Assembly (NCBI RefSeq): GCF_900066015.1
Contig: NZ_LN890655.1
Coordinates: forward strand, 1,838,726-1,902,725
DNA: 64,000 bases
Source of the DNA: Candidatus Promineifilum breve
GTDB taxonomy: Bacteria; Chloroflexota; Anaerolineae; Promineifilales; Promineifilaceae
Direction of reading: 5' to 3'
The translations under genes and the position numbers were made by a program. The notes beneath the pieces are model-generated. The model ran no database searches, was not told the DNA's origin, and saw only the letters and a list, made by a program, of their open reading frames with translations. Below, piece after piece: positions 1 through 64,000 of this stretch. The stretch's first letter is position 1; each line of letters begins with the position of its first letter.

Positions 1-2289
1 CGTCCAGCCGCCCAGCCCGGACTCAAAGTCCTCGCTGTAGATCTCGCTCGGCGCGTCGATGGCGCACAAGGCCGGCGCGTTCGGGTCGAGCAGCGGTTGG
101 AAGTTACACTGCGTCGGATCGGTGCGCAGTTGGACGGCGTCGATCATGTCGGCTACTTCGGCGCAGTCAGAGGCGTTGATTGACTGGCCCGACGGGCCGG
201 CCGGCGCGCCCGTGCTCAGGCCGGTCAGGTTCTGGCCGATCAGGTCGGTGCAGGCCGTTTCCAACGCGTCGGCGTGGTCGGCGAAACCCGACGTCGGCGT
301 CTGGTACGTAGTCATGGCCCGCCAGTAGATGTGGGCCGCCTTGACCATGCCGATGCTCGTGATGGCCTGGCCGTTATAGGTGCCGCCATCCACCAACAGG
401 GCATAGCCGTGGTTAGGCACGCCCGAGTTGGTGTGGACGCCGCCGCCGTCGCCCGTGGCGCACCAATACTCGGTATCGGACACCTTGCCGGGGTCGCCCT
501 TGCAGGTCGGATCCCACATATCGCGGATGTTGCCGCCGAAGGCGGTCGAGTCCTCGCCCATCAGCCAGCGATAGGAGGCCTCGGCCGGGTTCCCGCCGGC
601 CAATTTCAGTGAGGCGTTCACTCCCGGCGTCGGCAATTGCCCCTTGATCAGGTTGCCGGTTGCCAACGTAACGCGCAGCGACGGGATGGTGATGGTAGCA
701 TCGGTGCCGGACATTCCGGCGACGGGTTGGGCCACGTTGTCGGCTACGATCACGCCAGTGGCCCCGGCGTTCTGGGCATTCTTCACCTTGATTGTGAAGC
801 TGCAAGTTCCGCGGTCGACCAGAGCAACCTTACCGGCCACGGCCGCCGCGTTGGTCAGCGGCGAGCAGGCGTCGGTCGTGGTCGGTCCCGCCCCGTCCGC
901 CGGGTCGACACCCACGACCACGTTGCCGGTGAGGCCCGCGACCGTCAGCGCCGGCCCAAAGCTTGCCGAGCCGGCGACATAGGTGCCGGCGATGGCCGCC
1001 GGACTGTTGATGACCAGCACGGGCGGGGTCGTCTCGAACGTCGAGCAGGAGTTCACCGTGCGCACCGGGGCCGGCGTGTCGGTCTGCATCCCGTTGATCA
1101 TGTCCACCGTCTCGCCCCAGATGTCGGAGTACGACTCGTTGAGCGCGCCCGACTGCCACTGGTAGATCAGGCCGTGGGTGTATTCGGTATAGGCGTGGCC
1201 CCACTCGTGGGCGACCACGTCATCGGACGTCACGCCGTTGCAATAATTGGTCGTGACCCCGTTCCAGTTGGCATTGGGACAGGAGATCGTCGGGTCGTTG
1301 TTCACCGAACGCATCTGCGCCCCGGCGGCATCGTACGAATCGCGCCCGAAGGCATTGCTGAAGAAGGCATACGAGTGGCCGCTGAAGTTGACGATGTTCT
1401 GTTGGTCGACGTTGAGCGCGCCGGGGAACGCATTCCCTTCTTGCCACACCAGGTTGCCGGTGTTCTGCTCATACAGCTTGCGATACAGAGCGTCCGAGGC
1501 GGCGGCGATGTGGTTGACGACCTTGCCGGTGTGGGCATCGACGTAGACGAAATCGCGCACGGCGGCTCCGCCTCGCACCTCGACCTCATAGACCAGGTAG
1601 TCCGACCCGGGCACGCCCTGGATCAGGCCGTCGCGGTAGACGTAGAGCTTGGTGGCGGCGGCGCTCAGATCGGACGCAAGGACCGTGCTGCCGTCGATGG
1701 AGTGGCTCAGAGCGGTGGCGGCGATGGCCGTGGACGCGGCCGATGTCGCGCTGCGCGAGGGCGCCACGTTGACGTTGATGCTCGGCACGAATACGCCGTT
1801 GGCGGCGCTCAAGGCCCCGGCGGCGTTATAGTGGACACGCAGGATAGCGGCAAAGACCGGCACACCCTGATAGACCTGCCGATAGGACAGGTGCTGCATT
1901 CCCACAGCGTCGGTCGTGGCCCCCAGAGAGGTCAATTCGGCCGCCGCGTCGCTGATGCCGAAAATGCTACCGTACTGTTGGAAGAAGGCAGCCGACTCGG
2001 CCTCGACCGATTCGCCGGCGGCCAGGGACAGGCCTTCCTCGCCGGTGATGCGCAGGAAGCCCACCTTGCCGGTGGCCGAATTCTGGCTGAAGACGGCCCG
2101 GCCGCCGGTGGCTTCCACCAGGCGTTGCAGGCCGCTACTATCGGGTTGCGCGGCCGGCGCGGCGTCTACGCCGCTCGCGGCCGGTTCTGCGCCCGATGCC
2201 GATGCAAAGACCAAGAGCAATAACAAAACAGGCAGGGCCAGTACCAACATCAACCGGCCGCCTCGTCGCGGATGCGAGTTTCCTTTCAT
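1..2289 (-). CDS. Secreted M4-type metallopeptidase with inserted PA domain, copy 1 (3' end outside window)
   Basis: Predicted exported zinc endopeptidase. The frame is open from the ATG at 2289 to the left edge (763 codons, no stop), so the C-terminus is missing only because the window ends. It starts like copy 2 with MKGNSHPRRG and a hydrophobic signal peptide, followed by an FTP/PepSY-like propeptide. The catalytic part has HEWGH (HEXXH zinc motif) and, 19 residues on, GALNESYSD carrying the third zinc ligand Glu, as in thermolysin-type M4 enzymes. A PA-like segment of about 150 residues follows, then GGVHTNSGVPNHGY, which matches the M4 C-terminal domain. The last visible residues, YSEDFESGLGGWT, match the start of the C-terminal region of copy 2. 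It is a tandem paralogue of the gene at 2699-5923 and is strongly similar throughout. Substrate unknown. Confidence 0.9.
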   Translation of the reverse strand, partial: MKGNSHPRRGGRLMLVLALPVLLLLLVFASASGAEPAASGVDAAPAAQPDSSGLQRLVEATGGRAVFSQNSATGKVGFLRITGEEGLSLAAGESVEAESAAFFQQYGSIFGISDAAAELTSLGATTDAVGMQHLSYRQVYQGVPVFAAILRVHYNAAGALSAANGVFVPSINVNVAPSRSATSAASTAIAATALSHSIDGSTVLASDLSAAATKLYVYRDGLIQGVPGSDYLVYEVEVRGGAAVRDFVYVDAHTGKVVNHIAAASDALYRKLYEQNTGNLVWQEGNAFPGALNVDQQNIVNFSGHSYAFFSNAFGRDSYDAAGAQMRSVNNDPTISCPNANWNGVTTNYCNGVTSDDVVAHEWGHAYTEYTHGLIYQWQSGALNESYSDIWGETVDMINGMQTDTPAPVRTVNSCSTFETTPPVLVINSPAAIAGTYVAGSASFGPALTVAGLTGNVVVGVDPADGAGPTTTDACSPLTNAAAVAGKVALVDRGTCSFTIKVKNAQNAGATGVIVADNVAQPVAGMSGTDATITIPSLRVTLATGNLIKGQLPTPGVNASLKLAGGNPAEASYRWLMGEDSTAFGGNIRDMWDPTCKGDPGKVSDTEYWCATGDGGGVHTNSGVPNHGYALLVDGGTYNGQAITSIGMVKAAHIYWRAMTTYQTPTSGFADHADALETACTDLIGQNLTGLSTGAPAGPSGQSINASDCAEVADMIDAVQLRTDPTQCNFQPLLDPNAPALCAIDAPSEIYSEDFESGLGGWT

Positions 2290-2637
2290 GACATCTGTCT
2301 CCTCATCGATGGTGTATTTCCGATTACGCAGACCATGAATTGCCAGCACGCTATTTATTCATGGCCCTCTCAACCCCAGACCGTGGATTACCAGTAGAGC
2401 TGATCGCTAGGCTGCCTCCTATAGAGAATTAACGGCCGCCTCCATCTCCAAGCGACGATTCCCGGCGCAGCGGCTTTGTGGCACGCATGGGCCGGTAGAC
2501 GTCGTCCCCCCGAATTGGACAACAGTATAGCGTGAGCTTTTCCGCCACGCCAAAAGTTATTCCGTCCCCCGAATTGGTCGCCATTATAACATTACTAAAT
2601 CGGAAACACATATAGGTAAATTGATCCGATCCGAAAC
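2290..2637 (-). promoter_or_regulatory. Leader and promoter region of peptidase copy 1
   Basis: This gene-free stretch upstream of copy 1 is closely similar to 5924-6260 upstream of copy 2, so promoter and leader were duplicated with the gene. On the minus strand a TATAAT lies at 2588-2583, and the same hexamer is conserved upstream of copy 2. That would give an untranslated leader of roughly 280-290 nt. No convincing -35 box was found. Two copies of the motif CGTCCCCC(C)GAATTGG (plus-strand reading) lie at 2503-2518 and 2563-2577; they could be operator sites. No ORF here looks coding. Confidence 0.45.
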
Positions 2638-2671
2638 AGACCTGACAGGTGTCGAAACACCTGTCAGGTCT
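2638..2671. terminator. Perfect 15-bp hairpin downstream of peptidase copy 2
   Basis: Arms AGACCTGACAGGTGT (2638-2652) and ACACCTGTCAGGTCT (2657-2671) are exact inverted copies around a CGAA loop, 27 bp beyond the stop codon of the 2699-5923 gene. There is no clear T-run, so it may be a transcript-end hairpin or a dispersed palindromic repeat. The same core, AGACCTGACAGGTCT, recurs at 32920-32934. Confidence 0.55.
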
Positions 2672-2698
2672 ACTCTAATCGTTAAACCCCGCTATCGG

Positions 2699-5600
2699 CT
2701 ACGGGATAAGCGTTGAATTGTACAGCGCGCCTTCGCCCACGGGAGTGCCGTTGACGTTCTTGGGCACGCCGACAGTCACCATACCACTGCACGAACCGCC
2801 GTAGATGTCATCCGCCGTGAAGCTGATGTAGTAGACGCGGCCGTTGCCCTTGCTGACCCGCTCGGCGCGGACCTTGGCCGTGCTGGTGCCCAGCCCTTGT
2901 CCGTCCGGCGCGGTGTTGCCGCTATGGTGCGCGTCCACCGCTTCGTCCTGGAAAATGCTGTCGATGGTGATGGTCATGGCATCCCCTTCGGGATCGGTCA
3001 CACCCACGACGTTGATCGACTTGAACTTGTGGTTCGCCGGCCAGAGGCGCGTCGTGGAGGCCACCGCCCCGGTGCAGACCGGATTCTGGTTCACCTCGCA
3101 CGAGTAGACGCTCACGTCATCTACGTACCAGCCCAGGACGCCGCCACAGCCATCCATGCCGAAGTCGTAGCGCAAGTTGATCGCATCGCCCGGAACCACG
3201 CCGGCCGCGCTCAGATCGACATGGGATTGGCCCCAGCTGCCGTAGATTTCGCCGCCATCGGTGCCGGTGAAGGCAGGCTGCTCGGCCATCGGGTTGGTGT
3301 TGAAGTTGGGGGAAGCGGCGGTAAGGAGCGTGGCATTGTAATCATTGAAGGTGAACGCCGCCGCCGGCACCAGGCTATAGTCCCCGCCGTTGACGCTGAT
3401 CTTCAGATTGCCGCCGTCCCAGCCTCCCTCGGTCGCTACGTAGTGGTCGAACGTCAGGGTCGGCGTGGTCACGCCGGTCGGGATGTTGATCGTGCTGCTG
3501 GCCATCTGCATCACGCCGGAGATGTCGCCGTTGGGCGGAACGCAGTTACCCGCGTTGAGATTGATGGCGAAGGCCGCGGTTCCGGCCCGGTCATTCGGCA
3601 GGTCGGCTTCGGACTCCCAGTTGAGGTTCGGCCACGCGGAGTGAGTGCCCTGGTTGGTCAGTGTCCAGTCGCCCAGCCCCGACTCGAAGTCCTCGCCGTA
3701 GTACTCGCGCACCACGTCGCTGGCACACAGGGCCGGCGCGTTCGGGTCGAGAATCGGTTCGAAGCCGCACTGCGTCGGATCGCTGCGCAGTTCGACGGCT
3801 GCGATCATGTCGGCCACTTCGGCGCAGTCGGCGGTGGTGATCACCTCGCCCGACGGGCCGGCCGCCACGCCCGTGCTCAGGCCGGGCAGGTTCTGGCCGA
3901 GCAAGTCGGTGCAGGCCTGTTCCAGCGCGTCGGCGTGGTCGGCAAACTTCGACGTCGGCGTCTGGTATTGCAGCTGGGCTTGCCAGTAGATATGGGCCGC
4001 CTTGGTCAGGCCGATGCCTGTGACCACCTGGCCGTTATAGGTGCCGCCATCGACCAACAGGGTATAGCCGTGGTTGGGCACGCCCGAGTTGGAGTGAACG
4101 CCGCCGCCGTCGCCCGTGGTGCACCAATACTGGGTGTCCGACACCTTGCCGGGGTCGCCCTTACAGGTGGGATCCCACATGTCACGAATGGCCCCGCCGA
4201 AGGCCGTGGCATTTTCGCCCATCAGCCAACGATAGGAGGATTCCATCGGAATGCCATCGACTGGCCGCAAGGTAACGTTGACTCCCGGCAATAGAGGCTT
4301 GATCAGGTCGCCGGTTGCCTTCGTAACGTACACGGCCGGTATGGTGATGGTAGCATCGGTGCCACCCATGATGCCTAAGACGTTGTCGAGGCCGGCCACG
4401 ATAACACCGATAGCCCCTTTGCTTTGGGCGTTCTTGACCTGGGTCGTGAAGGAGCAGGCGCCGTCGTTCATCAGGGCGATCTTCCCGCTAACCGCCGGGC
4501 CGTTGGTCACGGTGGTGCAAGCATCGTTTCTAACCGGCGAGCCATTAGTGACCAGAACGACATCACCGGTCAGGCCGGCGAGGGGCACGGGCGAGCCGAA
4601 TGCCGCGCCTCCGGCGGCATAGTCGCCGGCGATGCCTGCCGGGCTATTGACCCGCACGATCGGCGCCACGGCAAAGGCCGAGCAGGAGTTGGCGGTGCGC
4701 GCCGGCGCCGGGGAGTCGGTTCCCATGCCGTTGAGCAGGTCCACCGTCTCGCCCCAGATGTCGGAGTAGGACTCGTTGAGCGCGCCCGGCTGCCACTGGT
4801 AGATCAGGCCGTGGGTGTATTGGGTATAGGCGTGGCCCCATTCGTGGGCGACCACGTCGTCGGCCGTCACGCCGGGGCAATAATTGGTCGTGGACCCGTT
4901 CCAGGTGGCATTGGGACAGGAGATCGGCGCGCCGTTGATCGAACGCATCTCCGCCCCGAGATCATCGAACGAATCGCGCCCGAAGGCATTGCTGAAGAAG
5001 GCATACGAGTGGCCGCTGGCGTTGACGATGTTCTGTTGGTCAACGTTGAGCGTACCGGGGAAGGCATCGCCTTCTTGCCAGACCTGGGTGCTGAGGTTCG
5101 ACTGATACAGACGGCGGTACATCCCGTCGGCGGCGGCCTTAATGTGGTTGATGACCTTGCCGGTGTGGGCATCGACGTAGACGAAATCGCGCACGGCGGC
5201 CCCGCCCAGCACCTCGACCTCATGGACCAGGTAGTCCGGTCCGGGCACACCCTGGATCAGGCCGTCGCGGTAGACGTAGAGCGTGGTGGCGGCGACAGTC
5301 AGATCGGATGCGAGGACCGTGCTGCCGTCGATGGAGTGGCTCAGCGCGGTGGCGGCGATGGCCGTGGACGCGGCCGATTCGGCGCTGCGCGAGGGGGCCA
5401 CGTTGACGTTGATGCGCGGCACGAATACGCCGTTGGCGGCGCTCAAGGCCCCGGCGGCGTTATAGTGGACACGCAGGATGGCGGCGAACACCGGCACACC
5501 CTGATAGACCTGCCGGTAGGACAGGTGCTGCATTCCCACGCCGTCGGTCGTGGCCCCCAGCGGGGTCAATTCGGCCGCCGCGTCGCTGATGCCGAAGATG

Positions 5601-5923
5601 CTACCGTACTGTTGGAAGAAAGCGGCCGACTCGGCCTCGACTGATTCGCCGGCGGCCAATGACAGGCCTTCCCCGCCGGTGATGCGCAGGAAGCCCACCA
5701 TGCCGGTGGCCGGATTCTGGCTGAAAACGGCCCGGCCGCCGGTGGCTTCCACCAGGCGTTGCACGCCGCTACTATCGGGTTGCGCGGCCGGCGCGGCGTC
5801 TACGCCGCTCGCGGCCGGTTCCGCACCCGATGCCGATGCAAAGACCAAGATCAATAACAAAACAGGCAGGCCCAGTACCAGCATCAACCGGCCGCCTCGT
5901 CGCGGATGCGAGTTTCCTTTCAT
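2699..5923 (-). CDS. Secreted M4-type metallopeptidase with inserted PA domain, copy 2
   Basis: A 1074-residue predicted secreted zinc endopeptidase. A signal peptide (about 1-33) is followed by an FTP/PepSY-like propeptide (about 50-260) and the M4 N-terminal domain. The zinc site is H360-E361-W-G-H364 with E384 in GALNESYSD. A protease-associated (PA) domain of about 150 residues (roughly 410-560) is inserted after this, and the chain then returns to the M4 helical domain (GGVHSNSGVPNHGY). The C-terminal third begins with YYGEDFESGLGDWT, a jelly-roll-like adhesive segment with VDDVSVYSCE, and ends in a beta-rich region. ATG at 5923 is chosen because the signal peptide starts there. The leader matches that of copy 1. 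Known family role: extracellular protein degradation. The substrate and the reason for two copies are not visible. Confidence 0.92.
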   Translation of the reverse strand: MKGNSHPRRGGRLMLVLGLPVLLLILVFASASGAEPAASGVDAAPAAQPDSSGVQRLVEATGGRAVFSQNPATGMVGFLRITGGEGLSLAAGESVEAESAAFFQQYGSIFGISDAAAELTPLGATTDGVGMQHLSYRQVYQGVPVFAAILRVHYNAAGALSAANGVFVPRINVNVAPSRSAESAASTAIAATALSHSIDGSTVLASDLTVAATTLYVYRDGLIQGVPGPDYLVHEVEVLGGAAVRDFVYVDAHTGKVINHIKAAADGMYRRLYQSNLSTQVWQEGDAFPGTLNVDQQNIVNASGHSYAFFSNAFGRDSFDDLGAEMRSINGAPISCPNATWNGSTTNYCPGVTADDVVAHEWGHAYTQYTHGLIYQWQPGALNESYSDIWGETVDLLNGMGTDSPAPARTANSCSAFAVAPIVRVNSPAGIAGDYAAGGAAFGSPVPLAGLTGDVVLVTNGSPVRNDACTTVTNGPAVSGKIALMNDGACSFTTQVKNAQSKGAIGVIVAGLDNVLGIMGGTDATITIPAVYVTKATGDLIKPLLPGVNVTLRPVDGIPMESSYRWLMGENATAFGGAIRDMWDPTCKGDPGKVSDTQYWCTTGDGGGVHSNSGVPNHGYTLLVDGGTYNGQVVTGIGLTKAAHIYWQAQLQYQTPTSKFADHADALEQACTDLLGQNLPGLSTGVAAGPSGEVITTADCAEVADMIAAVELRSDPTQCGFEPILDPNAPALCASDVVREYYGEDFESGLGDWTLTNQGTHSAWPNLNWESEADLPNDRAGTAAFAINLNAGNCVPPNGDISGVMQMASSTINIPTGVTTPTLTFDHYVATEGGWDGGNLKISVNGGDYSLVPAAAFTFNDYNATLLTAASPNFNTNPMAEQPAFTGTDGGEIYGSWGQSHVDLSAAGVVPGDAINLRYDFGMDGCGGVLGWYVDDVSVYSCEVNQNPVCTGAVASTTRLWPANHKFKSINVVGVTDPEGDAMTITIDSIFQDEAVDAHHSGNTAPDGQGLGTSTAKVRAERVSKGNGRVYYISFTADDIYGGSCSGMVTVGVPKNVNGTPVGEGALYNSTLIP

Positions 5924-6260
5924 GACATCTGACTCCTCATCGATGGTGTTTATCCGATCACGTTGACCATGAACGCCAGCACGCTATTCATGGCCCTCTC
6001 AACCCCGGCCCTTGGATTACCAGTAGAGCTGATCGCTAGGCTGCCTCCTAATAGGAATTTAACGGCCGCCTCCATCACCAAGCGACGAATTCCGGCGCAG
6101 CGGCTTTGTGGCACGCATGGGCCGGCAGACGTCGTCCCCCCCGAATTGGACAACAATATAGCGTGGGCGTTTCCGCCACGTCAAAAGTTATTCCGTCCCC
6201 CGAATTGGACAATTATAACATGCCTGAATCGGAAATACATATAGGCAATATGATCTGAAC
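5924..6260 (-). promoter_or_regulatory. Leader and promoter region of peptidase copy 2
   Basis: Duplicate of the region upstream of copy 1. The minus strand has TATAAT at 6217-6212, and the GTCCCCC-GAATTGG motif occurs at about 6133-6149 and 6194-6208, in the same arrangement as in copy 1. The rest of the gap up to 6312 is AT-richer and shows no gene. The function of the motif pair is inferred only from its conservation between the two copies. Confidence 0.45.
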
Positions 6261-6312
6261 GTATAGGTAATTTCCACTATACCGAAGGCGTGGGACATCA
6301 CATAAAGGTAAG

Positions 6313-7473
6313 CTACAGCCGCCCGGCCATTGACCCGGCGTAGCCCGTCAGTTCGATATACCCCTCGGCGGCAATCGGCGCCCCAGCCATCGTGCCGCTG
6401 AATTCGACCGCCCCCTCCCAGTAGACCGTGGACAGGTTCAACTCCTGATCGGCCAATAGTGGTCGCCCTTCCATTTCCAGCCCAATCGACGGCACGCTGA
6501 TGCGCCAGCCGGCCGGATATTCGCCGCCGCTGGTGGGGCTGGTCCAGGTGTCGGTCACTTCCAGCGTCCAGTCGCCGGCGGCCAGCGGCGTCACCGTGCC
6601 GTCGGGGGCAATGTAGCTGCCGGCCGAGGTCGCCTCGCGCGTGCCGTCGGCGCGGCGGATCTCGAACAGCATCAACGCCCCACCGTTGTCCAGTTGCAGC
6701 GAGAGCCAGTCCCAGCCCACCGCGCCCGCGCTGAGGGCGCTGGTGCTCCACTCGTGGTCTTTCCAGGCCAGCCCGTTCACGGCGAACGTTTCCCCGCCGA
6801 CGGTCACCGACCCGGCGGCCTGTTGGCGGATGATGGAGTAATAATAGGAAGCGTTGCCCACCTCCGGCCCCTTGACGCTCAGGCCGCCGTCGCCGTGGCG
6901 CACGGGCGGCAGGGTCTCGGTCAGGGTCAGGTCGAGGGCCGCCGCGTCGGTGCGCGCCCGCAGCCGCACCTGCCCCGGCGCGATCTCCTCGATGGTCCAA
7001 TCCTCCAGCCAGACGCGGTACGGCGCGGCCGTGGCCCCGGCCAGCCCCACCGCGCCCCGGCTGAAGCGCTCGGCCGGATAGAACTGCTCGCCGGCGATGT
7101 CGCTGATGGTGAAATGGGCCAGATACACCTGCTCCGTCCGCCAGGAAGAAGAAGAATCCTCCTCTTCCGGGCTTAATGCCCGCCGGAAGATGGTGAACTG
7201 GAAGCCGAACGGGCGGCCGTCGGGGGTTTGCAGGTTGCCGGTGTAGTACCACCACTCGGTCTGGTAGTCGTCATGCGGGCCGAGGTCGCGCGGGAAGGCG
7301 ATGGCGTCCGGCTCGGTGGCGCGGGCAAAGCCCTCGGCCGAACCGGCAGCGGGCAGCGACTCCAGCGACGACGCCGGCAACGCCTCGCCCGGCCCGCCAA
7401 CCATCTGCCGCCCAACGATCGCCGCCAGAACGATCAGCGCGATGCTACCGACTATGATCCCAATTCGTTTCAT
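6313..7473 (-). CDS. attH: AttH/CrtC-like lipocalin-fold exported protein
   Basis: A 386-residue protein of the AttH / carotenoid 1,2-hydratase (CrtC) N-terminal family. The N-terminus (MKRIGIIVGSIALIVLAAIV) is a signal anchor. Family motifs are visible: HDDYQTEWWYYTGNL with FGFQFTIFRR near residues 67-96, and WKDHEWSTSALSAGAVGWDWLSLQL in the middle. Homologues are encoded next to a LolD/FtsX-type ABC transporter in the AttEFGH arrangement, and here the gene lies just downstream of such a permease and ATPase. Its role is probably extracytoplasmic binding or modification of a lipophilic substrate. A true carotenoid hydratase is less likely because no carotenoid genes lie nearby. Confidence 0.8.
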   Translation of the reverse strand: MKRIGIIVGSIALIVLAAIVGRQMVGGPGEALPASSLESLPAAGSAEGFARATEPDAIAFPRDLGPHDDYQTEWWYYTGNLQTPDGRPFGFQFTIFRRALSPEEEDSSSSWRTEQVYLAHFTISDIAGEQFYPAERFSRGAVGLAGATAAPYRVWLEDWTIEEIAPGQVRLRARTDAAALDLTLTETLPPVRHGDGGLSVKGPEVGNASYYYSIIRQQAAGSVTVGGETFAVNGLAWKDHEWSTSALSAGAVGWDWLSLQLDNGGALMLFEIRRADGTREATSAGSYIAPDGTVTPLAAGDWTLEVTDTWTSPTSGGEYPAGWRISVPSIGLEMEGRPLLADQELNLSTVYWEGAVEFSGTMAGAPIAAEGYIELTGYAGSMAGRL

Positions 7474-7492
7474 ATGATTTTTATCCGAATTT

Positions 7493-7553
7493 GTTCGTAG
7501 TTAGGCGCTTTAGCGCCGTTTCCAGAACGCAACTAAAGTTGCTGACTACGAAC
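7493..7553. repeat. Nested-hairpin intergenic element
   Basis: Outer inverted arms GTTCGTAGT (7493-7501) and ACTACGAAC (7545-7553) enclose two smaller hairpins, GGCGC-TTTA-GCGCC (7504-7517) and CAAC-TAAA-GTTG (7530-7541). It lies between the permease and the AttH-like gene and is followed by short repeats of the type AATCTGTG. It looks like a small non-autonomous palindromic element. A cotranscript would carry it as stacked hairpins, which could lower expression of the downstream attH-like gene. Confidence 0.6.
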
Positions 7554-7600
7554 CGCGGATGATGCCTCAGCCAATCTGTGAAAATCTGTGTAATCTGTGG

Positions 7601-10168
7601 TTACTCTTCTCTTAGCGCCGCCGCGATCTCCATGTTGCCCACCCGCAGCGCCGGATAGATGCCGGCCAGCAGCGCGGCGACGACGGCCACCAGCATGGCC
7701 TGCAAGAAATAGCCCGGCGCCAGATCCATGCGCAGCGTCCAGCCGAACGAGCGCACGTTGATGACGTAGACCAATATCCAGGCCAGCGCGTAGCCGACCG
7801 GCAGGGCCAGCAACCCGGCCGTCAGCCCCATCAGCCCCGTCTCCAGCAGTGTCAGCGCCCACAACTGGGGCCGGGTCATGCCCGTGGCCCGCAGCGTACC
7901 CAATTCGCGCGCCCGCTCCAGTTGCAGGCTCATCAGCGCGCTCAGCACGCCGATGAAGGCCACGATGACCGCCAGCAGCCGCAGCGCCGAGGTGATGGCG
8001 AAGGTGCGGTCGAAGATCTCCAGCGAGCCGCGCCGCAGCGCCTCGTTCGATTGCACCACCACGTCCTGCCGCCCGCTGAGCGAGGTCTCGATGCCGGTGA
8101 TAATAGCCTCGACCGATTCCCCCTCGGCCACCAGCAGCCCCACGGCCGACACCGCCGCGTCATCCCACAACGTCCGATAGAGATCGTTGTCGATGAACAC
8201 GCTGCCCTGATCGGACGAGTAATCATAGAACACGGCCAGCACCGGCAAGGCTTGTGGCCCGGCGGCCGTGGGCAGGGTGATGGGCGGCGGCGGGATGGGC
8301 AAATTCTCCTTCAACACCAGCGCCTCGGAGATGATGACCCCCTCGCCCGCCTCCAGCGCCGTCCACGGGTTGCTCAAGTCGTCGCGCACCCAGGCGTAGG
8401 GCCGGTTGCCGCGCGATACGTCGCCATCGACGGCCACCAGTTGCACCAGGCGGCCGAACTCCGGCAGCTCGATCTGCACCGCGTGGGACGTGACGGCGCG
8501 GGCCACGCCCGGCCATTGACGCACGGCCGCCACCACCGCCGGATCGAGCGTCCCGGCCACGCGGTTGGCCGTGGCCCCCGGCGCGGAGAGGTAGATGTCG
8601 GCCTGTAGCGTCTGGTCGAGCCACTCGACGACCGTGCCACGAAAGGAGCCGACCATGATCGACACCCCAACGATGACCGAGACGGCCGTCATCAGCGCGG
8701 CCACGGCCACCGAGGTGCGGCTGAGCGAGCGCACGATGTCGCGCGGGGCCAGCCGCCCCAGCACGCCCAGCAGCCGCCCGCCCACGGGGGCCGCCAGCCG
8801 CATCAGCCCGGCCGTCACCGGCGGGGCCAGCAGCGCCGCGGCGATGAGCACGGCGAACAGCCCGCCGAAGGCCGTGAACAGCCCGCCACCGCGCAACCAC
8901 AGCAGCCCCACGCCGATGAGCGTCAGCACCGCCCAGGCCACCACCAGCCACGGCAGCAGGCGGCGGACGCGGCTCTCCAGCGTCGAGCGACGCAGGGTGC
9001 TCTGCGGCGCGGTGCGCGCCGCCTCCAGGGCCGGCACAAGCGCCGCCAGCAGCGACGCCCCCACCCCCACCAGCAACCCGCGCAGCAGCGTGCCCGCCGG
9101 GGCGCTGACGCCACGCACGTTGACCACGAACCAGAAATCGTTGATCGTCTGGGTGATGAGGCCGACCACGCCGCGGCCGAGCAGCAAGCCCAGCCCCAGC
9201 CCCAGCAGCGAACCCACCAGCCCCAGCACCATCGCCTCGCCCAAAATGAGGGCGAACAACTGGCCGCCCGTCACGCCCAGGCAGCGCAGGATGCCGAACA
9301 GCGGCCGGCGCTGCACCACGCTGAACGTGACCGTGTTGTAGATGAGAAACATGCCCACGACCAGGGCCAACAGGCTCAGCGCGGCCAGATTCAACTCGAA
9401 GGCCGCCGTCATCTGTTGCACGGCGTTCTGGCGGGCGGCGGCCGTTTGCAGCGTGGCCCCCGGCGGCAGCACGGCCTCCACCGCGGCCAGCGCGCTCTCG
9501 TCGGCGGCGATGAGATCGACGTGGCTAAGGCGGCCGACCATCCCCAGAACTTCCTGCGCCGAGGCGATGTCGGTGAACAGGATGCCCGCCAGGGCGCGGC
9601 GCGAGACGTCATCGGCCGGGCGCAACAGGCCGACGATACGCGCCGGGGTCGGGCGGCCGGCCACGTCCAGCGTCACCGTGTCGCCCAGGGCCAGCCCGGC
9701 GGCGGCGGCCGTGTCGCCGGCCACGATGATACTGTTTGGCTCGGTCAGCAGCGCGGTCAGGGCGTTCAGGTCCAGCCCGGTGGCCTGCCCGGCGGCGAAG
9801 TAGTCGCGGAAGGGCGGCTCGGCGAAGGGGTCGATGCCGATCAGCCGGAAGGGCTGCCCGCCCAGCGCCGGCGCGCCGACGTAGCCCTCGACCACCGGCG
9901 CGGCCGGACTGAAACCGGCCTCGACCCGAATGCGGCGATAGACGTCCTCGTCCAGCCCGGTCGGGCCGCCGGCGACGCGGTGGGTGGCCTTGCCGGTCAC
10001 GGCGTCGGTGGACAGGGCGAAAGCGCGCCGCGCCGAGCCGTTGGCCAGGTCGATGGCGACCATCATCGCCACGCCGATGGCGACGCCCAGCACGAACAGG
10101 ACGTATTGCAACGGCCGCCGCCGCAAGCGCCGCCAGGCCAGCCGATAGAGGGGGGTGTTGGTGGTCAT
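7601..10168 (-). CDS. FtsX/MacB-type ABC transporter permease (AttFG-like)
   Basis: An 855-residue membrane protein with two FtsX repeats. After TM1 ([21 protein letters not shown], about 22-42) comes a large extracytoplasmic MacB-PCD-like domain. Three TM segments follow around 260-380, then a second TM/periplasmic/TM set ending near 840 ([18 protein letters not shown]). It is about twice the usual single-permease length, so it combines the AttF and AttG roles in one chain. The start lies 2 bp after the ATPase stop, so the two are translationally linked. Such systems move or extract lipids or lipoproteins at the membrane, or act mechanically on cell-envelope proteins; the substrate here is not known. 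Confidence 0.88.
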
Positions 10169-10170
10169 TG

Positions 10171-10896
10171 TCAGTGGGAAGGATGCCCCACGGCTAAAGA
10201 CACCAGCCGCCCCTCATGCACCTGCAACACCCGGTCGGCCAGGGGGGCGATGTCGGGGTTGTGGGTCGCCATCAGCAGGGTGCGGCCGGCGTCGCGGGTC
10301 AATTCCAGCAGCAGGGCCAGCACGCGCTCGCCGTTCACGTCATCGAGGTTGCCCGTCGGCTCGTCGGCCAGCACCAGCAGCGGGTCGTGGGCCAGGGCGC
10401 GGGCAATGGCCACGCGCTGCTGCTCACCGCCGGATAGCTTGTCGGGGAAGGTGTCGCGCCGGTCGGCCAGCCCCACGCGGGCCAGCAAACCTATGGCCGG
10501 CGGCTCGATCTCTTTCCGACGACGCCCGGCCAACTCCTGGGGCAGCGTCACGTTCTCCAGCACGCTGAGTGTCGGGATGAGGTTGAAGAACTGGAAGATG
10601 AAGCCCACGTGGTCGCGGCGAAAGAGGGTGCGGTCGCGCTCGCTCAGGCGGGTGATGGTCGTGCCCAGGATGCTCACGTCGCCGCCGTCGGGCCGGTCGA
10701 TGCCGCTGATCAGGTTGAGCAGGGTGCTCTTGCCGCTGCCGCTATGGCCCAGCAGGACGACGAACTCGCCGGCGTTGAAGCGGTAATCGACGTTATCGAG
10801 GACGACACGCTCGCGGCCGCCTTCGGTGTAGACTTTGCGCAGGGCGTGGAGTTCGACGACGGGGTGGGGTAAGGGGTTAGATTCCATATAGTCCAC
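10171..10896 (-). CDS. LolD/MacB-type ABC transporter ATPase (AttE-like)
   Basis: A 241-residue ATP-binding subunit. Walker [10 protein letters not shown] is at 50-58, the Q-loop lies near FIFQFFNL (99-106), the signature LSGGEQQR begins at 154, and Walker B with [13 protein letters not shown] is near 173-185. This is the lipoprotein-export/MacB subclass. The first in-frame start is GTG at 10896, with an ATG three codons later at 10887; neither has a clear Shine-Dalgarno. Translation begins only a few bases after the palindromic element at 10900-10978. It forms an operon with the permease and AttH-like gene, and probably with the NUDIX and response-regulator genes upstream. Confidence 0.93.
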
Positions 10897-10899
10897 TTC

Positions 10900-10978
10900 A
10901 GGTGCAAGGCACTTCAGAAAGTGCCTCGCACCGGGCGTCTACATCGGGTGCGAGGCACTTTCCGAAGTGCCTTGCACC
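10900..10978. repeat. Double-nested palindrome overlapping the NUDIX 3' end
   Basis: Two 33-bp arms (10900-10932 and 10946-10978) are inverted copies with one mismatch. Each arm is itself a palindrome built on GGTGC(A/G)AGGCACTT and AAGTGCCT(C/T)GCACC. The right arm is read in frame as the last residues of the NUDIX protein ([11 protein letters not shown]), and the spacer supplies its stop codon at 10939-10941. The left arm ends four bases before the GTG start of the ABC ATPase. The element therefore fills nearly the whole intergenic gap. Confidence 0.8.
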
Positions 10979-11607
10979 TCGCGCAACCGCTCCACAAACT
11001 CGCTCAATATCATCGCCGTCGCCCCCCACACGCGATGCTCCCCGACGCGGAAGAACGGCACCGGCAGCCGCAGCCCGCCGCGCAATTCCATCTCCTCCTC
11101 GGCCCGCGTGGCCGGGTCGAGCAGCAGGCGCAGCGGCACTTCCAGGATAGCGGCCACCTCGCGCGTGTCGGGTATGAAGCTCGGCCGGCCGTCGCCCAGG
11201 TAGCGACCGACGAAGGGATGCACCTCGAAATCGGACGGCATGACGTAGAGCGAGGTCAGTTGGCCCAGCAGTTCCACGTCGGCCGGGGGGACGCCGATCT
11301 CCTCGTAGGTCTCGCGCAGGGCGGTCTGGCCCAGCGATTCGGGCGGCTCGTGACGGCCGCCGGGGCACGACACCTGTCCGGCATGGACGCCGTCGTACTC
11401 CGGCCGTTGGGTGAGGACAACGTGGAGATCATCATCGGCGCAGTACAGCAGGATGAGCACCGCGCCCAGCCGCGGCCCCTCCGGCCGGCCGGCGGCCCGC
11501 AACATGGGCCGGGCGATGGGGGCCATGCGCCGCTGGGCCACCGGGCCATCGAACGCCGGCAAGCGCAACGCCGCGCGCACGTCATCGAGGGTACAAGGGG
11601 GTGTCAC
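10939..11607 (-). CDS. NUDIX hydrolase, CoA-pyrophosphatase-like
   Basis: A 222-residue NUDIX protein. The NUDIX box GGRHEPPESLGQTALRETYEEIGVP fits G-x5-E-x7-R-E-U-x-E-E-x-G-U, and upstream lies GVHAGQVSCPGG, resembling the extension seen in NudL/CoA diphosphatases. It would hydrolyse a nucleoside diphosphate linked to another moiety, possibly CoA. It begins 9 bp after the response-regulator stop, which suggests cotranscription. The last residues ([12 protein letters not shown]) come from a palindromic repeat rather than the family fold, so the original terminus was probably nearer VERLRE. Confidence 0.85.
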   Translation of the reverse strand: MTPPCTLDDVRAALRLPAFDGPVAQRRMAPIARPMLRAAGRPEGPRLGAVLILLYCADDDLHVVLTQRPEYDGVHAGQVSCPGGRHEPPESLGQTALRETYEEIGVPPADVELLGQLTSLYVMPSDFEVHPFVGRYLGDGRPSFIPDTREVAAILEVPLRLLLDPATRAEEEMELRGGLRLPVPFFRVGEHRVWGATAMILSEFVERLREVQGTSESASHPM

Positions 11608-11616
11608 GCTCAGCCC

Positions 11617-12363
11617 CTATCCGTCTTGTCCGTCTTTATCTGTAGCCAATTCTTCCCGACTGAGGTCACGAAAGCTATAGCCCGCGCCGCGCTCGGAGAT
11701 GATATAGCGCGGGCGGGATTTGTCTTTCTTGTCCTCGATCTTGCGCCGCAGCCGGTGGAGGTGGACGTGGAGCCGATCTTCAAAGACCGGCTCGGTGGGC
11801 CACAGACGGCGCAGGATGTAGTCGGTCGGCACGGTATGGCCCGCCTTGCGCATGAGGATGTAGAGCAGCTTGGTCTCGGTCGGCGTCAGCGCCTCGGCCT
11901 TGCCCTCGACGATGGCCGTGCGGTTGGGGAAGTCGATCAGCAGCCGCTCGTCGATGCGCGTCCGCGGCTGGAGATCGTAATCGAACTCGCCGATACGGCG
12001 CAAGACGCGCTTGGTGCGCGCCACCAGTTCGCCGGGGCTGAACGGCTTGACCACGTAATCTTCGGCGTGTTCTTCCAGCCCCTCGACGATGGTTGCCTCA
12101 TGGTTGACGGCCGTCAGCATGATGATCGGCAGGTCGCTGTACTGGTGGACGCGATGGGCGAACTCGAAGCCACTGATGCCGGGCATGTGGAGATCGACGA
12201 TCGCCAGGTCGGGCAGGCCGTCGCTCTCGATACGGGCCAGCGCCTCTTCGCCGGAAATGGCCGTCAGCGGGCGGAAGCCGGCCTCGCGCAGAGTGAATTC
12301 CACCAGACGCAACGTGTAGGCGTTGTCGTCGATAGCCAGGATGCGTTGTTGTCGTTCGGTCAT
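11617..12363 (-). CDS. OmpR/PhoB-type response regulator (orphan)
   Basis: A 248-residue regulator counted from MTERQQRILAIDDN. The receiver domain has the acidic pair D12-D13, phospho-acceptor D57 (AIVDLHMPG), T84 and K106 (VVKPFSP). The C-terminal winged helix (about 140-245) has the OmpR-type pattern LTPTETKLLYILMRKAGHTV and HVHLHRLRRKI. The frame extends upstream to 12390, but those codons lie in a repeat and the ATG at 12363 fits the family start. No histidine kinase is encoded nearby. Cotranscription with the NUDIX and AttE-like genes suggests, but does not show, that it regulates them. Confidence 0.9.
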   Translation of the reverse strand: MTERQQRILAIDDNAYTLRLVEFTLREAGFRPLTAISGEEALARIESDGLPDLAIVDLHMPGISGFEFAHRVHQYSDLPIIMLTAVNHEATIVEGLEEHAEDYVVKPFSPGELVARTKRVLRRIGEFDYDLQPRTRIDERLLIDFPNRTAIVEGKAEALTPTETKLLYILMRKAGHTVPTDYILRRLWPTEPVFEDRLHVHLHRLRRKIEDKKDKSRPRYIISERGAGYSFRDLSREELATDKDGQDG

Positions 12364-12377
12364 AAAAATCCATGGTG

Positions 12378-12478
12378 GGCGGGTTGGCAACCCGCCTTCT
12401 TCAGCTTGGCATGTTCAGGTCATGGGCGGGATGCCATCCCGTCCTACATTGGGGACGGGATACCATCCCGCCCTACAT
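12378..12478. repeat. Cluster of GGGCGGGAT-type palindromes
   Basis: Three palindromes lie in a row: GGCGGGTTGGCAACCCGCC (12378-12396), GGGCGGGATGCCATCCCGTCC (about 12424-12444) and GGACGGGATACCATCCCGCCC (about 12453-12473). The last overlaps the stop codon of the pgeF-like gene (TAG, complement of 12473-12475). The same unit recurs at 58466-58560. It is a dispersed intergenic repeat; it could also form hairpins at the transcript end. Confidence 0.7.
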
Positions 12479-13336
12479 TAAGGCAAATACCGTGCCGAAG
12501 CGCCCGGTCCGGCCGCGCTCGGCGCGATGGGAAAAGAACAGATCAGTGCGGCAGGCGGTGCAGAGGTCGGCCGTTTCAATGGCGCGCACCCCGGCCGCGG
12601 CCAGATTGCGCCGGTTGGCTTCGGGAAGATCGAAGTTGCGGCGGTCGCCGTTCTTCTCCCCTGCTCCCCTGCTCCCCTGCTCCCCTGCCCTTCTTAACAA
12701 CTCCTCCGCGCCCGCAAACACCCCCCGCACACCATCGATCACCTCCGCCCCCACCTCGTAGCAGCACGGCCCGATGCACGGCCCAATGGCGGCGACGAGA
12801 TCGGCCGGGTCGCTGTCGAAGTGGGCGGTCATGGCCCGCACCATCGCCCCCGGCAGGTCGGCCACCGTGCCGCGCCAGCCGGCATGGCCCAGCCCAATGG
12901 CCCGGCGGCGCGGATCATAGAGGAAGATGGGCGCGCAGTCGGCGAAGTTCATGCTCAGCACGCAGCCGGGCTGATCGGTGACCAGACCATCGACGTGCTC
13001 CACCCACGTGCCGTTGTCGGCCTGGGTCACGCGGGCCACATCGGCCCCGTGCACCAGATGGGCATGGACGACGCTGTCGGTGTCGCGGCCATAGAGGCCA
13101 TACACCCGCCGCCGGTTGGCATAGACCCGGTCGCGCTCGTCGGGCACGGACATACTCATATTGAGCGAATGGAACGGCGCGGCGCTGACGCCGCCGTGGC
13201 GGGAAAAGACCGCGTGGCGAACCGCGCCGTTATCGGGCAGCGCGCCGAAGCGGAAGTAATGCAAGCCGTCGTGGTCAAAAGCTCTCACAGTCGGTTCCTC
13301 GCCCGCAAGGCTACTGCAAAGCGGCCCGGCGGACAA
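12473..13336 (-). CDS. pgeF: PgeF/YfiH-family (LACC1-like) protein
   Basis: A 287-residue member of the YfiH/laccase-domain family, which acts as purine nucleoside phosphorylase/adenosine deaminase-type enzyme or in peptidoglycan editing. The metal site residues are visible: His in HLVHGADV, Cys in NFADCAPI and His in GHAGWRG, with the C-terminal CTACRTDLFFSHRAERGRTGRF. The exact start is uncertain; the first dozen residues (MSAGPLCSSLAG) are not family-like. A stretch reading RRAGEQGSRGAGEK, between the GVRGVF and NFDLPEANRRNL segments, comes from a G-rich tandem repeat inserted in frame. The stop codon lies in another repeat family. Confidence 0.87.
   Translation of the reverse strand: MSAGPLCSSLAGEEPTVRAFDHDGLHYFRFGALPDNGAVRHAVFSRHGGVSAAPFHSLNMSMSVPDERDRVYANRRRVYGLYGRDTDSVVHAHLVHGADVARVTQADNGTWVEHVDGLVTDQPGCVLSMNFADCAPIFLYDPRRRAIGLGHAGWRGTVADLPGAMVRAMTAHFDSDPADLVAAIGPCIGPCCYEVGAEVIDGVRGVFAGAEELLRRAGEQGSRGAGEKNGDRRNFDLPEANRRNLAAAGVRAIETADLCTACRTDLFFSHRAERGRTGRFGTVFALM
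12654..12691. repeat. G-rich 8-mer tandem repeat inside pgeF
   Basis: About four and a half tandem copies of CTCCCCTG (GCAGGGGA-type on the other strand) sit inside the pgeF reading frame, adding GEQGSRGAGE-like residues. The same unit builds the long palindromes at 38053-38123, 39306-39403 and 41959-42025, but here only one arm is present. Confidence 0.8.
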
Positions 13337-13392
13337 ATCCCGCGGCCAAAGAGAGGGAATTTTCTAACGTCCCGTTGCGGCAATCGGCGGGC

Positions 13393-16300
13393 CTAGATCA
13401 GCTTCAGCGCCCGCGCCTCGGCCACGGCCTGCACCCGGCTCTTGACGCCCAGCTTGCCGTAGATATTGGTCAGGTGGGTCTTCACCGTGCCGGGCGAAAC
13501 GCACAACCGGGCGGCGATTTCGCGATTGGGCAGCCCCTCGCACAGCAGCCGCAGCACCTCCTGCTCGCGGGTGGTGATCGACGCGGCCACCGCCAGCGAA
13601 TCGAGGTTCTCATCCGGCGGCAGGTGGAACGCATCGTCATGGTGGCCCACCTCGATCAGAATCTCGTCAATGAACCGGGCCGATTCGGCCGGCAGGTTCG
13701 GCGTCTGGCGCATCAGGGCCAGCAGGGCGGCCAGCCCCCGGCCATGATCGAGAAACGGCCGGATGAACGACTCCGGCGCGGCCAGTTGCACCGCCTCGGC
13801 CAGCACCCGCCGCGCCTGATTCATTTTGAACTGGGCGAATAGGGCCTGGGCCAGCATCACCCGCGCGTCCAGACTCGGTTCGTTGGGAAAGCCGGCCGCG
13901 TATTGGGCCACAAACTGGGTCAATAGCGTTTCGGCGTCTTCCAGTTGCCCCCGCGCCAGCAAGATTTCCGCCCGCACCAACTCCGACAGCGCGTGCGTCT
14001 CCTCCGTTTCCGACGCCTTCAATAGCTGCCCAGCGGCGGCCCAATGCCCCTGACGCACACTGAAACGCGCTTCGTAGGCCGCCAGGTCCTGATCGCCCCA
14101 CGAACCGGAGGGGCGCAGCGTCTGTAGCGTGCGGGCGGCCTGAATCGTGGCCTGGGCCTCGGCGTGTTGGCCCGCGGCCGATTGCAGGCGGGCGCGGATG
14201 ATGGCGATAGTCACCGGCATGTTGGAGCTGGTGGGATTAGGATCGACGACCAGGGCGCGGTCGAGGAATTGGTGGGCCTGGGCCAGTTCGTTGCGCCCCA
14301 GGCAGACCTGGGCCAGCAGCGACAGGGCAATGCTGGACGGTTCCGGCAGATGGCCGCGCTGGGTTAGCCCTTGCTGCACCACCTGATAGGCGATTTTTTC
14401 GCTCTGTCGCAACTGGCCGCGCATCAAGGCCCGGTTCGACAGGTCGGTGCCGGCCAGGATCGTGGCGAACAGGTTGCCTTCGGCGCGGGCCTGGTCATAA
14501 ATCTCGCGCACCCGCGCTCCCACTTCCTCGGTCTTGGGCTGGTTAAACGTTTCGGTGATGAGCAGCGCGTCCAATAGCTGCCAGCGCGGATCGGGTATGT
14601 GGCCGGTCGAAAACCGGGCATTGGCCGCGCCCTTCGTCAGGCGCGGCCGGATCTGGCGCACCTCATCCAGCACTTCGCGCTCACTGGCCGTCATCTCGGC
14701 CGGCGCTTTGGCCACCAGATTCTGTTCGATGCGCTGCAAAAAGCGGATCACTTCGTCGCGCGGCAGGGCCAGATTCGCCAGACGCAGGTAGACAAACAGT
14801 AGGGTCGTGTGCCGCTGCACCACGGTCTCCGGCAGGCGTTGTACCCAGCGCAACAGACGCGAGTCTTCGCCCGACTCGGCCAATTCGCGCAGCCCCACGT
14901 CCTCGATCACCTCGGCCGCCGTTTCCCAATCCTTGATGAACAACAGGTGATGCACCGCGTCGGCCGACATATTCTGGGCCACGTACCAGGCCGCCGCCCG
15001 CCGGTGGAGCGTGGCGATCTCGTCCGGCAATTCGCGCTGGATTTGATTGCGCAACATTTCGGCGAAGAGATCGTGATAGCGGAACCACTTCCGGTCTTCG
15101 GTGCGGGTGATGAACAGGTTTTCCTGCCACAGACGGGCCAGCATCTCTTCCCCGTCGCTGCGCCCGGTCACGGCATCGCACAGGCCGCCGGCCATTTGCT
15201 TGAGAATCGACGTCTTCAACAGGAACGTCTGCAGCCCCTCCGACCGCTGGCGCAGGGCCGTCTCCATGAAGTAATCGCGCAGGAAGATGTGGGCGCCACT
15301 GAACGAATCGAGGACGTGACGCCGGTCTTGCTGCTTGTTCAGCGCCAGGACGGCCAGCTTGAGGCCGACCACCCAGCCGCCGGTGCGCTTCACCAGGGCT
15401 TCCATGTCGCCATAGGCCAACGGCTCACCGCTAATATTCTGCTGCAAGAAGGCGATCCCCTCTGGCAGGGTGAAGCGCAAATCATCCAGTTCCAGCTCCG
15501 TCACCAGCCCCATGGCCCGCAAACGGCCCAGGGCCAACGGCGGTCGCGTTCGCCCGGCGATGATCAGCTGCAACGTCGGCGGCAGGTGTTCCAGGAAAAT
15601 CTGCACCGAATCGTGCACGTCGGCCTGCCTGATGTGGTGAAAATCATCCAGGACTAAGGCCAGGCAGAAAGCGTGGCCGTCCTCACAGACCAGCTCATCC
15701 GTCAGGCGGCTCACGATTTCGGCCGGCGTGATGGCCGAGGCGCGCTGCAGGAAGGGCATCAACATCTGCCCCAGGCCGGGCTGCACCGTTTGCAGGGCGG
15801 TGATGACCGTCGACCAGAAGCGCAGCAGTTGGTCATCATCGCTATCGAGCGCCGCCCAGGCCACGGGCATTCCGGCGCGCTCCTGCCGCCAGGCGTTCAA
15901 CAGGGTGCTCTTGCCGAAGCCGCCGGGCGCGGAGACGAACGTCACCGGGGCATTGAGGTTGCCCGTCAGGCGCGGGCGCGTCACCAGGGTGGGCGGCAAC
16001 ACGGGCGGTCTGAATTTCGCCTGGATAAAGAAGGAGGTGTGGGTGCTCCAGGTTTCGGCGGCCAGTTGGCCCGGCGCGTCGCCGCCGAGGGATAGCTGGG
16101 CCAGAACGGTGCGGCCGGCCAGATTGGCAGCCACCTCTTCCAGCCGTTCCAGCGTCATGTCGGTCGCCCGGCCCAGATACGCCTTATGGAGAATGCCGGC
16201 GCGCCGGCGATAGGCGTACCAGTAATCGCTGCCTTTGCGGTTTTCGCGCCGCGCGGAGAAGTGCCCGCCACTCCCCTCGAACTGGAACTGGTTATGGCGG

Positions 16301-16404
16301 CCGAGCCACTCGTGCCAATGGGCCGAGCCGTGGACAAGGGGCGGGGCGCCGGCCGTCAGAGCCTCGCCCGTCCACAATACGCCCTCTTTCAATACAGGCT
16401 TCAT
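13393..16404 (-). CDS. MalT/LAL-type LuxR transcriptional regulator 1
   Basis: A 1003-residue STAND-type regulator. An unusual N-terminal module of about 100 residues contains HFSARRENRKGSDYWYAYRR (48-67) and HKAYLGRATDMTLERLEE. Then comes the NTPase with Walker A APGGFGKST (159-167) and a Walker-B-like LALVLDDFHHI, a winged-helix/TPR-like superhelix, and a C-terminal LuxR HTH (about 940-1003, ITTREQEVLRLLCEGLPNREIAARLCVSPGTVKTHL). Family members bind an inducer through the TPR sensor and activate transcription when ATP-bound. It is divergent from the sugar-importer gene at 16781, so it is a good candidate regulator of that locus. No Shine-Dalgarno precedes the ATG. Confidence 0.92.
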   Translation of the reverse strand: MKPVLKEGVLWTGEALTAGAPPLVHGSAHWHEWLGRHNQFQFEGSGGHFSARRENRKGSDYWYAYRRRAGILHKAYLGRATDMTLERLEEVAANLAGRTVLAQLSLGGDAPGQLAAETWSTHTSFFIQAKFRPPVLPPTLVTRPRLTGNLNAPVTFVSAPGGFGKSTLLNAWRQERAGMPVAWAALDSDDDQLLRFWSTVITALQTVQPGLGQMLMPFLQRASAITPAEIVSRLTDELVCEDGHAFCLALVLDDFHHIRQADVHDSVQIFLEHLPPTLQLIIAGRTRPPLALGRLRAMGLVTELELDDLRFTLPEGIAFLQQNISGEPLAYGDMEALVKRTGGWVVGLKLAVLALNKQQDRRHVLDSFSGAHIFLRDYFMETALRQRSEGLQTFLLKTSILKQMAGGLCDAVTGRSDGEEMLARLWQENLFITRTEDRKWFRYHDLFAEMLRNQIQRELPDEIATLHRRAAAWYVAQNMSADAVHHLLFIKDWETAAEVIEDVGLRELAESGEDSRLLRWVQRLPETVVQRHTTLLFVYLRLANLALPRDEVIRFLQRIEQNLVAKAPAEMTASEREVLDEVRQIRPRLTKGAANARFSTGHIPDPRWQLLDALLITETFNQPKTEEVGARVREIYDQARAEGNLFATILAGTDLSNRALMRGQLRQSEKIAYQVVQQGLTQRGHLPEPSSIALSLLAQVCLGRNELAQAHQFLDRALVVDPNPTSSNMPVTIAIIRARLQSAAGQHAEAQATIQAARTLQTLRPSGSWGDQDLAAYEARFSVRQGHWAAAGQLLKASETEETHALSELVRAEILLARGQLEDAETLLTQFVAQYAAGFPNEPSLDARVMLAQALFAQFKMNQARRVLAEAVQLAAPESFIRPFLDHGRGLAALLALMRQTPNLPAESARFIDEILIEVGHHDDAFHLPPDENLDSLAVAASITTREQEVLRLLCEGLPNREIAARLCVSPGTVKTHLTNIYGKLGVKSRVQAVAEARALKLI

Positions 16405-16780
16405 CGCTTGCGTTGCTTACCCCCGATAGACAGTGATGTTAGCAGCGACGCGGCCCACCGTTGGCCGACATCGATCGGAGTAATAGTTACCCAAGTATAC
16501 AACGAGTGCCCCAAATTTGGGTAACTTTTCCATGGATCCGGTATATCACTTATCACCTATCTCTCATTGGTAGCCCGGTCGTTTTGTGGAAATCAGCCAA
16601 AAACAATATATACAAAGCCGCCGTTTTTCGTTACTTTTTATCATTAGATGGAAGTGATTGTCTGCTGCTGCCGGGCAATCGAAAAACCAATCAGAACATT
16701 GCCGCGGGCTGTTACGGAGGGGAGCCTCTTTTGTCATAGCCGGCGGCAAGAATTAATCCCTATGTGAGGAGAGGTATATA
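16405..16780. promoter_or_regulatory. Divergent regulatory region between LAL regulator 1 and the importer operon
   Basis: A 376-bp AT-richer gene-free stretch. It holds a 10-bp perfect inverted repeat, AGTTACCCAA (16485-16494) and TTGGGTAACT (16517-16526), with a smaller palindrome CCAAATTTGG (16511-16520) overlapping the right half. This lies 81-122 bp upstream of the regulator start and about 255 bp upstream of the binding-protein gene. It is a possible binding site for the LAL regulator or another factor. A GAGGAGAGG-type ribosome site precedes the ATG at 16781. No promoter hexamers could be assigned with confidence. Confidence 0.45.
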
Positions 16781-18778
<1,998 letters not shown>

Positions 18779-18794
18779 ACCCTAAGCTAGACAA

Positions 18795-18830
18795 AACAGC
18801 CATGCCCCGTCATGGGGCATGGCTGTTTTT
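18795..18830 (+). terminator. Intrinsic terminator between binding protein and permease genes
   Basis: Arms AACAGCCATGCCCC (18795-18808) and GGGGCATGGCTGTT (18814-18827) form a perfect 14-bp stem with a 5-nt loop, running into a short T-run. It probably sets a high binding-protein to permease ratio by partial termination. Confidence 0.85.
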
Positions 18831-18947
18831 GTAACCGCATGAGAGTTGATTCGCGCTCGCTAGAGGCGTGGCTGTGGAGCTTGAAATCCAAATCCGACCG
18901 ATAAGCTATCGCGATGGTTAGCGCCTGGTTGATGAGGAGGTGCGAGG

Positions 18948-19952
18948 TTGAAAGGGTATCGCAATTACTTCGGTAAAAAACTGATCTGGTTCTTCATCAC
19001 GCTGGTCGTGGCCTTCGTCCTCAACTTCATCCTGCCACGCCTGATGCCCGGCGATCCGGTGGCGGCCATCGTCGCCCGCATGGCTCAGGGCATGAGCAAT
19101 ACCGCCGGCGTCCAGGCCATCTACGAGCAGTACACCGAACTGTTCGGCACCAATCTGCCCATCCACGAGCAATTCTTCCTGTACGTCAAGAATGTGTTCC
19201 GGGGCGATTTTGGGTTTTCATTCAGCCAATACCCGCGCACGGTGGCCGACGTGCTGCGTTCCTCCCTGCCGTGGACAATCGCCCTGCAACTGCCGGCGAT
19301 TCTCGTCGGCTGGCTCATCGGCAACATGCTGGGCGCGCTGGCCGCCTACCGCAAGGGGGCCTTCGACAAGGTTTTCTTGCCGGCCAGCCTGTTTGCCAGC
19401 AGTATTCCGGCCTTCGGCATGGCCGTCATCCTGTTGGTCATCTTCGCCGTCAACCTGCAATGGTTCCCCACGTCGGGCGGCTATGGCTTTGACCTGATCC
19501 CCAATTTGAGCTGGAGCTTTATCTGGTCGGTCATCGTCCACTACCAGTTGCCGTTCTGGTCGCTGGTGCTCATCACCATCGGCGGCCAGGCCATCGGCAT
19601 GCGCTCCATGGCGATCTATGAACTGAACGCCGATTACGTGAAGTACAGCCGCTTCATGGGCATCAAGGACGACAAGATCGTGCGCTACGTCTTTCGCAAC
19701 GCCATGCTGCCCCAGATCACCGGTCTGGCCCTGTCCCTCGGCACGATGATCGGCGGCGCGCTGGTGGCCGAAGTCATCTTCAGCTATCCGGGCCTCGGCT
19801 CCACCATCCTGACCGCCGTCTTGGGCCAGGACTACCCGCTCATCTCGGCCACCACGTTGATGATCACCATCATGGTTTTGCTCACCACTTTTCTCATCGA
19901 GATGGTCTATGGCATCATCGACCCGCGCATTAAGGCCGCCCAGGCCGATTAA
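18948..19952 (+). CDS. Opp/Dpp-type ABC importer permease 1 (DppB-like)
   Basis: A 334-residue inner-membrane permease. TM1 is near 12-32 ([23 protein letters not shown], the typical DppB N-terminus). The binding-protein-dependent transport domain covers about 95-325, with an EAA-like coupling loop around [36 protein letters not shown] at 18948 is taken as the start because GAGGAGG lies 8 bp upstream and the sequence then begins [15 protein letters not shown]. It partners with the next gene. Confidence 0.92.
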
Positions 19953-19966
19953 GGAGATAGGCTGTT

Positions 19967-21217
19967 ATGAAACACACCCTCCGCCAGGTCTTTCGCTCGG
20001 GAAAATTCGTCACCGGGTTTATCATCTTCATGAGCATCCTGCTGATCGTGATCCTTTACCCGATCGTCTTCCCCACTCCGCCGCTGGAGATCATCGGTCA
20101 GGGCACGTTCTTTGAACCCGGCATCTACGTCAACGTCTATGACAGCATCGGCGGGCAACATTACACCCTCCATCTGGACAACGCCGCCGCCAAGCGCATT
20201 GCCAGCAAGCTGGACGACGACGACCGGCTGGCGATGAAGGAGTGGCTGGTGGCGGCCGGCATCGCCGAGGACGAGATCGTCATGGAGGACACGGCCGCGC
20301 TGCTGGAATTGTGGGTCAACAATTATGACTCCACCGTCAACGTTCCGGGCATGACCAACGCCGACCGCAACTATTTCATCCGCCTCAATACCTCGCTCAA
20401 GGGCTTGCTATCGACCGACGGCGTGACCATCGGCGTGTCTAACCCCGAAACCGGCGCGCTGGAAGAGGCGGGCCAAATCGCCCAGACCGATTATGTCAAC
20501 GTCGGCCAGGTGGCGAACGTGCGCGTGTTGCCCTTGGGCACCGACAATTTCGGCCGCGACGTGCTGACCGAACTGGTGGCGGCCACCGGCGTCTCGCTGC
20601 GCATCGGTTTTGTGGCCGGCATCATCGCCACGGCTATCGGGTTGGTGCTGGGGCTGGTGTCGGGCTACATGGGCGGCCTGGTCGACGACGTGATCGTGTT
20701 CATCACCAACCTGTTCACGGTCATCCCCAGTATCGTGCTACTGATCCTGATTTCGTTCAGCATCGGCCAGGAGCAGCGCGGCGCGTTCGCCATCGCCGTG
20801 GTCATCGGCTTCACGTCGTGGGTCTGGACGACGCGCGCCGTGCGCGCCCAGGTGATTTCGTTGCGCAACCGGGATCACGTCAACCTGTCGAAGCTGTCGG
20901 GCCACTCTATCACCCACATCATCGCCCGCGACATTCTGCCCTACATCGCCTCCTACGTCGTCATGGCCCTGATCCTGCAAATCTCCTCCGGCATTCTGGC
21001 CGAAGCTCAATTGTCGATTCTGGGGCTGGGGCCGCGCACGACCGACGTGCCGACGCTGGGCCTGATGGTGAACTGGGCCTTGATCTATCAGGCCCACATC
21101 CTGGGCAAATGGTGGGCCTATATTCCGGTCATACTCGTCATCACGCTGATCGCTTTCTCGCTCAATCTGATGAATACCGGCCTGACCCACGTCTTTAATC
21201 CGGCCCTAAGGGACTAG
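19967..21217 (+). CDS. Opp/Dpp-type ABC importer permease 2 (DppC-like) with periplasmic insertion
   Basis: A 416-residue permease, about 100 residues longer than usual DppC. After TM1 (about 15-36) there is an external segment of about 150 residues, starting at [18 protein letters not shown] and rich in Asp/Glu. The standard permease domain then starts near [16 protein letters not shown] (about 187-200) and carries the coupling loop [28 protein letters not shown]. The insertion may contact the binding protein or substrate outside the membrane. It starts 14 bp after the first permease with GGAGATAG as ribosome site. Confidence 0.92.
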
Positions 21218-22255
21218 GTGGCTACTATGGAAAAGGTTATCCTGGACGTTAAGGATCTGACCACCAAATACATCACCCGCTACGGCGAAGATATCTATGC
21301 CGTTGACCACGTCTCGATGCAGGTGGCCGAGGGGAAATCGGTGGGTATCGCCGGCGAATCGGGCTGCGGCAAGTCCACGCTGGCCCTCAGTCTGATGGGC
21401 TACTACTTCCCGCCGCTCCACTATACCAGCGGCGAGATCAGCATCGACGGCCGGGTCATCACCGGCATGGATCCCGACGACGTGCGCAAAAAAGTTCTGG
21501 GCAACGAGATCGCCTACATCCCCCAGGCGGCGATGAACGCGCTGAATCCCACGCAAAAGGTCATCCACTTCATCGAGGACGTGATTCAGGCCCACCAGCC
21601 GGAGACCACCAAGCAGGAGATCTACGAGCTGGCCCGCGGCCTGTTCGAGTCGTTGGGCCTGTCGGCCGACGTGCTGCAAAAGTACGCCGTCGAGCTGTCG
21701 GGCGGCATGAAGCAGCGCACGGTCATCGCCATCTCGGTCATCCTCTCGCCCCAGGTGCTCATCGCCGACGAACCCTCGTCGGCCCTCGACGTGACCTCGC
21801 AGAAGATGGTCATCAAGATGCTGCGTAGCCTGATGAACGGCGGCTACATCAAATCGATGATCTTCATCACCCACGAGTTGCCGCTGCTCTATAACGTGGT
21901 TGACGACATCATGGTCATGTACGCCGGGCAAATCGTGGAGAAGGCCAGCGCGCACGAAGTCGTGCTGACTCCGTTGCATCCCTACTCGCAGGGCCTCATG
22001 GGATCGATCATGGTGCCGGAGAAGGGGCTGCGCGAGGTGAAGCTGACGGCCATCCCCGGCGTGCCGCCCAACCTGAAGAACCCGCCGTCCGGTTGTCGCT
22101 TTGCCGAACGCTGTAAATACGTCATGCCCGCCTGCCGCATGTCGGAGATCCCGCTGCGCGACGTGGGCGGCGGCCGCGCCTATCGGTGCATCCTGTCCAA
22201 AGAAGAGTTGAGCGAGGCGCATGCCCGGGAGGTATATGCACGCCATGAACGGTGA
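21218..22255 (+). CDS. Opp/Dpp-type ABC importer ATPase 1 (DppD-like)
   Basis: A 345-residue ATPase. Walker [10 protein letters not shown] is near 47-55, the signature LSGGMKQR near 168-175, and Walker [14 protein letters not shown] follows. The C-terminal oligopeptide/dipeptide extension has [19 protein letters not shown], whose Cys pattern is typical of a [4Fe-4S] or regulatory site in this family. GTG at 21218 immediately follows the permease stop; ATG at 21227 is an alternative. Confidence 0.92.
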
Positions 22256-23057
22256 TAAGAAACCATGTCTGAGCGGTAAAGGCGTTTCCAAAGTCTTCGG
22301 CCTGGGCCGCAACAAGACCGTGGCCGTCGATAACGTCGATTTCACCTTCCACGAAGGCGAGGTCATCTCCATCGTCGGCGAATCGGGCAGCGGCAAGACG
22401 ACCCTGGCCAAGATGCTGCTGGGGCTGATCAACCCCACCTCCGGCGACATCTACTTCCAGGGGCAGAAGCGCGACATCAGCTCCCACCGCAAGAAGAAGG
22501 AATATTGGAAGAGCATCCAGGCCATCTTCCAGGACCCGTTTTCGTCCTACAACACCTTCAACAAGATCGACACCGTGTTGCTCGATTGCATCCGTATGCG
22601 CGGCGGCGGCCACCTGTCCCGCGACGAGAAGACGGAATTGATGACCGAGGCGTGCCGCTTCGTCAACCTGAAGTACGAGGAATTGACCAACAAATACCCC
22701 TTCGAGCTTTCCGGCGGCCAGCAGCAACGTCTGATGATCGCCCGCATCTTCCTGCTGAAGCCCAAGATTTTGCTGGCCGACGAGCCGACCTCCATGATCG
22801 ACGCCTGCTCCCGCTCGACCATCCTGGACGCACTGCTGGACTTGCGCAACGAGATCGGCATGACGCCCATCTTCATCACCCACGACATCGGCCTGGCGTT
22901 CTACGTTTCCGACGCCGTCTACATCATGGAGCGGGGCCGGATCGTGGAAAGCGGCACGGCCGATGAGGTGATTTTGGCTCCGAAAGAGGCCTATACCAAG
23001 CGCCTCATCAGCGACGTGCCGAAAATCCGTGAAGAGTGGGACCTGTCCACCGTATAA
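22221..23057 (+). CDS. Opp/Dpp-type ABC importer ATPase 2 (DppF-like)
   Basis: A 278-residue ATPase. Walker [10 protein letters not shown] is near 54-62, the signature LSGGQQQR near 163-170, and Walker [12 protein letters not shown] near 183-193. It overlaps the preceding ATPase gene by about 35 bp if the ATG at 22221 is used. ATGs at 22236 and 22245 would shorten or remove the overlap, and a GGGAGG lies just before the former, so the exact start is open. It lacks the C-terminal Cys-rich extension of its partner. Confidence 0.9.
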
Positions 23058-23102
23058 GGGGCCGGCCTCAACGTTTCATCACCTAGCGAACAGAGTATTA
23101 CC

Positions 23103-24326
23103 TTGGACGTATCGACTCGTACGAAGACACTGACCCGGCTCGGCCCGGTGCTCCTGGCCTATGCCGCCTTCATTGCCCTGGGCATGCCCGACGGCCTGCT
23201 GGGCATCGCCTGGCCGACCATGCGGCTGGACTTTGGCGTGCCGCTCGACGCGGTGGGCATGTTGCTGGTCGCCGCGGTGACGGGCTATATGACCTCCAGC
23301 TTCCTGAGCGGCGCGCTGGTGGCCCGGCTGGGCGTGGGCAAGCTGTTGGCGATCAGTTGCGCCCTCACCGGCACCGCGCTCATTGGCTACACCCTGGTGC
23401 CGCAATGGTGGATGATGGTCGCGCTGGGCGTGGTGGCCGGGCTGGGCGCGGGGGCCATCGACGCCGGCCTCAACACCTACGCCGCGGCCCATTTCAGCGA
23501 AGGACTGGTGCAATGGCTCCATGCCAGCTACGGCATCGGCATCACCATTGGCCCCATCATCATCACCACGGCGCTCACGACTTACGATTCCTGGCGGCTG
23601 GGCTATCGCATCGTGGCCGGCTTCCAACTGGTCATGGCCCTGGCCTTTGTCCTCACCCTCTCCTGGTGGCGCGACGGACATGAAGAACAGACCGACGGCC
23701 CCCGCGAAAAGCGCCTCACGGACTATAAAACCCCCCTGGCCGAGACGATACGCCGGCCGCGGGTGTGGCTGAGCGTGGCCCTGTTCTTCCTCTACGTGGG
23801 GGCCGAGACCTCGCTGGGGCTGTGGGCCTTTAGCCTGCTGACCGAGGCGCGCGGCGTGGCCCCGCGGGTGGCCGGCTTGCTGACCGGCAGCTATTGGGCC
23901 ACCTTCACCATCGGCCGCATCCTGGCCGGGCTATACGCCAAACGGCTGGGGGTCGATCTGCTGGTTCAGGCCAGCCTGGGCTTTGCGCTGCTCGGCGCGC
24001 TCTTGCTGTGGCTGAACCCGTTCCCACTGGCGAATCTGGTGGCGGTGACGCTGGTGGGCTTTGCCATCGCCCCCGTCTTCCCGGCCCTCATCTCCGGCAC
24101 CAGCCAACGGGTTGGCGCCCACTACGCCGCCAACACCATCGGCATGCAGATGGCCGTGACCGGCCTGGGGGCCTCCCTCATTCCCACGCTGATCGGTGTG
24201 CTGGCCCGCCGCTTTTCGCTGGAGGTCGTGCCGGTCGTCCTGTCACTGTTGTTCCTGACGCTGTTCATCCTGTACCGGCTGGCGATGACGCCGCGGGTGG
24301 AGAATGGGAATGGACAGGTCGCCTAG
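23103..24326 (+). CDS. Major facilitator superfamily transporter
   Basis: A 407-residue MFS protein with about 12 hydrophobic segments. The N-terminus VLLAYAAFIALGMPDGLLGIAWPTMRLDFGVPLDAVGMLL resembles FHS-type (FucP-like) sugar transporters. The central loop is charged (about 195-220), and the second half includes VAPVFPALISGTSQRVGAHYAANTIG. The start is TTG at 23103 with a weak ribosome site. It lies inside the glycan operon and overlaps the deacetylase gene by 23 bp, so its substrate is probably a sugar; direction and substrate are inferred. Confidence 0.85.
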   Translation: MDVSTRTKTLTRLGPVLLAYAAFIALGMPDGLLGIAWPTMRLDFGVPLDAVGMLLVAAVTGYMTSSFLSGALVARLGVGKLLAISCALTGTALIGYTLVPQWWMMVALGVVAGLGAGAIDAGLNTYAAAHFSEGLVQWLHASYGIGITIGPIIITTALTTYDSWRLGYRIVAGFQLVMALAFVLTLSWWRDGHEEQTDGPREKRLTDYKTPLAETIRRPRVWLSVALFFLYVGAETSLGLWAFSLLTEARGVAPRVAGLLTGSYWATFTIGRILAGLYAKRLGVDLLVQASLGFALLGALLLWLNPFPLANLVAVTLVGFAIAPVFPALISGTSQRVGAHYAANTIGMQMAVTGLGASLIPTLIGVLARRFSLEVVPVVLSLLFLTLFILYRLAMTPRVENGNGQVA

Positions 24327-25188
24327 CTCCACGAACGAGCTGCTCGGCTACCCGGCCGACGCGCGGCTGTTGATCGTCAACGCCGACGATTTCGGTATGT
24401 GCCAGGCGGTGAATGAGGCCGTCATGCGCGCCTTCCCGGCGGGGGTGCTCCGCTCGGCAACCGTGATGGTTCCCTGCCCCTGGGGCTTGCAGGCCATGCG
24501 CTTGCTGGCCGCTCATCCCGAAATCCCCTTCGGCGTGCATCTGACCGCTATCTCCGATTGGGCTGATTACCGCTGGGGGCCGGTGACACCCCGCGAGAAA
24601 GTGCCGGCCCTGATCCGCGAGGATGGCACCTTCTACAAATTTGACCAGATGCGCCATTTCCTGGCCCAGGTCGATTTGGGCCAACTGGAGCTGGAGTTCC
24701 GGGCACAGATCGAAGCGGTGCTGGCCTTCGGGCTGCGGCCGACCCACCTCGATTGGCACGCCCTGCGTCTCGATGGCTGGGACGCCGTTTCCGAGGTGAT
24801 GCTGGGATTGGCGCGAGAATATGGGCTGGCGATGCGGGTGGTCGTACCGTCCCATATCGCCAGGGCGCGCAGCCTGGGTTTGCCCGCCAATGACAGCGGC
24901 TTTCTGGACAGCTACCAACTCGACCTGACCGGCAAACAGGCCCATTACGTGGAACTCCTGCGCGCGCTGCCGCCGGGCCTGAGTGAGTGGGCCATCCATC
25001 CCGGCTTCAATTATCCTGAACTGCTGGCGATAGAAACGGAAGGTCATCACATGCGCCAGTCGGATTTCGACTTTCTGGTCTCGCAACAGGCCAGGGACGT
25101 GATCGCCGAAGAAGGCATCATCCTGCTGGATTATCGACCCCTGCAAGCCGTCTGGCGAGAAGCGGCAAGACGAGAGGTAATGGCTTGA
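24304..25188 (+). CDS. ChbG/YdjC-family carbohydrate deacetylase
   Basis: A 294-residue member of the YdjC/ChbG family of metal-dependent deacetylases acting on N-acetylated oligosaccharides such as chitobiose. The metal site is seen in LLIVNADDFGMCQAVNEAV (Asp-Asp), His in PFGVHLTAISDW and His in PTHLDWHALRLDG. SEWAIHPGFN near the end is also typical. ATG at 24304 or 24310 both fit. It overlaps the MFS gene and the beta-mannosidase gene at either end, so it is part of one operon. Its presence hints that the imported glycan may carry GlcNAc residues. Confidence 0.9.
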   Translation: MGMDRSPSSTNELLGYPADARLLIVNADDFGMCQAVNEAVMRAFPAGVLRSATVMVPCPWGLQAMRLLAAHPEIPFGVHLTAISDWADYRWGPVTPREKVPALIREDGTFYKFDQMRHFLAQVDLGQLELEFRAQIEAVLAFGLRPTHLDWHALRLDGWDAVSEVMLGLAREYGLAMRVVVPSHIARARSLGLPANDSGFLDSYQLDLTGKQAHYVELLRALPPGLSEWAIHPGFNYPELLAIETEGHHMRQSDFDFLVSQQARDVIAEEGIILLDYRPLQAVWREAARREVMA

Positions 25189-27665
25189 TGAAGACGCAAT
25201 CGTTAAGCGGCGCCTGGCAGTTTCGTCAGGCGGAAACGGATGAATGGCTGCCGGCCACCGTGCCCGGCGGCGTCCATACCGATTTGCTGGCCCTGGGCCG
25301 CATCCCCGACCCGTTTGTGGGCGACAATGAACGGCGCGTCCAGTGGGTGGCCGAGGCCGATTGGGAGTTCCGCCGCCGCTTCACCGTGGACGCCGGCTTG
25401 CCGGCGCAATCGTGGGTCGAGTTGGTCGGCGACGGGCTGGACACACTGGCGACGGTCAGCCTGAACGGCCGCGCCCTGGGCCGGGCCGATAATATGTTCC
25501 GCCAATACCGTTGGGACGTGAAAGAGCTGCTGCACGCCGGGGAGAACGAACTGCTGATCGCCTTCGCTTCGCCGGTGCGCTATGCCGCCGAGCAGCAGGC
25601 GACGCGGGCCATGCCCGGCGTGTCGCAGGCCATCCCCGGCGGGCCGCATCTGCGCAAGGCCCCCTGCCAGTTCGGCTGGGATTGGGGGCCGCAACTGCCG
25701 CCCATCGGCATTTGGCAGGATATCCGCCTGGAAGGGGGCGACCAGGCCCGCCTGACCGACGTCCATCTGCGCCAGAGCCACCACGACGGCGAGGTCGATG
25801 TGACGGCCACGGTCAGCGTGATGCCGGACGCGGTCGGAGGTCTGACGGCCCGGCTGCAACTGATCACCCCGGACGGCCAATCGTTCGCGGCCGAAACGGT
25901 CGTTGACGACGAGACGACCACGCTGCACCTGCCCGTGCTCCGGCCACAACTGTGGTGGCCCAACGGCTACGGCGAGCAGCCGCTGTACGAGGCCATCGTC
26001 ACGTTGCAGCGCGGCGACATCGAGATCGAGCGGCGCGATTACCGGCTGGGCCTGCGCACGCTGGAATTGCGCCAGGAAGAGGATGAATGGGGGCGCTCCT
26101 TCGAGTTCGTGGTCAACGGCGTGCCCATCTTCGCCAAGGGATCGAACTGGATCCCGGCCGACTCCTTCCCGACGCGCATCACCGACGAATATCTGGAGAC
26201 GCTCATTCGCGGCGCGGCCGAGACGCATCAGAATATGCTGCGCGTCTGGGGCGGCGGCTTCTACGAAGAAGAGCGCTTCTACGACTTGTGCGACCGCTAC
26301 GGCATCCTCGTCTGGCAGGATTTCATCTTCTCGTGCAGCGTCTACCCGCTGGACGATGCCGCTTTCCTGGACAACGTCCACGTCGAGGTCGAAGAGAACG
26401 TGCGCCGCCTGCGCCACCGGGCCAGTCTGGCCCTCTGGTGCGGCAACAACGAGATGGAGTGGGGTTGGGTCGATTGGGCCTGGCCGAAGCAGCGGGAACT
26501 CGACGACCTGAAGGTGGCTTACGACCGCTTCTTCCACCACACTCTGCCCGCCTGGTGCGCCGCCGCCGACCCCGACACCACCTATTGGCCCAGTTCGCCC
26601 TCGTCGGACACGCCGTTTGAGGCTCCCAACGGCCAACGACAGGGCGACGCCCATTATTGGGACGTGTGGCACGGCCGCCAGCCCTTCACCGCCTACCGCG
26701 CCCAATACCCGCGCTTTATGAGCGAGTTCGGCTTCCAGGCGTTGCCGCCGTTAGCCACCATCCGCGCCTATGCCGCCGAAGACGACTGGAACATGACCTC
26801 CTACGTCATGGAGCAGCACCAGAAGAACGCCAGCGGCAACAGCCTGATGGTCGGCCAGATGCTCGATACCTTCCGGCTGCCCCAGGATTTCCCGTCGCTG
26901 GTTTACCTGAGCATGGTGCTCCAGGCCGAGGGCATCCGCTATGGCGTGGAGCATTGGCGGCGCGCCCGCGACCGGGTGGCGGGCACACTCTACTGGCAGT
27001 TGAACGATTGCTGGCCGGTGGCGTCGTGGTCGAGCCTCGACTATTTCGGCCGCTGGAAGGCGCTGCATTATGCCGCCCGCCGCTTCTACGCGCCGCTGCT
27101 GCTGAGCATCGAGGACGACCCGCCGCGGCAGGGCGTGTTCGTCACCAATGACCGGCGCGAGCCGTGGGACGGCCGCGTGCGCTGGTCGCTGGAAACGCTG
27201 GCCGGCGTGGGGCTGGCCGGCGGCGAGCAAGCGGTGCAAGCGGCGGGGCAGGCCACCACGCCGGTCGGCGCGTTTGATCTGGCCGACTACGTGACCGACG
27301 ACAACCGGCGCGACCTGGTCTTCATCGCCGAACTGTGGCAGGGCGATCAGTTGCAGGCCCGGCAGGCGGCCTACTTCGCCCCGACCAAACATTTGCAACT
27401 GGTCGAGCCGCGGGTGACGGCCGACTGCGCCGGCGATGGGCAGTCGTTCCACGTCACCTTGCGCGGCCGTTCGCTGGCCCGGCTGGTGGAAGTGACGCTG
27501 GAGGGCGCGGACGTGGTGTTCAGCGATAACTACTTCGACCTGCCCGCGGGCCGCGCCGTCACCGTGACAGGCGATCTGCCGGCCGGTTGGGATGGCGCGC
27601 GTGTTGCCGCCGCCCTACGGATTCGCTCGGTTTATGATTCTTTCCAACAGCACGGAGGCAACTGA
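25188..27665 (+). CDS. GH2 beta-mannosidase
   Basis: An 825-residue glycoside hydrolase of the GH2 beta-mannosidase type: MKTQSLSGAWQFRQAE and VPGGVHTDLLALGRIPDPFVGDNE are characteristic. The order is sugar-binding jelly roll, Ig-like domain, (beta/alpha)8 barrel, C-terminal beta domains. The predicted acid/base is E422 in WCGNNEMEW and the nucleophile E513 in FMSEFGFQ. Absence of a signal peptide indicates cytoplasmic hydrolysis of imported oligomers. ATG at 25188 overlaps the deacetylase stop (TGATG), with AGAGGT about 10 bp upstream; the TTG at 25185 is less likely. Confidence 0.92.
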   Translation: MKTQSLSGAWQFRQAETDEWLPATVPGGVHTDLLALGRIPDPFVGDNERRVQWVAEADWEFRRRFTVDAGLPAQSWVELVGDGLDTLATVSLNGRALGRADNMFRQYRWDVKELLHAGENELLIAFASPVRYAAEQQATRAMPGVSQAIPGGPHLRKAPCQFGWDWGPQLPPIGIWQDIRLEGGDQARLTDVHLRQSHHDGEVDVTATVSVMPDAVGGLTARLQLITPDGQSFAAETVVDDETTTLHLPVLRPQLWWPNGYGEQPLYEAIVTLQRGDIEIERRDYRLGLRTLELRQEEDEWGRSFEFVVNGVPIFAKGSNWIPADSFPTRITDEYLETLIRGAAETHQNMLRVWGGGFYEEERFYDLCDRYGILVWQDFIFSCSVYPLDDAAFLDNVHVEVEENVRRLRHRASLALWCGNNEMEWGWVDWAWPKQRELDDLKVAYDRFFHHTLPAWCAAADPDTTYWPSSPSSDTPFEAPNGQRQGDAHYWDVWHGRQPFTAYRAQYPRFMSEFGFQALPPLATIRAYAAEDDWNMTSYVMEQHQKNASGNSLMVGQMLDTFRLPQDFPSLVYLSMVLQAEGIRYGVEHWRRARDRVAGTLYWQLNDCWPVASWSSLDYFGRWKALHYAARRFYAPLLLSIEDDPPRQGVFVTNDRREPWDGRVRWSLETLAGVGLAGGEQAVQAAGQATTPVGAFDLADYVTDDNRRDLVFIAELWQGDQLQARQAAYFAPTKHLQLVEPRVTADCAGDGQSFHVTLRGRSLARLVEVTLEGADVVFSDNYFDLPAGRAVTVTGDLPAGWDGARVAAALRIRSVYDSFQQHGGN

Positions 27666-27773
27666 GACCCGGTTGGAAAGGACGTGGCTATTCCAGGTTT
27701 CACGGCAATGCCGATCATTCTTCCTTATCCTATGTGAAATCTGCCTTTATACGATCGAAATAAGGAATCTACC

Positions 27774-30053
27774 ATGACTAACATTCAATCCCTTCTTGCC
27801 CAGATGACCTTGGAAGAAAAAGCGGCGTTATGCACCGGCGCGGGGCCGTGGACGACGACCCCGGTCGAGCGGCTCAACCTGCCGGCCCTGACCGTCACCG
27901 ATGGCCCGCATGGTCTTCGCCGGGTGGTTGACGTGTTCTCGATGATCAATAAAAGCCTGCCGGCCACTTGCTTCCCCACGGCCTCCAGTCTGGCGGCCAG
28001 TTGGGACCCGGCATTGTTGCATGAGATGGGCCAGGCGCTGGCCGCGGAGGCCATTGCCCTGGACGTGGGCGTTATCCTTGGCCCCGGGGTCAACATGAAG
28101 CGCTCGCCGTTGTGCGGCCGCAACTTCGAGTATTTTGCCGAAGACCCGTATCAGGCCGGGGTCATGGCGACGGCCCTCATCGAGGGCATCCAGAGCCTAG
28201 GCGTCGGCACCTCGCTGAAGCATTATGCCGCCAACAATCAGGAATTCGAGCGCTTCTCGATGAACGCCGAGGTGGACGAGCGCACCCTGCGCGAGATCTA
28301 TTTGCCGGCGTTTGAAATGGCCGTGACCAAAGCCCAGCCCTGGACGGTCATGTGTTCCTATAACAAAATCAACGGCACCTACGGCTCCGAGCATCGCCAA
28401 CTGTTGACCGACATCCTGAAAAACGAGTGGGGCTTCGAGGGGTTTGTCGTGTCCGACTGGGGCGCGGTGCACGACCGCGTGGCGTCGCTGAAAGCCGGGC
28501 TGGACCTGGAGATGCCCGGCCCCAAGCCAACGCGCGTCAATGCCGTCATCGAGGCCGTGCGCAACGGCGACCTGGACGAGGCGGTGCTCGACGAGGCGGC
28601 GCGGCGCATCCTCAACATCGTCTGCCGCGCGGCCGAGACACCCAAGGGGGGCGAATTCGACGCGGCGGCCCACCACGCCCTGGCGCGCCGGATTTCGGCC
28701 GAGTGCATGGTCTTGCTGAAGAACAACGGCCTGCTGCCCCTGCGCGACCCGCAACATGTGGCCGTGATCGGCCGGGCGGCGATGCAGGCCCATTTCCAGG
28801 GCGGCGGCAGCTCCCACATCAACCCTACAGCGGTGGATGTGCCGTTCACTGAACTGCAAAAGCTGGCCGCCAACGCCGAAATTAGCTATGCCGCGGGCTA
28901 CCCTGAGGACGACAGCCACAATCAGGGCCTCATCGATGAGGCGGTCGGCCTGGCCCAGACGGCCGACGTGGCCCTGCTCTACATCGCTCTGCCGTCGTTC
29001 AAGGAGTCCGAAGGCTACGACCGGGCCGACCTGGACCTGACGGCGCAGCAGGTGGCGCTCATTCAGGCCGTGACCGCCGTGCAGCCCAACACGGTCGTCA
29101 TCCTCAACAACGGCGCGCCGGTGGTCATGGGCGACTGGATCGACGGCACGGCGGCGGTGCTGGAGGCGTGGATGATGGGTCAGGCGGGCGGCGGGGCCAT
29201 CGCCGACGTGTTGTTTGGCCGGGTCAACCCATCGGGCAAGCTGACCGAGACGGTTCCGCTGCGCCTGACCGACACCCCGGCGCACCTGAACTTCCCCGGC
29301 GAAAACGGCGTGGTGCGCTATGGCGAAGGGCTGTTCATCGGCTACCGCTATTACGATGCCCGCAACGTGGCGGTGCAGTTCCCGTTTGGCTATGGGCTGA
29401 GCTATACCACCTTCGCCTACAACAATGTGCGGGTTTCGGCCGAGAACTTCCGGGACGTGGACGGCCTGACGGTGGCGGTGGACGTGACCAACGCCGGGCC
29501 GGTGGCCGGCAAGGAGATCGTGCAGGTCTACGTCCACGACCACGCGGCGCGGCTGGTGCGGCCCTATAAGGAACTCAAGGGATTCGCCAAGGTTAGCTTG
29601 CAGCCGGGCGAGACCCAGACCGTCACCATCCCCCTCGACTTTCGCGCCTTCGCCTACTACGACCCGGCCTACCGGCAGTGGGTCACGGAGTCGGGGCAGT
29701 TCGACATCCTCGTCGGCGCGTCGTCGGCCGACATTCGCGGCCGGGCCACGGCCACGCTGTGTTCCACGCTGCAACTGCCGACAATCCTCCACGACGAATC
29801 GACCATTCGCGCCTGGTTCAGCGACCCGGCCGGCCGCGAACTGGTGGCGCCAATCTTCGACGAGATGATGAAGAACGGTGGGATGTTCAGCGCCGATGGC
29901 CCGGAAGACCAATCCATCGGCATGGATATGATCAACTTCCTGATGGACTTGCCCCTGCGCAGCTTCTTCCACTTCCAGGAAACATCATTGACCCAACCGC
30001 CCGACGACATCACCAACCAGTTGTTGGAACAGGTGTATGGGGTCGGCCGGTAA
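27774..30053 (+). CDS. GH3 beta-glucosidase-type glycoside hydrolase
   Basis: A 759-residue GH3 enzyme without a signal peptide. The N-terminal barrel carries LTVTDGPHGLRR, LGPGVNMKRSPLCGRNFEYFAEDP and the nucleophile D228 in FVVSDWGAVHDR. The alpha/beta sandwich and a fibronectin-III-like C-terminal domain (KEIVQVYVHDHAARLVRPYKELKGF) follow, plus about 80 extra residues at the end. Family activities include beta-glucosidase and beta-xylosidase. Together with the GH2 gene this suits glucomannan-type oligosaccharides. It starts 108 bp after GH2 with AAGGAA as ribosome site and is followed by a strong terminator. Confidence 0.92.
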   Translation: MTNIQSLLAQMTLEEKAALCTGAGPWTTTPVERLNLPALTVTDGPHGLRRVVDVFSMINKSLPATCFPTASSLAASWDPALLHEMGQALAAEAIALDVGVILGPGVNMKRSPLCGRNFEYFAEDPYQAGVMATALIEGIQSLGVGTSLKHYAANNQEFERFSMNAEVDERTLREIYLPAFEMAVTKAQPWTVMCSYNKINGTYGSEHRQLLTDILKNEWGFEGFVVSDWGAVHDRVASLKAGLDLEMPGPKPTRVNAVIEAVRNGDLDEAVLDEAARRILNIVCRAAETPKGGEFDAAAHHALARRISAECMVLLKNNGLLPLRDPQHVAVIGRAAMQAHFQGGGSSHINPTAVDVPFTELQKLAANAEISYAAGYPEDDSHNQGLIDEAVGLAQTADVALLYIALPSFKESEGYDRADLDLTAQQVALIQAVTAVQPNTVVILNNGAPVVMGDWIDGTAAVLEAWMMGQAGGGAIADVLFGRVNPSGKLTETVPLRLTDTPAHLNFPGENGVVRYGEGLFIGYRYYDARNVAVQFPFGYGLSYTTFAYNNVRVSAENFRDVDGLTVAVDVTNAGPVAGKEIVQVYVHDHAARLVRPYKELKGFAKVSLQPGETQTVTIPLDFRAFAYYDPAYRQWVTESGQFDILVGASSADIRGRATATLCSTLQLPTILHDESTIRAWFSDPAGRELVAPIFDEMMKNGGMFSADGPEDQSIGMDMINFLMDLPLRSFFHFQETSLTQPPDDITNQLLEQVYGVGR

Positions 30054-30085
30054 AAAGCCAAGGCTCCTCATCACCCTTTCCGTAG

Positions 30086-30120
30086 AAACGGCCGGACTCA
30101 GCTGAGTCCGGCCGTTTTTT
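30086..30120 (+). terminator. Terminator of the glycan-utilisation operon
   Basis: A perfect palindrome, with arms AAACGGCCGGACTCAG (30086-30101) and CTGAGTCCGGCCGTTT, followed by further Ts. The same stem core, GGCCGGACTCA, is reused in the terminator at 37434-37471. Confidence 0.9.
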
Positions 30121-30172
30121 CTATTCCCACCTGATCGACTGTCCCACTATCACACAATCCCGGAGTGCTCCT

Positions 30173-30206
30173 TTGCAACGTTCAACCTCTCTCTTATAAT
30201 GCCATC
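30173..30206 (+). promoter_or_regulatory. Sigma70-type promoter of LAL regulator 2
   Basis: A -35 box TTGCAA (30173-30178), a 16-bp spacer and a perfect -10 TATAAT (30195-30200). Transcription should start about 6-8 bp later, at or next to the GTG start codon at 30207, which predicts a leaderless mRNA. Confidence 0.7.
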
Positions 30207-32921
30207 GTGCCGACATCACTTATCGCCACGAAACTTTATATTCCCCCCTCCCGGACTGAACTTGTCCTACGCCCGCGCCTGACCGAACAACTAGACAGCG
30301 GTCGGCATCACAAATTGACCCTGATCTCGGCCCCGGCCGGCTTTGGTAAAACGACACTGGTCAGCGAATGGGTCGCCGGCGGGCGGCGACCGGTGGCCTG
30401 GTTATCGTTGGCGGAAGAGGAGAGCGACCCGGCCCGCTTCCTGACTTATCTCATCGCCGCCTTGCAGACAATTGCGGGGGAGATTGGAGCGACGGCGCTG
30501 CCCGTGTTGCAGTCGCCACAGCCGTTGCCCATCGAAGCGATTTTGACGAGCCTGATCAATGACATCGCCGCCATCTCCAACGATTTTATTCTGGTGCTGG
30601 ATGACTACCACCTGGTGGATGACGCAGCGGTTGACAAGGCGCTAGGCTTTCTGCTGGAGCATTCGCCGCCCCAACTGCACCTGGCGATTACGACCCGTGA
30701 AGACCCCAATCTACCCCTGACCCGGCTGCGCGTGCGCGATCAATTGACCGAACTACGCGCCGCCGACTTGCGCTTTACGGCGGCCGAGGCGGCCGAATTT
30801 CTCAACCAGGTGATGGGGCTGTCTCTCTCGGCCGACGAGGTTGCCGCCCTCGATAGCCGCACCGAAGGCTGGATTGCCGGTTTGCAGCTGGCCGCGCTGT
30901 CGATGAAGGGCCACCGGGATGTTACCGGATTCATCCAGGCCTTCACCGGCGATCATCGTTATATTGTCGATTATCTCGTCGAGGAAGTGTTGGACAATCA
31001 GCCCGAGGCGCTGCGCCATTTCCTGCTACAGACCTCCATCCTCGACCGCTTGAATGGCCCCCTGTGCGATGCTGTGACGGGGCAGCCGGGGAGCGCGGCC
31101 CAGTTGGCAGCCTTGCAGCGCGGTAACTTCTTCCTGATTCCGCTGGATGACCGGCGACACTGGTATCGCTATCACCATCTTTTTGCCGATGTGTTGCGCG
31201 CCCATTTGATGGCCGAGCAACCCGACCAACTGCCCAGCCTTCACCAGCGCGCCAGCGCCTGGTTCGCCCGGAACGGCTCGCCGCCGGAGGCCATCCACCA
31301 CGCCCTGGCCGCCCAGGATTTCGAGCAAGCGGCGACCCTCATCGAACGCGCGGTACCGGCCACGCGCCGGAACCGGCAGGATGCCATGCTGCGAAGCTGG
31401 TTTCGGGCTTTGCCCGAGGAACTGCTCCGGCGCCGGCCCTTACTCAACGCCCACTACGTCGGCATCTTGCTACAGAGCGGCCAACCGGATGGCGTCGAGG
31501 GCCGCCTGCGGGACGCCGAACGTTGGCTGGCTGAAAACGTTGGAGTGCGCCCGGATTTTGCCGATGAGGAGGATTTTCAACGCCTGCCCAGCCTGATCGC
31601 CATGTACGATGCCGCCATTGCCCTGGTTCGCGGCGATAGCGCCGGCGCGATGGCCCACGCCCGGCGGGTCATTGAACTGGCCCCGGAAGACGACGTTTTC
31701 GTGCGCGGCGCGGCGTCGTCACTCATGGGGCTGGCGGCCTGGACAAGCGGCGACCTGGCGACAGCGTACCGGATGTATGGCGACGGCATGGCTTATTTGC
31801 ACAAGGCCGGCTACATCTCCGACGTGATTGGCGGCTTCGTTTCCCTGTCCGATATTCGGCTGGCGCAAGGTCGCCTGCGCGAGGCGCAAAGCAACTACGA
31901 GCGCGGCTTGCAGTTGGCGACCCAACCCGACCAGCCCCCGCTGCGCGGCGCGGCCGACATGCACGTGGGCCTGAGCGACATCACCCTTGAGCGCAACGAT
32001 CTGAATAGTGCCGCCCAGCACCTCCTGAAAAGCGTGGATCTTGGCGAACTCAATGGACTGCCCAAAAACCCGTATCGTTGGTGCGTGGCCTCGGCGCGAC
32101 TACTGGCCGCCCGGGGCGATATAGACGGCGCGCTGGGCCTCCTCGACGAGGCCGAGCCGCTGTACGAAAGTGATTTCTCGCCCAACGTCCAGCCTATCGC
32201 CGCGATGCGGGCGCGGCTGTGGATCGCGGACGGCCGGTTGGGCGAAGCCCTGGGCTGGGCGCTTGCGCAAGGCATAGCGGCCGGGGATGACCTCAGCTAC
32301 CTGCGGGAATACGACCACATCACCCTGGCCCGGCTCCGGCTGGCCCAGGGCCGGAGCGAGGGTTCGGCCGGCGCGCTGCGTGAGGCGAGCGAATTACTGG
32401 ATCGGCTGCGCCAAGCGGCCGAAGAAGGCGGCCGGCTGGGCAGTGTGGTCGAAATCCTGATCCTGCAAGCGCTGGCCCAGCAAGCACAGGGCGACAGTGC
32501 GGCGGCGCTGTCCCATTTGGAGCGCGCTCTGGCGTTGGCCGAGCCGGAAGGGTACGCGCGCCTCTTCCTGGACGAGGGCGCCGATATGTCCTACCTAATC
32601 GGTGAAGCGGCCGGGCAGGGGATCAGGCCCGCCTACACGGGCCACCTCTTAGCGGCCTTCGCCGCCGAGCATCCGGCCCCGGCCGGAGAAATGGCTCAAC
32701 CCGCTCCCCCGGCCTCATCGTCCCTGATTGAGCCGCTCAGCCCGCGCGAACTGGAAATCCTCCGCCTGTTCCAGACGAATCTTTCCGGCCCTGAGATCGC
32801 TCAGGAACTGGTCATCGCTTTGAGCACGGTTCGCACCCACACGAAGAGCATCTACAGCAAACTCAACGTCAATAGCCGCCGGGCGGCCGTCGGGCGCGCG
32901 GTTGAGCTGGGCTTGATCTAG
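30207..32921 (+). CDS. MalT/LAL-type LuxR transcriptional regulator 2
   Basis: A 904-residue regulator starting at GTG (read MPTSLIATKLYIPPSRTELV, the usual MalT-family beginning). Walker A is APAGFGKTT (42-50), followed by the STAND helical domain, tandem TPR-like repeats to about 830, and a C-terminal LuxR HTH (LSPRELEILRLFQTNLSGPEIAQELVIALSTVRTHTKSIY). The frame is open upstream, but a TATAAT promoter lies inside that extension, which rules it out. It follows the glycan operon terminator, so it is transcribed separately. Unlike LAL regulator 1 it lacks the extra N-terminal module. It may regulate the glycan locus or the genes that follow. Confidence 0.92.
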   Translation: MPTSLIATKLYIPPSRTELVLRPRLTEQLDSGRHHKLTLISAPAGFGKTTLVSEWVAGGRRPVAWLSLAEEESDPARFLTYLIAALQTIAGEIGATALPVLQSPQPLPIEAILTSLINDIAAISNDFILVLDDYHLVDDAAVDKALGFLLEHSPPQLHLAITTREDPNLPLTRLRVRDQLTELRAADLRFTAAEAAEFLNQVMGLSLSADEVAALDSRTEGWIAGLQLAALSMKGHRDVTGFIQAFTGDHRYIVDYLVEEVLDNQPEALRHFLLQTSILDRLNGPLCDAVTGQPGSAAQLAALQRGNFFLIPLDDRRHWYRYHHLFADVLRAHLMAEQPDQLPSLHQRASAWFARNGSPPEAIHHALAAQDFEQAATLIERAVPATRRNRQDAMLRSWFRALPEELLRRRPLLNAHYVGILLQSGQPDGVEGRLRDAERWLAENVGVRPDFADEEDFQRLPSLIAMYDAAIALVRGDSAGAMAHARRVIELAPEDDVFVRGAASSLMGLAAWTSGDLATAYRMYGDGMAYLHKAGYISDVIGGFVSLSDIRLAQGRLREAQSNYERGLQLATQPDQPPLRGAADMHVGLSDITLERNDLNSAAQHLLKSVDLGELNGLPKNPYRWCVASARLLAARGDIDGALGLLDEAEPLYESDFSPNVQPIAAMRARLWIADGRLGEALGWALAQGIAAGDDLSYLREYDHITLARLRLAQGRSEGSAGALREASELLDRLRQAAEEGGRLGSVVEILILQALAQQAQGDSAAALSHLERALALAEPEGYARLFLDEGADMSYLIGEAAGQGIRPAYTGHLLAAFAAEHPAPAGEMAQPAPPASSSLIEPLSPRELEILRLFQTNLSGPEIAQELVIALSTVRTHTKSIYSKLNVNSRRAAVGRAVELGLI

Positions 32922-32934
32922 ACCTGACAGGTCT
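32920..32934. repeat. AGACCTGACAGGTCT palindrome at regulator stop codon
   Basis: The stop codon of LAL regulator 2 (TAG, 32919-32921) overlaps a copy of the palindrome that forms the hairpin at 2638-2671. The rest of the gap to 33085 has short direct repeats (CCCCACATCAAT, CCCCACATGG, CCCCACATTCA) and no gene. Confidence 0.6.
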
Positions 32935-33085
32935 GGCCTGTCCCATAATCCCCACATCAATCCCCACATGGGGGGAAGACATCTCCCCACATTCATTTGT
33001 ATAGTGTCTTCAATCGAACCCCAACAGGCAGCGATGCCGGGTGTTAATCGACACCAAACCACGGTTCAAAAAAGGAGACAGGCAA

Positions 33086-33799
33086 ATGAATATCGTAGGC
33101 AAAACCTCGCTTCAGCAACGCCAAGCGACTCTATCCACAGCGACCCTCATCCGGTTATCGGGCTTGGCCGCCGGGTTGGCCGGGCTGGGCTTTATCGTCG
33201 TGGGGTTATTCCATCCGGTCAACGTGCCCGCGGCGGTCACCACCGCCACCTGGGTCAACGTCCACATCGTTGCCATGGCGATGGCTCTATTGGGCCTGAT
33301 CGGCATGACGGGGCTTTATGCCCGGCAGGCGGAAAAGATCGGTTGGCTGGGTCTGGCCGGCTATGGCTTGTTCAGCCTCTGGCTGGTGCTGGTCGTGGGC
33401 GTCTCTCTGGTGGAAGCCTTTATCTTGCCGGGTCTGGCGACGGAATCGCCGGCGTTTGTGGCCGGTTTTCTGGGCATGTTTAGCGGCGCGGCCAGCGCGA
33501 TTGACCTGGGCGCGATACCGACGCTCTGGAAGCTATCGGGCGCCATGTTTATCCTCGGCCCGCTGCTGTTCGCCATCGCCACGTTCCGCGCCCGTATCCT
33601 GCCGCGCGGGGCGGCTGTATTGCAGGGCGTCGCGGCTTTGTTGGTTCCCCTGGGCGCGCTGCTGCCGCCCGAATACGAACCGCTGGTGATGGTTCCGGTG
33701 GGGCTATCACTGCTATGGCTGGGGTACGCGCTCTTGGCCGAACGTCAGGCGAACGCGCCGGAACGTATGGTCGTCTCCAAACCAGTCAAGGTTGCCTAA
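33086..33799 (+). CDS. Multi-pass membrane protein of unknown function
   Basis: A 237-residue integral membrane protein with about 6-7 hydrophobic segments (from LSGLAAGLAGLGFIVVGLFHP to VMVPVGLSLLWLGYALLAE). ATG at 33086 is chosen because AAGGAG lies 8 bp upstream; the frame starts earlier but without such a site. No catalytic motif is visible. It resembles small DUF-type membrane proteins like its downstream neighbour and may belong to the same group. Confidence 0.75.
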   Translation: MNIVGKTSLQQRQATLSTATLIRLSGLAAGLAGLGFIVVGLFHPVNVPAAVTTATWVNVHIVAMAMALLGLIGMTGLYARQAEKIGWLGLAGYGLFSLWLVLVVGVSLVEAFILPGLATESPAFVAGFLGMFSGAASAIDLGAIPTLWKLSGAMFILGPLLFAIATFRARILPRGAAVLQGVAALLVPLGALLPPEYEPLVMVPVGLSLLWLGYALLAERQANAPERMVVSKPVKVA

Positions 33800-33812
33800 G
33801 ACTTTATGACGT

Positions 33813-33859
33813 GGGCCAGTGGTGGTTCAACTGTCAAGCGGTTGAACCACCACTGGCCC
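33813..33859. repeat. 19-bp perfect inverted repeat
   Basis: Arms GGGCCAGTGGTGGTTCAAC (33813-33831) and its exact reverse complement (33841-33859) are separated by 9 nt, and lie between two membrane-protein genes. There is no T-run, so it is more likely a repeat or mRNA-processing hairpin than a classical terminator. Confidence 0.7.
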
Positions 33860-33894
33860 CTGAGGGTTACGCGGTTTTTTACGAGGAGTTGAAA

Positions 33895-34632
33895 ATGAAA
33901 GCTACTATCTACAGTGATAATCGGAATCGTGACGTGCCTCAGACCACCAGGACGAGGTCTAGAAAAATCGCGCTGGCGGCCGGTGTGCTCTACCTGATCA
34001 CCTTTCTCTCGCTCCCTGCCTTCGCTTTCTACGCACCGGTGCGCGATCCAAACTACCTGGTTGGCCCCGGCCCGGACAATGCCGTCATCGTCGGCGGCAT
34101 CCTGGAGATCATCGTGGCCCTGGCCTGTATCGGCACGGCCGTGGCGCTGTACCCGGTGATTAAGCGGCAGGGCGAGGGCATGGCGTTGGGCTTCGTCGGC
34201 GCGCGGATTCTGGAAGCCGGCACCATCTTCGCCGGGGTGGTCGCCTTCATGACGATGGTGACCTTACGGCAGTCGGGGGTTGGGGCCGAAGCGCTGATCA
34301 CCGGTCGGGCGCTGCTCGCCATGTATGACTGGTTCCACCTGGGGCAGGACCTCATACCGGGCGTAAACGCCGTGCTGTTAGGTTCGCTGCTCTACAAATC
34401 GCGTCTCGTGCCGCGGATTCTGCCCCTGCTGGGGTTGATCGGCGCGCCCCTGCTTGTGGCGAATGTGATTGTGATCATGTTCGGCATCTCCGGGCCGCTG
34501 CGGACGGTAACAACGCTCAGCGTTCTGCCGATTGCCGTGTGGGAGTTTTCACTGGGCGTCTGGCTCGTCGTCAAGGGGTTCAATTCCACGGCGATCACGG
34601 CCGAGTTCGACAACATGGAACCTAGCCGGTAG
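33895..34632 (+). CDS. DUF4386-family membrane protein
   Basis: A 245-residue membrane protein with about six TM segments. Motifs fit DUF4386: RKIALAAGVLYLITFLSLPAF, VGGILEIIVALACIGTAVALYPVIKRQ, and LLAMYDWFHLGQDLIPGVNAVLLGSLLYKSRLVPRILPLLGLIGAPLL. ATG at 33895 has GAGGAG about 8 bp upstream. The family has no established function. It sits in a run of small membrane proteins and an oxidoreductase on the same strand. Confidence 0.82.
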   Translation: MKATIYSDNRNRDVPQTTRTRSRKIALAAGVLYLITFLSLPAFAFYAPVRDPNYLVGPGPDNAVIVGGILEIIVALACIGTAVALYPVIKRQGEGMALGFVGARILEAGTIFAGVVAFMTMVTLRQSGVGAEALITGRALLAMYDWFHLGQDLIPGVNAVLLGSLLYKSRLVPRILPLLGLIGAPLLVANVIVIMFGISGPLRTVTTLSVLPIAVWEFSLGVWLVVKGFNSTAITAEFDNMEPSR

Positions 34633-34710
34633 GCGAGCGCGGAATAGAAAGAATAGGGTACTTGCGAGGGCAGTCTCGCGAACGTCCACCACGAAACAGG
34701 AGAAATAGAA

Positions 34711-35622
34711 ATGAAAGCAATCGTCGCCAACAAATTCGGAACCGCCGACGTCCTTCAACTTCGCGAAGTTGCTAAACCGACGCCCAAAGCCAACGAAATC
34801 CTGGTCAAAGTGGTCGCCACCACCGTCAGCGCCGGGGACATCAGGATGCGCAGCCTGAACGTGCCGCTTGTGTTCTGGCTGCCGGCGCGCCTCACGTTGG
34901 GGTTTACCAAGCCGAAAAACCCCATCTATGGCATGGAACTGGCCGGTGAAGTGGCAGCCGTCGGCGCGGCGGTCACCCGCTTCAGGCTTGGCGACGCGGT
35001 ATTCGCCTCGACCCTGGCCCAGAAGTTCGGGGCCTATGCCGAGTATAAATGTCTGCCCGAAGATGGGCTGGTGTTGACCAAGCCGCACAATATGAGCTAT
35101 GAAGAAGCCGCCGCCGTGCCCATTGGCGGGCCGACGGCGCTGCGCCTGCTGCGCAAGGGCAACATCCAGCGCGGCCAAAAAGTGCTGATCTATGGCGCTT
35201 CCGGCAGCGTGGGCACGTTTGCCGTCCAACTGGCCCGGCACTTGGGGGCGGAAGTGACCGGAGTTTGCAGCACGGCCAATGTGGCGCTGGTGCAATCGCT
35301 GGGCGCAGACCGGGTGATCGATTACACTCAGGCTGATTTCTCAACCAGACTGGAGCGCTATGACGCCATCCTCGATACGGTCGGCAAATTCCCCAAATCG
35401 CTCGTCTCGCCGGCGCTCGCGCCCAACGGACGCTTCGAATCGATTGCCAAGCTCAACACGAAACAGAGCGTGGAAGAGCTAAGCTTTATCAAGGAGTTGA
35501 TCGAGGCGGGCGCGATCAGGGCGGTCATCGACCGGCGCTACCCGCTGGCCCAGGCGACCGAGGCCCACCGTTACGTCGAAGCCGGCCACAAAAAGGGCAA
35601 CGTCATCCTCAACGTGGTTTAG
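34711..35622 (+). CDS. Zinc-independent MDR-family NAD(P)H:quinone oxidoreductase-like protein
   Basis: A 303-residue medium-chain dehydrogenase/reductase, slightly short for the family. The GroES-like N-terminal domain starts MKAIVANKFGTADVLQLREV. The Rossmann domain has the nucleotide-binding motif YGASGSVGTFAVQLARHLGAEVTGVCS. Zinc ligands of alcohol dehydrogenases are absent, pointing to the quinone-oxidoreductase branch. AGGAG precedes the ATG. It would reduce quinones or unsaturated carbonyls with NAD(P)H in the cytoplasm; the natural substrate is not visible. Confidence 0.88.
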   Translation: MKAIVANKFGTADVLQLREVAKPTPKANEILVKVVATTVSAGDIRMRSLNVPLVFWLPARLTLGFTKPKNPIYGMELAGEVAAVGAAVTRFRLGDAVFASTLAQKFGAYAEYKCLPEDGLVLTKPHNMSYEEAAAVPIGGPTALRLLRKGNIQRGQKVLIYGASGSVGTFAVQLARHLGAEVTGVCSTANVALVQSLGADRVIDYTQADFSTRLERYDAILDTVGKFPKSLVSPALAPNGRFESIAKLNTKQSVEELSFIKELIEAGAIRAVIDRRYPLAQATEAHRYVEAGHKKGNVILNVV

Positions 35623-35628
35623 TTATCT

Positions 35629-35689
35629 GATCCGCAGATTACGCAGATTTCTTCTTTCAAATCTGCGTAATCTGCGTAATCTGCGGATC
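35629..35689. repeat. GATCCGCAGATTACGCAGAT-type palindrome
   Basis: The left arm starts at 35629 and the right arm ends at 35689. They are inverted copies, and the right arm has one extra copy of the GCGTAATCT unit. This is one of several dispersed palindromes of the CGCAGATTA/ATCTGTG type in the window. Confidence 0.7.
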
Positions 35690-35716
35690 GATCTTGTTTC
35701 AGGAGCTCTCCTCATC

Positions 35717-36016
35717 ATGGATATTCACAATATGCCGGACGAAGGCAACCGGGGCAATGATCCCAGCCGGCCAACGGTCTATGAAATCAGGATCAGGGGC
35801 CATCTGGGCCAACAGTGGCAAGAGTGGTTCATGGGGCTGACCATCGTTCTGCAAGAGGATGGCAATACGCGCCTGACCGGCGCGGTGGTCGATCAGGCGG
35901 CGCTGCATGGCATCCTCAAGAAAGTGCGCGATCTGGGGATGCCATTACTGGCAGTCACGATCGTTGGTTCAGGGCCTTTGGACGATTCTTTGGGGGCAGG
36001 AACAGAACACGTGTGA
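35717..36016 (+). CDS. Small conserved hypothetical protein (99 aa)
   Basis: A 99-residue soluble protein with a pattern I recognise from short conserved bacterial proteins: VYEIRIRGHLGQQWQEWFMGLTIVLQEDGNTRLTGAVVDQAALHGILKKVRDLGMPLLAV. The core runs from about 21 to 85, and the C-terminal 15 residues look unconserved. No enzymatic motif is seen. Genes of this type are often near oxidoreductases or regulators; function unknown. Confidence 0.72.
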   Translation: MDIHNMPDEGNRGNDPSRPTVYEIRIRGHLGQQWQEWFMGLTIVLQEDGNTRLTGAVVDQAALHGILKKVRDLGMPLLAVTIVGSGPLDDSLGAGTEHV

Positions 36017-36141
36017 AGTGGCCTTTATCGTCATTCAAGATAAGATCAAGATCGTTGCTATCCACAAGTTAGTCAATGAAACCGGACTTAGGAAGAGTAG
36101 TGTTGCGCGCCCAATTGTGGTGACAAAGGAGCAAGATCATC

Positions 36142-36738
36142 ATGCCTGACCAAATCAAATCCAAAGTTGCCAACACAGCCAAAAGCGCCCTGCCCTGGCA
36201 AAAGGGGATCGCCTGGTGGCTGGTCCTGATCGAAGGCATCGTCCTGACCGCCCTCGGCCTATATATGTTCTTCGCCCCGGCTTCGGCCAACACGATCATC
36301 GGTTGGATCATCGCCCTGACGTTGGTCGTCGGCGGAGCGGTCAGCTTGTCCCTCTCGCTCAAAGCGCCCGACAAATCCCCGGCCCGTCAATGGACGATGA
36401 TCCACGGCATCGTTGGCCTGGCCGCCGGCGGCATTGCCATCCTGATCCAACTGCTCAGTGGGCTGTCGCTTCAGTTCGCCCTCACCTTGCTGGGCATCGG
36501 CTGCCTGGCCTTCGGCGGCGTGGGCCTCTACATGCTGCTCAACAAGGAACTCAGCGCGCTGCGGCGGATATCCGTCCTGAGCACCGTCCTTTTCTTGTTG
36601 CTCGGCGGCCTTCTACTTTTACAGGCGCTCGGCGTCGGCACGCTCGCCACCACGTTGCAGATCATCAATATGATCATCCTGATCGGCGGCATTGCCCTGA
36701 TCATCTGGGCGTTCGTCCTGAAGAACGACGCTCGCTAG
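36142..36738 (+). CDS. HdeD-family (DUF308) membrane protein
   Basis: A 198-residue protein with about six TM helices in HdeD-like pairs: WWLVLIEGIVLTALGLYMFFAPASANTIIGWIIAL, then WTMIHGIVGLAAGGIAILIQLLSG, and so on. HdeD proteins in enterobacteria are linked to acid stress; elsewhere the function is unknown. GGAG about 12 bp before the ATG supports the start. It is followed by another membrane protein 38 bp on. Confidence 0.82.
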   Translation: MPDQIKSKVANTAKSALPWQKGIAWWLVLIEGIVLTALGLYMFFAPASANTIIGWIIALTLVVGGAVSLSLSLKAPDKSPARQWTMIHGIVGLAAGGIAILIQLLSGLSLQFALTLLGIGCLAFGGVGLYMLLNKELSALRRISVLSTVLFLLLGGLLLLQALGVGTLATTLQIINMIILIGGIALIIWAFVLKNDAR

Positions 36739-36776
36739 CAAATTCATCAGTTGCGCGAAAAACAGGAGATTCATCA

Positions 36777-37364
36777 ATGGAACATAATCTGATTTGGGGT
36801 CTCGTCGTTCTCATCAGCGGCATCTTCATCGCCTCTTATGGCAACATGCTATTCCGGTTCGTGTTGGCCTTCATCGGCTTCGCCCTCGGCTTCTCCCTCA
36901 TCATGTGGGTGGGCGATGGGCTGGGTCAGGGATTGCAACTCATCGTCGCGCTTGTCGCCGGCGGCATCGTGGCCGGCCTCTTCTACTACCTGGTCAAGTT
37001 CTCGCTCTACATCGCCGGCGGGGTCATGGGGCTGGTGATCATGGCCTCTATCCTGGGCTTGTTCCGGTTGGCCGGCCTGGATTCGGGCATCTTCGGCTGG
37101 ATTCTGGCCGCGGTCGCCGCCGGGCTGGGCGGATTGTTCGGCCATCGCCTGGGCAACATCGTCATCGTCCTGGCCACCAGCTTGGCCGGGGCCTATTTCG
37201 TCGTCCTGGGCCTCAGCGCGCTGTTCATCACCGGCGGGGACACCGAGGATCCATTAGCCCTGTTGGGGACTGCTTTCCCACTGGTGCTCTTCGCCACCAT
37301 CGCCCTGATCAGCTTCCTGGCCCAGCACCAGGTGTTTTCGCTGCGGCAGCGATTCTTGCGCTAG
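36777..37364 (+). CDS. Multi-pass membrane protein, DUF4203-like
   Basis: A 195-residue protein consisting almost wholly of TM helices rich in Gly/Ala (LVVLISGIFIASYGNMLFRFVLAFIGFALGF, through to FATIALISFLAQHQVFSLRQRFLR). The layout resembles DUF4203/TMEM198-type proteins. ATG at 36777 has CAGGAG about 9 bp before it. The same frame is open further upstream, but that part overlaps the HdeD-like gene and is not coding. Function unknown. Confidence 0.78.
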   Translation: MEHNLIWGLVVLISGIFIASYGNMLFRFVLAFIGFALGFSLIMWVGDGLGQGLQLIVALVAGGIVAGLFYYLVKFSLYIAGGVMGLVIMASILGLFRLAGLDSGIFGWILAAVAAGLGGLFGHRLGNIVIVLATSLAGAYFVVLGLSALFITGGDTEDPLALLGTAFPLVLFATIALISFLAQHQVFSLRQRFLR

Positions 37365-37433
37365 GCGCGGACGGGGCCATAGCGGCCCACCAGCCGGGTT
37401 TGGGCGGCCGTCGCCCATAGACCGCCCGTAACG

Positions 37434-37471
37434 AAAAGACGGCCGGACTCAGATGAGTCCGGCCGTCTTTT
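37434..37471. terminator. Terminator between the membrane-protein genes and the mevalonate cluster
   Basis: Arms AAAAGACGGCCGGACTCA (37434-37451) and TGAGTCCGGCCGTCTTTT (37454-37471) form a long perfect stem, with T-runs on one side and A-runs on the other, so it can serve both converging transcripts. The core matches the terminator at 30086-30120. Confidence 0.88.
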
Positions 37472-37497
37472 CTTCTTCTCCGTACCAATCGACAAAG

Positions 37498-37908
37498 CTA
37501 CGGCATGACTGCTTCGGCCATCATCGGCCGGAACTTATAGCCGTAGACGATCATCCCCTCGTCCCCGTCGGCGCGCAGCTTGCGGGTGACCATCTCGACC
37601 GGCATGCCAATCGCCACGTCGCTGAAGTCGACGTCGGTCAATTGGGCCGTCACCAGAGGGCCTTCTTCCAGCTTGATCAAGGCCACCATGTAGGGCGCGT
37701 TGTGCTCGAAGCCCGCCGGCGGATCATAGATGGTGGTGTAGGAGTAGACCTCGCCCAGGCCGGTGAAGGTGTAGAGTTCCTTGGCCGGGGCTTCGCATTC
37801 CAGACAAACGTCGCGCGGCGGGAATAGCTTGACGCCGCAGCTGGGGCAAACCTCGCCCACCAGGGCATACCGTTGTTGATTCAGACGCCAATGACGTGAA
37901 ACTTCCAT
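37498..37908 (-). CDS. DUF35 zinc-ribbon/OB-fold scaffold protein of the HMG-CoA synthase complex
   Basis: A 136-residue DUF35 protein: N-terminal rubredoxin-like zinc ribbon with CPSCGVKLFPPRDVCLEC (two CxxC pairs, about 21-38) and a C-terminal OB fold. In archaea this protein bridges acetoacetyl-CoA thiolase and HMG-CoA synthase and helps pass the intermediate between them. Here it is followed upstream on the same strand by exactly those genes. Its own role is structural, not catalytic. Confidence 0.9.
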   Translation of the reverse strand: MEVSRHWRLNQQRYALVGEVCPSCGVKLFPPRDVCLECEAPAKELYTFTGLGEVYSYTTIYDPPAGFEHNAPYMVALIKLEEGPLVTAQLTDVDFSDVAIGMPVEMVTRKLRADGDEGMIVYGYKFRPMMAEAVMP

Positions 37909-38052
37909 TTGTTTATATCCTCTTCAGCGGCGAGCCGGCTCCCAGGCAATAACGCTTGTTCGGCTCGCCCCTGTTACCATCCTGAATTATCCACGTCCGG
38001 GCTTCCAACTACTGCCAACGCCAGAGGAAATACTGTCAAAAGCTATCAAATG

Positions 38053-38123
38053 GGGGCAGGGGAGCGGGGGGGCAGGGGAGAAAGGGGGATCACCCCTGCT
38101 CCCCTGCCCCCCTGCTCCCCTGC
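38053..38123. repeat. G-rich palindrome downstream of thiolase gene
   Basis: GCAGGGGAGCGGGG-type left arm and CCCCTGCTCCCCTGC-type right arm, ending 4 bp from the thiolase stop codon. It shares its units with 39306-39403, 41959-42025 and the copy in pgeF. Confidence 0.8.
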
Positions 38124-38127
38124 GCTT

Positions 38128-39285
38128 TCACTCCTCACACGTCAGAATGTGAGTAACCGCCGTCGCCCCCATGCCGCCCAGGTTCTGGGCCAGGCCGACG
38201 CGGGCCCCAACCACCTGACAATCGCCGGCCGTGCCGCGCACCTGCTGGGCCACCTCGACGATCTGATACAGGCCGGTCGCGCCGACGGGATTGCCACGCG
38301 CCTTCAGGCCGCCAAAGGTGCTGATGGGCACGCGCCCGCCGCGGCCGATAGAGCCATCGCGGGCCAGTTCCCAGCCCCGGCCGCGCGCGGCAAAGCCACA
38401 CGCTTCCAGCGACAGAGCGGCCAGAATGGTGAACGAGTCGTGCAGCTCGGCCACGTCGATGTCGGCCGGGGTGAGGCCGGCTTGCTCGTAAGCCCGCCGC
38501 GCGCTGGTTTCGGCCGCGGCCAGCCACAACGTGTCGCGCCGGTCATGGAGGGCCAGCGCGTCGGTGGTCAGGGCCGAGGCGACGATGCGCACCGGCCGGG
38601 CCACCATGTCGGCCGCCCGCTCGGAGGCGGTAACGATGACCGCCGCCGCGCCGTCGCCGGTGGGAGCCTCGTCGAACAGGCTGACCGGCGCGGCGGTCAT
38701 GGTGGCGCTGATGAAGCTCTCCGGCCGCAGCTTGTTGCGATACATGGCCCGCGGATTGGCCGCGCCGTTGGCGTGGGCGTTGACGCTAAAGCCGGCGAAG
38801 TCGGCCAGTTCCAGACCATACTCGTGCATGTAGCGGCGCATCAACAGCGCCGCCGCGCCGCTCAGGGTCTGGCCGTGGATGGCCTCGTAGTCGGCATCCA
38901 GCGCCGTCGCCAGCGCGGCGGGGATGACCGCGCCCGATTCGTCGGTCACTTTCTCGACGCCGACGACCAGGGCCGTCTCTACCAGGCCGCTCTGCACGGC
39001 CAGCACCGCCTGGCGCAGGGCCGCGCCGCCGCTGGCATCGGCCGCTTCCACGGTCAGGGCCTCGCTGCCGCGCAGCCCGGCGAAGTCGGCCACCAGCGCG
39101 CCGAGGTGATTTTGGTTGCTCAATTGCCCGGCCAGCATGTTGCCGACGTAGATGGCGTCGATCTCATGGTGGTGGGCGTCGTCCATGGCCGCCTCGATGG
39201 CGTACCACGCCAGATGGCGGATGGACGTGTCCCAGTGCTCGCGCACGTCGGTTTGGCCGAGGCCGATGATGGATACGTTAGTCAT
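38128..39285 (-). CDS. Thiolase (SCP-x/archaeal type) of the mevalonate cluster, altered active site
   Basis: A 385-residue thiolase-fold protein of the archaeal/SCP-x-like type that pairs with HMG-CoA synthase and DUF35. The fold motifs are clear: IYVGNMLAGQLSNQNHLGALVADFAGL, GDGAAAVIVTASE, AELHDSFTILAALS (H282) and LGGMGATAVTHIL. At the usual nucleophile position the sequence reads VEAADASGGAAL, with Asp83 where Cys is expected, and the GHPxGATG motif reads GNPVGATG with Asn332. Either it is catalytically altered or it plays a structural role. The stop lies 4 bp from a G-rich palindrome. Confidence 0.82.
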   Translation of the reverse strand: MTNVSIIGLGQTDVREHWDTSIRHLAWYAIEAAMDDAHHHEIDAIYVGNMLAGQLSNQNHLGALVADFAGLRGSEALTVEAADASGGAALRQAVLAVQSGLVETALVVGVEKVTDESGAVIPAALATALDADYEAIHGQTLSGAAALLMRRYMHEYGLELADFAGFSVNAHANGAANPRAMYRNKLRPESFISATMTAAPVSLFDEAPTGDGAAAVIVTASERAADMVARPVRIVASALTTDALALHDRRDTLWLAAAETSARRAYEQAGLTPADIDVAELHDSFTILAALSLEACGFAARGRGWELARDGSIGRGGRVPISTFGGLKARGNPVGATGLYQIVEVAQQVRGTAGDCQVVGARVGLAQNLGGMGATAVTHILTCEE

Positions 39286-39305
39286 AGGGTTGTCCGTGGG
39301 GTGAA

Positions 39306-39403
39306 ATGCAGGGGAGCAGGGGTGCGGGGGAGCAGGGGAGAAAGAAAGCCCGGCCAGCGAGTTTCTTCTCTCCCCTGCACTCCTGCTCCCCTGCTCCCCT
39401 GCA
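39306..39403. repeat. G-rich palindrome between HMG-CoA synthase and thiolase genes
   Basis: Tandem GCAGGGGA-type units form a left arm, with inverted units on the right, around a less repetitive centre. The right end (39403) lies 2 bp from the HMG-CoA synthase stop codon at 39406-39408. Between two cotranscribed genes it would form a very stable RNA hairpin. Confidence 0.8.
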
Positions 39404-39405
39404 TC

Positions 39406-40482
39406 TTAATTCATCTTCAGCTTTTCGCGGAAGCGCGAGTACGTGGCGTAATCGATCGGCGTGCGGCGGGCGATGTAGGCTTCGGTGCTCGTCGCCCGGC
39501 CGCGGGCCTCGGCCAGCCGCTCGGTCGTGGTCAGGTCGAAGGCATCGCTGCCCGCGCCGGAGCCGTAGCTGACCATCAGGATGCGGTCGCCCGGCTCGGC
39601 CACGTCGAGGATGGCCGTCAGGCCGATCATCGTCGAGCCGCTGTAGGTGTTGCCGATGCGGCCGCTGAGCAGCCCCGGCGCGATCTGCGCCTTGCTGAAG
39701 CCCAGCAGCTTGGCCGCCCGTTCGGGGAACTTGACGTTGGGCTGGTGGAAGACGGCCCACTGATAATCGGCGGCCGTCGTGCCCATGAGTTCCATCAGCC
39801 GCTCGGCCGCGCCGGTGACATGCTTGAAGTAGGCCGGCTCGCCGGTGAAACGGTCGCCGTGGGAGGGGTAGTTGGCGTGCTCGCGCCGCCAGAAGTCGGG
39901 CGTGTCGGTGACGAAGGAGAAGGAGCCGTTGATCATCGCCAGCGCCTCGGCACCGGGGCCGACAAGGATGGCCGCGCCACCGGCGGCGGCGGTGTACTCC
40001 AGCGCGTCGCCGGGGCGGCCCTGGGCGGTATCCATGCCGATGCTCAGCGCGTACTTCGCCATGCCGGAGCCGACAAAACCCATCGCCGCCTGCATCGCCT
40101 CGGTGCCCGCCTTGCAGGCGAACTCCCAGTCGGCGGCCTGCGTATTGGGCACGGCGCCGATGGCCTCGGCCACAATGGTGCTGCTGGGCTTCACGGCGTA
40201 GGGGTGGCTCTCGCTGCCCACCCACACGGCGCGAATCTCCTGCGGGTCGATCTGGGCGCGCAGCAGCGCGTCGCGGGCGGCCTCGATCGACATGGTGACC
40301 ACGTCCTCATCCAGGCCGTTGACCGCCTTTTCCTCGATGGGCGTGCCGCCCGTGCCGCCTTTCCACATGCGTGATATTTCGGTCGCCGGCAGCCGGTAGC
40401 GCGGTACGTAGGCCCCATAGCCGACAATGCCCACCGGCCGGTCGGGTCGCAATAATCCATTTCGGGGATCGTTATCGCTCAT
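39406..40482 (-). CDS. Hydroxymethylglutaryl-CoA synthase, archaeal type
   Basis: A 358-residue HMG-CoA synthase condensing acetyl-CoA and acetoacetyl-CoA. The N-terminal [16 protein letters not shown] and [24 protein letters not shown] are typical of the archaeal group. Catalytic Cys123 lies in [11 protein letters not shown] and His245 in [12 protein letters not shown]. Upper mevalonate step, cytoplasm; it likely forms a complex with the thiolase and DUF35 protein. Length fits the archaeal enzymes and is shorter than eukaryotic ones. The start lies 10 bp from the palindrome at 40493. Confidence 0.92.
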
Positions 40483-40492
40483 TGATTCCTCT

Positions 40493-40560
40493 CGTAGGCG
40501 GAACTTCCAGTTCCGTCATCTTAATTCTTGGTTCCGGTGGAACTGGAAGTTCCACCTACG
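40493..40560. repeat. GGAACTTCCAGTTCC palindrome between HMGR and HMGS genes
   Basis: 22-bp arms (40493-40514 and 40539-40560) are inverted copies with one mismatch and surround a 24-nt centre. The right arm contains the HMG-CoA reductase stop codon (complement of 40556-40558), and the left end is 10 bp from the synthase start codon. It occupies the whole gap between the two genes. Confidence 0.8.
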
Positions 40561-41860
40561 CGGCGAGCAGTTCCCGCGCCCGTTCGACGCGGATATTGCC
40601 CTCTTTCACCAGTTGGTCGGCGATGCGTTGCACGTCGCCGTCTGGCGCGCCGGCGGCCAGGGCCACCTGCCGCGCGTGGAGGCGCATGTGGCCGCGCTGG
40701 ATGCCATGGGTCGCCAGGGCGCGGATGGCGGCCAGGTTCTGGGCCAGGCCGACGCTGGCCATGACTTCGGCCAGTTCGACGGCCGACTCCACGGCCAATA
40801 TCTTCATCGCCACGCGGGCCGTGGGATGCACCTTCGTGGCCCCGCCAACCGTGCCCACGGCCAGCGGCAGGGTGATCTCGCCGTAGAGGTCGCCGTTCTC
40901 GTCCACGTGCCAATCGGTCAGGGCGCTATAGACGCCCGGCCGCTTGCCGTGGATAGCGGCGTAGCTGTGCGCCCCGGCCTCGATGGCCCGCCAGTCGTTG
41001 CCGGTGGCGATGCACACGGCGTCGATGCCGTTCATAATGCCCTTGTTGTGGGTCGCCGCGCGATAGGGGTCGGCCACGGCGAAGGCGTTGGCTTCGGCGA
41101 TGAGCCGCGCTACCTGCCGGCCGGGTATGTCGGGGATGGTCAGCTCGTCGGCGGGGATGGTGCAGCGGGCGGTCGTCGTGCGCCGGTCGGCCAGATTGGA
41201 CAGGATGCGCAACACGGCCCGGCCGCCGGTCAGTTCGGCCACGCGCGCGGCGATGGCTTCTACGGCGGTGTTGATGGTGTTGGCCCCCATCGCGTCGCGG
41301 GTGTCGTAGAGCAGGTGGACGACCAGCATGGGGCCGACGGCCGTCTCCGGGAAGGGCCGGGCTTCCAAGCCACGCGCCCCGCCGCCGTAGCGCACGATGC
41401 TCTCGCCCACCGCGTCGGCCAGGGCCATCAGTTCGGCGCTATGGGCCAGCACGGCCTGCCGCGCGGCTTCCAGGTCGGGCATGTCGAGCACCTGAATCTG
41501 GCCGATCATGATCGGCTCGGTCGATTCGGCCCGGAAGCCGCCGCCGGCGCGGATGAGCTTGGCGGCGTGGCTGATGGCCGCCAGGACGCTCGGCTCTTCC
41601 ACGGCCATCGGGATGAGGTAGTCGCGGCCGTTGATGAAGAAATTGGCGGCGATACCCAGCGGCAAGGCGTAGGTGCCGACGACGTTTTCGATCATCAAAT
41701 CAGCCTGCCGCGGCTGGAGGCCGTTGCCGGCCAGCACCGCGTGCTCCTCGTCACTCAGCCCCGCCCACTCGGCGACGACCGCCGCCCGCTCGGCCAGCCC
41801 CAGCTTATAGAAGCCGGGCAGGCGCGATGATTTCACTTCCAGCTCCACGACGTTTTCCAT
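40556..41860 (-). CDS. Hydroxymethylglutaryl-CoA reductase, class II-like
   Basis: A 434-residue HMG-CoA reductase that reduces HMG-CoA to mevalonate. It starts MENVVELEVKSSRLPGFYKLGLAER, the normal class II beginning; the frame is open 25 codons further upstream, but those are not family-like. Catalytic residues are present: Glu58 in IENVVGTYALPLGIAANF, Lys and Asp in THNKGIMNGIDAVCIATGNDWRAIEAG, and His in QRGHMRLHARQVA. It is the first gene of the mevalonate cluster. Cofactor preference cannot be told from sequence alone. Confidence 0.93.
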   Translation of the reverse strand: MENVVELEVKSSRLPGFYKLGLAERAAVVAEWAGLSDEEHAVLAGNGLQPRQADLMIENVVGTYALPLGIAANFFINGRDYLIPMAVEEPSVLAAISHAAKLIRAGGGFRAESTEPIMIGQIQVLDMPDLEAARQAVLAHSAELMALADAVGESIVRYGGGARGLEARPFPETAVGPMLVVHLLYDTRDAMGANTINTAVEAIAARVAELTGGRAVLRILSNLADRRTTTARCTIPADELTIPDIPGRQVARLIAEANAFAVADPYRAATHNKGIMNGIDAVCIATGNDWRAIEAGAHSYAAIHGKRPGVYSALTDWHVDENGDLYGEITLPLAVGTVGGATKVHPTARVAMKILAVESAVELAEVMASVGLAQNLAAIRALATHGIQRGHMRLHARQVALAAGAPDGDVQRIADQLVKEGNIRVERARELLAA

Positions 41861-41958
41861 TGGTGTTTCACCCTGAGATGTATAACAGGTTTTGGGATTA
41901 ATCGATGCGGGACTGTAGCGCCGAATTGCTGTCAAAATCTATCGAGGTTGGGGGGAGC

Positions 41959-42025
41959 GCAGGGGAGCAGGGGTGCAGGGGTGCAGGGGCGATCCCCCTG
42001 CACCCCTGCTCCCCTGCTCCCCTGC
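41959..42025. repeat. G-rich palindrome upstream of rel-like gene
   Basis: Arms of tandem GCAGGGGA/GCAGGGGT units and their inverted copies flank a short GGGCGATCCCC centre. It lies in the divergent gap between the reductase and rel-like genes, about 25 bp before a TATAAT box. Its frame continues into the rel-like gene, but that extension is not coding. Confidence 0.8.
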
Positions 42026-42050
42026 CCTGTTTTTGCACGCCCAACCACGC

Positions 42051-42056
42051 TATAAT
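42051..42056 (+). promoter_or_regulatory. -10 box upstream of rel-like gene
   Basis: TATAAT in the context ACGCTATAATAGG. No good -35 hexamer lies at 16-18 bp; the T-rich CTGTTTTTTG upstream may stand in. It implies a leader of about 65 nt and supports the start at 42127. Confidence 0.5.
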
Positions 42057-42126
42057 AGGCCAAACTACCCCCGGCGCTTCTACCGGTCTCTCACACCGGT
42101 TCTCTTGGCGGCCGGCCGGGTTAGTT

Positions 42127-44388
42127 ATGCTTAATATGACGCATCGCAAACTGGAGATAGCCGACGCCGAGCAATTATTCGCTCTTACCAATAGTTATTT
42201 GCCGACGGCCGAGCGCGCTCAGATCGAGAAAGCGTACGAGTTCGCTCGCCGGGAACACGGCACGGAACGCCGCAATACCGGCGAGCTTTTTTTTACCCAC
42301 CCGCTGGCTGTCGCCACCTATCTGGCCGAATATCGGCTGGACGCCCCCGCAATCTCAGCCGCCCTGCTGCATGACATCGCCGAAGACACGCCCATCTTGC
42401 TGAGTCAGATCGAGGACGAGTTCAGCGCCGAGGTGGCCCAACTGGTTGACGGCGTGACCAAGCTGAAGGAGGTCACTCGCCGGGTAGCCAAGGAAAGCAC
42501 CAGGATGTCGCCCTTGGATCTGAAGCAGGCTACCTTGCGGAAGCTCATGTTAGCCATGACGGTCGATGTGCGCACGGTCATCATCAAGCTCTTCGACCGG
42601 CTGCACAACATGCGCACCATCCACGGTATGTCGGCCCAAAGCCAGAAGGCCAAGGCCGAGGAGACGCTGGCCGTCTATGCCCCGCTGGCCTACCGGCTGG
42701 GCATGTGGCAAGTGAAGGGCGAACTGGAAGGCCGCTCGCTGGAGGTGCTCCAGCCCCACGCGTTCGAGACCATTCAGGCTGAACTGGAGCGCCTCTTCCG
42801 CGTCCAGGAACCCCTGTTCGACGTCGTCCGCACGCGCATCATTGACTATCTGGGGGCCAACGGCCTGCCGGTGCGGGACGTGAAGATGGCCCCGGAGAGC
42901 ATCTACACCGTTTTCCGCGACCTGGAAAAGCAGGACGCGGGCTATCGCGAAGTCGACCGCATGTTGCGCATCACCGTGCTGCTGGATGATCCCATCCAGT
43001 GCTACACCGCCCTGGGCCACATCCACCATCTGTGGCCGGCCGTGCCCAATCATTTCGACGACTATATCTCCGTGCGCCGCGAGAACCTGTACCAATCGCT
43101 CCACACCACCGTCCAGGCCGACGGCCAACATCTCAAGGTGCGCCTGCGCACGGTGGATATGGACCTCATCGCCCAGATCGGCGTGCTGGCCCGCTGGAAG
43201 TACGCCAAGACGCCGCTATGGTCGGCCGGTCTGGCCGAGCGCGTCGAGGCTTTTTTCGCCAGTATCTCCAGCAGCATCGGCGTGGACCCGCAAGACCCCG
43301 GCAGTGGCGTCCGCAGCGCCATGGAGGACGTGCTGGGTGAGCAAATTCGCGTCTATTCCAAGGATGGCGACGCCGTCGACCTGGCCCAGGGGGGCACGCC
43401 CATCGATTTCGCCTACCGCATCCATTCCGAACTGGGCAACCAATGCCTGGAAGCGCAGGTGAATGACCTGCCCTTCCCACTCAACCGCCCATTGCGCAAC
43501 GGCGATCAGGTGCGTATTTGCAAGAACGCCCGCGCCCAGCCCATGCGCGCCTGGCTCGACGAAGACCTGGGCTACATCACCACCACCTATGCCCGGATGC
43601 GAGCCCGGCGCTGGTTCCGCCGCCTGTCGGAAGACGAAGCGATCCGGCAGGGGCGCGATATCCTGCTCCACGAATTGACGATGTTGGGCTTGCCCGATCA
43701 GTCGCATGAGGCCATCGCCGGCCTGTTCGGCTATGAGGATGCCGACGAACTGTACTACAATCTCGGCCGCGCCGAATTGCTGCCGACGGTGCTCTCGACG
43801 CGCATCCTGTCCGGCCATTGGACGGAGGGCGACAGCCTGCCGGTGGGCAGCGTGGTGGCCGCCGCCGACGGTACGCGTTACATCATCACCAATGCCGGCA
43901 GCCACCGGCTGCACATCTGCGCCACCTGCGACCCACGCCCGCGCGACAGCATCGTCGGCTATCTGCGCCTGGACAACATCCTCACCGTCCACCGCGACAC
44001 GTGCCGCACGCTCAATGCCGGTCGCGGCCGGCCGGAGGTCTCCCATCGCCTGCTCAAGCTGGGTTGGGGCGAAACCGAGCCGCAGCAGGCGCGTATCATC
44101 CCCCTCTACGTTGACGTCTATGACCGCCCCGGCTTGCTGAACGAGATGACCCGCTTGATGCGCGAGAAGGACGTCAACATCCGCCACATCTGCACCATCG
44201 AACGCAAGCGGGACGGCGAACTGATGATCGAGATGGAGCTGGAGTTGCTCAGCCCGCGCCATATGGTGCGCATCCTGCATCAGATCGAAGCGCTGGTCAA
44301 CGTCAAGGCCGTGCGTTGCGTCCCCGAAGGGCGCGAGAATGGACACGATCCGGGCCGGCAATCGCCGACTAACTATAAACCGGAGTGA
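42127..44388 (+). CDS. RelA/SpoT homologue with intact hydrolase and degraded synthetase domain
   Basis: A 753-residue long RSH protein: HD hydrolase (about 40-200), synthetase-like domain (about 235-365), TGS (about 405-470), helical region, zinc-finger-like CATCDPRPRDSIVGYL and a C-terminal ACT domain. Hydrolase residues are present: H58, H82-D83, E86-D87 (LLHDIAEDT) and N161 (DRLHNMRT). By alignment with the streptococcal Rel enzyme, synthetase residues Arg241, Lys243, Lys251 and Glu323 are replaced by A255, E257, D265 and K337, while Asp264, Tyr308 and His312 equivalents remain (D277, Y322, H326). It is therefore predicted to degrade but not make (p)ppGpp. ATG at 42127 or 42136 starts the conserved part. 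Confidence 0.9.
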   Translation: MLNMTHRKLEIADAEQLFALTNSYLPTAERAQIEKAYEFARREHGTERRNTGELFFTHPLAVATYLAEYRLDAPAISAALLHDIAEDTPILLSQIEDEFSAEVAQLVDGVTKLKEVTRRVAKESTRMSPLDLKQATLRKLMLAMTVDVRTVIIKLFDRLHNMRTIHGMSAQSQKAKAEETLAVYAPLAYRLGMWQVKGELEGRSLEVLQPHAFETIQAELERLFRVQEPLFDVVRTRIIDYLGANGLPVRDVKMAPESIYTVFRDLEKQDAGYREVDRMLRITVLLDDPIQCYTALGHIHHLWPAVPNHFDDYISVRRENLYQSLHTTVQADGQHLKVRLRTVDMDLIAQIGVLARWKYAKTPLWSAGLAERVEAFFASISSSIGVDPQDPGSGVRSAMEDVLGEQIRVYSKDGDAVDLAQGGTPIDFAYRIHSELGNQCLEAQVNDLPFPLNRPLRNGDQVRICKNARAQPMRAWLDEDLGYITTTYARMRARRWFRRLSEDEAIRQGRDILLHELTMLGLPDQSHEAIAGLFGYEDADELYYNLGRAELLPTVLSTRILSGHWTEGDSLPVGSVVAAADGTRYIITNAGSHRLHICATCDPRPRDSIVGYLRLDNILTVHRDTCRTLNAGRGRPEVSHRLLKLGWGETEPQQARIIPLYVDVYDRPGLLNEMTRLMREKDVNIRHICTIERKRDGELMIEMELELLSPRHMVRILHQIEALVNVKAVRCVPEGRENGHDPGRQSPTNYKPE

Positions 44389-44513
44389 TGCGGCGAGCCG
44401 GAGGCGGCCCCTTCATTTCACTCTGCGCTCTCTCGATCGGGGGCAATAGTGGCCCCAATCTGATAAATAGCTTAGAAAAAACGGGAAACGTTTGAGGTTT
44501 GGCCGCGGCCGTC

Positions 44514-44542
44514 TTGACATGGCCCGCCCCTTCCTCAATAAT
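44514..44542 (+). promoter_or_regulatory. Sigma70-type promoter of the CBM48-like gene
   Basis: TTGACA (44514-44519), a 17-bp spacer and AATAAT (44537-44542). The expected start near 44549 gives an untranslated leader of about 90 nt before the ATG at 44639. It is the best consensus promoter in the window and suggests strong constitutive expression. The rest of 44389-44513 shows no gene. Confidence 0.75.
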
Positions 44543-44638
44543 GCTAAAGGTTTCAAGCGGCCGGATGCGTCCGGCCAATCCAAACGACTTTTCAAAATTT
44601 AGGAAAAGACACCAACCTTATCTTAAGGAGATATTGCC

Positions 44639-44932
44639 ATGTTGAAGAAGAAATACGTGAAGTCGAAGGACGAATACGAAGTCACCTTCGAACTGCCGGC
44701 CGAGGCCACGGATGTGGCCCTGATCTGCGAAGCCAACGGCTGGGAGCCGGTGGCGATGAAGAAGAGCAAGGGCACGTTCGCGGCCAAGCTGCGCCTGCCG
44801 GCCAATGGCAGCTACCAGTACCGCTTCCTGGTCAACAACAGCGAGTGGGTCAACGACGAAGCCGCCGACCGCTACGTCGCCAACGAGCACGGCACCACCA
44901 ACAGCGTGGTCGAGACGTATAGCGTCAACTAA
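44639..44932 (+). CDS. Isoamylase early-set / CBM48-like small protein
   Basis: A 97-residue single-domain protein: MLKKKYVKSKDEYEVTFELPAEATDVALICEANGWEPVAMKK and YQYRFLVNNSEWVNDEAADRYVANEHGTTNSVV fit the AMPK/CBM48 early-set fold that binds alpha-glucans. AAGGAGAT precedes the ATG, the promoter is strong and a terminator follows directly, so it is a monocistronic gene. It may bind glycogen or regulate a partner enzyme; it has no catalytic domain. Confidence 0.87.
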   Translation: MLKKKYVKSKDEYEVTFELPAEATDVALICEANGWEPVAMKKSKGTFAAKLRLPANGSYQYRFLVNNSEWVNDEAADRYVANEHGTTNSVVETYSVN

Positions 44933-44953
44933 GCAACGCTAAAACGAAAAACG

Positions 44954-45006
44954 AAAAAACGCCAGGGGCAATGGAAGAGCAATTTTCCTTGCCCTGGCGT
45001 TTTTTT
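44954..45006 (+). terminator. Intrinsic terminator after CBM48-like gene
   Basis: Perfect 18-bp arms AAAAAACGCCAGGGGCAA (44954-44971) and TTGCCCTGGCGTTTTTT (ending 45006) with a 17-nt loop and a T-run. Confidence 0.9.
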
Positions 45007-45059
45007 ATTTTGTCAACTCGTAAGTGGGTTGTTAATTCGGCCCCATAATCGTTCATCCT

Positions 45060-45302
45060 TTAAACGTCGTCCCACTCATCAATCGTCGGCGTATTGATAT
45101 CCTCATGAATCACGAGTTTGCCATAATACTTGCCAAAGATTTCATCCACCGTCCCTTTTTTCTTGTACGGCACAATCTTTAAAACCGGCTTGCCATTATC
45201 GGTGACGATTAATTCCCGACCGGTCTCCTCAATTATTGTGCAGATCTCCAGCAGCCGTTCTTCGAGTTCGGTCTTTGACAATGTAATCGGTTCCATGAAC
45301 AT
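45060..45302 (-). CDS. Phd/YefM-type antitoxin, no adjacent toxin
   Basis: An 80-residue Phd/YefM-family antitoxin: ITLSKTELEERLLEICTIIEETGRELIVTDNGKPVLKIVPYKKKG is the DNA-binding N-terminal domain, followed by an acidic tail (VIHEDINTPTIDEWDDV) of the kind that normally binds the toxin. Translation may start at Met1 or Met3. No toxin gene is found on either side: downstream is the terminator of the CBM48-like gene, upstream is a 234-bp gap without a gene. It may be an orphan or act with a toxin elsewhere. Confidence 0.75.
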   Translation of the reverse strand: MFMEPITLSKTELEERLLEICTIIEETGRELIVTDNGKPVLKIVPYKKKGTVDEIFGKYYGKLVIHEDINTPTIDEWDDV

Positions 45303-45536
45303 GATCCTATCCGTGCTCCGGTATAAACGTCAAGCCACAAATTTAACCATTGTTCACTTTAATCTCCCCATCTGCACAACTACCCTTAACCGCGCTGCAA
45401 TCCATAGTTAACGCGCGGGTCTTGTGGCCCTTCCCTCTCCGCCCGATAATATGCCGGAAGCGGCCTCATCGCCGCTTCTTTTGGGCGCGGCCACGGGAGG
45501 CCGTGCACCCTCAAATCATCGGAGAAGAAGAAGTAA

Positions 45537-46631
45537 ATGCCCAGATTTATCTTGATTGCGCTATTGACCGCGCTGCTGGCCCTGGCAGCTTGCGGCGGCC
45601 AGACGGCGCAAACGCCCGTCAACACCCTTGAGGCCGCCGCGCCGGCCGCGACTGACGCCGATTTGGCGGCCGTCAAACAATACACCCTGGACCAGGCCCA
45701 ACAGATGAAGACCGGTTCGGCCGCCCTGGCCGCCGTGGCCCAGACCTACTACGATCTGCTGGCCTCCCACAACTTCGACTACGCCGCCGCCTGGGCCGCC
45801 GACGCGACCACACTGACCCAACTGGTGGCCGACATCAAGACCCACTGGTTGACGGCCAGCACCCATTACGAACTGGACGAGGGCATCATCGCCGGCGTCC
45901 CATCGCTGGCCTATTATGACGTATGGATCGATGCCGGCCCCAGCGCCGAGGAAGCGCCCGAAGAAGCCCTGGAGTGGACGCTGACCTTGCCCGACGGCCG
46001 CGAATTGCAAAGCCCCGGCAATTTCTTCCACAGTCTGCTGGAGCCGGCCATCTGGGGTACGCACGGCGATTTCGGCGGGCTGGCCGTTGACCTGGACGGC
46101 GACGGCGCGACCCAACTGGGCGAGGCCCTGCCCGACGCCAATCTGCTGCTGGCCGCCGCCCAGGGCCTGGACCGGGCCACCAGCGAGATGATCACCGCCG
46201 TCCAGAGCTGGCAGCCGACGCTCAGCGACGCCTTCACCGCCCTGTCGGTGATGATCCCCACCATGAACGAATATTTCGAGCAGTGGAAATTGTCGTCGTT
46301 CGTGGCCGGCGAAAGCAGCCAGGAAGCGGCCTTCATCGGCACCAGCCGCCTCTTCGACATCAACGGCATCCTCAGCGGGCTGGATTTCACCTACGATAGT
46401 CTGGCCGCCCGCGTGCGCACGGCCGACCCGGCGCTCCACGACCAGATCGATGCCGGTTTCGCCGACCTGCGCGGCTACGTCGGCGATCTGTATGAACAGG
46501 AGCAGGCCGGCAGGCGCTTCACCGCCGAGCAGGCCGACCTCTTCGGCACCGAAGCCCAGGCCAAGGCCACGGCGCTGGCGGGCCAGGTCAGCCAGGCGGC
46601 GGCCCTGCTGAACATCGTAATCGCTGAGTAA
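45537..46631 (+). CDS. Iron-uptake-associated lipoprotein (EfeO/imelysin-like, tentative)
   Basis: A 364-residue lipoprotein with signal peptide and lipobox LAAC (Cys19). The mature part is mostly helical and Ala-rich, with four-helix-bundle-like stretches (VKQYTLDQAQQMKTGSAALAAVAQTYYDLLASHNFDY; QAAALLNIVIAE). It lies two genes upstream of an FTR1 iron permease, where EfeO/EfeM imelysin-type proteins are often encoded. The usual GxHxxE metal motif is not evident (the nearest is WGTHGDFGG), so the family assignment is a context-based suggestion. Confidence 0.6.
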   Translation: MPRFILIALLTALLALAACGGQTAQTPVNTLEAAAPAATDADLAAVKQYTLDQAQQMKTGSAALAAVAQTYYDLLASHNFDYAAAWAADATTLTQLVADIKTHWLTASTHYELDEGIIAGVPSLAYYDVWIDAGPSAEEAPEEALEWTLTLPDGRELQSPGNFFHSLLEPAIWGTHGDFGGLAVDLDGDGATQLGEALPDANLLLAAAQGLDRATSEMITAVQSWQPTLSDAFTALSVMIPTMNEYFEQWKLSSFVAGESSQEAAFIGTSRLFDINGILSGLDFTYDSLAARVRTADPALHDQIDAGFADLRGYVGDLYEQEQAGRRFTAEQADLFGTEAQAKATALAGQVSQAAALLNIVIAE

Positions 46632-46670
46632 CGACTTGCTCCGACTGCATAGCCTGGAAGGTTTCGCCCC

Positions 46671-46829
46671 ATGTCGACCGAACTGTGCAAGCTGAAAAAA
46701 TCGCTGAAAGGCGAATTACCATCCTACATCTTGCTGGTCAACCAGCCGCGCTTCGTCTGCACCAGTTGCGGCCGGGTCGCCAACAAGAAGAAGAACCTGT
46801 GCAACCCCGAGCGGATGCGCGAGAAGTAA
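46671..46829 (+). CDS. 52-residue Cys-rich protein between lipoprotein and FTR1 permease
   Basis: A small ORF, MSTELCKLKKSLKGELPSY followed by ILLVNQPRFVCTSCGRVANK and KKNLCNPERMREK. The CTSCGRVANKKKNLC part (Cys-x2-Cys with a further Cys 11 residues on, plus Cys6) looks like a zinc- or iron-binding knuckle and resembles short conserved proteins I have seen in other bacteria. It ends 1 bp before the FTR1 gene and starts 39 bp after the lipoprotein gene, so it is part of the operon. A role in metal delivery or sensing is inference. Confidence 0.75.
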   Translation: MSTELCKLKKSLKGELPSYILLVNQPRFVCTSCGRVANKKKNLCNPERMREK

Positions 46830-46830
46830 T

Positions 46831-49191
46831 ATGTCCATCATGCGCACGAACCACTTCAGAGTGCTCCTGGGCGGCCTGATCCTGTTGTTGGCCGCGGTGG
46901 TCGCCCCGGCGCGGGCGGCCGATTCCGAACCGTGGGCCATGGCCGACAAGCTGCGGGCCGCCCTCTTCGCCGCCCAAACGGCCACGCTCGGTGATGATGC
47001 CGCCGCGGCCACGGTCGCCGTAGCCGAAGCCAGGGCCGTCGCCGCCGAACTGGACGCGCTGCCCGCCGCCAGCGCCGCGCTGCTGAGCCAGGCGCTGACC
47101 GCGGCCGAGGCCGCGGCACAGGCGGGCGACGACACGGCGCTGGCCGGGGCGCGCGGACTGGCCCAGGGGGCGCTCAATTGGGGCAGCTACGAGATCGTGC
47201 GCGGCGCGGTCATCGGCGGGGACACGGCCACCGCCCAGCAATGGCTGCTGGCGCGCGACTACCGGCCGGGCACGCGCTTCTCGCGCCCCAGCGCCGACGC
47301 CACCCTGGCCGTGCGCCAGGCCACCCCGGCCACCGTCGCCGAGACGCTGGCCCGGTTGGACGCCGACCTGCTCGATACCTACCAGGCCCGCCTGGCCGAG
47401 CACCTGGCCGTGGCCGCGGCCGAGACCGAACTGCCCCACCGCCGGGCCGAGTCGGCCGGGCTGGCCGCCGCCTACTGGCGCGTCCTGCTCCCGGCCTATA
47501 CCGAACAGAAGGGCGAGGCGGGCGCGGCCGACCTTTCGGCCGCCGCCGATGGGCTGCTGCCGGCGCTGCTGGCCGGCGATTCGGCCGCCGTGGCCGAAAC
47601 CGCCGCCCACTTGCAGACGGTGCTGGAAGGTTTCCGCGCCGCGCCGCTGGCCCCGGCCGAGCAGGCCCGCCGCGCCGGTCAACTGATGCGCTTCCTGGCC
47701 CTGGTGCCGGTCGAATACGGCCGCGGCGTGGAAGACAACACGGTGCTGATCGATCTGGAAGTGCAGGAAGCGGTCACCTTCATGGGCGGCGCGGCGGCGG
47801 CCTTCGCCGACCTGCGCCTGTCGCTGAGCGAGATCGACCCGGCGCAGACGGCGGCCCTCGACGAGCGCATCGCCCAGGTGACCGCCGCGCTGGACGCCGC
47901 CAACCGCAAGGAGTCGGTGATGGCGCCAGAGGCCCTGACGGCCGAGGTGGAAGCCATCACCGCCGGGCTGGAGAGTCTGGCCCCGGCCGAATGGCTGGAG
48001 CTGAACGCCGACGCCGATTTCGACGTGCTGGCCTCGGTGCTCGATCAGGTGGAGGCCGCCGTGCGCGCCGGCGATTTCGCCCTGGCCGAATCGGCCCGGC
48101 TGGAAGCCTACGCCATCTTCGACTTCGGGCCGGAGCCGCGGCTGTTGGCCTACGCACCGCCGCTGGTGGCCGAGATCGACGGGCTGTTCTGGCAGGGGTA
48201 CGACGGCCGGCCGGGATTGGCCCAGGCCATCGCCCTCAACGCGACGCCGGCCGAGGTGGCCGCCATCCGCGCCGAACTGGACGTGGCGCTGCAGCAGGCC
48301 CAGGTGACGCTGGGCGATCTGAGCAGCGCGCCGGGGGCCATTATCAGCAACGCGGCCATCATCGTCTTCCGCGAGGGGCTGGAGTCGGTCGTCATTCTGG
48401 CGGCGCTCATGGCCAGCATGGTCGGCGTCTATGCCCGTTTGCGCCGGCCGATGGTGCTGGGCGTCATCCTGGCCCTGCTGGCGACGGCGGCCACGTGGTG
48501 GATCGCCCAACAAATCCTGTCGCAACTGACGCGCTTCGGCGAGCGGCTGGAGGCGGTCGTGTCGCTCATCGCCATCGGTATTTTGCTGCTCATCACCAAC
48601 TGGTTCTTCCACAAGACGTACTGGAAGGATTGGATGGCCGGCTTCCACGCCCAGAAACGGCAACTGCTGTCGGCCGAGACGGGGCAATTCCTGGGGCTGG
48701 TGGTGCTGGGCTTCACCAGCATGTACCGCGAGGGGTTCGAGACGGTACTGTTCCTGCAGGCGCTGGCGCTGGACGCCGGGCCGGCCATCGTGCTCCAGGG
48801 CGTGGCCCTCGGCGCGATCGCCGTGGTCATCGTTGGCATTATCACCTTCAAGGTGCAGGCCCGCCTGCCCTACAAGAAGATGCTGGTCTGGACGGGCGTG
48901 CTCATCGGCGTGGTGCTGGTGACGATGGTCGGCAAGACCGTCCACGTCATGCAGGCCGTGGGCTGGCTGGGCATCACCCCGATTCAGGGCCTCGTCCTGC
49001 CCTATTGGGCCGGGTTGTGGTTCGGCCTCTACGCCACGTGGCAGGGCATTATCGCCCAGGTGGGCGCGGCGACGTTCGTCATCGGCAGCTACTATCTGGC
49101 CGAAGGGATGCAAACGAAGCGGCGCAAGACGCTGGTGGCCCGGCCGCGCGCGCCACAACCAGCCGAGCCGAGCGGCGAATCGGCCTCATAA
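46831..49191 (+). CDS. FTR1-family iron permease with large N-terminal extracytoplasmic domain
   Basis: A 786-residue protein. A signal peptide (to about residue 30, ending APARAADSEPW) is followed by a helical Ala/Glu-rich extracytoplasmic region of about 470 residues, then a C-terminal seven-TM FTR1 domain. The two iron-transport motifs are present: REGLE in IIVFREGLESVVILAAL (about 512-516) and REGFE in MYREGFETVLFLQAL (about 632-636). FTR1 proteins import iron, in bacteria as EfeU. Such fusions carry an EfeO-like or other domain in the same chain. It is the last gene of the operon, and the following gap is a long palindrome. Confidence 0.88.
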   Translation: MSIMRTNHFRVLLGGLILLLAAVVAPARAADSEPWAMADKLRAALFAAQTATLGDDAAAATVAVAEARAVAAELDALPAASAALLSQALTAAEAAAQAGDDTALAGARGLAQGALNWGSYEIVRGAVIGGDTATAQQWLLARDYRPGTRFSRPSADATLAVRQATPATVAETLARLDADLLDTYQARLAEHLAVAAAETELPHRRAESAGLAAAYWRVLLPAYTEQKGEAGAADLSAAADGLLPALLAGDSAAVAETAAHLQTVLEGFRAAPLAPAEQARRAGQLMRFLALVPVEYGRGVEDNTVLIDLEVQEAVTFMGGAAAAFADLRLSLSEIDPAQTAALDERIAQVTAALDAANRKESVMAPEALTAEVEAITAGLESLAPAEWLELNADADFDVLASVLDQVEAAVRAGDFALAESARLEAYAIFDFGPEPRLLAYAPPLVAEIDGLFWQGYDGRPGLAQAIALNATPAEVAAIRAELDVALQQAQVTLGDLSSAPGAIISNAAIIVFREGLESVVILAALMASMVGVYARLRRPMVLGVILALLATAATWWIAQQILSQLTRFGERLEAVVSLIAIGILLLITNWFFHKTYWKDWMAGFHAQKRQLLSAETGQFLGLVVLGFTSMYREGFETVLFLQALALDAGPAIVLQGVALGAIAVVIVGIITFKVQARLPYKKMLVWTGVLIGVVLVTMVGKTVHVMQAVGWLGITPIQGLVLPYWAGLWFGLYATWQGIIAQVGAATFVIGSYYLAEGMQTKRRKTLVARPRAPQPAEPSGESAS

Positions 49192-49225
49192 CCTGCTGAA
49201 GGAAAATAATTTAGCCACGGATCGA

Positions 49226-49291
49226 CACGGATTAAACGGATCGACACGGATTGAATCTATTCTCAATCCGTGTCGATCCGTTTAATCCGTG
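49226..49291. repeat. 29-bp perfect inverted repeat downstream of FTR1 gene
   Basis: Arms at 49226-49254 and 49263-49291 are exact inverted copies around an 8-nt loop. The unit is CACGGATTAAACGGATCGACA-like, with GATCGACACGG repeated. It lies between converging genes and could act as a two-way transcript end. Confidence 0.8.
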
Positions 49292-49304
49292 TTTTATTTA
49301 TTCG

Positions 49305-51251
49305 CTACAGATTCTCAATCGTGACCGGCTCGATGGTATCGGCCGGCTCGAAGCCCAGAACGCGGCCGTAGAAGTACAGTTCCGCTTCCATCGCCCGCTT
49401 GAGGGTGGCCGCCTGGCGAAAGCCGTGGCCCTCGCCGGGGAAGGCGATGTAGGCCACCGGCAGTTCCCGGTTGCGGGCGGCGGTGAACATCGCCTCCGAC
49501 TGGTCGGGCGGCACGACCTTATCTTCCAATCCCTGGAAAAGGATGAGCGCCGCCGTGCAGTTGTGGGCCACGTGCAGCGGCGAGCGCGCCCGATAGATGT
49601 CGATCCCGGCCGGGTAGGGGGCGATCAGGTTGTCGCTATAGCGCGACTCGAACTTGTGCGTGTCGCGGGCCAGCGCCTCGGCATCGCTGACGCCGAAGTA
49701 GCTGGCCGCGGCGCGGAAGGTGTCGCCGCCGGTGATGGCGCACAGGGTGGTGTAGCCGCCGGCGCTGCCGCCACGGATGATGAGCCGCTCGCCATCGACC
49801 AGCCCCCGCTCCACCAGATAGCGCGCGCCGTTGACGCAATCTTCCACGTCCACAATGCCCCATTGGCCGTTGAGCCGTTGGCGATAGGCGCGGCCGTAGC
49901 CGGTGCTGCCGCCGTAGTTCACATCGAGGATGGCGAAGCCACGGCTGGTCCAATATTGCCGGTCGAGGCTCAGGTCGCCGGTCGTGGCCGAGGTCGGCCC
50001 GCCGTGGCTGGTGACGATCAGCGGCGGCAATTCGCCGGCCGGGGCGGCGTAATCCCGGTTGCGCGGCGGGTAGAAATAGCCATGGGCGGTAAGGCCGCCT
50101 TCGGTCGGGAATTCAACCGGCCGGGCAATAGACGTGTAGGCATCCTTGATCTGGAGATCGGTGGAACGGTGCAGGACTTCCAGGACGCCAGCCTCGACGC
50201 GAATCATGGCCGAGGGCAAGACGGGCGATCCGCCGACGTAGACAAAGAAACCGTCGCCGGCCACGATGCGACCGTGGGACGGGAATTTCAGCGTGTAGGG
50301 CAAATCGAATTCCGCCAGTTCGCCCGTCGCCGTGTCCAGCCGGGCCAAATGGCTGCGGCCGTTCTGGGTGTAGGCGCAGATCAGGCTGGTCGGCGACTCA
50401 AAGGCATAGGTCGCCAGGCCGAATACCCATTGCGCCATGCCGAAATCGGCGTCCAGCGCGTAGAGACGTTCCGCTGGAACGTCTCCTTCTTCCCCAGCGG
50501 CCAACCGATACAGATTCCACCACCCGCTGCGGTCGGAGATAAAGTGCAGCACGCCATCGGGCGACCAAGTGGGCTGGAAGATGGACTCGTCCGGGCCGCC
50601 GGCCACCAGCGTGGGATCGGTTAGCGTGCCATCCTCGGCCACGCCGGCCAGCCACAGCTCCGTGCCGTCCCAGGGCATATTGGGGTGACGCCAGGCCAGC
50701 CAGGCCAGGCGGCGGCCGTCGGGACTAAGGCGCGGCGCGGCGTAGAAGTCGTAGCCCTCGGCCAGCACGATCTGCTCGCCGCCGCCAAGGGGCACGGCCA
50801 CCAGCGTGTTGATGGCCTCGTGGCCGGCCGGCCGGTGGTCTTCGCGGACGCAGATCAGGCGGTCGCGGGCCGGGTCGAGGATGAAATCGGCGTAGCGCAG
50901 CGCCGCCTCGGGCGTCAGCGCTTCCGGGGCCGCACCCGGCCGCTGCCGGTAGACGCGCTGGTCGGCGTCGTTGGCGAAGTAAACGATACCTTCGTGGACG
51001 ATGAAATCGCCGCCGCCGTACTCGTGGACGCGGGTGCGGGCGTTGTAGCCGGGCGGGGTGACGTCGGCCATCTCGCCCGCCGCCCAACGGACGATGACGT
51101 TGCGGCCGGCTTCCCTCGGCCGCGCCTCGACCCAGTAGATGGCGTCGCCATCGATGAAAGGCTCAGCGAGGCCGACGCTGCCACCCAGCAACAGATCGGC
51201 GGTGATGGGCGATTTCCAGGAACCATAGGGGGCAATTGTGGGTTCGGTCAT
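49305..51251 (-). CDS. S9-family prolyl oligopeptidase-like peptidase
   Basis: A 648-residue S9 (dipeptidyl-peptidase/acylaminoacyl-peptidase) protein with no signal peptide. The N-terminal beta-propeller covers about 1-380, and the alpha/beta-hydrolase domain follows with Ser496 in RGGSAGGYT and His609 in GEGHGFRQ; the Asp is expected near LFQGLEDKVVPPDQS. HGGPTSATTGDLSLDRQYWTSRGFAILDVNYGGSTGYGR is a family hallmark. It would cleave short peptides in the cytoplasm. No operon partner is visible. Confidence 0.9.
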   Translation of the reverse strand: MTEPTIAPYGSWKSPITADLLLGGSVGLAEPFIDGDAIYWVEARPREAGRNVIVRWAAGEMADVTPPGYNARTRVHEYGGGDFIVHEGIVYFANDADQRVYRQRPGAAPEALTPEAALRYADFILDPARDRLICVREDHRPAGHEAINTLVAVPLGGGEQIVLAEGYDFYAAPRLSPDGRRLAWLAWRHPNMPWDGTELWLAGVAEDGTLTDPTLVAGGPDESIFQPTWSPDGVLHFISDRSGWWNLYRLAAGEEGDVPAERLYALDADFGMAQWVFGLATYAFESPTSLICAYTQNGRSHLARLDTATGELAEFDLPYTLKFPSHGRIVAGDGFFVYVGGSPVLPSAMIRVEAGVLEVLHRSTDLQIKDAYTSIARPVEFPTEGGLTAHGYFYPPRNRDYAAPAGELPPLIVTSHGGPTSATTGDLSLDRQYWTSRGFAILDVNYGGSTGYGRAYRQRLNGQWGIVDVEDCVNGARYLVERGLVDGERLIIRGGSAGGYTTLCAITGGDTFRAAASYFGVSDAEALARDTHKFESRYSDNLIAPYPAGIDIYRARSPLHVAHNCTAALILFQGLEDKVVPPDQSEAMFTAARNRELPVAYIAFPGEGHGFRQAATLKRAMEAELYFYGRVLGFEPADTIEPVTIENL

Positions 51252-51303
51252 GGGCTTATGATAGTGCGCCTCGCCTGAACCGCCAACGATAATCGGCGTG
51301 AAT

Positions 51304-51459
51304 CCAGGGCTTTGCCAAAGTCAAAGAACACAGAGCGCACGGAGAGCAGACACAGAGGACGCAGAGGGCAGAAGCCTCTGGTTTCTCTGTGTGCTCTGTG
51401 TCTGCGCTCTATGAACTCTGTGTTCTTTGCTCCTTAGCCCGACTTTGGAAAAGCCCTGG
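51304..51459. repeat. 156-bp imperfect palindrome
   Basis: The outer arms CCAGGGCTTTGCCAAAGTC (51304-51322) and GACTTTGGAAAAGCCCTGG (51441-51459) match with one mismatch. The inner arms continue with AAGAACACAGAG/CTCTGTGTTCTTT-type units to a centre near 51380. This fills the gap between the cyclase and peptidase genes and contains no ORF of interest. Confidence 0.7.
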
Positions 51460-51477
51460 GCGATGAGCCGGGGGCGG

Positions 51478-54400
51478 TCAGTGGTCGGTGCCCGCCCACA
51501 GCCCGGCGATCTCCCGGTTCCAGGGGACGTTGGCCAGATAGCTATGGCGGAAGGGTTCGGGCAGTTCGGCGGCCGTGGTTTGCAGCAAGCCGTGGGCGCG
51601 CGCCAGCAGCGCCCCGGCCCGCGCGTCGCCGACGGCGGCCAGCACGTGATAACCGGCCAGCAGCCCGCGCAGCGTATCTTCGGCCGACTCGAAATCGCCC
51701 GTCGCCAGCAAGGATAGCGCCGGCTCGATGGTTGCCGCGCCACCGGCCGCATCGCCGGACAGGGTGAGCGCCTCGGCCAGCAAGGTACGGCTTTCGGCGG
51801 CCAGATGGGGCTGTTCCAGCTCCTCGCGCAAAGCCACGGCCCGGCGCAAAGGCGCCAGCGCATCGGCCGGCCGCCCGGCCTCCAGCAACACGCGCCCCGC
51901 GCCATTCTCCACGTAGCCCAACAGCGGCCGGTCGCCGATGGCCTCAATACTGTGGCGCGCCTCATCGAACAGGCGCAACGCCCGCGCGGCGTCGCCGTTC
52001 AGGGAGACGATGTAGCCCAGATTGAGCAAGGTGATATTGACGCCCACCACGTCATCGACCAGGCGAGCGATGTGGAGCGCCTGCTCGAAGAGCGCCTGGG
52101 CCTCGGCATATTGACCCAGCAGATTGGCCTGGACGCCCAAATTGCCCAGCACCGTATTTTCCCCCTGCCGGTCGCCGATGGCGCGGGCAATCGCCAGGGA
52201 GCGCTCGAAATAAGCGCGCGAGGTGGCATAGTCGGCCCGGTTTTGACGGATGATGCCCAGACTATTGAGGGCGCGCCGCTCGCCCCAGCGGTCGCCCAAC
52301 TCCTGGGCCAGATGCAGCGCGCTCTCAAAATAGAACGCTTGCCCGGCCAGATCGCCCTGCTCTTCGGCGCCGATCCCCAGTTGGCGCAGCGCGTCGGCCT
52401 CGATGTTGCCGGCCCCGGCCGCTCGCGCCAGAGCCAGCGTGTTCTCCAATTGCGCCCGCGACCCGGCATAGTCGCCCTGGAAGCGCAGCGCCATGCCGTG
52501 GGGCAGCCCGGCCTGGGCCTGACGCAGCAAGTCGCCGCCCGCCGCGGCCAGTTCGCCGGCCCGTTGGGCGGCGGCGATGGTGGCCGAAAATTCGCCCAGG
52601 GCCAGAAAGTAGTGGGCGTGGCGCAGGGCCACCTCGGCGCGGGCCGCGGCCGGGGCATTGTCGCCACACAGGCCAGTCAGTTCATCGAGATCGGCGGCCT
52701 GGGCGTCGCGCTCGGCGCGCAGGTGGTGGAGGCGTTCGCGGCTGAGCAAGACCTCAAAACGGCGCGGGTCATCCGCCGGCAGCAGTTCCAGGACGCGGCT
52801 GAAGGCGCGCAGGGCTTCGGCCGTGGCATAGCGGGCGGCGGCCTGGTGGCCGGCCCGCGTTTGCCACGCGATCTCCTGAGTGGCGTCGCCGGCCTGGGCG
52901 TAATGGGCGGCGATCAGGTCGGCATACTCCTCGATGCGCTCCCCGGCGACCCGGATCAGCCAATCGGCCGCTCGGCGGTGATAGTCGCGGCGCAGTTGCC
53001 GCAACACGCTCTCGTAGGTCACATCGCGCAACAGGGCGTGGCCGAAGGTGAACTGCTGCGTGCCCTCGAAGGCCGTCTCGCTTTGCCGGTAGACCAGTTC
53101 GCGCCGGCTCAGCCCCTGCCACAACTCCGTGGGCACGTCGCCGCCGGGATCATTACCCACGTAATCGACGGCCGCGTCCCAGAACAGGCGGCCGACGACG
53201 GCCGCCCGCTGCAAGGCGCGCCGCTCCGGCGCGGGCAACCCTTCCAGACGGGCCTGGAGCACGCCGGTCAGGGTGGGCGGCACGTGGATAACGTCCAGTT
53301 TATCGGCCAGCACGCGCCATGAGGGTTCGCCGGGGATGATCACGCCGTCATCGATGAGCATCTTGATCAGTTCTTCGACGTAGAATGGGTTGCCCTCGGC
53401 CCGTTCGATGAGCAGCGCGGCCAGACGCGGCGGCACGACTTCGGCCCGTTGCAGGATTTCGGCCACCAGCCGTTCGCTGGCCGCCGTGTCCAGCAGCGAC
53501 AGATCGAGGCGGCTATGGGCAGGCCGATCGGCCAGCCAGCCGGGGCGGCGTTCGTACAGCGTGGGCCGCGTCGCCCCCAAGAGCAGGAGCGGCTGATCGC
53601 CCAATGCCGTCAGCAGCGCCTCCAGCGCGTCGAGCGAACTGTCGTCGGCCCAATGCAAATCTTCCAGCAGGATGAGCATGGGCTTGCCGGCCGCGGCGGC
53701 GGTGAAGTATTCGGTCAGATAGAAGAGGGCCTGGCTGCGTAGCTGGCGCGGCTCGCCCAGCAGCGGCCGGACGTGTGGCCCGGCGCTGAAATCATAGCCC
53801 AGTAAATGGCCGACGAGATGGGCCTTGCGTTCGATGTCGTCGCCGGTGGCGTCGTCGCCGGCCGCGTCGCCCCCGCCGAACACGGCGCGAAAGCCGGCGA
53901 CGAGCTTGTCGCGGGCGGCGATGGCGGTGTCGTCGTCATAGATGCCGCAGCGAAAAACGAATACGTCGCGCAACAAGCCATAGGGCAGGCGTTGCGTCTC
54001 CAGCCGGGCGCGGCCACGAAAGAGCTGGACGTTGACGGGTTGCAGATCGACCCAGTTCTCGAACTCATAGAGCAGGCGCGACTTGCCCAGCCCGGCGGCG
54101 GCGACGACGATGACCGAAGCCGCCTGGCCCGTTTCGCTCACGCGGCGAAAGGTCGTTTGCAGCCGTTGCAGTTCGGCATCGCGGCCGATCATGCGCGTCT
54201 CGACCCCCTCGACGCCCCGCCGCCGGGTGCGGAAGGTAAGCGGCTTGCGGCGCAACACGCGATAGACCGGCACCGGCTCGGCGAAGCCCTTGGCGGCGAT
54301 AGGGTCGAGCGGCTGGAAATCGAACACGCCGCGCACGTGCTGATAGGTGTGGTGGGAGATGAGCACCGTGCCCGGCGCGGCGGCCTGCTCCAGCCGGGCG

Positions 54401-54936
54401 GCCAGATTGACCGGCAGACCCGTCACGGCGTCCTCCCCCTCCGTGCCGCCGCCCAGCAGCACCCGCCCGGTGTCGATGCCGACGCGCACGGCGAAACCGG
54501 ACAGGCCGCGCTCTTCGCTCAGTTCGGCGGCGATGGCCTCCGCCTCGGCCAGCACGTCGAGGCCGGCCAGGATGGCGTTGTCGGGGTCGTGCTCCTGGGC
54601 CACGGGCAGGCCGAAGACCGCCTTGTAGCCGTCGCCCTGGTAGCGCACGATGCGGCCACCGTGGCGCAGCACCGGCTCGGCCAGCCGCAGCAATGCCCGG
54701 TCGATGATCTCCATGATCTCCTCCGGGTCGCGGCCCTGGATGAGATCGGTGTGGCCGGCCAGATCGAGGAAAAGGATCGTCGCCTGGGCACGGCGCGACT
54801 CGACGGCCGCCGGCTCTTGCGCGGCCAATTGGGCGCGCAGGGCGTTGATGGTGGCGTCGAGGATGGCGTCGTCGATTGTCCCGCGCAGGCTCTGTTGGAT
54901 GGCGATGGCCTGTTCGAGTTGTTGGCGGTTACTCAT
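51478..54936 (-). CDS. Class III adenylate/guanylate cyclase-STAND ATPase-TPR protein
   Basis: A 1152-residue multidomain signalling protein. After an N-terminal helical stretch, the class III cyclase domain covers about 50-230, with metal-binding Asp in ATILFLDLAGHTDL and RYQGDGYKAVFG. Then comes an AAA_16/STAND NTPase with Walker A AAAGLGKSR and Walker B PMLILLEDLHWADD. About ten TPR units (LNSLGIIRQNRADYATSRAYFERSLAIARAIG and similar) cover about 680-1120. This architecture is common in Chloroflexota and Actinobacteria. AGGAAGG lies before the ATG. It is predicted to couple ligand or protein sensing to cyclic nucleotide formation; whether the cyclase is active is not certain. Confidence 0.9.
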   Translation of the reverse strand: MSNRQQLEQAIAIQQSLRGTIDDAILDATINALRAQLAAQEPAAVESRRAQATILFLDLAGHTDLIQGRDPEEIMEIIDRALLRLAEPVLRHGGRIVRYQGDGYKAVFGLPVAQEHDPDNAILAGLDVLAEAEAIAAELSEERGLSGFAVRVGIDTGRVLLGGGTEGEDAVTGLPVNLAARLEQAAAPGTVLISHHTYQHVRGVFDFQPLDPIAAKGFAEPVPVYRVLRRKPLTFRTRRRGVEGVETRMIGRDAELQRLQTTFRRVSETGQAASVIVVAAAGLGKSRLLYEFENWVDLQPVNVQLFRGRARLETQRLPYGLLRDVFVFRCGIYDDDTAIAARDKLVAGFRAVFGGGDAAGDDATGDDIERKAHLVGHLLGYDFSAGPHVRPLLGEPRQLRSQALFYLTEYFTAAAAGKPMLILLEDLHWADDSSLDALEALLTALGDQPLLLLGATRPTLYERRPGWLADRPAHSRLDLSLLDTAASERLVAEILQRAEVVPPRLAALLIERAEGNPFYVEELIKMLIDDGVIIPGEPSWRVLADKLDVIHVPPTLTGVLQARLEGLPAPERRALQRAAVVGRLFWDAAVDYVGNDPGGDVPTELWQGLSRRELVYRQSETAFEGTQQFTFGHALLRDVTYESVLRQLRRDYHRRAADWLIRVAGERIEEYADLIAAHYAQAGDATQEIAWQTRAGHQAAARYATAEALRAFSRVLELLPADDPRRFEVLLSRERLHHLRAERDAQAADLDELTGLCGDNAPAAARAEVALRHAHYFLALGEFSATIAAAQRAGELAAAGGDLLRQAQAGLPHGMALRFQGDYAGSRAQLENTLALARAAGAGNIEADALRQLGIGAEEQGDLAGQAFYFESALHLAQELGDRWGERRALNSLGIIRQNRADYATSRAYFERSLAIARAIGDRQGENTVLGNLGVQANLLGQYAEAQALFEQALHIARLVDDVVGVNITLLNLGYIVSLNGDAARALRLFDEARHSIEAIGDRPLLGYVENGAGRVLLEAGRPADALAPLRRAVALREELEQPHLAAESRTLLAEALTLSGDAAGGAATIEPALSLLATGDFESAEDTLRGLLAGYHVLAAVGDARAGALLARAHGLLQTTAAELPEPFRHSYLANVPWNREIAGLWAGTDH

Positions 54937-55299
54937 GTACGCCCTTCCTATTTAATCAAAAGCAGGATGAAGCGGACAGATCAGGAGATGTAGATTGTCG
55001 AGACAACGGCGGACGCTTCTATTGGGGCAATTGTTCAAAACCATGATCGGTATAATGCGCATCAAAGGTAAACGCTCTGTCGATACCATAAAGACGCATG
55101 GTTTCAAAGGCTGAACAATCGACCAGGCTAAGGTACCGCCGATCGGCCGCCACCAGGGCAGTCACAGCTTGCTCGTGAATCTGTTCGTCTACCCAATGGA
55201 TATTAACACTCGGCAGCACGTTAAACTGAAATGATCGGGCCGCATCCATACCCAGGCGGCGTTGGAGGAGGGTTAAAGTCTCGACCAGAATGTAGTTAT

Positions 55300-56225
55300 A
55301 CCCAAGTTGCTACCCTAGGACATAATGCAAGCTAAGGCCCAGGACGAACAGGACGACCTTCATCTCAAAACCAGCGGCGGTCACGGCATGAATGCTCTTG
55401 GGCATGCAACGCTGGATCAGGCTGCCTGCCGTCTCAACGACTTTGCGCTTGGCACTAATCAAGGTGGTCAACCACGCTGGGTGGGGACGCTTGGAGTTCT
55501 TCTTGCGCAGGGGCAAGAGGTGAATGCCTACCTGGGTCAGTTCGTCTTCAATGCGATAGTCGTTGTAGGCCTTGTCGGCATAGACATGCGAGCCTTCCGG
55601 CAAGTCAAAGTTGAACAACTGCAAGCCGGTGACATCGCCACAGCTAGCGGGGGTCAGGAAGAACTCGACCGGCTGACCGTGGGCGGTAACCATCAGATGG
55701 AGCTTGAGGCCATAGTAGTACCGGCGCTTACTGGCCTGATAGCCGCGATACGCCTCGCCGTCATAGAGACGAACGCGGATGACGCGGTACGGGTCACACG
55801 CGGCCACCGGAAAGGTGTCCAGAGCGTACCACGACGCCTCGTTCTGCGCCTTCCACTCCTCGGCCAACGTCTCAAAGAGGCTCAGCAAGAGCGGCATGAC
55901 CCGTCGCAGACGGCGATTCAGCCGGCTCCGACTCACCATCAGGGGCATGTAACGTGGCTCGGCCAGCATCACCCGTGCCCGCTCGATGATGCCGCCGAAG
56001 TACCGCGCAGCCACAATGGCTACGGTCATCACTTCGGCGTCAATCAGGCGGCGTTGGCGGTCTTCGACGTGGTTCATCGCTTTCAAAAAGTCGTCACACA
56101 GACAGTAAATGGTTATGATCTCGGTGTCCATGAATTACTCCTGGTTGGTTGCGGACATTGGCGTGTTACCAACCACTAGGATAGTTCATGGACTCCTTTT
56201 TGTTAAACAAGGTAGCAACTTGGGT
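55300..56225 (-). mobile_element. IS982-family insertion sequence
   Basis: A 926-bp element with 15-bp perfect terminal inverted repeats ACCCAAGTTGCTACC (55300-55314) and GGTAGCAACTTGGGT (56211-56225), flanked by 6-bp direct repeats AGTTAT (55294-55299 and 56226-56231). It contains a single transposase gene. The exact ends and target duplications indicate a recent insertion. Confidence 0.9.
55310..56131 (-). CDS. IS982-family transposase
   Basis: A 273-residue DDE transposase that appears full length (IS982 enzymes are 270-300 residues). Motifs: MDTEIITIYCLCDDFLKAMNH, SRSRLNRRLRRVMPLL, ALDTFPVAACDPYRVIR with the first Asp, GSHVYADKAYNDYRIEDELTQ with a further Asp, and LPLRKKNSKRPHPAW. The frame is intact, so the element may still move. 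The left end of the gene nearly reaches the inverted repeat. Confidence 0.9.
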   Translation of the reverse strand: MDTEIITIYCLCDDFLKAMNHVEDRQRRLIDAEVMTVAIVAARYFGGIIERARVMLAEPRYMPLMVSRSRLNRRLRRVMPLLLSLFETLAEEWKAQNEASWYALDTFPVAACDPYRVIRVRLYDGEAYRGYQASKRRYYYGLKLHLMVTAHGQPVEFFLTPASCGDVTGLQLFNFDLPEGSHVYADKAYNDYRIEDELTQVGIHLLPLRKKNSKRPHPAWLTTLISAKRKVVETAGSLIQRCMPKSIHAVTAAGFEMKVVLFVLGLSLHYVLG

Positions 56226-56348
56226 AGTTATTGCAAAAGAGCGTTTCTTCTTCGCTGATCAGCGCTTGCCAGGTCACTTGCGCCGCTTCATGGTAGCGAT
56301 CATCGGCCGCAAATATCGCCAAAAATGCTGAGGTATCGATGAATATTG

Positions 56349-56597
56349 TCAATTAGCGTAACTCTCCTCAAGATAACGGTCATGTTCCCGTGCCAAGTCA
56401 TCGACGCCACTGGTGTATTGACCAATCACACTGAGCGCTCGCCGCTTGCGTTCTTCGGTATCAAGGAATGGCCGTGAACGCAGCATGGTATCCACGCTCA
56501 TGCGTATCAGTTCGGCCATCGACTTGCCCTCTTCGGCCGCCAACTCCCGCAAGGCAAATGCCTGCTCTTCAGTCAGTAGGATCTGGGTTCTGATCAT
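56349..56597 (-). CDS. Ribbon-helix-helix antitoxin (VapB-like)
   Basis: An 82-residue CopG/RHH-type antitoxin: MIRTQILLTEEQAFALRELAAEEGKSMAELIRMSVDTMLR is the DNA-binding part and the rest is the toxin-binding tail. Its stop overlaps the toxin start by two bases, the usual coupling in vapBC operons. It would repress its own promoter, with a TATAAT on the minus strand at 56645-56640. The partner toxin is broken, so it has no local target. Confidence 0.85.
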   Translation of the reverse strand: MIRTQILLTEEQAFALRELAAEEGKSMAELIRMSVDTMLRSRPFLDTEERKRRALSVIGQYTSGVDDLAREHDRYLEESYAN

Positions 56598-56639
56598 ATT
56601 GCGCCCGTATTACATCAGTTTATTGCTTATGATGTATCT

Positions 56640-56645
56640 ATTATA
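56640..56645 (-). promoter_or_regulatory. -10 box of the antitoxin operon
   Basis: TATAAT on the minus strand, 43 bp before the antitoxin ATG; a TTTGTC-like -35 lies at about 17 bp. The rest of the gap from 56646 to 56794 holds no recognised gene. Confidence 0.45.
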
Positions 56646-56794
56646 TAGAGGATGCGTTTAAGGACAAATGGTCTGTGGACAGCCAACAGAAACCCGATCT
56701 CGAATACCGGCTCACGCCCAACAAGTTCCAGCAGTTCAACAAATTCCATTGCAATAACTTACGCAAATATGGAAGTTACTGCTATGGAATCAAT

Positions 56795-58369
56795 CTATGC
56801 CTGCACCTCAACCACCACCCCTTCCTCCGCCCACTCATACAGCAGGGCCGCGTTGTCCGAGCTGAGCAGGATGCAGCCATAGGTCACCGGATGGCCCAGG
56901 TCGCCCGTCCACAGCAGTTGCGAGTTGCCGCGCGTGGGGAAGCCGTGGAAGCCGTTCATGAAGTCGGAGGTCGGCACGGGGCGATAGATACCCATGAACG
57001 ACGGCATCCACAGATCCCAATTGCCGGCGTAGGCGTTCGGCTCGTGGGATTGCACCTGGAAGATACCCGGCGCGGTGGGGCTGCCGGCGATGCCGCTGCT
57101 CGACGACCAATCCCACTTCAATTGCCCGTTCTCATAGACCCGTGTGCGCTGCTCGCTCAGGCTGACGACGATGCGCTTGCCGGGCACGGGCGGCAGCGGC
57201 AGCAGCGCGTCGGCGGCGGGGATGGCGATCTCCTGTCCGACCGTCAGCGCGTCCACGCCGGGGTTGAGCTGCTGGAGCCACGGGTACGGGATGCCGTAGT
57301 CGTAGCCGATGCTCGATAGCGTCTCGCCCGATTGCACGGTGTGGCGGCGCTCCGGGTGGCGGACGCGCGCCGCGGCCGTGGCGCTCTGGGCCTGGATGGC
57401 TTCGCTGAGGGCGGCCAGCGTGGCGTCCTCATCCAAATAGCGGCCGTCGCCCATCTCCGCCTCCAGCGTATCGAGGAAGGCCACGCCGATCTGCCGGTCG
57501 AGCGACCAGCTAAACGGGTCGGCCGCCGCCGGATCGACCGCCAGACGCAACCAGTCGCCCCAGACGGTGGACGCGACGGGCCAGGCGAAGCGCTCATCGC
57601 GCACCGGGTCATAAGCCTCCAGCGTGACCGTGGTCGCCAACATGCGGTTGGCTTCGTCCACGGCGGCCGACACGTCACTGACGGCGGCGGGCACGGGCCG
57701 CGTCACCAGCGGCAGTTGCCGGGCGGCCAGCACCCCGGCCGGGTCGGCCGACAGCGCGGCCAGCGTGGCCTCCATGTCCAACTCGCGCCCCTCAGCGGCG
57801 GGGCTGGCCTCGGCCCGCCCGCCGCCGATGCGCACCCCGGCATCGACCGGGGCCACGGCCAGTTGCGGGGCCAGTTCGGCCAACGTTTGCCGCGCCGCGA
57901 CCGGATCGAAGCGCCAGACCGGCGGCGTGTCGAACCAGGCCGCGCCGTCGGCGGCGATGGCCCGCAGGCTGCCGAGCGAGCGTCCTTTTTGGGCGGCGGC
58001 GGCGGCCGTGGCCGGCGCGTCGAGCGTCAGGCCCAGCGCCGCCGGCCCCACCGGCCAGGCCACTTCGCCGTTTTGCAGGCTGATCGTCTGCGTGTCCCAT
58101 TGGCTTTGCAGCGCGGCGGCGGCTTCGGCCGTCGTCCGGCCGCCCAACGGCACGCCCAACGCCGACACGCCGGGCAGCACGCGCTCGCGGGCATAGACGA
58201 ACGACAGGCCGCCGGCCAATATGCCGATGATCACCACGGCCAGCAACATCGCCGGCAGCAGTAGCCACAACAGCCAACGGCCGCGGCGGGCCGGCGGGGG
58301 CGTGGGCGGCGCGTTTCGCGCGCCGGGCGCGGGATAGAATTGGGTGTGTCGGTTCTCTTTCGCGGGCAT
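56795..58369 (-). CDS. L,D-transpeptidase with LysM and YoaR-like peptidoglycan-binding domain
   Basis: A 524-residue membrane-anchored protein with an N-terminal cytoplasmic tail (about 1-30) and one TM (LWLLLPAMLLAVVIIGILAGGLSFVYA). YoaR/PG_binding_4-like domains occupy about 60-320, and a LysM domain (HTVQSGETLSSIGYDYGIPYPWLQQLNP, about 340-390) follows. The C-terminal YkuD domain has catalytic Cys499 in HPVTYGCILLSSDNA. YkuD enzymes form 3-3 cross-links in peptidoglycan. The usual Arg after the SxGCIR motif is not present, reading GCILLSS. Acts outside the membrane on the cell wall. Confidence 0.88.
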   Translation of the reverse strand: MPAKENRHTQFYPAPGARNAPPTPPPARRGRWLLWLLLPAMLLAVVIIGILAGGLSFVYARERVLPGVSALGVPLGGRTTAEAAAALQSQWDTQTISLQNGEVAWPVGPAALGLTLDAPATAAAAAQKGRSLGSLRAIAADGAAWFDTPPVWRFDPVAARQTLAELAPQLAVAPVDAGVRIGGGRAEASPAAEGRELDMEATLAALSADPAGVLAARQLPLVTRPVPAAVSDVSAAVDEANRMLATTVTLEAYDPVRDERFAWPVASTVWGDWLRLAVDPAAADPFSWSLDRQIGVAFLDTLEAEMGDGRYLDEDATLAALSEAIQAQSATAAARVRHPERRHTVQSGETLSSIGYDYGIPYPWLQQLNPGVDALTVGQEIAIPAADALLPLPPVPGKRIVVSLSEQRTRVYENGQLKWDWSSSSGIAGSPTAPGIFQVQSHEPNAYAGNWDLWMPSFMGIYRPVPTSDFMNGFHGFPTRGNSQLLWTGDLGHPVTYGCILLSSDNAALLYEWAEEGVVVEVQA

Positions 58370-58465
58370 GGGCCAACGTCCTAACGTGTTAGATTTCTAC
58401 CGTTATAACGTTGTGGACGTGCTCGCGGTTCCCGGTCTTACGGAGGCGTAGGGCAGGCGTAGGCT

Positions 58466-58560
58466 TGTAGGGCGGGATGGCATCCCGCCCCACTCCACCT
58501 TATAGCGCGAATTGATACTCCGCGAAGATCGAAGAGGCGGGATACCATCCCGCCCTACAT
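58466..58560. repeat. GGGCGGGAT palindrome pair
   Basis: GTAGGGCGGGATGG and CATCCCGCCCC (58467-58491) and GGCGGGATACCATCCCGCCC (58536-58555) match the family at 12378-12478. They also form a larger inverted pair, TGTAGGGCGGGATGG/CCATCCCGCCCTACA. The right end lies 2 bp before the dehydrogenase stop codon. Confidence 0.72.
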
Positions 58561-58561
58561 A

Positions 58562-59812
58562 TTAGACCCAGCCGCGGGCGCGGACGGCCTCGGCCACGCG
58601 GGTGACGGCCACCAGATAGGCGGCGACGCGCGTCTCCACGCCCCGCTCCACGGCCATCTGATGCACGGCGTGGAAGGCGGTGGTCATCTTCTGGTCGAGC
58701 CGCTCCTGCACCAACTCTTCGCTCCAGTAGAAGCCGTAGGTATTCTGCACCATCTCGAAATAGGACACGGTGACGCCGCCGGCGTTGCACAGGAAGTCGG
58801 GGATGATGTAGATGCCCTTCTGGGTCAGAATCTGGTCGGCATCGGGCGTCGTCGGGCCGTTCGCCAGCTCGGCCACGATGCGGGCCTGGATGCGGTCGGC
58901 GTTGGCGCTGGTCAACTGGTTCTCGATGGCGGCGGGGATGAGGATATCGACCGGCAACTCCAGCAGTTGGGAATTGGTGATCGTCTCGCTGCCCTCCACG
59001 CCGCCAACCTTGCCGGCGCGGCGCAGATGGGCGCTGACGACGGTCGGGTCCAGGCCGTTCTCGCTATAGATCGCGCCGAACTCGTCGCTGACGGCCACGA
59101 CCTTCAGACCGAGCAGATCATGGGCCAGCCGGTGGGCAAAGCTGCCGACGTTGCCGTAGCCCTGGATGGCGCAGGTGGCCCCCTTCAGCGGCAGGTCGAG
59201 CAACTTGGCCGCCTCGCGAATGGTCACCATGCCGCCCATGGCCGTGGCCGGGCCGCGCCCGGCCGACCCGCCCAGGATCATGGGCTTGCCGGTGATGACG
59301 CCCGGCTCGTGTTTGCCGGTGAGGACTTCGTATTCGTCCAGCATCCAGGCCATGATCTGCGGGTTGGTGTTGACGTCGGGGGCGGGCACGTCCTGCTTGA
59401 GACCGATGAAGCGGGACACGGCGCGCATGTAGCCGCGGCTGAGGCGCTCCAACTCGCCGGCCGACATGGCCCGCGGGTTGCAGATGACGCCGCCCTTGCC
59501 GCCGCCCAACGGCACGTCGGCCACGGCCGTCTTCCACGTCATCCACGCCGACAGGGCGCGCACGGTGTCGATGGTCTCGTCGGGGTGGAAGCGAATGCCG
59601 CCCTTGGCCGGGCCGCGGGCGTCGTTATATTGCACGCGAAACGCCTTGAAGGTCTGCGTGTGGCCGTCATCCATCCGCACCGGAATGCTGAAATGGAATT
59701 CGCGCAGCGGCTCGCGCAAGAAGGCGTGCATATCCGGATCAAGTTCCAGAAAGGCGGCGGCCTTGTCTAGCTGGGCCTGGGCAATGGCAAACGGGTTCAA
59801 ATTTTCGGTCAT
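58562..59812 (-). CDS. Glu/Leu/Phe/Val dehydrogenase family protein (glutamate dehydrogenase-like)
   Basis: A 416-residue oxidative deaminase counted from MTENLNPFAIAQAQLDKAA; the frame is open 13 codons further but the start at 59812 fits the family. Catalytic features: KGGIRFHPDETIDTVRALSAWMTWKTAVADVPLGGGKGGVICNP with the active-site Lys residues, and the NAD(P)-binding VQGYGNVGSFAHRLAHDLLGL. PAPDVNTNPQIMAWMLDEYEVLTG is also conserved. It most likely interconverts glutamate and 2-oxoglutarate with ammonia; substrate among the family is inferred. Confidence 0.9.
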   Translation of the reverse strand: MTENLNPFAIAQAQLDKAAAFLELDPDMHAFLREPLREFHFSIPVRMDDGHTQTFKAFRVQYNDARGPAKGGIRFHPDETIDTVRALSAWMTWKTAVADVPLGGGKGGVICNPRAMSAGELERLSRGYMRAVSRFIGLKQDVPAPDVNTNPQIMAWMLDEYEVLTGKHEPGVITGKPMILGGSAGRGPATAMGGMVTIREAAKLLDLPLKGATCAIQGYGNVGSFAHRLAHDLLGLKVVAVSDEFGAIYSENGLDPTVVSAHLRRAGKVGGVEGSETITNSQLLELPVDILIPAAIENQLTSANADRIQARIVAELANGPTTPDADQILTQKGIYIIPDFLCNAGGVTVSYFEMVQNTYGFYWSEELVQERLDQKMTTAFHAVHQMAVERGVETRVAAYLVAVTRVAEAVRARGWV

Positions 59813-59961
59813 GGCTCGGTTCAAAGCTCCTGTGAGAATTGTGGGATTCAACTAACCGGCTGCCGGCCCCCGCCGGCGGCTAACTAAAATCGCCAGACAC
59901 CGAACGGCCCTGGCGATCTCATGTTCTATTCGAAATGTGCGCGCGGACGGCCCGCGCCCAC

Positions 59962-61488
59962 TCAGCGGACGGCGAAAAAGTGCCGTCCCCAGGGGGCCAG
60001 TTCGACGAAGAGGCCCATATTCAGCATCTCGTCGCCGCCCCATTCATACGTCGTATCGTCCATCACGTCGATGAACACCCAGTTCTGCCCGGCCAGATCG
60101 GGCCAGGGCAACTGCACCCGCGCCTGCGAGGTGTGGGGCGAAAGGTTAACGACGATCACGCGCCGCTCGTCGCCCGCCTCCCAGCACCAGGCGGCCAGGT
60201 TATTATAGCTCGTATTATCCGGCCATCCGTTCAATGCGCAAAGTCGCCATTGCCCATCGCGCAGGGCCGGGTGCTGGATGGCGTTGACCAGGCGGCGATA
60301 GAAAGCGGCCAAGGCGCGGTCGATCGGTTCCTCGGGCCGGCGGGTCAGGAACACCGGCAGGCGGGTGATGAGGCCCTCGAATTGCCCCTGATGAAACAGC
60401 TTGGCTCCGGGCAGCGTGTAGGCGGCCACGGCGTTGGTCAGCGCCCGGCCGCCGCCAAAAGTGGCCGCGGCCCGCGCCTCGTAGTGGTTCTCGACGTAGC
60501 GCACCAGTTGTTCCTGATAGGCCGGGTCGGCCGTCAGATGGTCGCGCAGCGCCACGGGGTTGGAGTAGACCAGGCGCGCATACAGCCGTTTGTCATAGCA
60601 GAAATCGAACCCCTGCTGCATCAACTCCCATTCCATATCGCCATGCGCCTCGGCGATGAGCCGCAGGTGGGGGAATTGGGCGCGGACGGCGGGCAGAATC
60701 TCGCGCCAATACTCTACCTCGGGCGGGTCGCCGGCCCGCTCGCCCCACGTATGCAGGAAGGCGTCGGTCGTCATCAGGGCGGCCATGTCGCAGCGCAAGC
60801 CGTCGCACTGGGCGGCCACGTCGAGCAAGGTGGCGATCATTGCCCGGCGCAGGGCGGGGCTGAAAGCGTTGAGCTGGGCCACGTCGGGCCAGGGGGGGAA
60901 GTTGGGGTCGCGGCCGTGGGCGATGACCCGGCCGTTGACCTCGAAGTATTGGTCGGGCTTGGCGGCCAAATCTTCAGCCGTGCCGGCGATGAAGTAGTCC
61001 GGGTGGTCGGTCAGCCACGGGTGGTCGGGGGCCACATGGTTGGGCACCAGATCGAGGATCAGCCCCATGCCGCGTTCGGCCAGCGCTGCCCGCGCGGCGG
61101 CCAACCCCTGGGGGCCGCCGAGGTCGCCATCGACGGCGTAATCGCGCACACAAAAGGGCGAGGCGGCGATGTCGGCCGTCTGCACGTCGGGCAGCGCGGC
61201 GGCCAACGTCCGGTGCAGGGCCTCGTTAGCCAGGGCCAACGCCAGCCCGGCCGGGCTGCGCTGCCAGACGCCCAACAACCAGACGGCATCGAAGCGGAAG
61301 GCGGCGATTTCGTCCCAGGCCGCGGCGGGCACGTTGCCGAGCGTGATCGACTCGCCAAAGCGGCGGCTCAATTCGCGCAGCCAGAGGCGGGTGTTGATCT
61401 CATAGATCGCCGGGCGCGGCGGCAAGGCCAAGCCTGCCGGCGGCGATTTCGCGCGTTTCTTCGGACCGGGTGGCGACATATTGGACAC
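59962..61488 (-). CDS. GH13 alpha-amylase-family protein with altered catalytic residue
   Basis: A 508-residue GH13 protein. The barrel has region I ILDLVPNHV, region II GLRCDMA (D234, nucleophile), region III LIAEAHGDMEW (E280, acid/base) and QQGFDFCYDKRLYARLVY. Region IV, where ENHDEPR carries the transition-state Asp, reads VENHYEARAAATFGG with Tyr336 in place of Asp. A C-terminal beta-domain follows. No signal peptide. It belongs to a cytoplasmic GH13 group linked to glycogen or trehalose metabolism. Activity is doubtful with this substitution. Confidence 0.85.
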   Translation of the reverse strand: MSNMSPPGPKKRAKSPPAGLALPPRPAIYEINTRLWLRELSRRFGESITLGNVPAAAWDEIAAFRFDAVWLLGVWQRSPAGLALALANEALHRTLAAALPDVQTADIAASPFCVRDYAVDGDLGGPQGLAAARAALAERGMGLILDLVPNHVAPDHPWLTDHPDYFIAGTAEDLAAKPDQYFEVNGRVIAHGRDPNFPPWPDVAQLNAFSPALRRAMIATLLDVAAQCDGLRCDMAALMTTDAFLHTWGERAGDPPEVEYWREILPAVRAQFPHLRLIAEAHGDMEWELMQQGFDFCYDKRLYARLVYSNPVALRDHLTADPAYQEQLVRYVENHYEARAAATFGGGRALTNAVAAYTLPGAKLFHQGQFEGLITRLPVFLTRRPEEPIDRALAAFYRRLVNAIQHPALRDGQWRLCALNGWPDNTSYNNLAAWCWEAGDERRVIVVNLSPHTSQARVQLPWPDLAGQNWVFIDVMDDTTYEWGGDEMLNMGLFVELAPWGRHFFAVR

Positions 61489-61549
61489 TCCTCAAGTATA
61501 TGCCCAATTCTGACCCAGGCGCGTTGATTGTGCAACCTTGGTTAATAAC

Positions 61550-64000
61550 CTATGGCAAAATACCCAGGCGCTGGCCGAGCGTCTGCAAGGCATAGCCAAA
61601 ACCATTCACCAGGCTCAGCAGAGCAAACACACCCACCAGGAAAATCAACAGGTTCAGGATGGGCAGCAGCAGCGTGCGCCAGCCGCGCAGCCGATGGGCC
61701 TGGTTCACGCCTAGCCAGACGGCAACGAACGAGAACAGGGTCACCCCAACCTGGACTATTTCGGCCACCGGCGTGATCAGGCGCAAAAACTCAAACAGAT
61801 GGATCACCTGGACGAAGCCCAACACGCGAAACGTCTCGGTGTAAGTGCCCTTACCGCGCAGGACACGGGCCGTGCTGTGCAGAAGGGCCACGCTCAGCAC
61901 CCACAGCGCGTATCGACCACCGAAAACGAGAGGCAGGCCGAAATCAGACGTGGTGGCGTCAACAATCGAAGTCGCCGCGACGCCGACCAGGCTGAGCAGC
62001 AGGGCCGGGCCGGTCATCGTCCCCAGCAGGGCGATGACGCGGTAGGCGGCGCGATCGAGGACGAGCGCCCGCAGCGCCAGCTCCGGCCACATGTTGACCA
62101 GCTTCAGCCCGGCCAGCAGGTTGCCCGGCTGCCAGTCGTCGCGCGGCGGGGGCGCGGGTTCGACCAGGGGCACGGGCCGGTCGCGCCGGGCGTTCAGCAG
62201 GGCGAACAGTTCAATGGCGTTGCGCGTCGGCGGCACGGCCATATCGGCCGGATGCAGCAGAAACGAATCGGTCTGCTCGCCGCCCAGCCCGCCGTGGTTG
62301 CCGATGAGTTCCTCCAGCGCGGCGACCGTGCCATCGGGGTAGAGGGTGCTGATGATGATCAGGTCGCCGGCGCTGGGAAAATCGGCCACGCGCCGCACCT
62401 GCCAGGCGCGCAGCTCCACGTCGCCGTAGGGCAGCAGCGGGTCCTCGCCCTCCACGACGTCGCTATGGAGATTGCGGACGCCGCGCTTGCCGAGGACGAC
62501 CGGCGTCTGGCCATCGCGGACGACGACGAAGCCCACGCCCTCATGCCCCACGACGGCGGCCGTCATGCCGGGGAAGGCGGCGTCGAGTTCGGCCCGCGTG
62601 GCCCGGTGGCCGAAGGCATGGAAATAGACCTGGGCCAGATTGCCGCTGCCGCAGAAGGTGACGTCGGCAACGGCCGCCTGATCGCGCTCGGCCTCTTGCA
62701 AGGTGCGCTCGGCCGCTTTTTGCAGTTGCCGGGTGGTGGCCTGGCCGACGCGACCGCCCATGCCCTGGGCATTGATGTTGCCCAATTCGGCCGCCGCCGA
62801 GGCCACCGACAGCGAGCCGTCGTCGCCACCGGCGGTCTGGGTGATGATTGTGCCGGCGGGCATGTGGGTCTGGATGAACTCCTTGAGCGTGTAGCCGTAG
62901 CGCATCTTGAACGTCGGGCCGAATGATTGGCCGTGGTCGGACAGCAGCAGCAGCTCATAATGGCGCGGCGCTTTGGTGGCGATGACCTCGCGCACCGCGC
63001 CGATGGTGCGGTCGAAGCCGCGCAGGGTGCCGAAGGCGTGGCTCGACCACGGCCCGGAGTGGTGGGCCACCTCGTCGTAGCCCGGCCAGGTGGTATAGAT
63101 GGCCGGCTCGCCGCGGATGATCTGCATGATGGTCAGCGAACCCGACACCTCACGCATGAAGACCGTGGTGGCGGCGCGGATGAATGGGTATAAATGGCCC
63201 AGGCGATTCAGCCGTGGCTGCACGCCGCCGATGACGTCGCGCCCAAATTGCCACACCTCCCTCAGACTCTCGCCCAGAAATTTACCCAACACGCGCATCA
63301 GAAAGTTGGGGTTCAGCAGCAACAGGTAAACGTCGTTGGCGCGGGCGCGCTTCTGTTCGCTCGTGCCGCCGCGCAGGTCGGAAGCCGTCAGCAGCGACAG
63401 CATGGCGTCGCCGTTCACCATATTGTTGACGCTGGCCCCATCGCGCAAAAGTCCCTGGCCATTGGCATAGCGGGCGTTGATCTCGGCCGCGTCATTGCCG
63501 GAGACGAACAGCCGGCCACGGGCCTTGTCGTACCAGCGAAAGGCGGGGATGTCGTAGTTGTCGCCGAAGAGGATGCCGGCCTGGCAGGCCGAGGTCTGCG
63601 AGGGCAGGCCGCAGTCGGTGCGCGACAGGACGTAGCCGTCCTGTTCGATCATCGCCTCCACGTGGGGCATGTAGCCGCCGGCGATGGCTTTCTGGATGTG
63701 GTGGTAGCTCAGGCCGTCGATTTCCAGCATGACCAGCGCCGTCGTGTCGCTTGTGGCCCCGACGGGGCGCTGGCGGGCCAGGCGCCTTTCGATGACCCCC
63801 TCGTAGAAGCTGTTGGTATCCTCGATCCCGATCAGGGCGTTGATCAACATGCCGACCAGGGCCAACACGATGCCGCCGAAGAAGGCCGGCAGCCAGCCGG
63901 TGACGACGAAACCGGGGCCGGTCAGATTGTCTGTGATGCGCAGCATGACCGCGTTGACGAAGAAGCCGGCCACGAACAGGACGATGAAGCCCAGCGGCAG
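61550..64000 (-). CDS. Membrane-bound alkaline-phosphatase-superfamily phosphodiesterase (5' end outside window)
   Basis: At least 816 codons, open through the right edge; upstream codons continue the hydrophobic stretch LPLGFIVLFVAGFFVNAVM, so the start is missing. A holin-like N-terminal membrane domain is followed by a soluble type I phosphodiesterase/nucleotide pyrophosphatase-like domain. Its metal-site residues are Asp in LEIDGLSYHH, Thr in LPSQTSACQAG (nucleophile), Asp/His in GYDEVAHHSGP and DHG in LLSDHGQSFG. Four to five TM segments close the protein. Holin-phosphodiesterase fusions of this kind occur in Chloroflexota and Actinobacteria. Substrate unknown. Confidence 0.85.
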   Translation of the reverse strand: MPLGFIVLFVAGFFVNAVMLRITDNLTGPGFVVTGWLPAFFGGIVLALVGMLINALIGIEDTNSFYEGVIERRLARQRPVGATSDTTALVMLEIDGLSYHHIQKAIAGGYMPHVEAMIEQDGYVLSRTDCGLPSQTSACQAGILFGDNYDIPAFRWYDKARGRLFVSGNDAAEINARYANGQGLLRDGASVNNMVNGDAMLSLLTASDLRGGTSEQKRARANDVYLLLLNPNFLMRVLGKFLGESLREVWQFGRDVIGGVQPRLNRLGHLYPFIRAATTVFMREVSGSLTIMQIIRGEPAIYTTWPGYDEVAHHSGPWSSHAFGTLRGFDRTIGAVREVIATKAPRHYELLLLSDHGQSFGPTFKMRYGYTLKEFIQTHMPAGTIITQTAGGDDGSLSVASAAAELGNINAQGMGGRVGQATTRQLQKAAERTLQEAERDQAAVADVTFCGSGNLAQVYFHAFGHRATRAELDAAFPGMTAAVVGHEGVGFVVVRDGQTPVVLGKRGVRNLHSDVVEGEDPLLPYGDVELRAWQVRRVADFPSAGDLIIISTLYPDGTVAALEELIGNHGGLGGEQTDSFLLHPADMAVPPTRNAIELFALLNARRDRPVPLVEPAPPPRDDWQPGNLLAGLKLVNMWPELALRALVLDRAAYRVIALLGTMTGPALLLSLVGVAATSIVDATTSDFGLPLVFGGRYALWVLSVALLHSTARVLRGKGTYTETFRVLGFVQVIHLFEFLRLITPVAEIVQVGVTLFSFVAVWLGVNQAHRLRGWRTLLLPILNLLIFLVGVFALLSLVNGFGYALQTLGQRLGILP

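Follow-up and report, generated by a model that had tools for sequence, protein, structure and literature searches.

The gene at positions 42127–44388 of the window, which is the whole 64,000-nucleotide stretch of Candidatus Promineifilum breve DNA analysed here, very likely encodes a long RSH (copy B) that hydrolyses (p)ppGpp and cannot synthesize it. It would be one product of a duplicated Rel, the sister copy of which (copy A) has lost the hydrolase. Taken as a whole, we hold this to be the best explanation of the residue states of the two proteins, their distribution and phylogeny, and the selection acting on their domains.

Domain architecture and the hydrolase site

Translation of copy B may begin at an ATG at either 42127 or 42136, and the frame upstream is open to 41905. 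The features of the gene and of its downstream neighbor are as follows.

42127–44388, + strand: long RSH gene, copy B [Hs], 753 aa, predicted (p)ppGpp hydrolase only (open reading frame; Pfam architecture HD-(pseudo)SYN-TGS-ACT)
42232–42708, + strand: HD hydrolase domain, intact, aa 36–194 (Pfam HD_4, PF13328, E 1.5e-42)
42370–42387, + strand: HDxxED motif, H82-D83-E86-D87 (identical in 39/39 Rels)
42889–42921, + strand: lost ATP-side motif, A255, E257, D265, at Rel R241, K243, K251 (R/K/K in 39/39 other Rels)
42898–43209, + strand: pseudo-synthetase domain, aa 258–361 (Pfam RelA_SpoT, PF04607, E 1.2e-17)
42958–42960, + strand: Arg278 at the position of catalytic Asp264 (Asp in 39/39 other Rels)
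43135–43143, + strand: Lys337 and Arg339 at the positions of catalytic Glu323 and Gln325 (E and Q in 39/39 other Rels)
43345–43524, + strand: TGS domain, aa 407–466 (PF02824, E 1.2e-19)
43918–44004, + strand: zinc-finger-like segment, C598-x2-C601...H622...C626 (four residues invariant in orthologues)
44101–44313, + strand: ACT/RRM domain, aa 659–729 (Pfam ACT_4, PF13291, E 1.6e-9)
44639–44932, + strand: 97-aa gene with an AMPK1_CBM glycogen-binding-like domain (PF16561, E 8e-9)

Matches above cut-off to all four Pfam models (HD_4, RelA_SpoT, TGS, and ACT_4) place copy B in the long RSH superfamily. It is not a bifunctional Rel[HS], the intact synthetase site of which it lacks, nor, with 753 aa and four domains, a small alarmone hydrolase consisting of an HD domain alone. 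Intact HD catalytic residues, lost synthetase residues, and a separate synthetase in the genome together correspond to the [Hs] type.

Residues were compared in a reference alignment of 40 rows, comprising copy B and 39 Rels drawn from many phyla. All 39 Rels share with copy B the hydrolase residues R49, H58, H82-D83, E86-D87, D157, and N161, in agreement with a sequence-only reading that had judged the HD site complete. That reading had also considered the TGS, zinc-finger-like, and ACT regions to be kept. TGS and ACT have Pfam matches, and C598, C601, H622, and C626 are invariant in orthologues. The zinc-finger-like segment has C598-x2-C601 in copy B where other Rels have an adjacent CC pair; in the alignment, the columns of C600 and C601 are conserved across the other Rels.

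Loss of the synthetase site

Copy B carries six replacements in the synthetase site, R241A, K243E, K251D, D264R, E323K, and Q325R in streptococcal-type numbering. At the corresponding alignment positions 255, 257, 265, 278, 337, and 339, all 39 other Rels have R, K, K, D, E, and Q, and copy B has A, E, D, R, K, and R, the last of these changes falling within the VQIRT motif of Rel. The four substitutions originally proposed (at Arg241, Lys243, Lys251, and Glu323) are thus confirmed, and two more had been overlooked, Arg278 at the catalytic Asp264 and Arg339 at Gln325. All 16 orthologues in alignment A1 have Lys at position 337, and among further orthologues read the position is Arg once (L224). 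On the nucleotide-binding side, copy B still has Tyr322, His326, and Asn320.

The earlier argument that conserved fold markers exclude misalignment holds for Tyr322 and His326, which align in 39/39 Rels; the third marker, Asp277, sits in a Tyr column (Tyr in 28/39), with no gap nearby. Alignment error can nevertheless be ruled out, as had been asserted, given the gap-free alignment around the substitutions and the agreement of all 39 Rels. Chance or sequencing error is likewise excluded because orthologues across the whole order share the same loss.

A partner with the opposite loss

A separate synthetase had been predicted to lie elsewhere in the genome, and a search for a second RSH or a small synthetase had been recommended. 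The genome, 99.96% complete, is made up of contigs of 3.99 and 1.00 Mb and one small contig. Three of its loci match the RelA_SpoT profile: the window gene, C1:3922065, and one on contig 2. The second of these, copy A, also encodes a long RSH, but here the synthetase is intact and the HD site broken, HDxxED having become HDTLLP and DRLHN having become DSLQD; it fits the predicted enzyme, and no small synthetase was recovered by the search. The third RSH (1160 aa) is degenerate at both catalytic sites. An HD_4 search returned the same three loci only, with no small hydrolase among its matches. Neither search of this 99.96% complete genome revealed an additional alarmone enzyme of the RelA_SpoT-only or HD-only kind. 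Judged by residues, a working synthetase site would then remain in a single gene of this inventory and a working hydrolase site in one other.

In most of family f1, copy A retains the HD metal ligands (equivalents of H53, H77, D78, and D144), and its presumed loss of hydrolysis is deduced solely from the changes at E81, D82, R145, and N148. Copy A resembles the RelA[hS] of Beta- and Gammaproteobacteria in combining an intact, EFDD-bearing synthetase with a degenerate HD domain and a TGS/ACT C terminus, and its best match among solved structures is E. coli RelA (467 bits); it differs from RelA[hS] in its origin, which the tree places independently, within the Anaerolineae. EFDD is also found in intact single-copy Rels of this class and hence does not mark the split here; splitting cannot be recognized from an EXDD as opposed to an RXKD motif.

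The HD site of copy B might conceivably act mainly on another nucleotide, such as (p)ppApp, pGpp, or NADPH, in which case copy B would not be the alarmone hydrolase of the cell. Mesh1 and (p)ppApp hydrolase, relatives within HD_4, do share the fold and match the AlphaFold2 (AF2) model of copy B. This alternative is nonetheless unlikely: the HD residues of copy B are those of every Rel in the alignment, and they form the sole intact alarmone HD site in the genome, such that the partner synthetase would lack a counter-enzyme.

The third RSH is one of several RSH proteins of ∼1,100–1,200 aa with an intact TGS domain. Both catalytic sites of this long RSH are degenerate, and a STAND/AAA ATPase is fused to its C terminus (G000:C2:105021-108500 = L004:5022-8504); a gene for another AAA/STAND ATPase comes immediately after it (L004:8533-9966). 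The same arrangement is seen at L196, L197, L198, L199, and L233–L237. Where the downstream sequence suffices for a judgment, in loci of families f1, f22, and f31, the second gene is present, in several of them with a C-terminal winged helix (Trans_reg_C). The fusion stands alone at L052; in G004, where it is also present, the contig ends soon after. Several members of the group keep the HD metal ligands and have Lys at Glu81. PADLOC gave no convincing match on the RSH-ATPase loci tested.

Reciprocal relaxation of the two copies

Mean identities by domain, calculated over 17 genomes for copies A and B and compared with single Rels, mirror the residue losses. The HD domain has a mean identity of 43% in copy A, 61% in copy B, and 58% in single Rels; the corresponding values are 61, 50, and 62% for the synthetase domain and 71, 55, and 72% for TGS. 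The HD domain is better conserved in B than in A in 136/136 genome pairs, and the synthetase domain is better conserved in A than in B in 125/136. Relaxation is therefore reciprocal between the copies as measured by domain identity. The TGS and helical regions are also relaxed in copy B.

One alternative is a protein inactive in both domains and acting only as a regulator of its partner. The third RSH-like protein of the same genome has lost both sites, and double loss thus does occur in this lineage. In copy B, however, the HD domain is the best conserved, its catalytic residues are all kept in essentially all orthologues, and the genome would be left without hydrolysis, all of which makes such a pseudoenzyme very improbable.

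The dead synthetase domain of copy B is itself under purifying selection, with dN/dS of ∼0.1–0.4 in the least saturated, within-genus pairs, and therefore it is retained for something other than catalysis. This constraint, together with the preserved Tyr322, His326, and Asn320, could also be taken as a sign of weak or altered synthetase activity. Replacement of six residues that are identical in 39/39 Rels, including the catalytic Asp and also the Glu that binds Mg, whose place is taken by the Lys invariant in A1, argues in the other direction, as does the SpoT of Acinetobacter baumannii, in which substitution of the catalytic Asp and the Gln accompanies loss of both synthesis and GDP binding (PMC9974481). 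Residual synthesis by copy B is accordingly highly improbable.

Distribution across the order

Copy B is present in 38 of the 39 genomes of the order (families f1 and f2) that are at least 85% complete; the exception, G016, is a 500-contig draft. The copy B profile scores 797–1266 bits within the order and at most 747 bits against Rels outside it. Site losses are complementary in all 26 genomes of the order in which both copies were read residue by residue, a count that includes one hydrolase copy cut by a contig end. Nearly all other genomes of the class have a single RSH matching the profile, and the single Rels read residue by residue nearly all have both sites intact, mostly with EFDD. A strict profile search (E 1e-222) of 201 genomes sampled phylum-wide recovered copy B in two, both of this genus, at a stringency that does not imply absence from other classes.

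Two further kinds of divergent RSH were encountered. In family f5 (L019 of G024 and others), the single Rel has a divergent synthetase region, and in many genomes of this family the RelA_SpoT model matches in two separate pieces, perhaps reflecting a long insertion; the catalytic residues are intact in the one copy read. L049 (G009) carries a third, very divergent RSH near a contig end, with altered synthetase motifs and an altered HD domain in which HDxxED has YA at the ED positions.

Phylogeny, intermediates, and a probable second split

Copies A and B each form one clade (SH-aLRT 94 and 99, respectively) in trees in which canonical Rels from named genomes served as outgroup only, and both clades persist when the synthetase region is left out (SH-aLRT 92 and 99). 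Acquisition of a proteobacterial SpoT by horizontal transfer, suggested only by the functional state that copy B shares with Moraxellaceae SpoT, is very improbable: copy B scores only 139 bits with A. baumannii SpoT, fewer than with the bifunctional Rels or with E. coli RelA, and the trees set it beside other Chloroflexota copies and apart from their proteobacterial rows, none of them a gammaproteobacterial SpoT. Against the NCBIfam SpoT equivalog, copy B reaches 371 bits, far under the cut-off of 947.

The five genomes of family f47 and G023 (f4) contain a second long RSH with an intact HD site and lost synthetase residues; these same genomes also keep a Rel with both sites, in one of which Asp82 is Glu. 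Their [Hs] copies group with copy B whether or not the synthetase columns are included. Loss of the synthetase is milder in the f47 hydrolase-only copies, several of which keep Asp264 and Glu323.

A tandem version occurs in family f59. In G400 (L200:6684-11059), an [Hs] gene is followed after 32 bp by an [hS] gene of the same orientation. In G414 (L207:3371-8011), the corresponding genes share four bases, and the assembly has a frameshift in the second. Because the G400 [Hs] copy groups among local Anaerolineae Rels and apart from copy B, the split probably arose at least twice independently, the evidence for a separate f59 origin being the SH-aLRT values of two trees and the tandem gene order.

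Structure model and proposed mechanism

The AF2 model of copy B (mean pLDDT 82.8, pTM 0.59) confirms the fold. Its compact N-terminal half superposes on pppGpp-bound S. aureus Rel with an rmsd of 1.3 across 326 residues, and the pseudo-synthetase folds like SAS synthetases (Z 14.6). The alignment supplied to AF2 held only Rel homologues, and the model is thus a guide to fold and not to a conformational or B-specific state.

We propose that a bifunctional Rel was duplicated within the Chloroflexota to give rise to copy B, and that in this order the sister copy at C1:3922065 lost its hydrolase instead, which would place synthesis and hydrolysis on two separately encoded proteins. Copy B, having lost synthesis, would hydrolyse (p)ppGpp at its intact Mn-type HD site, and its pseudo-synthetase and C-terminal domains probably act as a scaffold and allosteric switch that keep this site active. 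The precedent, with both assays and a structure, is the SpoT of A. baumannii, a long RSH of the [Hs] type. Its HD site is kept in the active state by the core, TGS, and other C-terminal domains, its pseudo-synthetase plays a regulatory part, and its hydrolysis does not respond to ribosomes (PMC9974481).

The sequence-only reading had further proposed that ribosome sensing might control the hydrolase. This suggestion finds no support in the lower TGS conservation of copy B (55% versus 71% in the partner and 72% in single Rels) or in the ribosome insensitivity of A. baumannii SpoT. Copy A, with its conserved TGS domain, would be the likelier ribosome sensor of the two, answering starved ribosomes.

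A more speculative proposal joins two ideas: that Rel splitting in the Anaerolineae is recurrent, with at least two independent cases, one as a tandem operon, passing through a stable intermediate of an intact Rel plus a hydrolase-only copy, and that in this order the dead pocket with its near-invariant Lys at the former catalytic Glu now serves as a guanine-nucleotide sensor tuning hydrolysis. In combination, we regard these as a tentative possibility that is more probably wrong than right.

Genomic surroundings

The 97-aa AMPK1_CBM gene adjoins copy B in most family genomes examined (L033, L034, L036–L039, L044–L048, and others); this proximity might conceivably reflect a connection of glycogen with alarmone turnover. 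On the opposite side, at 38128–41935 on the − strand, lies a divergent cluster of thiolase-like, HMG-CoA synthase-like (KAS III fold), and HMG-CoA reductase genes that is the head of a mevalonate pathway. A dispersed palindromic repeat of GCAGGGGAGCAGGGG units occurs in the window at 12658–12688, 38056–38123, 39308–39402, and 41959–42025, one of which falls between the HMG-CoA reductase and RSH genes; its 15-mer has 329 exact copies genome-wide, compared with 0 for the reversed control.

Relation to known systems

Division of RSH function between a synthetase and a hydrolase is already known as a kind, previously only from Proteobacteria. In Moraxellaceae, the split is complete, with RelA[hS] and SpoT[Hs] derived from the old RelA/SpoT pair (PMC3153485, PMC9974481). 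Atkinson et al. (2011) described Chloroflexi as having a bifunctional Rel, with or without small hydrolases (PMC3153485), and among the open papers searched we found none that links Chloroflexota with the stringent response and bifunctional Rel, nor any activity measurement on a Chloroflexota RSH.

Copy B and Moraxellaceae SpoT[Hs] (A. baumannii SpoT, PDB 7QPR) are both long RSHs with an intact HD site, loss of the catalytic Asp and Gln, a retained pseudo-synthetase, and a synthetase-only RSH as partner. They differ in descent, copy B grouping with Chloroflexota Rels, and in the details of the dead site: copy B has Lys at the catalytic Glu, Arg at the catalytic Asp, and a retained Tyr322, whereas A. 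baumannii SpoT has Asn at Tyr322. Compared with bifunctional Rel[HS], copy B shares the domain order, HD site, TGS, and ACT but lacks R241, K243, K251, D264, E323, and Q325. The small alarmone hydrolases Mesh1, paSpo, and RelH are also hydrolases only, as copy B is predicted to be, but these are single HD domains, whereas copy B keeps the pseudo-SYN, TGS, helical, zinc-finger-like, and ACT regions.

On the predicted activities, the Chloroflexota split is the Moraxellaceae end state reached by independent descent, order-wide and near-universal. The lineage, the independent origin, the intermediates, and the tandem version appear to be new, being undescribed in the open papers searched. The living intermediates and the second, tandem case amount to replicate evolutionary experiments on why a bifunctional alarmone enzyme splits, and they bear on which copy keeps ribosome sensing and on the role of a retained dead catalytic domain.
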